Shown here: positions 1 through 40,941 of the stretch, one piece after another
Layout: each line of letters starts with the position of its first letter
Numbering within the stretch: the first letter of the stretch is position 1
Assembly (NCBI GenBank): GCA_947456185.1
Contig: CANGPW010000017.1
Coordinates: 1 to 40,941 of the forward strand
DNA: 40,941 nt
DNA from: Bacteroidota bacterium
GTDB taxonomy: Bacteria > Bacteroidota > Bacteroidia > UKL13-3
Direction of reading: 5' to 3'
The notes under the pieces: model-generated
Databases searched by the model: none
The model's input: the letters and a program-made list of their open reading frames with translations, nothing else
Told to the model about the DNA's origin: nothing
Made by a program: the position numbers and the translations under genes

Positions 1-174
1 CCTACTTGCTGGATTTCGATTACGGTAACTGAAGGAAAATTCAGACAAGTTAGAAAAATGACTGCCGCAGCGGGCTTTCCTACCTTACGACTTTTTAGGG
101 TAAGAATAGGAAAAATCCACTTGAACAACCTAAAACCTGGCGAAGTATTAGAAGTAGAAAGTTTGGAGGTTTGA
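1..174 (+). CDS. rluE: 23S rRNA pseudouridine synthase, RluE/RsuA family (3' end only)
   Basis: Only the last 57 codons are present; the start lies outside the window. The translated tail contains [20 protein letters not shown] followed by RVRIGKI and LKPGEVLEV. This is the conserved C-terminal segment of the RsuA/RluB/RluE/RluF pseudouridine synthases, in which the basic RQVRKM stretch helps bind RNA. The closest pattern I know is RluE, which modifies U2457 in 23S rRNA. The catalytic Asp and any S4 domain are not visible, so the exact target is inferred. It converges on the giant minus-strand gene across a repeat-rich spacer. Confidence 0.75.
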
Positions 175-194
175 TGTTGAACTTTGACAAGTTA

Positions 195-264
195 AGCCGG
201 TTCGGATTTGCAATCCGAATCATTTATCCCGACTAATCGAGAAGGATTTTAAATCCGTTTTTTA
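195..264 (+). repeat. Palindromic intergenic repeat, full copy, with possible rluE terminator
   Basis: The 21 bases 195-215 recur exactly at 347-367. Within this copy TTCGGATT-TGC-AATCCGAA (201-219) forms a perfect 8-bp hairpin. A second small hairpin, GGATT-TTA-AATCC (about 244-256), is followed by six T residues at 258-263. The latter could terminate transcription from the upstream rluE gene. The layout resembles REP-type elements, which are common between Bacteroidota genes; that family assignment is inference. Confidence 0.6.
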
Positions 265-346
265 CCATGCCAATAATGTTTTAAGTAATCCTTTTCCACC
301 AGCATAATCAATGGCTGAACTAAATTTATATTGCTCTGCATAACCC

Positions 347-376
347 AGCCGGTTCGGATTTGCAATCAGTTTTTTA
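347..376 (+). repeat. Shortened copy of the 195-264 palindromic repeat
   Basis: The 21 bases 347-367 match 195-215 exactly, then the sequence jumps to GTTTTTTA, which matches the end of the longer copy. The middle of about 40 bases, including the right arm of the hairpin, is absent. It lies just downstream of the stop of the giant minus-strand gene. Confidence 0.55.
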
Positions 377-395
377 TATCATTCATTAAAAATAT

Positions 396-3300
396 TTACT
401 TCATCAACATCATTTTACTTGATCGAACAAATTCTTTATTTGGATTATAAATATCTGTCAAAACTATTTTATAAAAATACAAGCCTGTTGAAAATTTCTC
501 AGCATCCCAAATAACTTCATGGATTTTTGCTGGCATCTTATTATCTAACAATATTTGAACTAATTGACCAAAAGAATTATAAATTTCTATTTTTACATTC
601 AATTCATTTTGTAATTCAAATTTAATCGTTGTGCTAGAGCTAAATGGATTTGGATGATTTTGATAAATTGAATGTCCATCATTGATTATATTATTATTGA
701 TTGAAGTACCACTTTTTGTTAAAAATGACCAAACAGGCGAAAACGGACCACTTCCCGCATTATTAATTGCATTAACTTTCCAATAATAATTTGTGTAAGC
801 ATTTAAACCATTCACGTTATAACTGCTATCATTGGTGATGGTATCTTTTATTAATGAAGAAAAAGTACTTACATCTGATAACTTAAAATTGTAGTTCGTT
901 GCAGTTGGAACACCATCCCATTTAAACATAAAATTTACAGGTAAACTTGTTGCGCTATTTAAAGGATAAATTAAATTAGGTGATAAAATTGGTGCAGCAT
1001 TAAAAGTGAATATTCCAAATGAACTTGCTGTGCCACCTGAAGTGCTTACTGTAATTACTCCTGTAGTTCCACTTCCAACTACCGCTGTAATATTTGAATC
1101 GCTTAAAACGGTAAATGACGTAGCATTGGTTCCTCCAAATTTAACACTCGTTGCTCCTGTAAGATTTTTTCCTGTAATATTTACAGTTGCTCCAGAAGAA
1201 GCATTTGTGGGTGTAAATGAAGAAATACTTGGAAGCAGGTTCTGACCAACGTTTCTTAATAACGAAACTGTATTTGAGCTAACATTCACTATGGCCAAAT
1301 CCAATTTACCGTCTCCGTCCATATCTCCAATAGATACATTGCGTGGAGAAATTCCGGATGCAAAATCTACTTTTGTTGCAAAAGATATAGTTCCACTGTT
1401 AGAGATATTTTTTAATACTGAAACTGTATTTGAACCATTATTAGCTAAAACCAAATCTAATTTTCCGTCTCCATCTAAGTCCCCAATAGATGTACCGTAT
1501 GGATTAGTTCCTGTTATAAAATCTACTTTTGTTTCAAAACTTCCGCTTGTTATAGTATCTCTGTTAGAGATATTTCTTAAAACAGAAACTGTATTTGATT
1601 CATAATTTACTAAAGCCAAATCTAATTTACTGTCTCCATCTATGTCTCCAATAGATAAGCTGTATGGTTGATATCCTGTTCCTAAATCTACTTTTGTTGC
1701 AAAAGATATAGTTCCAAAGGAGGAAGTATTTCTCAAAACGGAAACTGTATTTGAACCATTATTAGCTATAGCCAAATCCAATCTTCCGTCTCCATCTAAA
1801 TCTCCAATAGATGAACTGATTGGACTAATTCCTGTTGCAAAAAATACTCCTGTTGCAAAAGATACAGATCCAATTTTGGAGATATTTCTAAAAATCCCAA
1901 CACCACCTAACACAAGAACTACAGACAAATCTAATTTTCCATCTCCATCTATATCTTTAATGGATAAATCATAAACACCAGCTACTGGACAATATACTTT
2001 TGTTGCAAAAGATATAGTTCCAATATTGGACGTATTTCTATATATAGAAACTCCTTCAGCTAAATAATTCGCTACAGCCAAATCTAATTTCCCGTCTCCA
2101 TCTATATCTGCAATTGATACACTAGTTGGATCATATCCTCCAGTTGCAAAATCTACTTTTGTTGCAAAACTACTACTTGTTATAGTTCCATTGGCGGAGG
2201 TATTTCTATATATCGAAATTGTATTTGAAGTAGTATTTAATACTACCAAATCTAATTTACCATCTCCATCTAAATCTCCGGTTGACAAATTGATTGGACC
2301 AGTCCCAACTGCAAAATCTACTTTTGATGCAAAACTAGTTGTGCCTATTGTTCCATTACTATATGTAACAATAAATGCTTGTGGAGACTCCGCAATTCCG
2401 TTTCCATTTACCAAAACTCTTATCGGATCATGTATTGCTCCAAGCGGAACTGTAACTGTAAGAGTATTTCTAGTAGCAGAGATTATAATCGCCTTTACTC
2501 CTCCAAACCAAACGGTGTTATTTGCTGCTATTGAACTAAATCCTGAACCGCTAATGGTAACGCTAGTACCTATGATTCCACTGGTTGGGGAAATTGATGT
2601 AATAGTTGGTGACAGACCCTGACTATTTCTCAAAATAGAAACTGTGTTTGAAGCGGCATTCGCTATGGCCAAATCTAATCTTCCGTCACCATCTACATCT
2701 CCAATTGATAAACTGATTGGACTAATTCCAGTTGTAAAATCTACTTTTGCTTCAAAAGATATAGTTCCATTGAAAGAGCTATTTTTATAAATCGAAACTG
2801 TAGTATTGGCACTATTCGCTACAGCCAAATCTAATTTTCCATCTCCATCTAAATCTCCAAAGGATAAATCGCTTGGTTGAGTTCCAGTTGCAAAATCTAA
2901 TTTTGATGCAAAACTACCACTTGTTATTGTTCCATTGGTGGAGGTGTTTCTTAATAATGAAATTGTATTTGAATTCTTATTCGCTGTGGCCAAATCCAAT
3001 TTTCCATCTCCATCTATGTCACCCAATGACATACTGCGTGGTTCTGTTCCAGTTGCAAAATCTACTTTTGTTGCAAAACTTCCGCTTGATATAGTTCCAC
3101 TTATTGAGGTATTTCTATATACTGAAACAGTATTTGAATTACTATTTGCTAAAGCCAAATCCAATTTTCCGTCTCCATCTATATCACCTAAAGAGGCAGC
3201 GATTGGCCCATATTCAGCTACAAAATCTACTCTTGTTGCAAAAGATATATTTCCAATGGTGGAGGTATTTTTCAATACCGAAACTTTAAATTGTAAATTA

Positions 3301-5699
3301 TTGGGTATAGCCAAATCTAATTTTCCATCTCCATCTATGTCTCCTATAGAGATAGAAATGAAAGGCTCAAGTGAAAAACCAGGTATAAAATCAACTTTTG
3401 ATGCAAAATTTATAGTTCCACTGGTAGAAGTATTTCTATAAACCGAAAACGTATATGAATTAGAATTCACTACGACAATATCTAATTTCCCGTCTCCATC
3501 TATATCTCCCAATGACATACTACTTGGTGAAGTTCCAGAACCGGTTGTAAAATCTACTTTTGGTGCAAAACTTCCCCCTGATATTGTTCCAGTGATGGAG
3601 GTATTTCTATATACTGAAACACTACTGGAACTATTATTAGCTACAACCAAATCTAATTTCCCATCTCCATCTATATCTCCAATAGATACATTGCGTGGAG
3701 AAGTTCCAGTTATAAAATCCACTTTTGTTGCAAAAGTGGATGTGTCAATAAATCCACCATTATAAGTAACAATAAATGCTTTTGTCGACTCTGCTATTTT
3801 ACCATTTACCAAAACTCTTATTGGTTTGTGTGTAGCTCCAACAGGCACAGTAACTGTAAGAGTAGTAATAGTAGCATTGGTTACAATGGCTCTTACACCA
3901 CCAAACCAAACTATATTATTTGCAAGGGTTGTTGTATCAAAGTTTATTCCTGTAATTATTACGCTTGATCCAATTGCACCGCTTGTGGGCGACAGATTTA
4001 TGGTTAAATGAGTATAGGTAAATATTCCAGTTGAAATTGCTGTACCAGCAGGATTTGTTACTGAAATTGTTCCAGTTGTTCCATTTCCAAAGGTTGCATC
4101 AATACTCGTTGAACTCACAACTGTAAACGATATTGCATCAGTTCCACCGAATTTAACATTTGTTGTGCCTCCAAAATTTGTCCCTGTAATATTTACAATT
4201 GAGCCTGTTTTACCGCTTGTGGGGGTAAAGGATGTAATAGTTGGTGGCAGACTCTGACCAACGTTTTTTAGCACGGAGACAGTATTTGAAGTAGAATTCA
4301 ATAAGGTCAAATCTAGTTTTCCATCTCCATCTATATCTGCAAGGGATATACTTTTTGGATTAGTCCCAGTTACAAAATCTACTTTTGGTGCAAAACTTCC
4401 CCATGATATAGTTCCAATGGTGGATGTATTTCTGTATACCGAAATTGTATTTGATCCAACATTAGTAACTGCTATATCTAATTTTCCGTCTCCATCTAAA
4501 TCTCCAATAGATACGCTATTTGGCTGATTTTCAGTTGCGAAATTTATATTTGATGCAAAACTCCCAGTTGTTATTGTTCCACTTGTGGAAGTATTCCTCA
4601 ATACCGAAATTGTATTTGAAGTTGCATTTACTAAAGTCAAATCTAATTTTCCATCTCCATCTATATCTCCTATTGTCACATTACTTAAACCATTTCCTGT
4701 TGCAACAGTTACTCTAGCTGCAAAACTACCGCTTGTTATAGTTCCGCTGGTGGATGTATTTCTCAACACCGAAACTGTATTTGAAAAATTCGCTACTGTC
4801 AAATCTAATTTACCATCTCCATCTATGTCCCCTAGAGAGACAGTTAAAGGACCAGTTCCAGTTCCAATTGCAAAATCTACTTTTGTTGCAAAAGTTGAAG
4901 TTCCAATTGTGGAGGTATTGCGCAATACAGAAATAGTATTTGAAGTAGTATTCGCTATTGCCAAATCTAATTTACCATCTCCATCCAGATCTCCAATAGA
5001 TACACTGCGTGGCTGACTTCCAGTTGGTCGATCTACTTTTGATGAAAAGGATATAGTTCCGATAGTGGAGGTATTTCTCAATACAGAAACTGTATTTGAA
5101 GTAGAATTCGCTGAGGCCAGATCTAATTTTCCGTCTCCATCTATATCTCCAATAGTCACACTGTATGGATTAGTCCCGGTTGCAAAATCTATTTTTGTCG
5201 CAAAACTTCCACTTGATATAGTTCCACTTGTGGAGGTATTTCTATATACTGAAACGGAATTTGAATCATAATTCGCTACTACCAAATCTAATTTCCCATC
5301 TCCATCTATATCTCCAATAGATACACTGTATGGATTAGTCATAGTTGCAAAATCTACTTTTGTTTCCATACTGATTGTGTTAATAGATCCAAAACTATAG
5401 GTAACAACAAATGCTTTTGTAGACTCTGCTATTCCGCTTCCATTTACCAAAACTCTTATTGGAGCGTGCATTGCACCAATTGGAACTGTAACCTTAAGTG
5501 AAGTTGTAGAAGCAGAATCAATTATTGCCTTTACTCCTCCAAACCATACGGTGTTGTTTGCAGCAGTTGCACTAAATCCTGTACCGCTAATGGTAACGCT
5601 TGTTCCTATAGGTCCGCTTGTAGGTGTTAGGTTTGTAATGGTTACAGCAAAAACCTGTGTTATTGCTAAACTGAATAATATTGTAATTAGTTTTTTCAT
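396..5699 (-). CDS. Giant T9SS-secreted protein with three FG-GAP/VCBS beta-propellers and five IPT/TIG domains
   Basis: The chosen start at 5699 (MKKLITILFSLAITQVFA) gives a clean signal peptide and 1767 residues; an in-frame ATG at 5738 would put 13 charged residues before it. Reading along the protein: IPT/TIG domain (DNA about 5645-5395); seven FG-GAP/VCBS repeats (about 5370-4255); two IPT domains (about 4250-3765); seven repeats (about 3750-2630); one IPT (about 2620-2365); seven repeats (about 2350-1255); one IPT (about 1250-1010); a fibronectin III-like domain (about 1000-705); and a T9SS type A sorting domain beginning YQNHPNPFSSSTTIKFEL. Each of the 21 repeats carries a Ca2+-loop motif like GDIDGDGKLDL. 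This suggests an exported, probably surface-anchored or released, calcium-binding adhesin-like protein. No catalytic domain is visible and the ligand is unknown. It appears to be a single-gene unit. Confidence 0.9.
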   Translation of the reverse strand: MKKLITILFSLAITQVFAVTITNLTPTSGPIGTSVTISGTGFSATAANNTVWFGGVKAIIDSASTTSLKVTVPIGAMHAPIRVLVNGSGIAESTKAFVVTYSFGSINTISMETKVDFATMTNPYSVSIGDIDGDGKLDLVVANYDSNSVSVYRNTSTSGTISSGSFATKIDFATGTNPYSVTIGDIDGDGKLDLASANSTSNTVSVLRNTSTIGTISFSSKVDRPTGSQPRSVSIGDLDGDGKLDLAIANTTSNTISVLRNTSTIGTSTFATKVDFAIGTGTGPLTVSLGDIDGDGKLDLTVANFSNTVSVLRNTSTSGTITSGSFAARVTVATGNGLSNVTIGDIDGDGKLDLTLVNATSNTISVLRNTSTSGTITTGSFASNINFATENQPNSVSIGDLDGDGKLDIAVTNVGSNTISVYRNTSTIGTISWGSFAPKVDFVTGTNPKSISLADIDGDGKLDLTLLNSTSNTVSVLKNVGQSLPPTITSFTPTSGKTGSIVNITGTNFGGTTNVKFGGTDAISFTVVSSTSIDATFGNGTTGTISVTNPAGTAISTGIFTYTHLTINLSPTSGAIGSSVIITGINFDTTTLANNIVWFGGVRAIVTNATITTLTVTVPVGATHKPIRVLVNGKIAESTKAFIVTYNGGFIDTSTFATKVDFITGTSPRNVSIGDIDGDGKLDLVVANNSSSSVSVYRNTSITGTISGGSFAPKVDFTTGSGTSPSSMSLGDIDGDGKLDIVVVNSNSYTFSVYRNTSTSGTINFASKVDFIPGFSLEPFISISIGDIDGDGKLDLAIPNNLQFKVSVLKNTSTIGNISFATRVDFVAEYGPIAASLGDIDGDGKLDLALANSNSNTVSVYRNTSISGTISSGSFATKVDFATGTEPRSMSLGDIDGDGKLDLATANKNSNTISLLRNTSTNGTITSGSFASKLDFATGTQPSDLSFGDLDGDGKLDLAVANSANTTVSIYKNSSFNGTISFEAKVDFTTGISPISLSIGDVDGDGRLDLAIANAASNTVSILRNSQGLSPTITSISPTSGIIGTSVTISGSGFSSIAANNTVWFGGVKAIIISATRNTLTVTVPLGAIHDPIRVLVNGNGIAESPQAFIVTYSNGTIGTTSFASKVDFAVGTGPINLSTGDLDGDGKLDLVVLNTTSNTISIYRNTSANGTITSSSFATKVDFATGGYDPTSVSIADIDGDGKLDLAVANYLAEGVSIYRNTSNIGTISFATKVYCPVAGVYDLSIKDIDGDGKLDLSVVLVLGGVGIFRNISKIGSVSFATGVFFATGISPISSSIGDLDGDGRLDLAIANNGSNTVSVLRNTSSFGTISFATKVDLGTGYQPYSLSIGDIDGDSKLDLALVNYESNTVSVLRNISNRDTITSGSFETKVDFITGTNPYGTSIGDLDGDGKLDLVLANNGSNTVSVLKNISNSGTISFATKVDFASGISPRNVSIGDMDGDGKLDLAIVNVSSNTVSLLRNVGQNLLPSISSFTPTNASSGATVNITGKNLTGATSVKFGGTNATSFTVLSDSNITAVVGSGTTGVITVSTSGGTASSFGIFTFNAAPILSPNLIYPLNSATSLPVNFMFKWDGVPTATNYNFKLSDVSTFSSLIKDTITNDSSYNVNGLNAYTNYYWKVNAINNAGSGPFSPVWSFLTKSGTSINNNIINDGHSIYQNHPNPFSSSTTIKFELQNELNVKIEIYNSFGQLVQILLDNKMPAKIHEVIWDAEKFSTGLYFYKIVLTDIYNPNKEFVRSSKMMLMK
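1260..5380 (-). repeat. Coding tandem repeats: 21 FG-GAP units in three blocks of seven
   Basis: Each unit is about 150-165 bp and encodes a motif close to GDIDGDGKLDLxxAN, then NTVSVxRNTS and a linker of the form FATKVDFATGT. Units come in two linker lengths: a longer one ending TSGSFA and a shorter one ending GTISFA. The three blocks are separated by non-repeat IPT domains at about 4250-3765 and 2620-2365. Similarity between units is high at the DNA level, which favours unequal recombination. Confidence 0.85.
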
Positions 5700-5848
5700 A
5701 TTTTTATTTTTAAAAAATAGTACTTTTTGTTTTTTCAATAATAAATAATGTTAAACTTTAAAAAAAATATTTTGTAATCTCGAGACATTTTTAACTAAAT
5801 TAATTGCGTTTTATTTACTTTATTTGCGGCAGCAAAACACAAAATAAT

Positions 5849-6505
5849 ATGAAATTTTTTATTGATACAGCAAATCTTGCTCAAATTAAAGAAGCAAATG
5901 ATTTAGGAATTTTAGATGGTGTAACTACCAATCCTTCGCTAATGGCCAAGGAAGGAATTAAAGGCGATGCAGCGGTAATGCAGCATTACAAAGACATTTG
6001 CGAGTTAGTGGATGGCGATGTAAGTGCAGAAGTAATAGCTACCGATTTTAACGGAATGGTAAAAGAAGGTGAAATTTTAGCTGCTTTACACAAAAATATT
6101 GTGGTAAAAATTCCAATGATAAAAGATGGTATTAAAGCAATAAAATACTTTAGTAACAAAGGAATTAGAACAAACTGTACTTTAGTTTTCAGTGCTGGTC
6201 AAGCTATATTAGCTGCTAAAGCGGGTGCTAGTTATATTTCGCCTTTTGTGGGTAGATTAGATGATATTGGATTTGATGGCATGGAATTAATTGCACAAAT
6301 TTCTCACATATTTACTGTTCAAGGTTATGAAACAGAAATTTTAGCGGCTTCTATTCGCAATCCTATTCACATTATCAAATCGGCAGAAGCTGGTGCTGAT
6401 ATTATTACAAGCCCTTTAGCAAGTATATTGGCGTTATTGAACCATCCATTAACCGACAAAGGTTTGGAACAATTTTTAGCCGACCATAAAAAACTAAACG
6501 CTTAA
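5849..6505 (+). CDS. tal: Small transaldolase / fructose-6-phosphate aldolase family (TalB-like, MipB/FSA type)
   Basis: The ATG at 5849 gives MKFFIDTANLAQIKEAND, the standard N-terminus of the small transaldolases, and a 218-residue protein of the usual length (about 215-220). An upstream in-frame ATG at 5804 would add 15 residues unlike the family. The catalytic lysine is K87 in VVKIPM; D6 in FIDTAN, TTNPS (26-30) and SPFVGRLDD are also conserved. The enzyme transfers a dihydroxyacetone unit between sugar phosphates in the non-oxidative pentose phosphate pathway; true FSA activity cannot be excluded from sequence alone. It stands alone, with a strong terminator just after it. An imperfect -7 box (TTTATTTG, 5819-5826) may be its promoter. 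Confidence 0.9.
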   Translation: MKFFIDTANLAQIKEANDLGILDGVTTNPSLMAKEGIKGDAAVMQHYKDICELVDGDVSAEVIATDFNGMVKEGEILAALHKNIVVKIPMIKDGIKAIKYFSNKGIRTNCTLVFSAGQAILAAKAGASYISPFVGRLDDIGFDGMELIAQISHIFTVQGYETEILAASIRNPIHIIKSAEAGADIITSPLASILALLNHPLTDKGLEQFLADHKKLNA

Positions 6506-6516
6506 AAAATTAGATT

Positions 6517-6552
6517 GCCCTAAATCATATAAAAAGATTTAGGGCTTTTTTT
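6517..6552 (+). terminator. Rho-independent terminator after tal
   Basis: GCCCTAAATC (6517-6526) pairs perfectly with GATTTAGGGC (6536-6545), with a 9-base loop and seven T residues after the stem. Confidence 0.9.
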
Positions 6553-6559
6553 ATATTTG
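6552..6559 (+). promoter_or_regulatory. Bacteroidota -7 promoter box for the haaO-merR pair
   Basis: TATATTTG matches the TAnnTTTG consensus exactly, beginning within the T-tract of the tal terminator. No TTG was found 17-23 bases upstream. A start of transcription near 6565 would leave a leader of about 37 bases. Confidence 0.4.
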
Positions 6560-6601
6560 AATTTTTAAAAATATAATTTTCACCCTTTAAATTTTAAAAT
6601 C

Positions 6602-7129
6602 ATGGTAAGAAAACCTTTCAATTTAAATAAATGGATAGAAGAAAACAGACATTTACTCAAACCACCTGTTGCCAATAAAAACTTATATCCTGAAGGAACT
6701 GACTTTATAGTGATGATAGTTGGCGGACCAAATGCGCGCAAAGATTATCATTACAATGAATCGGAAGAATGGTTTTACCAATTAGAAGGTGAAATAACCG
6801 TAAGAATTCAGGAAGAAGGAAAAGCAGTTGACATACATTTAGGTCCTGGCGATATGTTTTTATGTCCGCCAAATACTCCCCACTCTCCTGTTAGAAGCGA
6901 GGGTTCCATTGGGTTAGTAATTGAAAGAGTTAGAAAAGGAAAAGGATTAGTAGATGGTTTGATGTGGTTTTGCGAAAACTGTAACTACAAATTACACGAA
7001 TACCGTTTTGAATTAAGCGACATTGAAATAGATTTTATACCTCGTTTCAAAGATTATTATGCAAACATAGGTTATAGAACTTGTAAAAGTTGTGGTCATG
7101 TAATGGAAACCGATCCAAGATTTGTATAA
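6602..7129 (+). CDS. nbaC: 3-hydroxyanthranilate 3,4-dioxygenase
   Basis: This cupin enzyme opens the ring of 3-hydroxyanthranilate with O2, giving aminocarboxymuconate semialdehyde on the kynurenine route to quinolinate. It is 175 residues long, typical for bacterial HAAO. The iron ligands expected from characterised bacterial enzymes are present: H50 and E56 in DYHYNESEEWF, and H94 in PPNTPHSPVR. Substrate-binding arginines R46 and R98 are also in place. The C-terminal rubredoxin-like metal site is intact: CxxC at 124/127 and CxxC at 161/164. The stop codon directly abuts the next gene's ATG. No other kynurenine-pathway gene is in the window, so whether it serves NAD synthesis or tryptophan breakdown is not shown here. 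Confidence 0.93.
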   Translation: MVRKPFNLNKWIEENRHLLKPPVANKNLYPEGTDFIVMIVGGPNARKDYHYNESEEWFYQLEGEITVRIQEEGKAVDIHLGPGDMFLCPPNTPHSPVRSEGSIGLVIERVRKGKGLVDGLMWFCENCNYKLHEYRFELSDIEIDFIPRFKDYYANIGYRTCKSCGHVMETDPRFV

Positions 7130-7456
7130 ATGCCCAACGAAGAACTTGAACTATACTATATAAATATTGGCGAATTAGCCAAAAAATTTGACGTGTCTGT
7201 TTCTTTAATTAGGTATTGGGAAAAGGAATTCAAACAATTTAAACCCGAAAAATCAATCAAAGGAACGCGCAAATACAGCAAAAAAAACATTGAAGTATTT
7301 AGCCAAATTTATCGACTCATAAAAATTGATGGTTTTACCATTGAAGGTGCTAAAGAAAAACTAAACTATAAACCAATTGTTCAAAATAACCAGCAAGCCA
7401 TTGAAAAGCTAGCTGAATTGAAAGTTTTTTTAACTAAGTTGAAAGATGCGATTTAG
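7130..7456 (+). CDS. MerR-family transcriptional regulator (short)
   Basis: A 108-residue protein opening with a MerR winged helix: INIGELAKKFDVSVSLIRYW (about 11-30), then KGTRKYSKKNIEVFSQIYRL. The region after about residue 75 is short and coiled-coil-like, with no effector-binding domain or metal-binding cysteines. Small MerR-like proteins of this form are frequent in Bacteroidota. Its ATG follows the TAA of the dioxygenase with no gap, so the two are almost certainly co-transcribed and translationally coupled. Whether it regulates its own operon is unknown. Confidence 0.85.
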   Translation: MPNEELELYYINIGELAKKFDVSVSLIRYWEKEFKQFKPEKSIKGTRKYSKKNIEVFSQIYRLIKIDGFTIEGAKEKLNYKPIVQNNQQAIEKLAELKVFLTKLKDAI

Positions 7457-7522
7457 TTGTCAGTTGATAGTTGTCAGTTGACAGCATTTAAAAATTCATA
7501 ATTCAATCCCGATGCATCGGGA
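7455..7522 (+). repeat. Low-complexity AGTTGTCAGTTGATAG repeats and a 16-bp palindrome
   Basis: 7455-7486 consists of repeated GTTGTCAGTTGATA-like units. It is followed by AATTCATAATTC and the perfect palindrome TCCCGATGCATCGGGA (7507-7522). Similar AGTTGAT units occur at 8749-8771. I read these as intergenic repeat debris upstream of ribBA rather than an operator; no FMN riboswitch is visible. Confidence 0.5.
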
Positions 7523-7550
7523 CAAAACCCAAGATTCAAAATTAATAAAA

Positions 7551-8750
7551 ATGTTTAACACCATAGAAGAAGCCATAGAGGATATAAAAAAAGGGAAAAT
7601 TATTATTGTTGTAGATGATGAGGACCGAGAGAACGAAGGTGATTTTTTAACCGCTGCTCGCAATGTAACTCCCGAAATTATTAACTTTATGTCGAAAGAA
7701 GGACGCGGATTAATTTGCGCACCACTCATTGATTCTCGTTGTCGTGAACTGCAATTAGAATTAATGGTAACCGATAATACAACTTTACACGAAACTCCTT
7801 TTACTGTTTCTGTCGATTTAATAGGAAAAGGTTGTACAACGGGAATATCGGCACAAGACAGGGCTAAAACTTTACAGGCATTAATTGACCCAAATACTAA
7901 ACCTGAAGAATTAGGAAAACCCGGACATATATTTCCACTAAAAGCACAACCAGAAGGCGTATTGCGTAGAGCGGGACATACCGAAGCTGCTATTGATTTT
8001 GCACGTTTAGCAGGATTTGAACCAGCAGGTTGTATTGTTGAAATTTTAAGCGAAGATGGAACCATGGCTCGTTTGCCTGAGTTAATTCAAATAGCTAAAA
8101 AGTTCGACATGAAATTAGTTACCATCAAAGATTTAATTTCATACCGACTAAAAAATGAAAGCTTAATTCAACGCTTAATTTCAGTAGATATGCCAACCGA
8201 TTATGGACATTTTATCCTAACTGCTTTTAAGCAAATAGATACTGGCCAGGAACATTTGGTTTTACAAAAAGGAACTTGGGACGAAAATGAGCCTGTATTA
8301 GTTCGTGTGCATTCAAGTTGCGTTACTGGCGATATTTTCCATAGCCTTCGTTGCGATTGTGGTGAGCAATTATCAAAGTCGATGGAAATGATAGAAAAAG
8401 AAGGAAAAGGTGTAGTTATTTATATTAACCAAGAAGGAAGAGGAATTGGATTGGTTAACAAATTAAAAGCATACAAATTACAAGAACAAGGTATGGATAC
8501 GGTAGAAGCTAACTTGCAATTAGGATTTAAAATGGATGAACGCGATTATGGTGTTGGAGCGCAAATTATAAGAGCTGTAGGCATTACCAAAATGCGCTTA
8601 ATGACTAACAATCCTACCAAACGTGCGGGATTAATAGGTTATGGACTTGAAATAGTAGAAAACATTCCAATTGTAGTGGAACCCAATTCCCATAATAAAA
8701 AATATTTTGATACTAAACGCGATAAAATGGGACACGAATTTAGTAAGTAG
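7551..8750 (+). CDS. ribBA: Bifunctional RibBA: DHBP synthase / GTP cyclohydrolase II
   Basis: A 399-residue fusion providing both entry steps of riboflavin synthesis. The N-terminal half (to about residue 200) is 3,4-dihydroxy-2-butanone-4-phosphate synthase, with [10 protein letters not shown] (22-31) and [19 protein letters not shown]. The C-terminal half is GTP cyclohydrolase II, with the zinc-site segment [18 protein letters not shown] and [11 protein letters not shown]. Both halves look active. The start at 7551 ([12 protein letters not shown]) matches the family; the in-frame ATG at 7512 lies inside an intergenic palindrome and would add 13 atypical residues. No other rib genes are nearby. 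Confidence 0.95.
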
Positions 8751-8810
8751 TTGATAGTTGATAGTTGATAGAATTTAACTTTCATACTTCATAATTCATA
8801 ATTTAAAATT
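8749..8810 (+). repeat. AGTTGAT tandem units and AATTCATAATT microrepeat
   Basis: Three tandem TAGTTGA units at about 8750-8771 are followed by TTCATAATTCATAATTTAAA (about 8788-8807). The same ATTCATAATTCATAATT motif appears at about 28240-28262 and, shorter, at about 7495-7506. It fills the ribBA-mlaE gap. Confidence 0.5.
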
Positions 8811-8818
8811 TAAAAAGC

Positions 8819-9562
8819 ATGAAATTTTTTCAACATTTTGGCGAGTATTTATTGTTCTTAAAAACAGTATTTACTAAACCCGAAAAAGGTAAAATATTTT
8901 TCAAACAAATAATTACCGAGAGCAATAATATTGGTGTAGGCTCATTTGCTATTATTTCTCTTATAAGCGGTTTTATTGGTGCAGTTTCTACCATACAAAT
9001 TGGCTACCAATTGGTAAGCGGAATTTTACCTGATTATTTAATTGGAAGAATTGTTCGCGATAGCAATATTCTGGAATTTGCTCCCACCGTTACAGCTTTG
9101 GTTTTAGCAGGAAAAGTAGGCAGTAATATTGCTTCAGAAATTGGAACCATGAAAGTTACAGAGCAAGTAGATGCCTTAGAAATTATGGGTATCAATGCTG
9201 CTAACTATACCTCATTAGCAAAAATAATTGCAGGAGTTTTTAGCATTCCAATGTTGGTTTTATATGCAATGATTTTAAGTTTAATAGGTGGCGCAGTTTC
9301 TGGCTGGGCTTCTGGAATTATAAGCGTTGAAAGTTTTGTAAAAGGTTTAAGAACCGATTTTATGGGTTATAATGTAGTGTTTGCTTTAACCAAAGCTTAT
9401 ACCTTTGCATTTTTAATCACATCAGTTTCTGCTTTCCAAGGATTTAGAACCCAGGGTGGCGCTTTAGAAGTAGGTGAAAGTAGTACCAAAGCTGTTGTTT
9501 ATAGCTGTATGAGTATTATATTTTTCGATTATATTATTTCACAATTAATGTTATTCAAATAA
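8819..9562 (+). CDS. mlaE: MlaE-family ABC transporter permease
   Basis: The 247-residue integral membrane protein has the MlaE permease pattern: an N-terminal amphipathic segment, the helix FAIISLISGFIGAVSTIQI, the conserved EFAPTVTALVLAGKVGSNIA region, then EQVDALEIMGIN, and further hydrophobic helices to the end. In the Mla system this subunit sits in the inner membrane and moves phospholipid between inner and outer membranes. Its stop directly abuts the ATG of the ATPase gene, so they form a coupled pair. The usual MlaD (MCE) partner is not found here and may be encoded elsewhere. Substrate is inferred from the family. Confidence 0.92.
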   Translation: MKFFQHFGEYLLFLKTVFTKPEKGKIFFKQIITESNNIGVGSFAIISLISGFIGAVSTIQIGYQLVSGILPDYLIGRIVRDSNILEFAPTVTALVLAGKVGSNIASEIGTMKVTEQVDALEIMGINAANYTSLAKIIAGVFSIPMLVLYAMILSLIGGAVSGWASGIISVESFVKGLRTDFMGYNVVFALTKAYTFAFLITSVSAFQGFRTQGGALEVGESSTKAVVYSCMSIIFFDYIISQLMLFK

Positions 9563-10291
9563 ATGGTAATCATTGAAAATGTAAATAAAACATTTGGCAC
9601 CAAACATGTTTTAAAAAATATTTCTGCCAAATTATATAAAGGAAAAAGTAATTTTATAATTGGTGCAAGTGGTTGCGGTAAATCAGTATTGATGAAATGT
9701 ATGGTTGGGTTGTTAACTCCCGAAACTGGTAGCATTACTTTTGATGGACGTGACTTTTTAAAACTAAATTATGCTGAAAAAATAAATGTTAGAAAAGACA
9801 TTGGTATGTTGTTCCAAAACACCGCTCTTTTTGATTCATTAAGTGTTGAAGAAAATGTAGCTTTTCCATTAAGAATGTTTACCGATTTTTCTGAAGAACA
9901 AATTATTGAACGCGTAAACTTTTGTTTAAGCAGGGTGAATTTAATCAATTTAAACAAACTATTTCCTTCTAATATTTCGGGTGGACAAAAAAAACGGGTG
10001 GGCATTGCTCGCGCAATAGCTTTAAATCCTAAATACTTGTTTTGCGATGAACCTAATTCAGGATTAGATCCACTAACAAGCCGTGTAATTGATGAGTTGA
10101 TTACTGATATTACTAAGGAATATGAAATTACTACCATTATTAACACCCACGACATGAAAAGTTTATTTGTAATGGGTGAAAATATTATATTTATTCACGA
10201 AGGACAAAAATGGTGGGAAGGTGAAAAAGCTGAAATACGCCCAAGTGGAAATACAGAATTACTTGCTTTTATGGAAGCAAGTGAGTTTTAA
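9563..10291 (+). CDS. mlaF: MlaF-family ABC transporter ATP-binding protein
   Basis: A 242-residue ABC ATPase. Walker A is GASGCGKS (34-41), the signature is NISGGQKKRVGIARA, Walker B is YLFCDEPNSGLDP and the switch histidine is in NTHDMKS. The Gln of the Q-loop lies in GMLFQNTALFDSLSVEEN, the MlaF-like form. It powers the MlaE permease encoded immediately upstream; the TAA and ATG are adjacent without spacing. Periplasmic and outer-membrane partners are not in the window. Confidence 0.93.
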   Translation: MVIIENVNKTFGTKHVLKNISAKLYKGKSNFIIGASGCGKSVLMKCMVGLLTPETGSITFDGRDFLKLNYAEKINVRKDIGMLFQNTALFDSLSVEENVAFPLRMFTDFSEEQIIERVNFCLSRVNLINLNKLFPSNISGGQKKRVGIARAIALNPKYLFCDEPNSGLDPLTSRVIDELITDITKEYEITTIINTHDMKSLFVMGENIIFIHEGQKWWEGEKAEIRPSGNTELLAFMEASEF

Positions 10292-10338
10292 ATTAAATAT
10301 TTGAATTATTGAATTAAATTTTAAAAAAACTTTTGTAA

Positions 10339-11598
10339 ATGCATAACATATCTGTAAAAGCAGCAAACTTAATTGGTTCTGAAATTATCAAATTAGGTGC
10401 CGAAATCAATCAAAAAATAAAAGAAGGAAATCATATTTACAATTTAACGATTGGCGATTTCAATCCAAAATATTTTAGCATTCCAAACGAATTAAAACAA
10501 TACATTGTTGATGCATATCAAAACAATGAAACCAACTACCCTCCTGCCGATGGTGTGTTGGATTTAAAAAAAGCCATACAACATTTTATTCTCAAATACG
10601 AAAATATTCAATTTGCAGATGATGAATTAATGGTGGCAAGTGGCGGACGTCCTTTGATTCATGCTATTTACAGTACAATTTTAGATCCAAATGACAAAGT
10701 TTTATACCCTGTTCCAAGTTGGAATAACAACCATTATTGTCATTTAAACGATGCTATAAAAGTAGAAGTTCAAACCAAAGCAGAGAATGGTTTTATGCCA
10801 ACTGTCAATGAATTGAAACCATATATTCACGATGTTGTTTTGTTAGCGCTTTGTTCTCCTTTAAACCCAACAGGTACTACTTTTAAAAAAGAACAATTAA
10901 CTGAAATTTGTGATTTAGTTTTAGCCGAAAATTTAAAAAGAGCTGGAAATCAAAAACCATTATACGTTCTTTTCGACCAAATATATTGGATGTTAAGAAC
11001 CGATGGAATTGAACATTTTAACCCAGTTAGTTTAAGACCTGAAATGAAAAAATACACCATTTTTGTAGATGGTATTAGCAAAAGTTTAGCCGCTACAGGT
11101 GTTAGGGTTGGTTGGGGCTTAGGACCTGCTGAAATCATTTCAAGAATGAAATCTATCATTGGCCATATTGGCGCTTGGGCACCAAGAGCAGAACAAATTG
11201 CCACTGCAAAATTTTTAGAAAACGACCAAGCCATCAACCAATATTTAGGCGAACTAAAACAAAAAATCGACTTGCGATTTAACGCATTATATAATGGATT
11301 TGAAACACTAAAAGCAAAAGGTTTTCCTGTACAAATAATTGCGCCTGAAGGAGCCATTTATTTAACAGCACAGTTTGCGTTAATTGGTAAAAAACAATTA
11401 GATGGAAAAACAATTGAAACAACTGCTGATATCTCTTCATTTTTAATCAATCGTGCGCAGTTAGCATTGGTGCCATTTACAGCTTTTGGTTGCCCAAGTG
11501 GAACTGATTGGTACAGAATTTCTGTTGGTACTTTAAATGAAAATGACATTCCACAATTGTTACTCCAATTAGAAAATGCCTTGAATGAATTAACATAA
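10339..11598 (+). CDS. PLP-dependent class I/II aminotransferase (aspartate aminotransferase fold)
   Basis: A 419-residue fold type I aminotransferase. Visible elements are the N-terminal YNLTIGDFNPKYF, NYPPADGVLDLKKAI, the cofactor loop MVASGGRPLIHAI, LCSPLNPTGTTF, the Asp in LFDQIYW that contacts the PLP nitrogen, the Schiff-base Lys in FVDGISKSLAATGVRVGW, and a C-terminal carboxylate-binding Arg in WYRISVGTL. The amino acid substrate cannot be assigned from sequence. It follows mlaF by 47 bases; an A-rich AACTTTTG just before the ATG resembles a weak -7 box. It ends at a terminator shared with kdsA. Confidence 0.88.
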   Translation: MHNISVKAANLIGSEIIKLGAEINQKIKEGNHIYNLTIGDFNPKYFSIPNELKQYIVDAYQNNETNYPPADGVLDLKKAIQHFILKYENIQFADDELMVASGGRPLIHAIYSTILDPNDKVLYPVPSWNNNHYCHLNDAIKVEVQTKAENGFMPTVNELKPYIHDVVLLALCSPLNPTGTTFKKEQLTEICDLVLAENLKRAGNQKPLYVLFDQIYWMLRTDGIEHFNPVSLRPEMKKYTIFVDGISKSLAATGVRVGWGLGPAEIISRMKSIIGHIGAWAPRAEQIATAKFLENDQAINQYLGELKQKIDLRFNALYNGFETLKAKGFPVQIIAPEGAIYLTAQFALIGKKQLDGKTIETTADISSFLINRAQLALVPFTAFGCPSGTDWYRISVGTLNENDIPQLLLQLENALNELT

Positions 11599-11630
11599 AA
11601 AAGAGGCTGTCTAAAAAAATTTAAAATGCT

Positions 11631-11702
11631 CGTCATTTTGAGCGTAGTCTAGAAATTTATATGCTCGTTTTTAAAAACATTTCGACTTCGCTCAATGTGA
11701 CA
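11631..11702 (+). repeat. REP-like imperfect inverted repeat (GAGCGnAGTC family)
   Basis: The left arm, GTCATTTTGAGCGTAGTCTA, and the right arm, ending TCGACTTCGCTCAATGTGAC, are imperfect inverted copies enclosing an AT-rich loop. A related element lies at 20108-20160. A GAGGCTGTC segment just before it (about 11603-11611) echoes the following terminator stem. Confidence 0.6.
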
Positions 11703-11708
11703 AAATAA

Positions 11709-11743
11709 AAAAGGCTGTCCTTCTGAGACAGCCTTTTCTTTTT
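11709..11743. terminator. Bidirectional terminator between the aminotransferase and kdsA
   Basis: AAAAGGCTGTC (11709-11719) pairs perfectly with GACAGCCTTTT (11727-11737) around a 7-base loop. A-rich and T-rich flanks on both sides suit termination of both converging genes. Confidence 0.9.
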
Positions 11744-11759
11744 AAATTTATTATAAATT

Positions 11760-12590
11760 TTATCTATAACTTACTTCTAAATTATGAATGTCAATTAATG
11801 GTTTTAAAAATTCCTCTAATTGATAAACACTTAATTGCGAAGCAGCATCACACAAGGCTTTTTCAGGATCAGGATGCGTTTCAATAAATACACCATCAAC
11901 TCCTGCAGCTACTCCCGCTCTGCTTAATACAGGTAAGAACTCACGAGCTCCACCTTTTGCATCTGCACTTGGAATACCATATTTGCGTATGCTATGAGTA
12001 ATGTCAAATACTACCGGATAACCCAACTGTCCCATTAAAAAGAAACTTCTAGGATCAACCACCATGTCGTTATAACCAAAAGTAAAACCACGTTCTGTTA
12101 ATATTACTTGGTCGTTACCTGAATCTAAACATTTTTGAACAGGATGCTTCATGTTTTCAGGAGCCAAAAACTGGCCATGTTTTATGTTTACTACCCTACC
12201 CGTTTTGGCAGCAGCCACCATTAAAGTAGACTGCATACATAAATAAGCAGGAATTTGTAATACATCACAAACTTCGCCAGCAGCAGCTGCTTGGTCGGGA
12301 TAATGAATATCTGTTAATAAAGGAAAACCAAATTGCTCTTTTACTTTTGCTAAAATAGCAACGCCTTTTGTCAATCCCGGACCATCGTAATATTTCAAAC
12401 TGCTTCTATTGTCTTTTTGAAACGATGATTTGTAAATCATTTGAATGTTTAACTTTTCCGAAACTTCTTTCAGTTTTTCGGCAGTTTTCATCATAATCAT
12501 TTCATCTTCTATTACACAAGGGCCAGATATAAGAAACAATTCATTGCCTCCACAAGCTATATCTCCAACTTTTACTATTTTTTTTGTCAT
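11760..12590 (-). CDS. kdsA: 3-deoxy-8-phosphooctulonate (KDO 8-P) synthase
   Basis: KdsA condenses arabinose 5-phosphate with phosphoenolpyruvate to give KDO 8-phosphate for lipopolysaccharide core synthesis. The 276 residues carry the family blocks LISGPCVIEDE, IYKSSFQKDNRSS, TDIHYP, VNIKHGQFLAPENM, and VFDITHSIRKYG with its conserved histidine. Cys25 in SGPC is at the metal-ligand position of metal-dependent KdsA enzymes such as that of Aquifex, where the E. coli enzyme has Asn; I therefore expect a metal-dependent type. It begins 5 bases after the DUF349 gene's stop, so the two form an operon. Confidence 0.95.
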   Translation of the reverse strand: MTKKIVKVGDIACGGNELFLISGPCVIEDEMIMMKTAEKLKEVSEKLNIQMIYKSSFQKDNRSSLKYYDGPGLTKGVAILAKVKEQFGFPLLTDIHYPDQAAAAGEVCDVLQIPAYLCMQSTLMVAAAKTGRVVNIKHGQFLAPENMKHPVQKCLDSGNDQVILTERGFTFGYNDMVVDPRSFFLMGQLGYPVVFDITHSIRKYGIPSADAKGGAREFLPVLSRAGVAAGVDGVFIETHPDPEKALCDAASQLSVYQLEEFLKPLIDIHNLEVSYR

Positions 12591-12595
12591 GGTAT

Positions 12596-14722
12596 TTATT
12601 TTAATTCCTCGGTTTTGCCAATATTATTTTTCAAAGTTCTAACCGATTTTAATTTGTCTTCTAAATCTTTAATCAATTTTTGAGCCGCAGCTATTTTATC
12701 GTGGAATTGAGTCAACATGTCATTTTTAGAACTGCTATTTTTAAAGAATCCTAAATTATTATCCCAAGTATCAATATCCGATTTTAAACCTTTGATGCGT
12801 TCTTGTAAAACTCTTTCTTCACGTTGTAAACGTTGAGCTCCGTCAGGGTTATTTGCCAACGATTCAAAATGTGCTTTATCGTCTGCGCTGCGCATGTTTT
12901 TACGCAATTCACGGTGCTTACCATATATTTTATCCAATAAATCGTTGTACAACTTACCAACTGCATCTTTATCTTTATTAGGAACATAACCTATTGCGCT
13001 CCATGCATCTTGAATGGCTTTTAAATCGTTTAAAACATTGATATTTTCGCCCTCTGCAATCGATAATGCTTCTAATTTTGTGATCAGTTCTTTTTTAGCA
13101 ATTAAATTAGTGCCTTGTTCTGCATTTTGAGCCGCAAAACGTTCTGCTTTCTTTTCAAAAAATAAATCGCAAGCACCTCTAAATTTCTTCCAAATTTCAT
13201 CGTTAAATTTATCAGGAACAGGACCTATTTCTTTCCATTGCTCTTGTAACGATTTGACTTGAGCAGTTTGCTTACCCCAATCAATTGGTGCTGCTGCAAT
13301 ATTTTCTACTTGTTTAAAAAGTTCAGTTTTCTTTTTAAAGTTTTCGTTTCTTACTGCGTTAAATGTTTTGAACCAATTGTTTTTATTATTGAAAAATGTA
13401 TTGCGAATATCCTTAAACTCATCCCATATTTTTTCTCTATCTGCCATTGGGACGTAACCAATTTTTTTCCACTCTTCCATTAATTCATTGGCTTCTTTGG
13501 TTTTTGCCATCCAATCCTTGATACGAGTAGTTTTATAAATTGCTAATTCCTTCGACTTTTCAATCAATGCTAATTTTAAAGCTAAATTCTCTTGTCTTAC
13601 TACTTCATTCTTTTCTGATTCTGCTTTAATTACGCCATACACTTTATCAACTTCTGCCTTAAAACGAGTCCAGATATCTTCATTGGCTTCTTTTGGCACA
13701 GGACCAATATTTCTCCAATCTTCTTGGTATTTTTTAACTGCTATCAAAGCAGATTTTATGCTTTTTTCTTCCGATAATTCACTCACTTTTTTGCATAAAT
13801 TTATTTTAGCATCTAAGTTACGTTCTCTATCCATTTGAGCTATTTCGTTGTTAATGCTCAACTTGTCATAAAATATTTCATTTAAAACGCGGTAACTTTC
13901 CCAAAGGCGCTCCACATGCTCTTTAGGAACATTTTTAATTTTTTTCCATTCTGTTTGTAAATCTTTCAATTTAGCCAAACTATCTTTCGTTTCTTCCGAA
14001 CTATTTAAAACTTTTATTTGCTCTAAAACTGCTTCTTTTGCTTTTAAGTTTTTTAATCTTTCTGCTTCAGCAATTGCTTTTGCAGTTGCTATTTTATCGC
14101 GTAAATCTTTTGAAGCTTTGTTAAAAGTATCTTTTGCTGCTATTCCCGATTTAAATTCAAAATCGTCTTTTTCCCCACCTTCTTCTATAAAATTGTGAAG
14201 AGCTAAATTTTGTTCTTCATGCAAAGCCGCATCAAAAAATGGTTTAATGGTTTTAAAAATTTGAAAAGCTTCACTGTGTGGTTTTTCACTAGCGGCCTCT
14301 AATGCCATTGCCAATAACTCATCTTTAGTTTTGCTAGCATAATCGTTTTGCTCTTGCAATTCTGTGTGTTCAATGGCTGCTAAATCAGCATCAAATTCAT
14401 GTTCGTCAATAGTAATTTCTAACGCATCAGTGGCTAAGTTAATACTTTCTTCGATAGCTACTGTTTCTTCCATTTTGCTTTCTGCAACTGGAGTTTCCAC
14501 TATTACATCACTTGGTGTTTCTATTGTTTCAATAGGCGCCACCTCAATTTCAGTAGTTACATTTTCCATCATTGAAGATTCAGTTATTTCAACTGTTGTT
14601 TCAATTTGTGATTCAATGGTTTCAATCACTTGTTCTGTAGCATTAATTGCTTCATTGTTTTCTAAAGTAAGTTCTGCATTTAAAGCAGCATCAGAAGGAT
14701 TCATTTCGTTAGGTTCAGTCAT
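12596..14722 (-). CDS. DUF349 repeat protein
   Basis: A 708-residue predicted cytoplasmic protein without a signal peptide. Residues 1 to about 130 are strongly acidic and Glu/Thr-rich. Five DUF349 helical repeats follow, each with the pattern W-x3-G/N-xVP and then a W or hydrophobic-x2-F: EWKKIKNVPKE, DWRNIGPVPKE, EWKKIGYVPMA, QWKEIGPVPDK and AWSAIGYVPNK. The last about 90 residues are charged and coiled-coil-like (QREERVLQERIKGLKSD). DUF349 has no firmly established biochemical role that I can cite. It precedes kdsA by 5 bases, so it is in the same transcript. Confidence 0.85.
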   Translation of the reverse strand: MTEPNEMNPSDAALNAELTLENNEAINATEQVIETIESQIETTVEITESSMMENVTTEIEVAPIETIETPSDVIVETPVAESKMEETVAIEESINLATDALEITIDEHEFDADLAAIEHTELQEQNDYASKTKDELLAMALEAASEKPHSEAFQIFKTIKPFFDAALHEEQNLALHNFIEEGGEKDDFEFKSGIAAKDTFNKASKDLRDKIATAKAIAEAERLKNLKAKEAVLEQIKVLNSSEETKDSLAKLKDLQTEWKKIKNVPKEHVERLWESYRVLNEIFYDKLSINNEIAQMDRERNLDAKINLCKKVSELSEEKSIKSALIAVKKYQEDWRNIGPVPKEANEDIWTRFKAEVDKVYGVIKAESEKNEVVRQENLALKLALIEKSKELAIYKTTRIKDWMAKTKEANELMEEWKKIGYVPMADREKIWDEFKDIRNTFFNNKNNWFKTFNAVRNENFKKKTELFKQVENIAAAPIDWGKQTAQVKSLQEQWKEIGPVPDKFNDEIWKKFRGACDLFFEKKAERFAAQNAEQGTNLIAKKELITKLEALSIAEGENINVLNDLKAIQDAWSAIGYVPNKDKDAVGKLYNDLLDKIYGKHRELRKNMRSADDKAHFESLANNPDGAQRLQREERVLQERIKGLKSDIDTWDNNLGFFKNSSSKNDMLTQFHDKIAAAQKLIKDLEDKLKSVRTLKNNIGKTEELK

Positions 14723-15015
14723 TTTAAAATAAATAGAGATCAGTTATACATTCTTTTATAGGAGGGCGAATTTAATTTATTTTTGTAAAACACAAGATGC
14801 AATTATTTTAAAGGAATGTCCTTTGATTCAAATAGATAATATTGCTAGGAAAACTAAAAATAATTTTCTTCAGTTTCAAATAGACTATTTTTGTATATTT
14901 ATACATAGGTAGATATGAATTTTGTATTTTTAACATACGCTAAACTTTTACATTTTTCAACTGTGAAGAATAATTATATTCGTCACTTTAATAAATCTAA
15001 AATATCAATAATATA
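14723..15015. other. 293-bp divergent spacer with two TAnnTTTG boxes
   Basis: This spacer separates the minus-strand DUF349-kdsA operon from ybaB. It holds two exact plus-strand TAnnTTTG boxes (14778-14785 and 14886-14893) and a small AAAGGA-ATG-TCCTTT hairpin (14810-14824). I found no ORF and no convincing minus-strand promoter. Confidence 0.5.
14886..14893 (+). promoter_or_regulatory. Candidate -7 box for ybaB
   Basis: TATTTTTG fits TAnnTTTG exactly and lies about 120 bases before the ybaB ATG. No TTG is found at standard spacing upstream, so this is tentative. An identical octamer occurs at 14778-14785. Confidence 0.3.
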
Positions 15016-15315
15016 ATGTTCGGAAAATTAGGTGAAGCAAAACAAAAAGCAGAAGAAATGAAGCTTAAATTAGAAGCAATTACCGTGGAGGGAAATTCAC
15101 AAGGAGTGAAGGTTATCACCAATGCAAACAAAAAAATTATTTCTATAAGCATAGCTCCCGAATTATTGAACCCGGAGAATAAAGAACAAACTGAAGAACT
15201 TTTATTAGTTGCAATTGAAAATGCAATGAATCAAGCAGAAAATATTTCAGCAGCCGAAATGAGAGCCATGATGGGTGGAATGATTCCTGGTTTAGGTAAT
15301 TTATTTGGTAACTAA
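15016..15315 (+). CDS. ybaB: YbaB/EbfC family nucleoid-associated DNA-binding protein
   Basis: A 99-residue protein of the usual YbaB size. It opens with a charged helix (MFGKLGEAKQKAEEMKLKLE), followed by VEGNSQGVKVITNANKKIIS, the family's central strand region, then a helix with EELLLVAIENAMNQAE. It ends in a Gly/Met-rich tail MMGGMIPGLGNLFG. The family forms homodimers that bind DNA and coat the nucleoid. It is not next to recR or dnaX, its common partners in other phyla. The following gene begins 38 bases later on the same strand. Confidence 0.9.
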   Translation: MFGKLGEAKQKAEEMKLKLEAITVEGNSQGVKVITNANKKIISISIAPELLNPENKEQTEELLLVAIENAMNQAENISAAEMRAMMGGMIPGLGNLFGN

Positions 15316-15353
15316 ATATCACCATTAACCGTTTTAGTCAAACATAAATCCAT

Positions 15354-16097
15354 TTGCTTTTGCAAAAAATAAAAAAATATATTCTCCTATTATTTTGTCT
15401 TATTGGGCTTTATTCTTTAAAAGCGCAGCAAACTAAAATATACATAAAAGGTTTTGTGGTGGGTGCCGATACCAATGCGCCAATTCCATTGGCTAATATT
15501 CACAATATAACTTCACAAAATCGCTATATTACCAATCGTTATGGTGCTTTCGGTATGAATGTTTTGCCCACTGATACCGTTGAATTTTCGGTGATTGGTT
15601 ATAAAACTTTTGTGCTTGTATGTGCCAATTATTTGAACCAAGGCGATGTGCCAATTGTAATCAAACTAAAACGCAGTTATATAAAATTACGTGAAGTAAT
15701 TGTATCGGGGCAAAAACGCAAACAAGATAGCATGGCGCGTGCTGCTGCCAAACGCTTAAGAACTGATCCTTTGTTAAATAATTACAGTACTTCTATCTCT
15801 ATTTATAATGCTTCGCAAGGTGGCATGTTAAGCAGTATTTTAGCCGGTGGCAATAAAAAAATACAAGAATATGAAAAGCTCATGCGCTTAATGGAAATTT
15901 ACAACGAACAAAACCAAGTATGTGATAAATATAATGTAGAATTAGTTATGCGAACTACTTTACTAGATGAAAAACACGCTCGTGAATTGATGAAATACTG
16001 TGATATTCCAAACTATTTTGTTTTAAACTCCAACGAATACGATATTATTTTAGCTATCCAAAACTGCTTTAAAGAATATAAACTAAGAAGAAGATAG
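15354..16097 (+). CDS. Secreted protein with carboxypeptidase-D regulatory-like domain
   Basis: The only starts that keep the signal peptide are TTG codons at 15354 or 15360; the first in-frame ATG is deep in the domain. Residues 1 to about 25 (KKYILLLFCLIGLYSLKAQ) form a signal peptide. Residues about 30-110 are a CarboxypepD_reg-like beta-sandwich: IKGFVVGADTNAPIPLANIH, then YITNRYGAFGMNVLPTDTVE and FSVIGYKTF. This fold is common at the N-terminus of TonB-dependent receptors, but here it is followed only by a charged helical region of about 130 residues, with no barrel and no T9SS tail. A periplasmic or outer-membrane-associated role is inferred; function unknown. Confidence 0.75.
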   Translation: MLLQKIKKYILLLFCLIGLYSLKAQQTKIYIKGFVVGADTNAPIPLANIHNITSQNRYITNRYGAFGMNVLPTDTVEFSVIGYKTFVLVCANYLNQGDVPIVIKLKRSYIKLREVIVSGQKRKQDSMARAAAKRLRTDPLLNNYSTSISIYNASQGGMLSSILAGGNKKIQEYEKLMRLMEIYNEQNQVCDKYNVELVMRTTLLDEKHARELMKYCDIPNYFVLNSNEYDIILAIQNCFKEYKLRRR

Positions 16098-16153
16098 TTT
16101 AAAAAATTAGTCATTGTATTAAACCAACAATTAAATAAAAAATCACTTGTATA

Positions 16154-17098
16154 TTACTCATCAAAATTAGCATCAGTATTTTCGCTGAAATATGCTAATG
16201 GTGGTTCTCCTAATAAATATAGTATTTCTAAGACTTGATTTGATTTTATGATATCTTCTTCATGTTTGAAGGATGCAGTCAAATTCCGTAATACTCTTTT
16301 AACAATTGTCAAATTATCACAAGGTAAATAATACAATGCATTTGAAGGAATTTTAATTTGTTCTACAAACTGCTCTAAACTTTTTTGGGTATATATTCCT
16401 CCTTTGTGAAATACATTGATATAAAACAAAACCTGTCTGTTTTCAGCACTTAATTTGTTATCACTTTTAAAGTCAAAGTTTTTTAAATCAAGTCTATCTT
16501 CTTCCAAAAATGCCAACATAAAATGCTGAGGTAAATTAATGCCAAAAACTGGTAAGTTTAATTGCTGAGCAACCAACATATATATAATACAAAGCATGAT
16601 TGGATTGCCTTTTTTAGTTTCTAAAACTTCATTGATAAAAGAGTTGGAAGAACTTTGATAATCTGCTACATTTCCAGAAAATTTATGAAAATCATAAAAA
16701 GCATAATTCAATATTTTTACTTTTTCTTCAGCTGTAATATCATGTCGCATGTCGAGCCAAGCATTGAATTTTATTTTTTCAATCCGCTCTATTAAAAATG
16801 ATTTTTCAAGAGTTGGATATTTAAATTTTGAAATTAAATAAACACCATGTAATAAATCTTTTTCTGGTAAATCATACCACTCTTTAAACTCTATTAATAA
16901 ATGTTGATAGTTAATTTTATTAACGACTTCAGCAGTTAAGTCTATCACATTTTTATCAATTATATTTGTCAATTCACCTGCTATCAAAGGCAAGGCATTG
17001 ATTCCATATGAAATTAACTTTTTTTCTACCAAATCTACTACTTCTGTATCAGTATCATCAAGCAAAAACAAAAGTGATTTTATTTCAGAAGTATTCAA
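16154..17098 (-). CDS. SirB1-like transglutaminase-fold protein
   Basis: A 314-residue protein. The central part contains SSNSFINEVLETKKGNPIML (about 150-170) followed by CIIYMLVAQQLNLPVFGINLP and QHFMLAF. This is the SirB1 N-terminal/transglutaminase-like core in which G-x-P-I/x-L and the later G-x-x-x-PxHFxL blocks are conserved. The family's Cys position may be represented by the Cys after PIML, though its catalytic use is unproven. The first about 100 residues are helical, HEAT-like (LLFLLDDTDTEVVDLVEKKL). It lies 66 bases downstream of leuS on the same strand and has its own exact -7 box. Confidence 0.75.
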   Translation of the reverse strand: MNTSEIKSLLFLLDDTDTEVVDLVEKKLISYGINALPLIAGELTNIIDKNVIDLTAEVVNKINYQHLLIEFKEWYDLPEKDLLHGVYLISKFKYPTLEKSFLIERIEKIKFNAWLDMRHDITAEEKVKILNYAFYDFHKFSGNVADYQSSSNSFINEVLETKKGNPIMLCIIYMLVAQQLNLPVFGINLPQHFMLAFLEEDRLDLKNFDFKSDNKLSAENRQVLFYINVFHKGGIYTQKSLEQFVEQIKIPSNALYYLPCDNLTIVKRVLRNLTASFKHEEDIIKSNQVLEILYLLGEPPLAYFSENTDANFDE

Positions 17099-17124
17099 TT
17101 TATTGGAGTATTATTTATTGTAAA

Positions 17125-17132
17125 CAAATCTA
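17125..17132 (-). promoter_or_regulatory. Candidate -7 box for the SirB1-like gene
   Basis: On the minus strand this reads TAGATTTG, an exact TAnnTTTG match, 26 bases before the start codon. No TTG lies at the expected upstream spacing. Confidence 0.35.
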
Positions 17133-17164
17133 TTTTTTTAATGTTAAAAAAAAAGACTATAAAT

Positions 17165-19960
17165 TTAGCAAACTAAATTCACAATTTTCCCTTTTACAAA
17201 AATTACTTTTTTAGGTGTTTTGCCTTCTAACCATTTTTGAATAGACTCATTAGTTAAAACAGTTGATTCTATTTCTAAAGCTGAAGTTTGCAAACTAAAA
17301 GTCATATTCATGCGGTGTTTTCCGTTTATAGAAATGGGATAACTGAATTCATCTTCTACCAAATAATCAGCTATAAATATTGGGAAAGTGGCTTTGGTTA
17401 TACTTGTTTTATTTCCTAATTGATGCCAAAGTTCTTCGGAAATATGAGGTGCATAAGGAGAAAGAACAATTAACAAATCTTGTAATATAGCTTGCTTATT
17501 ACATTTCAAATCAGTGAGCTCATTTACACAAATCATAAAGTTGGAAACAGAGGTATTGAACGAAAAGTTCTCAATGTCATCGGCTACTTTTTTAATGGTT
17601 TTGTGTAATGCTTTGAACTCGGCTTTTGTTGGTTCATGTTGGTTAACAATAAAGTTACCTTCGTTGCTATAAAACAAACGCCAAAGTTTTTTCAAAAATC
17701 GGTGAACGCCTTCTATGCCATTAGTATTCCAAGGTTTGCTTTGTTCCAACGGACCTAAAAACATTTCATACAAACGCAAAGTATCCGCACCAAAATCAGC
17801 CACAATATCATCAGGAGTTACCACATTGTATTTTGACTTCGACATTTTTTCAACTTCGCTACCACAAATGTATTTTCCATCTTCAAGAATGAATTCAGCA
17901 TTGCTATAATCTTCACGCCAATTCTTAAATGCTTCCATGTCTAATACATCATTTTTCACAAAATTAACATCTACATTTATGGAATAAGTTTCTAAGTCAT
18001 TTTTTAAATTAAATGAAACAAATTTATTTGAATCTTTAATTCTATAAACAAAACTACTTCTTCCTGTTATCATTCCTTGATTGATTAACTTCTTAGCAGG
18101 TTCATCGCAAGGAATTAATCCTAAATCGTATAAAAACTTTGTCCAAAAACGTACGTACAATAAATGGCCTGTGGCATGTTCACTTCCACCTAAATATAAA
18201 TCCACTTGTTGCCAATAATCAGCCGCTTGTTTACTTACAAATTCGGTGGTATTTTTATTATCCATATAACGTAAAAAATACCAACTACTTCCTGCCCAAC
18301 CTGGCATGGTTGAAAGTTCGTATTCGTATTCGCCTTTGTATTTCCAATCTTTGGCTCTGCCCAAAGGTGGTTCGCCAGTAGTTGTTGGTAAATAAGAATC
18401 AATTTTTGGCAATTCTAGTGGCAATTCATTTTCATTTAAAACATAAGGAATATTGTTTTTATAATAAACCGGAATTGGTTCTCCCCAATATCGTTGGCGA
18501 CCAAAAATAGCATCGCGCAAGCGGAAATTAGTTTTTCCTTTTCCAAAACCACGCACTTCTATTTCGTGAATGGATTTTTTAATTGCACCTTTTACGGGTA
18601 AATCATTTAAAAAACTAGAGTTGAAAAGAGTTCCTTCTTTTGCATCGTATGCAATTTCATTGATATCAAAATCAGGATTATTCGGTTTTATTACTTGAAT
18701 AATTGGTAAATGAAAATGTTTGGCAAAAGCAAAATCACGGGTATCGTGTGCAGGTACAGCCATTACTGCACCAGTTCCATAACCAACTAACACATAATCG
18801 GCTACCCAAATTGGAATTTCCATACCGGTAAATGGATGAATGGCATAAGCACCTGTAAACTCGCCAGAAATGCGTTTTACATCGGCTTGTCTGTCTCGTT
18901 CACTTCGGTTCTTGGCCATTTCAACATAAGCCATTACGTTACTTTCATGGTCGGGAGAAACTAACTCCGCTAACATATCGTGCTCAGGAGCAATGGCCAA
19001 ATAACTGATTCCAAAAATGGTATCAGGACGAGTGGTAAATACTTCTATTTCCAAATTACTGTCTTGCACTTTAAAATTTAAGCTTGCGCCTTGCGATTTT
19101 CCAATCCAATTACGCTGTGCTTCTTTTAAACTTTCTGTCCAATCTAATCCATCTAAATCTTTTAATAACCTATCGGCATAAGCAGTAATGCGCATGCTCC
19201 ATTGCTTCATTAATTTACGCTCTACCGCATGTCCACCCCGTTCACTAACGCCATCTTTTATTTCATCGTTACTAAGCACAGTTCCTAAAGCTGGACACCA
19301 GTTTACATATGCTTCGCTTAAAAATGCAATTCTGAAACCTAGTAATATTTTCTGTTGCCTTTCTTCATCAAATTCATTCCATTCAGAAGCAGAAAAAGCA
19401 CCAAAATCTAATTCAATTCCACCTGTCAATATAGAATCGTCAACACCTATAAAACCTTCGGTTTCAAAAATTGAAATCAATGTTTCAATATTTTCTGCTT
19501 TGTCATTTTTAGGATTATACCACGAATTAAATAATTGAATAAAAATCCATTGTGTCCACTTATAATAATCAGGATTTGAGGTACGAACTTCTCTATTCCA
19601 ATCATAACTGAAACCAATTTTACCTAACTGTTCGCGGTAACGGTTAATATTATCTTCGGTTGTAATGGCAGGATGCTGACCAGTTTGAATGGCATATTGC
19701 TCCGCAGGCAAACCAAAACTATCGTAACCCATTGGATGCAATACATTGAAACCTTTTAAGGTTTTATAACGAGAAAAAATATCACTGGCAATATAACCTA
19801 ACGGATGACCAACATGTAAGCCCGCACCACTTGGATAAGGAAACATATCTAATACATAAAACTTCGGTTTATCGCTGTCTTCAGTTACTTTGTAAATATT
19901 GTTATCGGCCCAATATTGTTGCCAATTTTTTTCAATTTCCGTAAAATTATATTCTTTCAT
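17165..19960 (-). CDS. leuS: Leucyl-tRNA synthetase
   Basis: Charges tRNA-Leu. The 931-residue protein has the class I signature as [16 protein letters not shown] (HVGH at 49-52) and the KMSKS loop in [11 protein letters not shown] (DNA about 17834-17850). The CP1 editing domain is present, with [19 protein letters not shown] and [17 protein letters not shown] containing the Asp that excludes leucine. Other LeuRS landmarks are [30 protein letters not shown] and [19 protein letters not shown]. It is somewhat longer than the E. coli enzyme (860), with insertions after the catalytic N-terminus and before KMSKS. It is divergent from ftsX across a repeat-containing spacer. Confidence 0.97.
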
Positions 19961-20107
19961 TATTATTTTTTCTTTTTTCTAGTATCCCTCATTTAAAAAT
20001 AAGGGCAATTCAAAATGGCATTTTTTTTATTTAGAATGGGCTAAAGCCACATTCAATTGTTTTAAAATTAGATTGCTTCGTACCTCGCAATGATACATAA
20101 ACAGAAC

Positions 20108-20160
20108 GTCAGTTCGAGCGAAGTCGAGAACTATAAATGCTTCGACTACGCTCAGCATGA
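20108..20160 (+). repeat. REP-like imperfect inverted repeat, second copy
   Basis: The left arm TCAGTTCGAGCGAAGTCGAG and the right arm CTTCGACTACGCTCAGCATG are imperfect inverted copies. It belongs to the same family as 11631-11702 through the shared GAGCG(A/T)AGTC core. Confidence 0.6.
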
Positions 20161-20257
20161 AAAAATTGCATTATCAAATCTCATTTCTACATTCTCAATT
20201 TCTGTCGTCAAAAATAGAATTAACAACACCATAAACAAAACTGTGGATTGAATTTAG

Positions 20258-20287
20258 TTGAACACTTCCATTAATGAATTATTTTTG
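20258..20287 (+). promoter_or_regulatory. Consensus Bacteroidota promoter for the ftsX operon
   Basis: TTG (20258-20260), a 19-base spacer and TATTTTTG (20280-20287) match the TTG-N17-23-TAnnTTTG consensus completely. Transcription should start near 20293, leaving a leader of about 17 bases before the TTG start codon. This is the best promoter in the window. Confidence 0.7.
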
Positions 20288-20309
20288 TAAGGTATAAAAA
20301 ATAAAAACA

Positions 20310-21182
20310 TTGGCAACTCAATTACAAAAAGTTAATCGCAGAAAACGTATATCGTACTTATCTTCAATCATTAGCATATCAATGGTATTGGTTATGTTGG
20401 GATTATTTGGCTTGATTTATATTCAATCAAATCAGTTAAATAAAATTATCAAAGAAAATATTTTGATGAGTGTTTATCTGAATGATGACATCAATCAAGG
20501 TGAAATTGATAAGAATTTGCAAAGCATCAAAAATTTTATAGACGTAAAAGAAGTAAAATTTATAAGTAAAGATGCAGCGGCAATGGAATTGTCGAAAGAA
20601 ATGGGACAAGACATCGTTGAATTTGCAGGTTATAATCCTTTGCCATCATCGTTTGAATTAAGCATAAAAGCTGAAAGTGCAAATAGTAGTAAAATTCAAG
20701 ACTTAAAAAACAATTTGATGCTTTTGCCAAAAGTTTCAGAAGTTAAATACAGTGAAGCAATATCTGAAAATGTAGGAAAAAACTTAGGTTCATTAAGTTA
20801 TATTTTAATTGGTTTAGCAATCATATTTATCATCATTGCATTAGTGTTAATTAATAGTAATATCCGTTTAAACTTATATGCAAAAAGATTTTCAATTAAA
20901 AGCATGCAATTAGTTGGAGCAACGCATTGGTTTATTATCAAACCATTTATATTTAGAAGCTTTTTTAATGGATTATATGGTGGTTTAATAGCAACTGGTT
21001 TATTGGTATTTATATTATATATTTTACCTAATTATTTTCCGCAAATTCAAAATTTATATCACACCAAAAATTTTACTTTATTGTTTGTCATTCTTATGGT
21101 TACAGGCATTTTCGTAAGTATGATTAGTAGTTGGTTTAGCACAAATAAATACTTAAAAACAAAAATTGAAGATTTGTACTAG
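20310..21182 (+). CDS. ftsX: Cell division protein FtsX
   Basis: A 290-residue member of the FtsX permease family, with one N-terminal membrane helix (SIISISMVLVMLGLFGLIYI), a periplasmic loop of about 120 residues and three C-terminal helices (ILIGLAIIFIIIALVLI and two more near 220-275). The loop shows the usual VYLNDDINQGEIDKNLQSIK and FISKDAAAMELSKEMG. FtsX with FtsE relays division signals to peptidoglycan hydrolases; ftsE is not adjacent here. No ATG fits: the reading frame begins with TTG, giving MATQLQKVNRRKR, a basic cytoplasmic lead. First gene of an ftsX-DUF3098-uppP run. Confidence 0.9.
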   Translation: MATQLQKVNRRKRISYLSSIISISMVLVMLGLFGLIYIQSNQLNKIIKENILMSVYLNDDINQGEIDKNLQSIKNFIDVKEVKFISKDAAAMELSKEMGQDIVEFAGYNPLPSSFELSIKAESANSSKIQDLKNNLMLLPKVSEVKYSEAISENVGKNLGSLSYILIGLAIIFIIIALVLINSNIRLNLYAKRFSIKSMQLVGATHWFIIKPFIFRSFFNGLYGGLIATGLLVFILYILPNYFPQIQNLYHTKNFTLLFVILMVTGIFVSMISSWFSTNKYLKTKIEDLY

Positions 21183-21232
21183 GTTTTATATAAAAGAAAA
21201 TATTATTATTGATAAATTTTAGAAACATAAAA

Positions 21233-21487
21233 ATGAGCGAAAAAATTTCAAACACAAAGAAAACAACTGAAAAAGTAAGTCAAGTTCCAACAGCTGATTT
21301 TATTTTTGGCAAACAAAATTATATCATCATGGCAGTAGGTGTATTTGTTATTATTTTAGGATTTTATTTAATGGCTGGTAAAGAAAATATTTTAGAAGAT
21401 ACAGTGAAAATTACTGTTGCTCCTGTTTTAATTTTATTAGGGTTTATAATTGGAATTTTTGCAATTATGAAACCTAAAAAAGATTAA
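21233..21487 (+). CDS. DUF3098 small membrane protein
   Basis: An 84-residue protein from the ATG at 21233; the upstream in-frame ATG at 21209 would add 8 untypical residues. It has the DUF3098 pattern: DFIFGKQNYIIMAVGVFVII, a Gly-containing turn, then APVLILLGFIIGIFAIMKPK. Two transmembrane helices with both ends cytoplasmic are likely. The family is found between ftsX and uppP in many Bacteroidota; its function is unknown but its location suggests a role in division or envelope growth. Confidence 0.87.
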   Translation: MSEKISNTKKTTEKVSQVPTADFIFGKQNYIIMAVGVFVIILGFYLMAGKENILEDTVKITVAPVLILLGFIIGIFAIMKPKKD

Positions 21488-21522
21488 TTTTTTAAAAAAA
21501 ATAGCTGACTTCGTCCAATTAA

Positions 21523-22332
21523 ATGAATTATTTTGAAGCTATAATTATAGCCATCATCGAAGGATTAACTGAGTATTTACCTGTATCAAGTACAGGTCAT
21601 ATGATATTAGCCACTTCCTTATTAGGTATAAAATCAGATGATTTTATTAAATTTTTTATCGTAAATATTCAATTAGGGGCTATTTTAGCCGTTGTGGTTT
21701 TATACTTCAAACATTTTTTCAAGTCAATTGAATTTTACTTTAAACTTTTTGTTGCTTTTATTCCAGCAGCAGTTTTTGGCATTTTATTCAGTGATAAAAT
21801 TGATGAATTATTAGAAAGTCCGGCTACAGTTGCCATCAGCCTATTATTAGGAGGCATAATATTATTATTTGTTGATCAATGGTTCTCCAAAAATGATACA
21901 CATGATGTTGCTGAAACAAAGGAAATAAATTATTTAAGCGCATTCATTATTGGTTGTTTTCAGTGTATATCAATGATACCAGGTGTTTCGCGAAGCGCCT
22001 CTACAATTATTGGTGGCTTAACCCAAAAGTTAAGTAGAAAAACAGCCGCTGAATTTTCGTTTTTTTTAGCTGTTCCAACCATGTTTGGTGCTACTGCAAA
22101 AAAATCTTTGGATTTATTTCAAGCACACGGAATGGCATTTTTAGATGCTGATAAAATTAAACTGTTAGTAATTGGCAATTTAGTATCATTTGTTATTGCA
22201 CTCATTGCTATTAAAGCATTTATATCCTATTTAACTCAATATGGCTTTAAAATTTTTGGTTGGTATAGAATTATAGTTGGTGGAGTTATATTAACCCTAA
22301 TAGCTTTTAAAATTCCACTTAGCATCGTTTAA
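21523..22332 (+). CDS. uppP: Undecaprenyl-diphosphate phosphatase
   Basis: UppP (BacA) dephosphorylates undecaprenyl diphosphate to recycle the lipid carrier for peptidoglycan and O-antigen. The 269-residue membrane protein shows both family signatures: [18 protein letters not shown] near the N-terminus, with the catalytic Glu, Ser and His, and [15 protein letters not shown] in the middle, with the conserved Arg. About seven hydrophobic helices are visible. It lies 35 bases after DUF3098 and 4 bases before the next gene, so it is in the ftsX transcript. Confidence 0.96.
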
Positions 22333-22336
22333 GCAA

Positions 22337-23101
22337 ATGAATATAACATTTTTAGGTACAGGTACTTCTCAAGGTGTTCCAATTATTGCTTGTAAATGTT
22401 CAGTTTGTACTTCAAAAAACCAAAAAGATAAACGCCTTCGCTCATCCATATTGATTCAATACAATGACATTAATATGGTAATTGATACTGGCCCCGATTT
22501 TAGACAACAAATGCTTTCATCAGCAATAACTTCTTGTGAGGCAATTTTATTTACCCATGCTCATAGAGATCATTTAGCGGGATTAGACGACATTAGGGCA
22601 TTTAATTTTATCATGCAAAAGCCTATTGATATTTATTGTGAACCACCAGTTGACAAAGCCATAAGAAGAGAGTTTTTTTATGCCTTTGAAGCAATAAAAT
22701 ATCCAGGAGTACCAGAAATGGATATTCATATCATTGATGAAACTCCATTTGAATTATTTGGAAAAACAATTATTCCATTAAGAGTTTGGCATCATCAATT
22801 GCCTGTTTTAGGTTTCAAAATCGATGATTTTGTTTATATAACCGATGCCAATAAAATAGATGATTCTGTTAAAGAAAAAATTAAAGGATGCGAAGTTTTG
22901 GTGTTAAATGCTTTGAGAAGAGAACACCATATTTCGCATTTTACCTTAGCCGAAGCTGTTGAATTATGCAATGAGTTAAAACCAAAAAAAGCCTATTTTA
23001 CCCATATCAGCCACCAATTAGGTTTGCACGATGAAGTAAATGCCGAACTTCCAGAAAACATCAATTTGGCCTATGATGGTTTAGAACTTACGTTCAAATA
23101 A
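22337..23101 (+). CDS. MBL-fold metallohydrolase, PhnP-like
   Basis: A 254-residue metallo-beta-lactamase-fold enzyme. It begins ITFLGTGTSQGVPIIACKC and contains the zinc-ligand motif THAHRDHLAGLDDIR, a later H in WHHQLPVLGFKI, the metal-bridging Asp in VYITDANKI, and FTHISHQLGLH near the end. CKCSVCTSK near the N-terminus is the extra metal-binding cysteine pair seen in PhnP-type proteins. PhnP is a cyclic phosphodiesterase, but phn genes are absent, so the substrate is unknown. It closes the ftsX-uppP operon and is followed by a strong terminator. Confidence 0.88.
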   Translation: MNITFLGTGTSQGVPIIACKCSVCTSKNQKDKRLRSSILIQYNDINMVIDTGPDFRQQMLSSAITSCEAILFTHAHRDHLAGLDDIRAFNFIMQKPIDIYCEPPVDKAIRREFFYAFEAIKYPGVPEMDIHIIDETPFELFGKTIIPLRVWHHQLPVLGFKIDDFVYITDANKIDDSVKEKIKGCEVLVLNALRREHHISHFTLAEAVELCNELKPKKAYFTHISHQLGLHDEVNAELPENINLAYDGLELTFK

Positions 23102-23127
23102 AAAGTGAATTTGATGTACTTAAAAAT

Positions 23128-23165
23128 AAAAAAGCTGTGATAAAAAAATTATCACAGCTTTTTTA
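23128..23165. terminator. Bidirectional terminator between the PhnP-like gene and nuoI
   Basis: AAGCTGTGATAA (23132-23143) pairs exactly with TTATCACAGCTT (23149-23160). Flanking A and T runs extend the stem and make it usable from both sides. It marks the definite 3' end of the nuo operon. Confidence 0.92.
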
Positions 23166-23227
23166 TTTTTATCAATTAACTTTATAAACCAATTAAACTT
23201 ATCAACCTATTATCTCATTAACTAAAA

Positions 23228-23764
23228 CTAATCAATATGATATTCTTTTTTACGTTTAGAAATATCAATTCTATCATCCATTTTTTCTACTAATAAATCT
23301 TTACCGAATATAAAACTATTTCTGGTGTATGATGATTCTACAATTCTATCAGTAAGGTAAATTGCATCTTTAGGACAAGCTTCTTCGCATAAACCACAAA
23401 AAATGCAACGCAACATGTTTATTTCATATTTAGCAGCATACTTTTCCTCACGATATAAATGCTCTTCCCCTTTTTGTCTTTCAGCTCCATCAATTATAAT
23501 GGCTTCAGCAGGACAAGCAACAGCGCATAGTCCACAAGCAGTACAATTTTCTCTTCCTTCTTCATCACGTTTTAAAACATGCATACCTCTATATACTGGA
23601 GCAAATTCTCTTTTTATTTCAGGATAACGAAGCGTAGCAGCTTTTTTAAACATATGCATAAAAGTAATAGCCATTCCTTTCGCTATAGCTGGCAAATAAA
23701 GCTTTTCCTTAAAACTCATTTTTTTGTCAACTACAACTTTTGATCTACTGGTTAATTGTATCAT
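23228..23764 (-). CDS. nuoI: Complex I subunit NuoI (two [4Fe-4S] ferredoxin-like)
   Basis: NuoI carries two [4Fe-4S] clusters that pass electrons toward NuoB in the peripheral arm of NADH:quinone oxidoreductase. The 178-residue protein has both cluster motifs, CTACGLCAVACP and CIFCGLCEEACP. The N-terminal segment before them (KGMAITFMHMFKKAATLRYP) is the amphipathic helix that lies on the membrane. It is the last nuo gene in the run; the transcript then meets a terminator, so nuoJKLMN are not downstream. A repeat-bearing 124-base spacer separates it from nuoH. Confidence 0.95.
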   Translation of the reverse strand: MIQLTSRSKVVVDKKMSFKEKLYLPAIAKGMAITFMHMFKKAATLRYPEIKREFAPVYRGMHVLKRDEEGRENCTACGLCAVACPAEAIIIDGAERQKGEEHLYREEKYAAKYEINMLRCIFCGLCEEACPKDAIYLTDRIVESSYTRNSFIFGKDLLVEKMDDRIDISKRKKEYHID

Positions 23765-23779
23765 ATTATATTTTTATTT

Positions 23780-23807
23780 GTAGAGACGTTGCATGCAACG
23801 TCTTTAC
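23780..23807. repeat. Near-perfect palindrome in the nuoH-nuoI spacer
   Basis: AGACGTTGCATGCAACGTCT (23784-23803) is a perfect 20-base palindrome. Flanking GTA and TAC extend it to 28 bases with one mismatch pair. It is typical of dispersed Bacteroidota intergenic repeats. It lies inside an operon and is not followed on the minus strand by a T-tract, so it is more likely an RNA stem than a terminator. Confidence 0.7.
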
Positions 23808-23888
23808 GTTTTTTAATTATTGAATTTAGTTCCGATTTTGTCGAAACATTTTTCGAATTTATTTTTTCGAATTTCGAATTTTATTCAG

Positions 23889-24950
23889 TTATTTATTGAA
23901 AAATGTTAAAATACCACCTGTTAGCAATACATTTATTATTGATAAAGGTAATAAAATTTGCCATCCTAATTTCATTAATTGATCATAACGGAAACGAGGG
24001 ATTGTCCAACGAATCCACATGAAAAAGAACACAAAGAAAATTGCTTTAGCAAACAAAGCTCCAAAGCTTAATAACGCAACTATATTCGGATTTAAAACTG
24101 TACTTAGGTATGAAAGTCCTGGAAAATTATAACCACCAAAATAAAGACATGAAATAATGGCACCAGAAATAAACATATTGATGTATTCGGCAAATAAATA
24201 TAAACCCAATTTCATAGAAGAATATTCTGTGTGAAATCCACCAATTAATTCCGTATCGCATTCAGGTAAATCAAATGGTGTTCTGTTACATTCAGCAAAA
24301 GCACAAATTAGGAAAATAATGAAACCCATTGGTTGGTAAAATATATTCCAATTTAATCCTGAAACAGGAATAAAACCCCATAATTTTCCATCGCCTTGCG
24401 AAGTTACAATGTCAGTTAAACTCAATGAACCACTCATCATGATTACAGCAATTAGTGACATTCCCATGGCTAATTCGTAACTGATCATTTGGCTAGAAGC
24501 ACGCACAGCACCAAGCAAAGCAAACTTATTATTAGAAGCCCAACCTCCAATCATGATTCCATACACACCTAAACTTACTACACCAAAAACGTATAATATT
24601 CCAATATTGATATCGGCTACTTGCATGGCATATTTAACACCACCAAATTCCATAGCAGTTCCCCATGGAATTACTGCACTGGTCATTAATGAGGTAACCA
24701 TAAAAATACAAGGACCTAAAATGAATAATAATTTATCGGAAACATTTGGAATAATTTCCTCTTTCATAAACATTTTTGTGCCATCTGCAATAGGTTGTAA
24801 TATTCCAAAAGGACCTGCTCTATCTGGCCCAATTCTATCTTGCATAAAAGCGGCAACTTTACGTTCGCCATAAGTTGCATAAGCTGCAACTCCTAAACTA
24901 ATAAGAAATAAAATTAATATGAGCGCTATTTTGAATATAAGAATTGCCAT
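23889..24950 (-). CDS. nuoH: Complex I subunit NuoH
   Basis: NuoH (ND1) is the membrane subunit that joins the peripheral and membrane arms and forms much of the quinone chamber. The 353 residues contain about eight hydrophobic helices and the family motifs YGERKVAAFMQDRIGPDRAG, LQPIADGTKMFMKEE, SYELAMGMSLI and the acidic loop AECNRTPFDLPECDTELIGG followed by FHTEYSSMKLGLYLFAEY. The ATG overlaps the stop of nuoG by one base (TAATG), giving translational coupling. Confidence 0.96.
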   Translation of the reverse strand: MAILIFKIALILILFLISLGVAAYATYGERKVAAFMQDRIGPDRAGPFGILQPIADGTKMFMKEEIIPNVSDKLLFILGPCIFMVTSLMTSAVIPWGTAMEFGGVKYAMQVADINIGILYVFGVVSLGVYGIMIGGWASNNKFALLGAVRASSQMISYELAMGMSLIAVIMMSGSLSLTDIVTSQGDGKLWGFIPVSGLNWNIFYQPMGFIIFLICAFAECNRTPFDLPECDTELIGGFHTEYSSMKLGLYLFAEYINMFISGAIISCLYFGGYNFPGLSYLSTVLNPNIVALLSFGALFAKAIFFVFFFMWIRWTIPRFRYDQLMKLGWQILLPLSIINVLLTGGILTFFNK

Positions 24951-25936
24951 TATTTAATTTCTCCTGCTATTAGTGTGATTGGTTTAATATTATTCAAAGT
25001 TAACTCGCGTGGTTTTACCATATTTGCTGGATAATGATTAGCCGAAATTACTGATTGATGACTAATTTCTTTTGGTCCTTCAATGGTCCAATCGCTTGTT
25101 AGTTTTTTATCGAAACGACAAGTATTACAAATAAATTCTTCTACTTCACCCCACTGATCTTTACGTCCCGTAACACGAGCAACATCATCGCCTTTGTACC
25201 AAATTACAGCTTTTCCACTGCATTTATCGCAATTGCGGTGAGCGTTCATAGGCTTAGTAAACCAAACCCTGCTTTTAAACCTAAAAGTTTTATCAGTTAA
25301 TGCGCCAACCGGACAAACATCAATGATATTTCCACTAAAATCATTGTCGATGGCTTGTTCAATATAAGTTGAAATTTCAGAAACATCGCCTCTATTCATT
25401 ACACCATGAACCCTACCATCAGTAATTTGTTCCGCTACTTTTACGCACCTGAAACAAAGAATACAACGGGTCATGTGTAATTGAATTTTTGGACCAATAT
25501 CAATTTTTTCAAAAGTTCTGCGTTCAAAATCAGTACGCGTTTTAGCTGAACCATGTTCGTAACCTAAATCTTGTAAATGACATTCGCCTGCTTGATCGCA
25601 AATTGGACAATCTAAAGGATGATTGATCAATAAAAACTCCACCACACTTTTGCGTGCTTCAATTACTTTAGCAGAAGTAATATTTTTTACTTCCATTCCA
25701 TCCATTACCGCAGTACGGCAACTAGCTACCAATTTAGGCATTGGTCTTGGATCTTTTTCTGAACCTTTGCTTACTTCTACCAAACAAGTGCGGCAATAAC
25801 CACCACTGGTTTTTAGTTTGCTGTAATAACACATTGTTGGCGGAGCCACTTCTGGTCCTATCATACGTGCGGCTTGTAAAATGGTAGTTCCATCTGCCAC
25901 TTCAATTGTTTGTCCGTCTATAGTTATATTTGCCAT
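24950..25936 (-). CDS. nuoG: Short complex I subunit NuoG (Fe-S portion only)
   Basis: The N-terminal [2Fe-2S] domain (C36, C47, C50 and a later Cys in VASCRTA) is followed by the His-Cys [4Fe-4S] motif HPLDCPICDQAGECHLQDLG and a further four-Cys [4Fe-4S] site with CILCFRCVKV and VCPVGALTDK. An extra CDKCSG and CNTC pair lies near 235-275. The protein ends at 328 residues, whereas the E. coli subunit is about 900; the entire molybdopterin-oxidoreductase-like domain is absent. There is no remnant downstream, because nuoH starts on the stop codon, so this is a natural short form rather than a recent truncation. All clusters needed for electron transfer appear present. Confidence 0.9.
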   Translation of the reverse strand: MANITIDGQTIEVADGTTILQAARMIGPEVAPPTMCYYSKLKTSGGYCRTCLVEVSKGSEKDPRPMPKLVASCRTAVMDGMEVKNITSAKVIEARKSVVEFLLINHPLDCPICDQAGECHLQDLGYEHGSAKTRTDFERRTFEKIDIGPKIQLHMTRCILCFRCVKVAEQITDGRVHGVMNRGDVSEISTYIEQAIDNDFSGNIIDVCPVGALTDKTFRFKSRVWFTKPMNAHRNCDKCSGKAVIWYKGDDVARVTGRKDQWGEVEEFICNTCRFDKKLTSDWTIEGPKEISHQSVISANHYPANMVKPRELTLNNIKPITLIAGEIK

Positions 25937-25949
25937 TTATTATTTTATA

Positions 25950-26056
25950 AGCCACAGATTACACAGATTTCACTGAGTAGTTTTAGGCGATTTTTTTTAT
26001 TCTTTTTAGCCACTGATTGCAAAGATTTCACTGAGTAATTTAGGCTATTTTTGATC
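25950..26056 (-). repeat. Two tandem direct repeats in the nuoF-nuoG spacer
   Basis: Two copies of about 49 bases lie 58 bases apart. Both begin AGCCAC(A/T)GATT, share AGATTTCACTGAGTA exactly (25965-25979 and 26023-26037), and end TTAGGC(G/T)ATTTTT. A fragment, AGCCACAGATTTC, recurs at about 27498-27510, with an inverted AATCAGTGGCT at about 27575-27585, in the nuoE-nuoF spacer. Confidence 0.75.
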
Positions 26057-26140
26057 TTTCCGTGGTTGGTGTCTAAACCAACTACATTCGATTGGATAGT
26101 GCCGATAATTATCGTCAACCAACCTAGGGCAGAATCTATT

Positions 26141-27484
26141 TTACGCTGTTGCTAAGTTATTCATATTATGGTAATGCTTCACTTTACTAATTGATGATGG
26201 ATTTTTTACATAATCTTCAAATTCAGCTTTAAAATGTCTAATTGCACTTGCAACTGGCCAAGCTGCTGCATCGCCAAGCGGACAAATGGTATTTCCCTCT
26301 ATTTTACTTTGAATTTCCCATAATAAATCAACATCAGCTAAAGTTCCATGTCCATCTTTTATTTTGTGCAATATTTTTTCCATCCAAGCTGTTCCTTCTC
26401 GGCACGGGCTGCATTGTCCGCAACTTTCATGGTGATAAAAACGAGCAAAAGTGTACAAATTTTCAACAATACTGGTGGTTTCATCCATTACAATAAATCC
26501 ACCTGATCCTAACATAGTTCCAGAGGCAAAACCACCATCTGCTAAGCTTTCATAACTCATCAAACGTTTTTCACCATTGGCAGTTGTTAAAATTAAATCA
26601 GCTGGTAAAATAGGAACAGATGAACCTCCAGCAACCACTGCTTTTAGTTTTTTACCATTTTTTATTCCGCCACAATATTCATCACTGTAAATAAAATCTT
26701 CTACAGTAATTCCCATTTCTATTTCATACACTCCAGGTTTATTGATATGCCCTGATGCAGAAATTAATTTAGTTCCAGTAGAACGACCAATTCCAATTCC
26801 AGCGTACCATTCGCCACCATTATTAACAATGGAAGGAACAGCTGCTAAAGTTTCTACATTATTTACAATAGTTGGGCAAGCATATAATCCCGCAATAGCT
26901 GGAAAAGGAGGTTTTATTCTCGGATTTCCACGTTTGCCTTCTAAGCTTTCTAACAAAGCAGTTTCCTCTCCACAAATGTATGCACCGGCACCAGCTTGCA
27001 CATGTAAATCTAAAGAGTAATCAGTTCCTAAAATATTTTTTCCTAACAAACCAGCTTTGTATGCATCATCAATGGCTTTTTCCAATATTTTTATAATATA
27101 AAAATATTCACCTCTCACATAAATATAAGAAGTATTTGCACCCAATGCAAAGCTAGAAGTAATCATTCCTTCAATTAATAAATGAGGAATTTTTTCCATC
27201 AAATACCTGTCTTTAAAAGTACCAGGCTCACTTTCATCGGCATTACAAACTAGGTAACGAGCAACGCCTTCTGGCTTGGCCAAAAAACTCCATTTCATTC
27301 CAGTTGGAAATCCAGCTCCACCCCTACCACGTAATCCTGATTTTTTAACTTCTTCCACAATAGCATCTTGAGTCATTGTTTTTAAAGCTTTTTCCACCGA
27401 AGAGTAACCACCTTTTGAGCGATAAACTTCCAATGTTTCAATTCCGGGAACGTTGATATGTTCTAATAATATTTTTTTACTCAT
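26141..27484 (-). CDS. nuoF: Complex I subunit NuoF (NADH- and FMN-binding)
   Basis: NuoF takes electrons from NADH to FMN and on to cluster N3. The 447 residues contain GRGGAGFPTGMKWSFL (FMN/NADH site), CNADESEPGTFKDR, the glycine-rich GAGAYICGEETALLESLEG, and the [4Fe-4S] ligands in ESCGQCSPCREGT with a later Cys in NTICPLGDAA. All are in the expected order and the length is normal. A spacer of 204 bases with tandem repeats separates it from nuoG, and 104 bases separate it from nuoE. Confidence 0.97.
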   Translation of the reverse strand: MSKKILLEHINVPGIETLEVYRSKGGYSSVEKALKTMTQDAIVEEVKKSGLRGRGGAGFPTGMKWSFLAKPEGVARYLVCNADESEPGTFKDRYLMEKIPHLLIEGMITSSFALGANTSYIYVRGEYFYIIKILEKAIDDAYKAGLLGKNILGTDYSLDLHVQAGAGAYICGEETALLESLEGKRGNPRIKPPFPAIAGLYACPTIVNNVETLAAVPSIVNNGGEWYAGIGIGRSTGTKLISASGHINKPGVYEIEMGITVEDFIYSDEYCGGIKNGKKLKAVVAGGSSVPILPADLILTTANGEKRLMSYESLADGGFASGTMLGSGGFIVMDETTSIVENLYTFARFYHHESCGQCSPCREGTAWMEKILHKIKDGHGTLADVDLLWEIQSKIEGNTICPLGDAAAWPVASAIRHFKAEFEDYVKNPSSISKVKHYHNMNNLATA

Positions 27485-27588
27485 TTCTGTTTAAATATAG
27501 CCACAGATTTCTTTATAAAATAACGCTTTTGTTATCACATTTTTCAAACAAATCCATTATATAATCTGATTTAATCAGTGGCTGAATT

Positions 27589-28125
27589 TTAGTTTTTTCT
27601 AAAAGTATTTACGTCTAAGTATTTACTATGTTCTGTTTTATTACTCCATTCATCCAATAAAGAATCTACTTTATCAAATGTTAAATCTTCATGGAATTTA
27701 TCACCAATTTGTAACATGGGTGCGGTACCGCAACTACCCAAACATTCTACAGTTTTTAAAGTAAACTTTCCATCGGCAGTAGTTTCACCAGGTTTGATGC
27801 CTAATTTATTGCCAATATGGTCAACAATTTCGTTTGCACCACGTAACCAACAAGAGCTAGTTCTACAAACTTCTATTAAACATTTACCTACAGGTTTTAA
27901 ATTAAACATGCTGTAAAATGAAGCCACTTCATATACTTCAATTGGTTTGATGCTAAGCAATGAAGCGACATAATCCATGGCAGGCACACTTAACCAACCA
28001 TCGAATTCAGCTTGTGCTAAATGCAATAATGGTAATAATGCCGACTTTTGTTTTCCTTCCGGGTAACGTTTAATGATACTTTGCACGAGTGCAAGAGAAT
28101 TATCATCGAATTTTATTTCACTCAT
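27589..28125 (-). CDS. nuoE: Complex I subunit NuoE ([2Fe-2S] thioredoxin-like)
   Basis: A 178-residue thioredoxin-like ferredoxin. The [2Fe-2S] ligands are C-x4-C in EVCRTSSCWLRG and C-x3-C in VECLGSCGTAPMLQI, the standard NuoE spacing. The N-terminal helical part includes IIKRYPEGKQKSALLPLLHL. Cluster N1a in this subunit exchanges electrons with the FMN in NuoF. It lies between nuoD and nuoF. Confidence 0.95.
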   Translation of the reverse strand: MSEIKFDDNSLALVQSIIKRYPEGKQKSALLPLLHLAQAEFDGWLSVPAMDYVASLLSIKPIEVYEVASFYSMFNLKPVGKCLIEVCRTSSCWLRGANEIVDHIGNKLGIKPGETTADGKFTLKTVECLGSCGTAPMLQIGDKFHEDLTFDKVDSLLDEWSNKTEHSKYLDVNTFRKN

Positions 28126-28265
28126 CTTTTTAAATTTTGAATGTTAATTTTTGAATGTTGAATGATTCAAAATTTCTTTTCTTATTAAGTTATTTTTAAA
28201 TAGTATATGAATATAAAACATTGAATAACCTCATTCAAAATTCATAATTCATAATTTATAATTAT
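28126..28265. other. nuoD-nuoE spacer with TTGAATG and AATTCATAATT microrepeats
   Basis: The 140 bases hold repeated TTGAATGTT units (about 28137-28165) and ATTCATAATTCATAATT (about 28240-28258), the same motif as at 8788-8807. I see no ORF, terminator or promoter here. Confidence 0.5.
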
Positions 28266-29468
28266 TTACGCGTCTAGTTCACCTGCAATTACATTCATGC
28301 TACTCATGGTTAAAATAGCGTCAGAAAGCATGGAGCCTTTTATCATTTCGGGATAAGCTTGATATGATATAAAACATGGTCTGCGGAAATGCAATCTGTA
28401 TGGAGTTCTTCCTCCATCACTCACCATGTAAAATCCAAGTTCGCCATTTCCACCTTCTACCGAATGGTAAACTTCACCAACAGGAACTGTTGCTTCGCCC
28501 ATTACTATTTTAAAATGAAAAATTAAAGCTTCCATGTTGTTGTAAACTTCTTCTTTTGGAGGTAAAAAGAAATCTGGAACATCGGCAAAAAACTTACCTT
28601 CAGGAATATTATTTAAAGCTTGTTTGATGATTTTTAAACTTTCTCTTATTTCATGCTGACGAACTACAAAACGATCATATGTATCGCCTTGCGTTCCCAA
28701 TGGAATCATGAAATCAAAATCTTGATATGAACTATAAGGATTCATGACCCTTACATCATAATCAACACCAGCAGCGCGTAAGTTAGGACCGGTAAAGCCA
28801 TAATTTAAAGCACGTTCAGCACTGATTGGACCAACGCCAATATTTCTTTCCATGAAAATTCTATTACGTTCTAATAACATGGTGAATTCATCAAAATATT
28901 TAGGGAAATCATTTAAGAAATCGTGCATTTTTTTCATACATGCAGGACTAAAATCTCTTTCCATTCCACCAATTCTACCAATGTTAGTAGTTAACCTAGC
29001 GCCACAAACTTCTTCAAAAATATCATAAATTTTTTCGCGCCATTGGAACACATAAGTAAAACCTGTTAACGCTCCGGTATCAGCACCAATAATTGAATTA
29101 CAAACCAAATGATCGGCTATTCTGGCAAATTCCATGATAATCACACGCATGTAATCAACGCGTTTGGGAGTTTCTACACCTAATAATTTTTCTACTGTCA
29201 TGTGCCAACCCATATTATTGATAGGCGATGAACAATAGTTCAATCGATCAGTTAAAGTAGTAATTTGATAAAAAGGTTTATGCTCTGCAATTTTTTCAAA
29301 TGCACGGTGAATATAACCAATTGTAGAAGTGGTTTCGTGAATAATTTCACCATCCATTTTCAAAATATTTTGAAAAACACCATGAGTGGCAGGATGTGTT
29401 GGTCCAAGATTTAAGATATTATAATCTGTTTTCTCGCTTTTATTATTTAATGCTAATGATTCAATCAT
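28266..29468 (-). CDS. nuoD: Complex I subunit NuoD (quinone-site subunit)
   Basis: NuoD forms the quinone-reduction site with NuoB and NuoH. The 400 residues include NLGPTHPATHG with the quinone-contacting histidine, IGYIHRAFEKIAEHKPFYQ, LNYCSSPINNMGW and the terminal region MSSMNVIAGELD. In this lineage nuoC and nuoD are separate genes, unlike the fused NuoCD of E. coli. It begins 33 bases after the stop of nuoC. Confidence 0.97.
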   Translation of the reverse strand: MIESLALNNKSEKTDYNILNLGPTHPATHGVFQNILKMDGEIIHETTSTIGYIHRAFEKIAEHKPFYQITTLTDRLNYCSSPINNMGWHMTVEKLLGVETPKRVDYMRVIIMEFARIADHLVCNSIIGADTGALTGFTYVFQWREKIYDIFEEVCGARLTTNIGRIGGMERDFSPACMKKMHDFLNDFPKYFDEFTMLLERNRIFMERNIGVGPISAERALNYGFTGPNLRAAGVDYDVRVMNPYSSYQDFDFMIPLGTQGDTYDRFVVRQHEIRESLKIIKQALNNIPEGKFFADVPDFFLPPKEEVYNNMEALIFHFKIVMGEATVPVGEVYHSVEGGNGELGFYMVSDGGRTPYRLHFRRPCFISYQAYPEMIKGSMLSDAILTMSSMNVIAGELDA

Positions 29469-29501
29469 TTAATATATATATCATTTAAAACCCAAAGGTT
29501 C

Positions 29502-30008
29502 TTATCGTCCAAAATAACTATCGTCTTTGTCTGTTCTTGTTCCATCTTCTAATGGATATTCTTTTCTCATGGGAAAATAATCCATTTCATCAGCATTTAA
29601 AATACGCTTTAAATTTGGATGGCCAATAAAATTAATACCATAAAAATCGAAGGTTTCACGTTCTTGCCAATTGGCAGAACTGAATAAAAATGTTGCTGAA
29701 TCAATTGAAGGATTTTCAATTGGCATGAAACATTTGATACGTATACGAACATTATTAATTAAACTGTGAACGTGATAAACCACACCTAATTCTTTGCCAA
29801 AAACTTGAGGATAATGAATGCCACAAACATCAGTTAAAAACTGCATCTGTAATTCTTTGTGATCGTATAAAAATTGCAATACCTCTTTTATACTATTCTT
29901 GTCTAATTCTATTGTTAACAAGCCATAAGGTTCATAAGAATTATAAATTCTTTCACCAAATTTGTCCTGCAATTCTGTTAAAATATACTGATTATCTATT
30001 TGTACCAT
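29502..30008 (-). CDS. nuoC: Complex I subunit NuoC
   Basis: A 168-residue NuoC (30-kDa subunit). The family signature is clear: SANWQERETFDFYGINFIGH followed by NLKRIL and MRKEYPLED. It has a scaffold role in the peripheral arm, with no cofactor. Its ATG overlaps the nuoB stop by one base (TAATG). Confidence 0.95.
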   Translation of the reverse strand: MVQIDNQYILTELQDKFGERIYNSYEPYGLLTIELDKNSIKEVLQFLYDHKELQMQFLTDVCGIHYPQVFGKELGVVYHVHSLINNVRIRIKCFMPIENPSIDSATFLFSSANWQERETFDFYGINFIGHPNLKRILNADEMDYFPMRKEYPLEDGTRTDKDDSYFGR

Positions 30009-30550
30009 TATTGAATTCCGTAACTTCCTAAAAGTGCTTTATATTCATCCGATTCTCTTCTTCGTAATGATTCATTTTTTACAATTTCTTGTAATTTAAC
30101 AATACCATCTATAATTTGTTCAGGTCGAGGAGGACAACCAGGAACATAAACATCTACAGGAATCACTTTATCAATTCCTTGTAAAACTGAATAAGTATCA
30201 AAAATTCCACCGCTAGAAGCGCAAGCACCAATGGCAATTACCCAGCGTGGTTCGGCCATTTGCAAATAAACTTGTTTTAAAACAGGACCCATTTTTTTTG
30301 AAATTGTTCCTGCTACTAATAAAACATCAGCTTGACGTGGCGAAAAACTGATGCGTTCAGAACCAAAACGAGCTAAATCGTAGTTTGAACCCATGGTAGC
30401 CATGAACTCTATTCCACAACAAGAAGTGGCAAATGGAAGAGGCCAAAGTGAATTTGCTCTGGCTAGTCCTATAATTTTGTCTAATGAAGTTGCTTGAAAT
30501 CCTGGTCCTTCTATATTGGGTGGTGATTGTACAATTTTTATATCTGACAT
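30008..30550 (-). CDS. nuoB: Complex I subunit NuoB ([4Fe-4S] N2)
   Basis: NuoB holds cluster N2, the last electron carrier before quinone. The 180 residues contain the adjacent Cys pair in FATSCCGIEFMATMG, a third Cys in AIGACASSGGIFDTY and the fourth in VYVPGCPPRPEQIIDG. The length is normal. Translationally coupled to nuoC. Confidence 0.97.
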   Translation of the reverse strand: MSDIKIVQSPPNIEGPGFQATSLDKIIGLARANSLWPLPFATSCCGIEFMATMGSNYDLARFGSERISFSPRQADVLLVAGTISKKMGPVLKQVYLQMAEPRWVIAIGACASSGGIFDTYSVLQGIDKVIPVDVYVPGCPPRPEQIIDGIVKLQEIVKNESLRRRESDEYKALLGSYGIQ

Positions 30551-30602
30551 TATTCTATTTTTTTGATTTAGGCTTTTTTATTAATTAAATTGGAAAGGAA
30601 AA

Positions 30603-30965
30603 TTATTCCCATTTTAAAGCACCTCTTTTGATGATATATGCAAATCCAATCAGTAAGGTTCCTATAAAAATTAACATTTCTATAAATCCTGTACTTCCTA
30701 ATTCTTTAAAGTTTACTGCCCAAGGATACATAAATATTACTTCTACATCGAACATAACGAACAAAATAGCAGTTAAAAAATACTTGATTGAAAAGGGTAA
30801 ACGAGCATTTCCTTGGCTGTCAATTCCACACTCAAAAATTGCTAACTTATCAGCTGTTTTTCGCTTAGGACCAACATAATGTGTTACTGCCATTACCAGC
30901 GCTACAAACCCAAATCCTACTAAAAACTGTATAAATATTGCTATATAATCTATTGATAATCCCAT
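30603..30965 (-). CDS. nuoA: Complex I subunit NuoA
   Basis: A 120-residue membrane protein with three helices (about 10-28, 60-80 and 90-112). It has the NuoA/ND3 loop FECGIDSQGNARLPFSIKYF with its conserved Cys and the acidic helix LFVMFDVEVIFMYPWA. It is the first nuo gene. The spacer upstream (30966-31069) carries no exact TAnnTTTG box, only a near match (31048-31055, TATTTTCG on the minus strand), so transcription may start there or continue from the cysteine desulfurase gene. Confidence 0.96.
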   Translation of the reverse strand: MGLSIDYIAIFIQFLVGFGFVALVMAVTHYVGPKRKTADKLAIFECGIDSQGNARLPFSIKYFLTAILFVMFDVEVIFMYPWAVNFKELGSTGFIEMLIFIGTLLIGFAYIIKRGALKWE

Positions 30966-31069
30966 ATTCCTTATTTTAATTCGCGAATCTAATTTGTTTT
31001 ATTGTTTTTTAAAAACTGATAGTTTTTAATTATTAACATGATTTACCCGAAAATAAATAATTTTTTTAA

Positions 31070-32206
31070 CTATTTTGACTTTTTCAACATTTCCATTAAA
31101 ATACCTATTACTATGTCAACCTCTGACTTGGTATTTTGTTTTGCAAATGAAAATCGAACGGCTGCTCTATTTCTGTCAGTTTTTAAAGCACTTAATACGT
31201 GGCTTCCAACTTCAGAACCACTGCTACAAGCACTTCCACCACTAACCGAAACGCCCGCAATATCTAATTTAAACAATAACATTTCACCAATAGAACTTGG
31301 AGGAAAAGAAGCATTTAAAACGGTATAAAGTGAATTACCTTCTGAATCACCATTGAATGTAATTCCATCAATGTTTGATTTTAGCTGCTCAATCATGTAA
31401 TGTTTTAAAGAACTAATATGCATCATTTCATTTTCTAAATTTGCATATGCATTTTCAAGTGCTTTTGTTAAACCAACTATTCCGTATAAATTTTCAGTTC
31501 CACCACGCATATTTCTTTCCTGAGCACCACCAGTTACAAATGGATAAATTTTGGCATTGCTACTAATATAGATGAAACCAACACCTTTTGGACCATGGAA
31601 TTTATGAGCTGCACAAGCAATAAAATGCACTTTTAATTTTTGCACATCAATTGGATAATGGCCAATGGTTTGAACGGTATCACTGTGAAAAAATGCTTGG
31701 TACTTTTCGCATAAATTTCCTACTAATTCAGCATCTAATAAATTTCCAATTTCATTATTGGCATGCATTAAACTAACCAAAGCATTTGGATTATTTTGCA
31801 AAAGCAATTCCAAATCGTCATAATTTACATGGCCGTTTGCTGATAATTTTACAAAATGTAATTTTACATCCCCAATTTTTGTTAACTCTTCAATGGTATG
31901 TAAAACAGCATGGTGTTCAATTTCAGAAGTAATGATATTCTTTATTTGATAAGCTGCTACTGTTTTTCTTATTGCCATATTATCGGCTTCAGTTCCACCC
32001 GATGTAAAAAAAACTTCACCTGGTGAGCAGTTAATTAATTTAGCAATAGACCTGCGGCATTCTTCAATAATAGTTCTTACGTTTCTACCTTCGGTATGCG
32101 TACTACTCGGATTCCCAAACTCGTGTATCATTACTTGGTACATTGCATCGGCAACATCTTTATCTAAGGGCGTTGTAGCGGCATTATCAAAGTATATTCT
32201 TTCCAT
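31070..32206 (-). CDS. Cysteine desulfurase (NifS/IscS family)
   Basis: A 378-residue PLP enzyme that takes sulfur from cysteine as an enzyme-bound persulfide for Fe-S cluster or tRNA thiolation. Landmarks: IYFDNAATTPLDKDV, FTSGGTEADNMAI, the PLP Lys in CAAHKFHGPKGVGFIY, GGAQERNMRGGTEN and the catalytic Cys in VSGGSACSSGSEVGSHVL. The long active-site loop marks it as the NifS/IscS class rather than SufS. No iscU or regulator is adjacent. Its position directly upstream of the Fe-S-rich nuo genes on the same strand is suggestive, but co-regulation is only inference. Confidence 0.93.
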   Translation of the reverse strand: MERIYFDNAATTPLDKDVADAMYQVMIHEFGNPSSTHTEGRNVRTIIEECRRSIAKLINCSPGEVFFTSGGTEADNMAIRKTVAAYQIKNIITSEIEHHAVLHTIEELTKIGDVKLHFVKLSANGHVNYDDLELLLQNNPNALVSLMHANNEIGNLLDAELVGNLCEKYQAFFHSDTVQTIGHYPIDVQKLKVHFIACAAHKFHGPKGVGFIYISSNAKIYPFVTGGAQERNMRGGTENLYGIVGLTKALENAYANLENEMMHISSLKHYMIEQLKSNIDGITFNGDSEGNSLYTVLNASFPPSSIGEMLLFKLDIAGVSVSGGSACSSGSEVGSHVLSALKTDRNRAAVRFSFAKQNTKSEVDIVIGILMEMLKKSK

Positions 32207-32223
32207 TTTTTATGTATAAAAAG

Positions 32224-32231
32224 CAAAAATA
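32224..32231 (-). promoter_or_regulatory. Candidate -7 box for the cysteine desulfurase gene
   Basis: The minus strand reads TATTTTTG, an exact TAnnTTTG match, 17 bases before the start codon. No TTG at standard spacing was found. Confidence 0.4.
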
Positions 32232-32266
32232 AAGGTATAATTTAAATTTGCTATGTTTTTTAATTG

Positions 32267-33397
32267 TTAAATATTATTGTATAAATTTTGCAATTTAATT
32301 GATTGGCTTTGCCAATTAAACTCCTCATTAGTTGCTTTTTCGCAAGCAATTATACAATTATTATAAAATTCAATATTTGTAAATAATTGATCAATTGCTT
32401 TAGCTATTTCATTCGAGTTTTTTAAATTTACAGCTATTCCAACTGGATATTTTTCTAATACATCGGTATAAATTTTACTATTACAAAAAACTGATGGCAA
32501 AGCTATGGAAATATATTCAAAAAACTTACGCTCGTGGCTTACTAACATAGATTCCGGTTGATTTTTCAAACAAATACCTATTTTACATTGCATGCTAATT
32601 TTATAAGCGGTATCAATGTCCAAAAATCCATAAAAATGAATTTGATTTTTTATCAATTCATAATTTGGATTGCTTTCAAAACCCTTATCAGTTCTAGAAC
32701 CAAAATAGCCAACACAATGTAAATAATATGTTTTACCTTGATTTTTTAAAATTACCAACGCATCAATTAATGGATTAATATCGTAGTACATATCTTTTAT
32801 CATTCCAATATAAAAAATATGATTGCCAGGCAAAATACTTCTTTCAGTAACTTTGTAATTATTCATTTGCTGAGAATCGGCAAAGTTTTGAATCACTGTA
32901 AATTGATCTTTATTAACATGAAAAATTGGTAAAAAATCGTCATTTGCCACCACAGGGATATAATGTATAAAATTACTTGAAAACTTTAATAACTGATTAT
33001 ATAATCCCGCAATAAAATCTTTGCGTTTGCCAGGAATCCAGGGTTTTAATAAAATATCTTGTTTGGTATTTTCATGAATATCGTAAATCACTTTTTTACC
33101 TAACACAGAAAGAATCAAACCAAATGGCAGCATTTCTGCATCATGAATGTGGTAAATGTCGGCATCTTGTTTGATGGCTAAAGCAAACACTTTAAAAATA
33201 GTTGTGAATGCCCTTTGTAAATGACTTTTAGGTTTAGGAATACCTATAATTTCTACTCCGTTTTTTGTGCCTGTAAAATCTCCAATTGCTATTAAAATAA
33301 CTTGAAAATACACAGCCATACTAACACATTCACGATAAAAAACACGTGTATCGGTAATGGGATGTACGGATGAAAAATGACAGACTTTAAGTTTCAA
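32267..33397 (-). CDS. Glycosyltransferase, GT4-like (GT-B fold)
   Basis: A 376-residue protein with the two-domain GT-B layout. The N-terminal domain begins KVCHFSSVHPITDTRVFYRE, a frequent opening of capsule and O-antigen glycosyltransferases, and contains DIYHIHDAEMLPFG and VIYDIHENT. The C-terminal nucleotide-sugar domain has FYIGMIKDMYYDINPLIDAL, HFYGFLD and the EX7E-like stretch SHERKFFEYISIALPSVFC. It probably adds a sugar during surface polysaccharide synthesis; donor and acceptor are unknown. It stands alone, without a polysaccharide cluster around it. Confidence 0.85.
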   Translation of the reverse strand: MKLKVCHFSSVHPITDTRVFYRECVSMAVYFQVILIAIGDFTGTKNGVEIIGIPKPKSHLQRAFTTIFKVFALAIKQDADIYHIHDAEMLPFGLILSVLGKKVIYDIHENTKQDILLKPWIPGKRKDFIAGLYNQLLKFSSNFIHYIPVVANDDFLPIFHVNKDQFTVIQNFADSQQMNNYKVTERSILPGNHIFYIGMIKDMYYDINPLIDALVILKNQGKTYYLHCVGYFGSRTDKGFESNPNYELIKNQIHFYGFLDIDTAYKISMQCKIGICLKNQPESMLVSHERKFFEYISIALPSVFCNSKIYTDVLEKYPVGIAVNLKNSNEIAKAIDQLFTNIEFYNNCIIACEKATNEEFNWQSQSIKLQNLYNNI

Positions 33398-33420
33398 TAT
33401 TTACTATTTTTTTCGAAGAG

Positions 33421-33428
33421 CAAAACTA
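33421..33428 (-). promoter_or_regulatory. Candidate -7 box for the glycosyltransferase
   Basis: The minus strand reads TAGTTTTG, an exact TAnnTTTG match, 23 bases before the start codon. The nearest upstream TTG is only 13 bases away, shorter than usual. Confidence 0.35.
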
Positions 33429-33453
33429 AATTATTTTAGACCAATGTTACTAT

Positions 33454-33882
33454 TTATTCAAAAAAAGAAAATGATTGATATTCCATATTTTCATCTAATT
33501 TCCATGAAAAATGTTTCAATCCATTGCTTATAATAATAATGTTAGCTTTGTACTGTTGGTTATATAATGACAATTGTAAAGCAGTTTCGCTTGTTAAATT
33601 TACGTTTGGTGCTTTGCATTCAATTAAAATATCAGCTTTTGCTTGATTGTTAAAAACTAAAATATCAAATCTTTTAAAAGAATTCAAATAAGTTAGTTTT
33701 CGTTCTACTGCGATAAGCGACTTACTGATTTTTTTGTTATTTAATAAATAATTTAAAATATGCTGACGAACCCATTCTTCTGGTGTTAAGCTCACATATT
33801 TTTTCCTAATTTCATCGTAAATAAATGGTTTATTTAGCTGTTTAGTAATTTTTATTTGGTATGTGGGTAAGTTAAGGTGCAA
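33454..33882 (-). CDS. HSDR_N-type PD-(D/E)xK protein (orphan, not a full HsdR)
   Basis: A 142-residue protein equal in extent to the N-terminal nuclease domain of type I restriction subunits. It starts LNLPTYQIKI, then IYDEIRKKYVSLTPEEWVRQ. The nuclease core follows: FKRFDILVFN with the Asp, and ADILIECKAP with the E-x-K, matching PD-(D/E)xK catalytic residues, so activity is plausible. The start is TTG (33880-33882) giving M-H-LNLP; no ATG fits. There is no helicase, HsdM or HsdS. It is divergent from holA with an 85-base gap, an arrangement I recall in other Bacteroidota, which argues for a housekeeping DNA role rather than defence. Confidence 0.82.
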   Translation of the reverse strand: MHLNLPTYQIKITKQLNKPFIYDEIRKKYVSLTPEEWVRQHILNYLLNNKKISKSLIAVERKLTYLNSFKRFDILVFNNQAKADILIECKAPNVNLTSETALQLSLYNQQYKANIIIISNGLKHFSWKLDENMEYQSFSFFE

Positions 33883-33967
33883 AGTTTTTTATACAAATGT
33901 TCACAAAAGAAGTAAAAAGACTCGAATAAATTTAATTATTTGCGAACTTAATTATTACACAAAAAAA

Positions 33968-34978
33968 GTGGCAACAGAATTATCAAATCAATATGGCAAA
34001 ATAATGCAAGATTTAAAAGCAAAGCGATTTGCTCCTATTTATATTTTGCATGGTGAGGAAACTTTTTTTGTAGATGCAATTAGTAGCTACATAGAACAAA
34101 ATGCACTGAACGAAAGTGAAAAAGGTTTCAATCAAACTATTTTTTATGCTAAAGATGTGGATCCAAACCAAGTGATAGAAGCGGCAAGACGCTTTCCAAT
34201 GATGGCCGATAAACAAGTAATTATTGTAAAAGAAGCACAAGGATTTAAAAATTTAGAAGGTTTTGAAAAATATTTAGTAAAACCTGTTCCTAGTACTATA
34301 TTAGTTATTGCTGTAAAAGGCAAAAAAATTGATAAAAGAACAAAATTTTATAAAGAAGCAGCAAAACACGTAGTTTTTGAAAGCGCTAAATTATACGAGA
34401 AAGATTTATTGCCTTGGATAAAAAATTATGTTGTAGCCGAAGGTTATAGCATTGGAGACAAATCGGTTCAGATAATTGCGGATTCATTAGGTAATGATTT
34501 ATCAAAAATATCGAATGAATTAGACAAGCTTTTTATTAATAAATCAGGTAGCGACAAAACCATTTCTGATAAAGACATTGAAACCTATATTGGCATCAGC
34601 AAAGACTTTAATTCCTTTGAATTACTGAGTGCCATTGCAAATAAAAATTCGCAAAGAGCATTTAAAATTGGTCATCATTTGGCTAAAGCCAAAGATTTTT
34701 CAATTATTCCATTTGTAGCCGTTTTAAGCGGAATGTTTTCAAAGGGTTATATCATAAAAAAAACAAATACTACCGATAAAAATACCATTATGAAGGCATT
34801 TGGATTGAATTATTTTTCAGCAGATGATTATGTAAATTTGGTAAAAAAATTCAGTTTAAATGAAATTGAAAAAGTAATTTCCATTTGCTCTCAATACGAC
34901 TTAAAAAGTAAGGGTATCAATAGTGTTGCTATGACAAACCAAGAAATGTTAAAAGAAATATTAGTAAAAATATTGTAA
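33968..34978 (+). CDS. holA: DNA polymerase III delta subunit
   Basis: HolA opens the beta clamp within the clamp loader. The GTG at 33968 gives 336 residues starting MATELSNQYGKIMQDLKAKR; using the ATG at 33863 would add 35 unrelated residues. The N-terminal AAA+-like domain shows APIYILHGEETFFVDAI and a helix-strand pattern through KQVIIVKEAQGFKNLE. The C-terminal region carries LGNDLSKISNELDKLFI (typical collar-domain approach), IGISKDFNSFELLSAI and a terminal helical bundle ending in NQEMLKEILVKIL. The length fits the family (about 330-345). Confidence 0.92.
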   Translation: MATELSNQYGKIMQDLKAKRFAPIYILHGEETFFVDAISSYIEQNALNESEKGFNQTIFYAKDVDPNQVIEAARRFPMMADKQVIIVKEAQGFKNLEGFEKYLVKPVPSTILVIAVKGKKIDKRTKFYKEAAKHVVFESAKLYEKDLLPWIKNYVVAEGYSIGDKSVQIIADSLGNDLSKISNELDKLFINKSGSDKTISDKDIETYIGISKDFNSFELLSAIANKNSQRAFKIGHHLAKAKDFSIIPFVAVLSGMFSKGYIIKKTNTTDKNTIMKAFGLNYFSADDYVNLVKKFSLNEIEKVISICSQYDLKSKGINSVAMTNQEMLKEILVKIL

Positions 34979-34990
34979 ATAAAAAAAATA

Positions 34991-34998
34991 TATGTTTG
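34991..34998 (+). promoter_or_regulatory. Candidate -7 box for the 635-residue T9SS protein
   Basis: TATGTTTG fits TAnnTTTG exactly, about 71 bases before the start codon. A TTG at 34973-34975 is 15 bases upstream, slightly short of the usual spacing. Confidence 0.4.
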
Positions 34999-35068
34999 CA
35001 TTATTGTTACTTAATTATTAATTATGCAATTATTAAAAAATAAAAATTAAACTAAATAAACCATAAAA

Positions 35069-36976
35069 ATGAAAAAAATTTTCCTATTAAGTTTTGCATT
35101 TGCTAGTAGTGTAGCTTTTGCTCAAACACACAAAAACAGCGTGCTACCGACAAATTACAATACTGCAATAAATACAGTAAAAAGAACAACTGATAAATAC
35201 ATACCTTCAGTTGTAAGAACTGATAATAGTACTAAATTATCAGCTACAAGTTTGGGTAAAGGAGCCACCTATTCAAAAGCAACCAAAATTGGTGAAACGA
35301 TGAATAACCAACAAACAAATGGTTCTATTTATACAAGAGTATATGCGCATGCAGGTGGTAAAGTATCTGCAACTTGGACATCTGCTCAAGAAGGAATACC
35401 TTCTGGTTCAAGTTCAAGAGGTGCTGGTTACAATCATTTTAATGGAACTTCATGGGGAAATCCAATTCAATCATCTTTAAGAATTGATCCTGAACGTACT
35501 GGTTTTCCTAATTATACTTATAGTGCTGCCACTAATGAAGAATTAGTTCTTTCTCATATTGTAAAAGCTGGTACAGGATTAACTGGCGGTTTAATGCTTA
35601 ACCGTAAAACTGGATTAGGTGCTGGTACTTGGACAGGAACTGCGGTTTTGGATAGTTCTAATGTTTTGATTCCAGGAATTTTATGGAATAGAAGTGTGGT
35701 ATCAGGTAATTATTTACATGTTTTTGCATCATATACTGACTCAAGTTCTGCACAACCTAATAGTGTTAAAATTAATGGAATTAAAAATCCACAAGTTTAT
35801 TCGCGTTTAAATTTAACTACAAACGCTTGGGAAGTAAAAAAAATGTTGCTACCAGGTTATACTGCTGAAAGAATTTACAGTGGTGGAGGCGACAACTATG
35901 CAATGGATGCAAAAGGTTCAAATGTTGCTATTTTAATTGGTGGAATGTCAGATGATGTTCAATTATATAAATCAAGCGACAACGGTTCAAATTGGACAAA
36001 AACAATTATAGATTCATTTCCAGTTCCTGCTTTTGATTATATTAGTTTAATTGATACTACTTATTCAAATGATGGTAGTGTAAGTGTAACTTTAGATAAA
36101 AATGGCAACGCACATTGCTTTTGGGCTTTAGCTAGAATGATTAGAACTGCTGGTACTGCAAATGGTTCTTATTCTTATTATCCTGGTCAAAATTCAATTT
36201 TATATTGGAAAGAAGGAACTTCTTTAGACAGTATTAATTTAGTTGGTCAGTCGCCTGACGTAGATGGAAATGGTAATTTAGATTTAGGTACAAGTTGGAA
36301 TGCAGCTGGTACTAGATATTTCAGTAATTCAATTGCTACCATGCCTCATGCCATGAGCGTTGATAATTCTATTTACATGATTTTTTCTGGAATGACGGAA
36401 GGTGATGTTGATGCCAATGGTAGAAACTATAGAGATGTATATTTAAGATATTCAAGCGATTTAGGTACAACTTGGAGCACAAAAACATTGAACTTAACAG
36501 AATTTATTGGCTTTAACCAAGAGCAAGTTTTTGCAAGTATTTCTCCAACTAGTGATGAAAATATTCATATTACTTTTTCTCAAAGTATTATCATTGGTGG
36601 TTACGATGCAACTGATAATACTGATGCTGGTAATACAAATTATGAAATTATGCATTTAAGTGTTCCAATTGTAAATATTTTAGCGGGAAATGTTGGTGTA
36701 ATCAATGCTAAAAATGATTTATTTAATATTGTTAGCAATTACCCAAATCCTTTTAAAGGAACTACAAACATTGAAGTAAACTTTGCTCAAAGTACCAATG
36801 CTACTGTAAAAGTAATGAATATAATGGGTCAAGAAGTTTATAACCAAAACTTCAATAAAATTGCTGCAGGTTTAAATAATTTAGAAATCAATTTAGGCAA
36901 TGTAGCTGCTGGAGTTTATATCTATAGCATTGAAGCTAATGGCTTTAAAACTACTGGTAAAATGATTGCTGAATAA
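35069..36976 (+). CDS. T9SS-secreted Asp-box (BNR) repeat protein
   Basis: A 635-residue exported protein. The signal peptide is KKIFLLSFAFASSVAFAQ. The middle part is beta-rich with at least two Asp-box/BNR-like motifs, YKSSDNGSNWTKT and YSSDLGTTWSTK, plus less exact ones. This suggests a sialidase-like six-bladed propeller, but the catalytic Arg triad and Tyr/Glu of true sialidases cannot be recognised, so enzymatic activity is not claimed. The C-terminal about 80 residues are a T9SS type A sorting domain: SNYPNPFKGTTNIEVNF, VKVMNIMGQEVY, AAGVYIYSIEANG and GKMIAE. It is its own unit, ending before a long spacer with a terminator. Confidence 0.85.
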   Translation: MKKIFLLSFAFASSVAFAQTHKNSVLPTNYNTAINTVKRTTDKYIPSVVRTDNSTKLSATSLGKGATYSKATKIGETMNNQQTNGSIYTRVYAHAGGKVSATWTSAQEGIPSGSSSRGAGYNHFNGTSWGNPIQSSLRIDPERTGFPNYTYSAATNEELVLSHIVKAGTGLTGGLMLNRKTGLGAGTWTGTAVLDSSNVLIPGILWNRSVVSGNYLHVFASYTDSSSAQPNSVKINGIKNPQVYSRLNLTTNAWEVKKMLLPGYTAERIYSGGGDNYAMDAKGSNVAILIGGMSDDVQLYKSSDNGSNWTKTIIDSFPVPAFDYISLIDTTYSNDGSVSVTLDKNGNAHCFWALARMIRTAGTANGSYSYYPGQNSILYWKEGTSLDSINLVGQSPDVDGNGNLDLGTSWNAAGTRYFSNSIATMPHAMSVDNSIYMIFSGMTEGDVDANGRNYRDVYLRYSSDLGTTWSTKTLNLTEFIGFNQEQVFASISPTSDENIHITFSQSIIIGGYDATDNTDAGNTNYEIMHLSVPIVNILAGNVGVINAKNDLFNIVSNYPNPFKGTTNIEVNFAQSTNATVKVMNIMGQEVYNQNFNKIAAGLNNLEINLGNVAAGVYIYSIEANGFKTTGKMIAE

Positions 36977-37116
36977 TTAATGACTGCAAGAAAACTCCAA
37001 TTTCTTCGTTACGCTTGCCATAAAAAATAATCATTTGCAAAAAGCAAACTCCTATTTTTTCTGTCTTCACAAGCCTCGAACTTGAAATTTTCTTATCAAT
37101 CATAATATAATATAAT

Positions 37117-37150
37117 AAAAAAGCCATTCGAAATTCGAATGGCTTTTTTT
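37117..37150. terminator. Strong terminator after the 635-residue T9SS gene
   Basis: GCCATTCGAA (37123-37132) and TTCGAATGGC (37134-37143) form a near-perfect stem, flanked by A6 and T7. It lies about 140 bases after the stop codon. Confidence 0.85.
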
Positions 37151-37307
37151 ATGAATATTGAATCTGATTTTTCATATAATTTTTACCAACTTTTACTGTT
37201 TTTATCATTCAATATATTAATATTTAAATGCGCTAAAATGTTTTAGACCATACAAATTTAATAAAATGTTAGTTACTCAAAGGAATAGAAAAACTCGAAA
37301 AACATTT

Positions 37308-37315
37308 TATATTTG
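37308..37315 (+). promoter_or_regulatory. -7 box close to the accC start
   Basis: TATATTTG matches TAnnTTTG exactly and ends 13 bases before the ATG at 37329, so the leader would be only about 8 bases. The position supports that ATG over the in-frame one at 37266. No TTG lies at the expected upstream spacing. Confidence 0.45.
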
Positions 37316-37328
37316 CCCACCTAATTTT

Positions 37329-38807
37329 ATGAAAAAAATACTAATTGCAAACAGAGGAGAAATAGCTTTACGCGTGATGCGAACAGCTAAGGAAATGGGA
37401 ATTAAAACAGTTGCCGTTTTTAGTGAAGCCGATAGAAAAGCTTTACATGTTCGTTATGCCGATGAAGCTGTTTGTATTGGCCCACCGCCAAGTAATCAAA
37501 GTTATTTGCTAGGTGATAAAATTATTGAAGTTGCATTGCAATTAGGTGTGGATGGCATTCATCCTGGTTATGGTTTTTTAAGCGAAAACGCTCATTTTGC
37601 TCGCAAAGTAAAAGAAGCAGGCATCACATTCATTGGCCCAAGTGCGGAGAGTATGGAGCTAATGGGTGGAAAAATTTCTGCTAAAAATGCGGTAGCAAAG
37701 TTCAATGTTCCTATGGTTCCCGGAACCAAAGATGCTTTAACAGATGTAAATGTGGCTAAAAAAATAGCTGCAGAAATTGGCTATCCAATTTTAATTAAAG
37801 CAAGTGCGGGTGGTGGCGGAAAAGGAATGAGAGTGGTAGAAGTTGAAAGTGAATTTGAAGAACAAATTAAACTAGCACAGTCGGAAGCAAAAAGTGCCTT
37901 TGGCGATGATGCAGTTTTTATAGAAAAATATGTGGGTTCACCTCGTCATATTGAATTTCAAATTCTTGGCGATACGCATGGAAATATCGTTCATTTATTT
38001 GAACGCGAATGTAGTATTCAACGCAGACATCAAAAACTAGTAGAAGAAGCACCAAGCAGCTGTTTAACGGAAGAGGTAAGACAAAAAATGGGCGAAGCAG
38101 CTGTAAATGTGGCCAAAGCATGTAACTATGTTGGAGCGGGAACGGTAGAGTTTTTAGTAGACGACAAATTGAATTTTTATTTCTTAGAAATGAATACTCG
38201 TTTGCAAGTAGAACATCCGGTAACGGAACAAATAGTAAACTTAGATTTAGTAAAAGAGCAAATCAGAATTGCCAGAGGCGAAACATTAGGATATGCGCAA
38301 AGTGATTTGAAAATTAACGGACATGCCATAGAATTACGTGTTTGTGCCGAAGACCCTGCCAATAATTTTTTACCAGATATTGGAAAATTAATAACCTATA
38401 AAACTCCCCAAGGTTATGGCGTGCGTGTGGATGATAGTTTTGAAGCAGGAATGGAAATTCCAATTCAATACGACCCCATGATTGCAAAGCTAATCACTTT
38501 TGGAAAAGACCGTGAAGAAGCTATAAAACGGATGATTCGTGCCATTGACGATTACAAATTAACAGGCATAGAAACTACTTTGCCATTTGGCAAATTTGTT
38601 ATGAAACACGAAGCATTCATCAGTGGGAATTTTGATACCAAGTTCATTGAAAAACATTTCAATCCAGAAAACTTAAAGGAAACGAATAATTACAATGAAG
38701 CATATGCATTTGCTGCTGGTGAATTGTTTTTTGCAAATGAAGCAAATTCAAAGCAACAAACTGTAGTAGAAAAAAATAGCAATTGGCTCCAAAACAGAAA
38801 AGCATAA
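37329..38807 (+). CDS. accC: Biotin carboxylase subunit of an acyl-CoA carboxylase
   Basis: The ATG at 37329 starts MKKILIANRGEIALRVM, the universal biotin carboxylase opening, giving 492 residues; the earlier ATG would add 21 alien residues and lies upstream of the promoter box. Motifs: AVFSEADRKALHVRYADEAV, HPGYGFLSENA, the ATP-grasp loop KASAGGGGKGMRVV, HIEFQILGDTHGNIVHLFER, ECSIQRRHQKLVEEAPS and EMNTRLQVEHPVTE. It carboxylates biotin on a carrier protein using bicarbonate and ATP. A C-terminal tail of about 40 residues beyond the core suggests the propionyl/acyl-CoA carboxylase type. No accB or carboxyltransferase gene is adjacent. Confidence 0.94.
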   Translation: MKKILIANRGEIALRVMRTAKEMGIKTVAVFSEADRKALHVRYADEAVCIGPPPSNQSYLLGDKIIEVALQLGVDGIHPGYGFLSENAHFARKVKEAGITFIGPSAESMELMGGKISAKNAVAKFNVPMVPGTKDALTDVNVAKKIAAEIGYPILIKASAGGGGKGMRVVEVESEFEEQIKLAQSEAKSAFGDDAVFIEKYVGSPRHIEFQILGDTHGNIVHLFERECSIQRRHQKLVEEAPSSCLTEEVRQKMGEAAVNVAKACNYVGAGTVEFLVDDKLNFYFLEMNTRLQVEHPVTEQIVNLDLVKEQIRIARGETLGYAQSDLKINGHAIELRVCAEDPANNFLPDIGKLITYKTPQGYGVRVDDSFEAGMEIPIQYDPMIAKLITFGKDREEAIKRMIRAIDDYKLTGIETTLPFGKFVMKHEAFISGNFDTKFIEKHFNPENLKETNNYNEAYAFAAGELFFANEANSKQQTVVEKNSNWLQNRKA

Positions 38808-38880
38808 AAATTTTGTAACAAAATTGTTTTCAAATAAAAATCAGTATAAAAATAAAAGAAACAATTACTAAAATTGCAGC

Positions 38881-39069
38881 GTGGAAAAAATAATTAACCA
38901 AACCAATACTAAACCGCTTGAATGCCCTGTTCCTCATGGCAAAAGATGGAAGTGGCTTGGTTATATAAAAAAACTAGGCTTTTGGGGCTTTATGTTTTTC
39001 TTGATTAAAGGAATTACCGTTTGGATCATTTTACCTTATTTGGCTGCCAAAGGAATTTTTAATTGGTAG
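38881..39069 (+). CDS. Small predicted membrane protein (62 residues)
   Basis: I do not recognise this gene. A GTG start at 38881 gives 62 residues: a polar lead with CPVPHGKRWKWLGYIKKLGF, rich in basic and aromatic residues, then one transmembrane helix (FWGFMFFLIKGITVWIILPY) and a short end. The composition is protein-like and the frame is open from GTG to TAG. TAAAATTG (38869-38876), one base off the -7 consensus, lies directly before it, so the message could be nearly leaderless. It could equally be co-transcribed with accC, 73 bases upstream. Function unknown. Confidence 0.6.
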   Translation: MEKIINQTNTKPLECPVPHGKRWKWLGYIKKLGFWGFMFFLIKGITVWIILPYLAAKGIFNW

Positions 39070-39158
39070 TGTTTAGACTCAGCAATTGACGCTAAGCAGT
39101 AATCATTTTTATTAATAAAATTCATTTTAACTTTACCAATCATTTTGTTTTTAAAACC

Positions 39159-39166
39159 TATATTTG
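39159..39166 (+). promoter_or_regulatory. -7 promoter box of the structured RNA
   Basis: TATATTTG is an exact TAnnTTTG match, ending 5 bases before the first base of the RNA's closing stem at 39172. This is the distance expected for a transcription start at or near the stem. No TTG at 17-23 bases upstream was found. Confidence 0.5.
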
Positions 39167-39171
39167 CCATT

Positions 39172-39363
39172 GAAAGGTCGGTGTAATATTTGAAAAAAAT
39201 TAATACCATTTAATAAACAGCTGAACCGCTTTGTCAAAATCAGGCTTTTTTACCCTCGGGGATTTTTGGTAACTTGTTACTGAAAACGTTAGAAGGTTGC
39301 GACTCCTGTGGAGGCTAAATCCTATTCATTTACGGATTTTATTCAAAAGCCGACCTTTCTTTT
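39172..39363 (+). ncRNA. ssrS: Structured small RNA, 6S RNA (SsrS)-like architecture
   Basis: No ORF covers this stretch. GAAAGGTCGG (39172-39181) pairs perfectly with CCGACCTTTC (39350-39359), which is followed by TTTT. Inside this, TTTGAAAAAAAT (39189-39200) pairs with ATTTTATTCAAA (39336-39347) with one A-A mismatch. The far end is a 10-bp hairpin, TTTTTGGTAA (39263-39272) with TTACTGAAAA (39277-39286), around a CTTG loop. Between lie long weakly paired strands. A closing stem, a large central bubble and an apical stem in about 190 nt is the plan of 6S RNA, which sequesters RNA polymerase. The identity is inferred from architecture only; the existence of a structured RNA is better supported. 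Confidence 0.6.
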
Positions 39364-39411
39364 AAATTATTTTACTCAATCATTTTACTCAAATATTTAT
39401 CTATTTAAACC

Positions 39412-40257
39412 ATGCTAAATCTGAAAAATTTTCTATTCTTTTTCATTCTTTTTATTATTGGAATAAATTCAATTTTTGCTCAACAAATAAAAGTAATTAC
39501 CTATAATATTAGGTTAGATGTGGCGATAGATGGAGCAAATCAATGGGGCAAAAGAACCAATGCAGTTGACTCATTATTGAAAAAACATTCGCCCGATGTA
39601 CTTTGCATTCAAGAAGGTTTATATAACCAAATATTGGATTTACAAACCATGTTAACCAACTATTTTTATGTGGGCGTTGGACGAGATGACGGAAAGGAAA
39701 AAGGAGAATTTTCGGCTATTTTTTTCAAAAAAAGCATGTTTAAATTAGTAACCTCTAACACTTTTTGGTTATCGCCAACTCCCGAAATAGCAGGAAGTAA
39801 AGGTTGGGATGCGGCCATTACCAGAATTTGTAGTTATGGAAAAGTGAAGCTAAAAAAAACTAACAAATCGTTGTTTGTTTTCAATACTCATTTTGATCAT
39901 ATTGGGGAAACAGCTAGACAAGAAAGTGCGAAGCTTATTTTAAATAAAATAACTGAAATAGCGGGCAATGATGCTGTAATTTTATCTGGTGATTTTAACT
40001 CAGAACCAAACTCAGTAGCTTATAGTAACATTACTAATTACAACAATCATCCATTCAAAGACAGTTATATAAAAAGTAAAAATAAGGATTGTACTTTTAC
40101 AGGATTTTAAGTAAAAAGTAATATATGTAAAAGGATAGATTTTATATTTTACGATAAAAATTTTAAGCTAAAAAACTACCAAATTATTAACGATAACAAT
40201 GGCGAATATTATCCTTCGGACCACTTAGCAGTGGAAGCAATTTTAGAAATAAAATAA
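39412..40257 (+). pseudogene. Endonuclease/exonuclease/phosphatase (EEP) family protein with in-frame stop
   Basis: The gene encodes a secreted EEP-fold hydrolase: signal peptide (FLFFFILFIIGINSIFAQQ), then IKVITYNIRLD, PDVLCIQEG with the metal-binding Glu, FNTHFDHIG, and ILSGDFNSEPNS. At 40108-40110 a TAA interrupts the frame after CTFTGF. The same frame continues for 48 codons with KRIDFIFYD and YPSDHLAVEAI, ending at TAA 40255-40257; this segment contains the family's final catalytic Asp-His motif. One base change (for example GAA to TAA) explains the break. The 232-residue product would lack the catalytic His, so it is probably inactive unless the stop is read through or is a sequencing error. 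Confidence 0.85.
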
Positions 40258-40330
40258 AGTTTATATTTTTACATAATAATAAAATATCTTTTGATCACAT
40301 GTTTTCTATCATTCTAAATTTCCTATAATC

Positions 40331-40363
40331 AAAAAAAGTCAGACCTGAGCCTGACTTTTTTTT
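40331..40363. terminator. Bidirectional terminator between the EEP gene and yajC
   Basis: AAAAAAAGTCAG (40331-40342) pairs with CTGACTTTTTTT (40351-40362) around an 8-base loop, with A and T runs on both sides suited to both converging genes. Confidence 0.88.
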
Positions 40364-40383
40364 AAAATAATGATGTTTAATTA

Positions 40384-40707
40384 TTATTTGGTTTCTTCCT
40401 TTTTAGCCGGATTAACAGCTTGAGTAGCTTCTAAGCTCACTGCACTTTTGTTAATTCTTAACTTAGTACCTTCGCTTTCAATAATTAAATAATTATCGTT
40501 TACCTCAGTAACTTTAGCTTGAATTCCACCTAAAGTAACAATTTTATCGCCTTTGGCAATGGAATCAATTAGTTTCTTTTGGTCTTTTTGTTTCTTCATT
40601 TGAGGGCGAATCATAAAGAAGTAAAAAATAGCAATCATTGGAACAAAAAATATCAATTGGCTCCATCCTCCGCCATTAGCGGGTGCTTGTAATAAAGTAA
40701 AATTCAT
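40384..40707 (-). CDS. yajC: Preprotein translocase accessory subunit YajC
   Basis: YajC associates with SecDF and the SecYEG translocon in the inner membrane. The 107 residues contain one transmembrane helix (SQLIFFVPMIAIFYFFMIRP) followed by the diagnostic RPQMKKQKDQKKLIDSIAKG and GDKIVTLGGIQAKVTEV, then a Lys/Glu-rich tail. The length is normal. It lies 33 bases downstream of a DUF1573 gene on the same strand, a neighbourhood common in Bacteroidota. Confidence 0.95.
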   Translation of the reverse strand: MNFTLLQAPANGGGWSQLIFFVPMIAIFYFFMIRPQMKKQKDQKKLIDSIAKGDKIVTLGGIQAKVTEVNDNYLIIESEGTKLRINKSAVSLEATQAVNPAKKEETK

Positions 40708-40740
40708 GTTGTGTTTATTTATGTTTTTGTTTGGTTTAAA

Positions 40741-40941
40741 TTAATGAGTTGTTGGTGTTGTAAGCGATGTATTAGCTGGTGTTACTTCTCCTTTAATTAA
40801 AAGCATGGTATTAGTTGGTGAAGTATTGGCCACAACGGTTACTGTTTTTTCAGCATGATTTGGTTTTCCCTCACTGTTAAAAGTAACATCTATTTCGCTA
40901 CTTTTCCCGGGTGCAATGGGTTCTTTTGGCCAATTAGGAAC
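40741..40941 (-). CDS. DUF1573 domain protein (C-terminal end only)
   Basis: The last 66 codons and the stop are visible; the start is beyond the right edge. The translated tail reads VPNWPKEPIAPGKSSEIDV, then TFNSEGKPNHAEKTVTVVAN and MLLIKGEVTPA. This is the characteristic end of DUF1573 Ig-like domains, with the PI(A)PG turn and the final IKG strand. Such proteins usually carry a signal peptide or lipoprotein signal, which is not visible here. Same strand as yajC and probably co-transcribed. Function unknown. Confidence 0.85.
   Translation of the reverse strand, partial: VPNWPKEPIAPGKSSEIDVTFNSEGKPNHAEKTVTVVANTSPTNTMLLIKGEVTPANTSLTTPTTH

Follow-up and report, generated by a model that had tools for sequence, protein, structure and literature searches.

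A diverged 6S RNA gene with its own promoter box, very probably, outside the zapA-rny locus of a Bacteroidota genome

The plus-strand segment 39159 to 39363 of the window (the whole 40,941-nt stretch of DNA analyzed here) is very probably the gene for a diverged 6S RNA of the Bacteroidota (6S-Flavo) lineage, lying outside zapA-rny and read from its own sigma-A promoter. 6S RNA, with which bacteria put their RNA polymerase on hold, is encoded by a free-standing gene of about 160 to 200 nt with its own promoter and end. What is new here is the form, which is diverged, unannotated, and apparently mobile; the function itself would be that of an ordinary 6S RNA. A literature search by titles and opening lines found no report on the 6S RNA of this group or on 6S gene transfer (the survey of Wehner, 2014, was outside its scope).

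The RNA gene proper extends from 39172 to 39363 on the plus strand, based on a covariance model match, on its conservation as a unit, on a predicted start at 39171/39172, and on an end in a T-tract. The sigma-A type −7 box, TATATTTG (TAnnTTTG; 39159 to 39166), is present exactly where the initial annotation had placed it, and the closing stem claimed there is complementary at 10 of 10 positions, with GAAAGGTCGG (39172 to 39181) as its 5' strand and CCGACCTTTC (39350 to 39359) as its 3' strand. Inside it, TTTGAAAAAAAT (39189 to 39200) pairs with 39336 to 39347 to form an inner closing stem; this proposed 12-nt stem is 92% complementary, with one mismatch, and it has a counterpart in homologues. 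A large 5' central bubble of 37 nt (39182 to 39218), which is unpaired in the RNAalifold consensus, would be the template strand for pRNA if its role is as in known 6S RNA. The interrupted arm that follows consists of short RNAalifold helices on its 5' side (39219 to 39241; helices 39219 to 39222, 39226 to 39229, 39233 to 39235, and 39238 to 39241) and on its 3' side (39295 to 39316; helices 39295 to 39298, 39301 to 39303, 39308 to 39311, and 39313 to 39316). The same consensus contains a small apical hairpin, CCC-TCG-GGG (39253 to 39261). A second apical hairpin with the loop CTTG (39263 to 39286) can be read at the place proposed for it, has 10 bp if G-U pairs are counted, and shows two-sided changes in its pairs. 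AAATCC (39317 to 39322) and GGATTT (39334 to 39339) also stand where they had been reported; they form a hairpin of the 3' bubble strand (39317 to 39339; 3 pairs in the consensus) that competes with the inner stem, with which it has the strand 39336 to 39347 in common. The T-tract after the closing stem likewise reads TTTT at 39360 to 39363, is conserved in 15 loci, and is likely to be an intrinsic terminator.

Evidence from the single sequence is weak. The folding z-score of the window RNA is −1.70, with 11 of 200 shuffles folding at least as well; its inner stem is not better than those of shuffled sequences (31 of 100 as good); and TAnnTTTG occurs 97 times on the two strands of the window, with 79 occurrences expected. 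These unimpressive statistics are the one point in favor of regarding the stems as chance inverted repeats in an A+T-rich spacer, an explanation that is refuted by conservation across genomes together with compensatory changes and to which we assign a negligible probability. The proof of a structured RNA is comparative, as read from aligned homologues.

At E ≤ 0.001, a blastn-type search through the 64 genomes of the window's family gave matches in 34, of which a part are weak. The query was 321 nt long, with the box at 60 to 67 and the T-tract at 261 to 264. Beyond near-identical relatives, matches start at query positions 43 to 76, and those that are full length end at 258 to 273. Among 15 loci, the TA (−13/−12) and TTTG (−9 to −6) of the box are 87 to 100% conserved, with flank conservation of 33 to 73% upstream of the box and 27 to 67% downstream of the T-tract. 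All 17 loci examined from L001 to L020 have the box at one offset. Of 28 loci, 22 have TAnnTTTG exactly, and a variant box is found in six loci of genus g13. The conserved unit is about 192 nt, bounded by the TAnnTTTG box and the T-tract, which is the free-standing gene expected of a 6S RNA. Because the sigma-A box of Flavobacterium psychrophilum is described at −12 to −5 (PMC9723704), we place the start near 39171/39172, where the closing stem begins. The 36 pattern-matched stretches are all from metagenome-assembled genomes, labelled Bacteroidetes, Bacteroidia, Bacteroidota, Chitinophaga pinensis, Sphingobacteriales, or Flavobacteriaceae.

The initial annotation had named covariation among relatives as a check on its structure, and compensatory substitutions are indeed present in the stems in both alignments analyzed. 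From 22 homologues aligned with MAFFT and not fitted to any structure, RNAalifold derives 40 pairs, of which 18 have two-sided changes, including 6 of the 10 pairs of the closing stem. In a model-fitted alignment of 25 sequences, which leans towards its own structure, two-sided changes are seen in 35 of 40 pairs; none of 500 shuffles scored as high, and sliding the pairing partners along this alignment destroyed the signal. Alignment A3 was made without near-duplicates (L002, L004, L007, L008, L011, and others) and without the partial sequences L027 to L029; L029, from genome G008, was kept in alignment A5 and in model R2 (see below). The consensus from the 22 homologues, with its 18 of 40 two-sided pairs, matches the layout described for 6S RNAs, namely a closing stem, a large 5' bulge with a hairpin opposite, and an interrupted apical stem (PMC8414754).

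A match to the Rfam 6S model RF00013, which had been suggested as a further check, was not found, even with permissive settings on the region. At gathering score, no 6S match was found in the whole window; five diverged relatives (L029 and L057 to L060) gave none either. The gathering scores are 85 bits for RF01685 (6S-Flavo) and 46.4 bits for RF00013, and the window RNA reaches neither. RF01685 matched nothing in the window up to an E of 10 and nothing in the window's genome. A clear Rfam match to another class, which would have spoken against a 6S RNA, was also absent, the only candidate being STnc220 (15.6 bits, E of 6, gathering score of 60).

We therefore rely on R1, a covariance model built from the window's family alone, without any known 6S RNA. 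In the window's genome its sole match is 39172 to 39364 (202.4 bits), a sequence that is itself part of R1. Among 198 class genomes, RF01685 has a match at E ≤ 0.01 in 14, and one of these matches exceeds its cut-off. When R1 was run on these 14 RF01685 loci, 7 of them, from other Bacteroidia families, were matched at the same place and over the full length: L069 (52.8 bits), L072 (49.2 bits), L064 (34.9 bits), L065 (25.8 bits), L063 (23.3 bits), L061 (19.5 bits), and L062 (16.4 bits). These on-site matches are the seven best, the best off-site match scoring 13.7 bits; the other 7 loci have no R1 match at the RF01685 position. A second model, R2, is of the R1 type with L064, L065, L069, and L072 added, and it matches 35 of the 198 class genomes at E ≤ 0.01 (the E-values come from a short calibration). 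Intermediates such as L057 to L060, L069, and L165 join the window-family and zapA-rny ends of the 6S range. One RF01685 match, L070 of genome G008 (34 bits), was considered as a second 6S RNA of the family and rejected, as it looks coding-like by eye and is one of the 7 loci without an R1 match at that position.

The R1 matches to RF01685 loci at the same place support the 6S interpretation put forward in the initial annotation and show that the RNA is homologous to 6S RNA, beyond mere likeness of shape. They also bear on the idea that a structured RNA of other descent, such as a piece of a mobile element, has come to look like 6S RNA by convergence. The gene's changing neighbors, its duplication in genomes G005 and G139, and a near-identical copy in another order would suit such an element; convergence would leave unexplained why R1 locates the zapA-rny 6S loci at the exact place, and no transposase-like frame was recognized by eye around the G139 and G005 copies. 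We regard convergence as highly improbable. We regard membership in 6S RNA as demonstrated at the level of sequence and structure, from which the function would follow by homology.

The position of the gene differs from that of its homologues. In six of the seven R1-matched loci (L061 to L065 and L072), the RNA occupies the spacer from a zapA-like frame to rny, which is 206 to 271 nt long, with Pfam ZapA and RNase_Y_N confirmed at L061 and L064; L069 is the one R1-matched RF01685 locus away from zapA-rny. In E. coli, too, zapA adjoins ssrS. In the window's family, the zapA-like frame and rny are 41 to 90 nt apart in all 30 loci measured, and 87 nt apart in the window's genome (L089). Since 6S loci have spacers of 206 to 271 nt at this site, the gene must have moved in the window's family. 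Across eight loci with a 6S RNA inside, the zapA-rny spacer is 206 to 281 nt, and it is 35 to 57 nt in family f38 (5 loci) and 33 to 94 nt in family f53 (3 loci). These short rny spacers (33 to 94 nt) indicate that the 6S gene lies off zapA-rny in more than one family. Families f38 and f53 also contain 6S-like RNAs immediately preceded by a TTTG-type box (L164, L165, L168, L171, L172, and L174).

Occurrence of the gene is patchy. R1 finds it in 33 of the 64 family genomes; the other 31 have no R1 match and none with R2 at E ≤ 0.01. Gaps, or the prefilter, which scores only part of the candidates, may hide further copies among these unmatched genomes, one of which (G051) has a blastn-type match that runs off the end of its contig. 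In 12 of the 31, R2 gave weak matches (E of 0.04 to 1), which were judged by eye to be chance and were set aside. Within genus g1 the RNA occurs in at least four settings, and five sisters (G036, G037, G038, G041, and G044) have no RNA within 800 nt after accC; in genus g2 it precedes gapA in five of the loci compared. G005 has two same-strand copies 12.7 kb apart (L020/L238; C56:18870 and C56:31572), the second of them upstream of gapA. L029 in G008 keeps the 3' half, is without the box and without the 5' side of the closing stem, and looks like a decaying gene. Clean empty sites, from which the ends of a moving unit could be fixed, were not found.

Such patchiness would be odd for a universal RNA and would count against a 6S assignment. 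Together with the relocation, it suggests a dispensable RNA, and activity does not follow from 6S homology alone; the RNA could thus be 6S derived with another role now, either binding core polymerase in the manner of Ms1 or acting as a lineage-specific sRNA, with 6S function lost. Because 6S RNAs are themselves described as nonessential (PMC11077062), patchiness is not decisive for this possibility. The RNA retains every structural element of 6S RNA, and its competing helices show covariation; we consider a changed role unlikely and an ordinary 6S RNA the preferred reading.

Two copies in G139, a genome of family f38 and thus of another order, point to exchange of the gene between lineages. 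They are L163 (L239) and L240:5669-5858, are 95% identical to each other and 86 to 90% identical to six 6S RNAs of genus g13 in the window's family (f1), and are only 49 to 56% identical to those of four genomes of their own family, with which the rny of G139 groups. One copy has a coaBC-like gene 2.7 kb away, whose identity is 63 to 65% to g13 and 64 to 65% to f38. Contamination from g13 is disfavored because this gene is only 63 to 65% identical to g13; its equal identity to the two groups does not place the G139 contig. Horizontal transfer would be the simplest reading of the G139 copies, and it remains a lead because it rests on small trees (of one protein and of one 190-nt RNA) and on a draft genome. 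We give about equal weight to belief and doubt in the wider proposal, for which G139 is the strongest case, namely that in this order 6S RNA is a small mobile regulatory gene that left zapA-rny, shifts between spacers among sister species, has been duplicated, lost, and left to decay, and has crossed orders, so that cells repeatedly swap or drop a global polymerase regulator.

The initial annotation had also suggested a switch, in which pairing of AAATCC with GGATTT competes with the inner stem, and this feature is conserved. The 3' strand around GGATTT can pair either with the 5' bubble strand, as the inner stem, or with the preceding AAATCC. Competing helices, counted where an inner stem (6 bp or more) and a hairpin (5 bp or more) have at least 4 nt of strand in common, occur in 35 of 36 homologues; mononucleotide shuffles gave a mean of 16.0 and a maximum of 23. 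Pairing partners change together between lineages: in 6S-Flavo loci GAGTTT goes with AAACTC and AAAACTTG, and in the window's family GGATTTT goes with AAAAATT and AAATCC. The inner stem of the window's genus is A/U rich and, by its energy, not better than in shuffles. An alternative pairing of the 3' bubble strand is thus present, and we infer that it switches.

By homology, the RNA would imitate an open promoter and hold the sigma-A polymerase holoenzyme. On the return of nucleotides, polymerase would use the 5' bubble strand as the template for a short pRNA, and this synthesis would take the 5' strand 39189 to 39200 away from the 3' strand 39336 to 39347. The freed 3' strand could then close the AAATCC/GGATTT hairpin, and polymerase would be let go. 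The competing helices fit the release described for known 6S RNAs, in which the RNA is rearranged by pRNA synthesis (PMC11077062 and PMC8414754).

Among known systems, the closest is 6S-Flavo RNA (RF01685; described by Weinberg et al. in 2010, PMC2864571), to which the window RNA is homologous by covariance model and with which it shares its layout and the blocks 5' bubble, AAATCC...GGRTTT, and CAGGC. The window copy differs in falling below any reported RF01685 match, in lying outside zapA-rny, and in its A/U-rich inner stem, where 6S-Flavo has AAACUC/GAGUUU. The 6S RNA with pRNAs described for B. thetaiotaomicron (PMC7366714) comes from the same phylum and has the activity expected of the window RNA, a likeness by description and not by sequence. 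The RF00013 RNAs (E. coli SsrS and B. subtilis 6S-1) resemble it in their closing stem, their bubble with a hairpin on the 3' strand, their apical stem, and their size of about 190 nt; they differ in having no sequence-level match to the window family (RF00013 in 0 of 30 relatives' genomes at E ≤ 1, the window's genome included). Ms1 RNA of Actinobacteria, described as binding core polymerase without a sigma factor (PMC11077062), is likewise structured, 6S related in shape, and tied to polymerase; it differs in phylum and in its binding of the core enzyme, and its comparison with the window RNA is by Rfam scan alone.

These results define a blind spot, since 6S RNAs of the window's family and of other families of Bacteroidia score too low to be caught by the Rfam models; for this reason, a missing 6S annotation is no evidence of absence. 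The models built here recover some of these sub-Rfam RNAs, and the diverged copies supply independent compensatory changes for the release switch. Mobility is apparently the part worth following. If the gene is truly patchy and mobile, there are close relatives in nature with zero, one, or two copies of a global regulator of transcription, and the worth of 6S RNA to a cell would be open to direct comparison.

In the window, the gene upstream of the RNA encodes a biotin carboxylase (37266 to 38807; Pfam Biotin_carb domains). Between the two is a 62-codon frame with a GTG start (38881 to 39066), which matched no Pfam family and whose product is probably a small membrane protein; the frame also follows accC in some sister genomes, e.g., G038 and G041. 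Downstream, at 39412 to 40110, is a gene of the endonuclease/exonuclease/phosphatase family (Pfam). In the region 39412 to 40255 this frame stops at 232 codons, relative L005 has 281 open codons, and relative L002 has two shorter frames where the gene would stand, so it may be decaying in some species. At the other end of the window, a minus-strand frame of 1780 codons (396 to 5738) has many DGDGKLDL-type motif repeats and a C-terminal sorting-like end, and its product is probably a secreted repeat protein.
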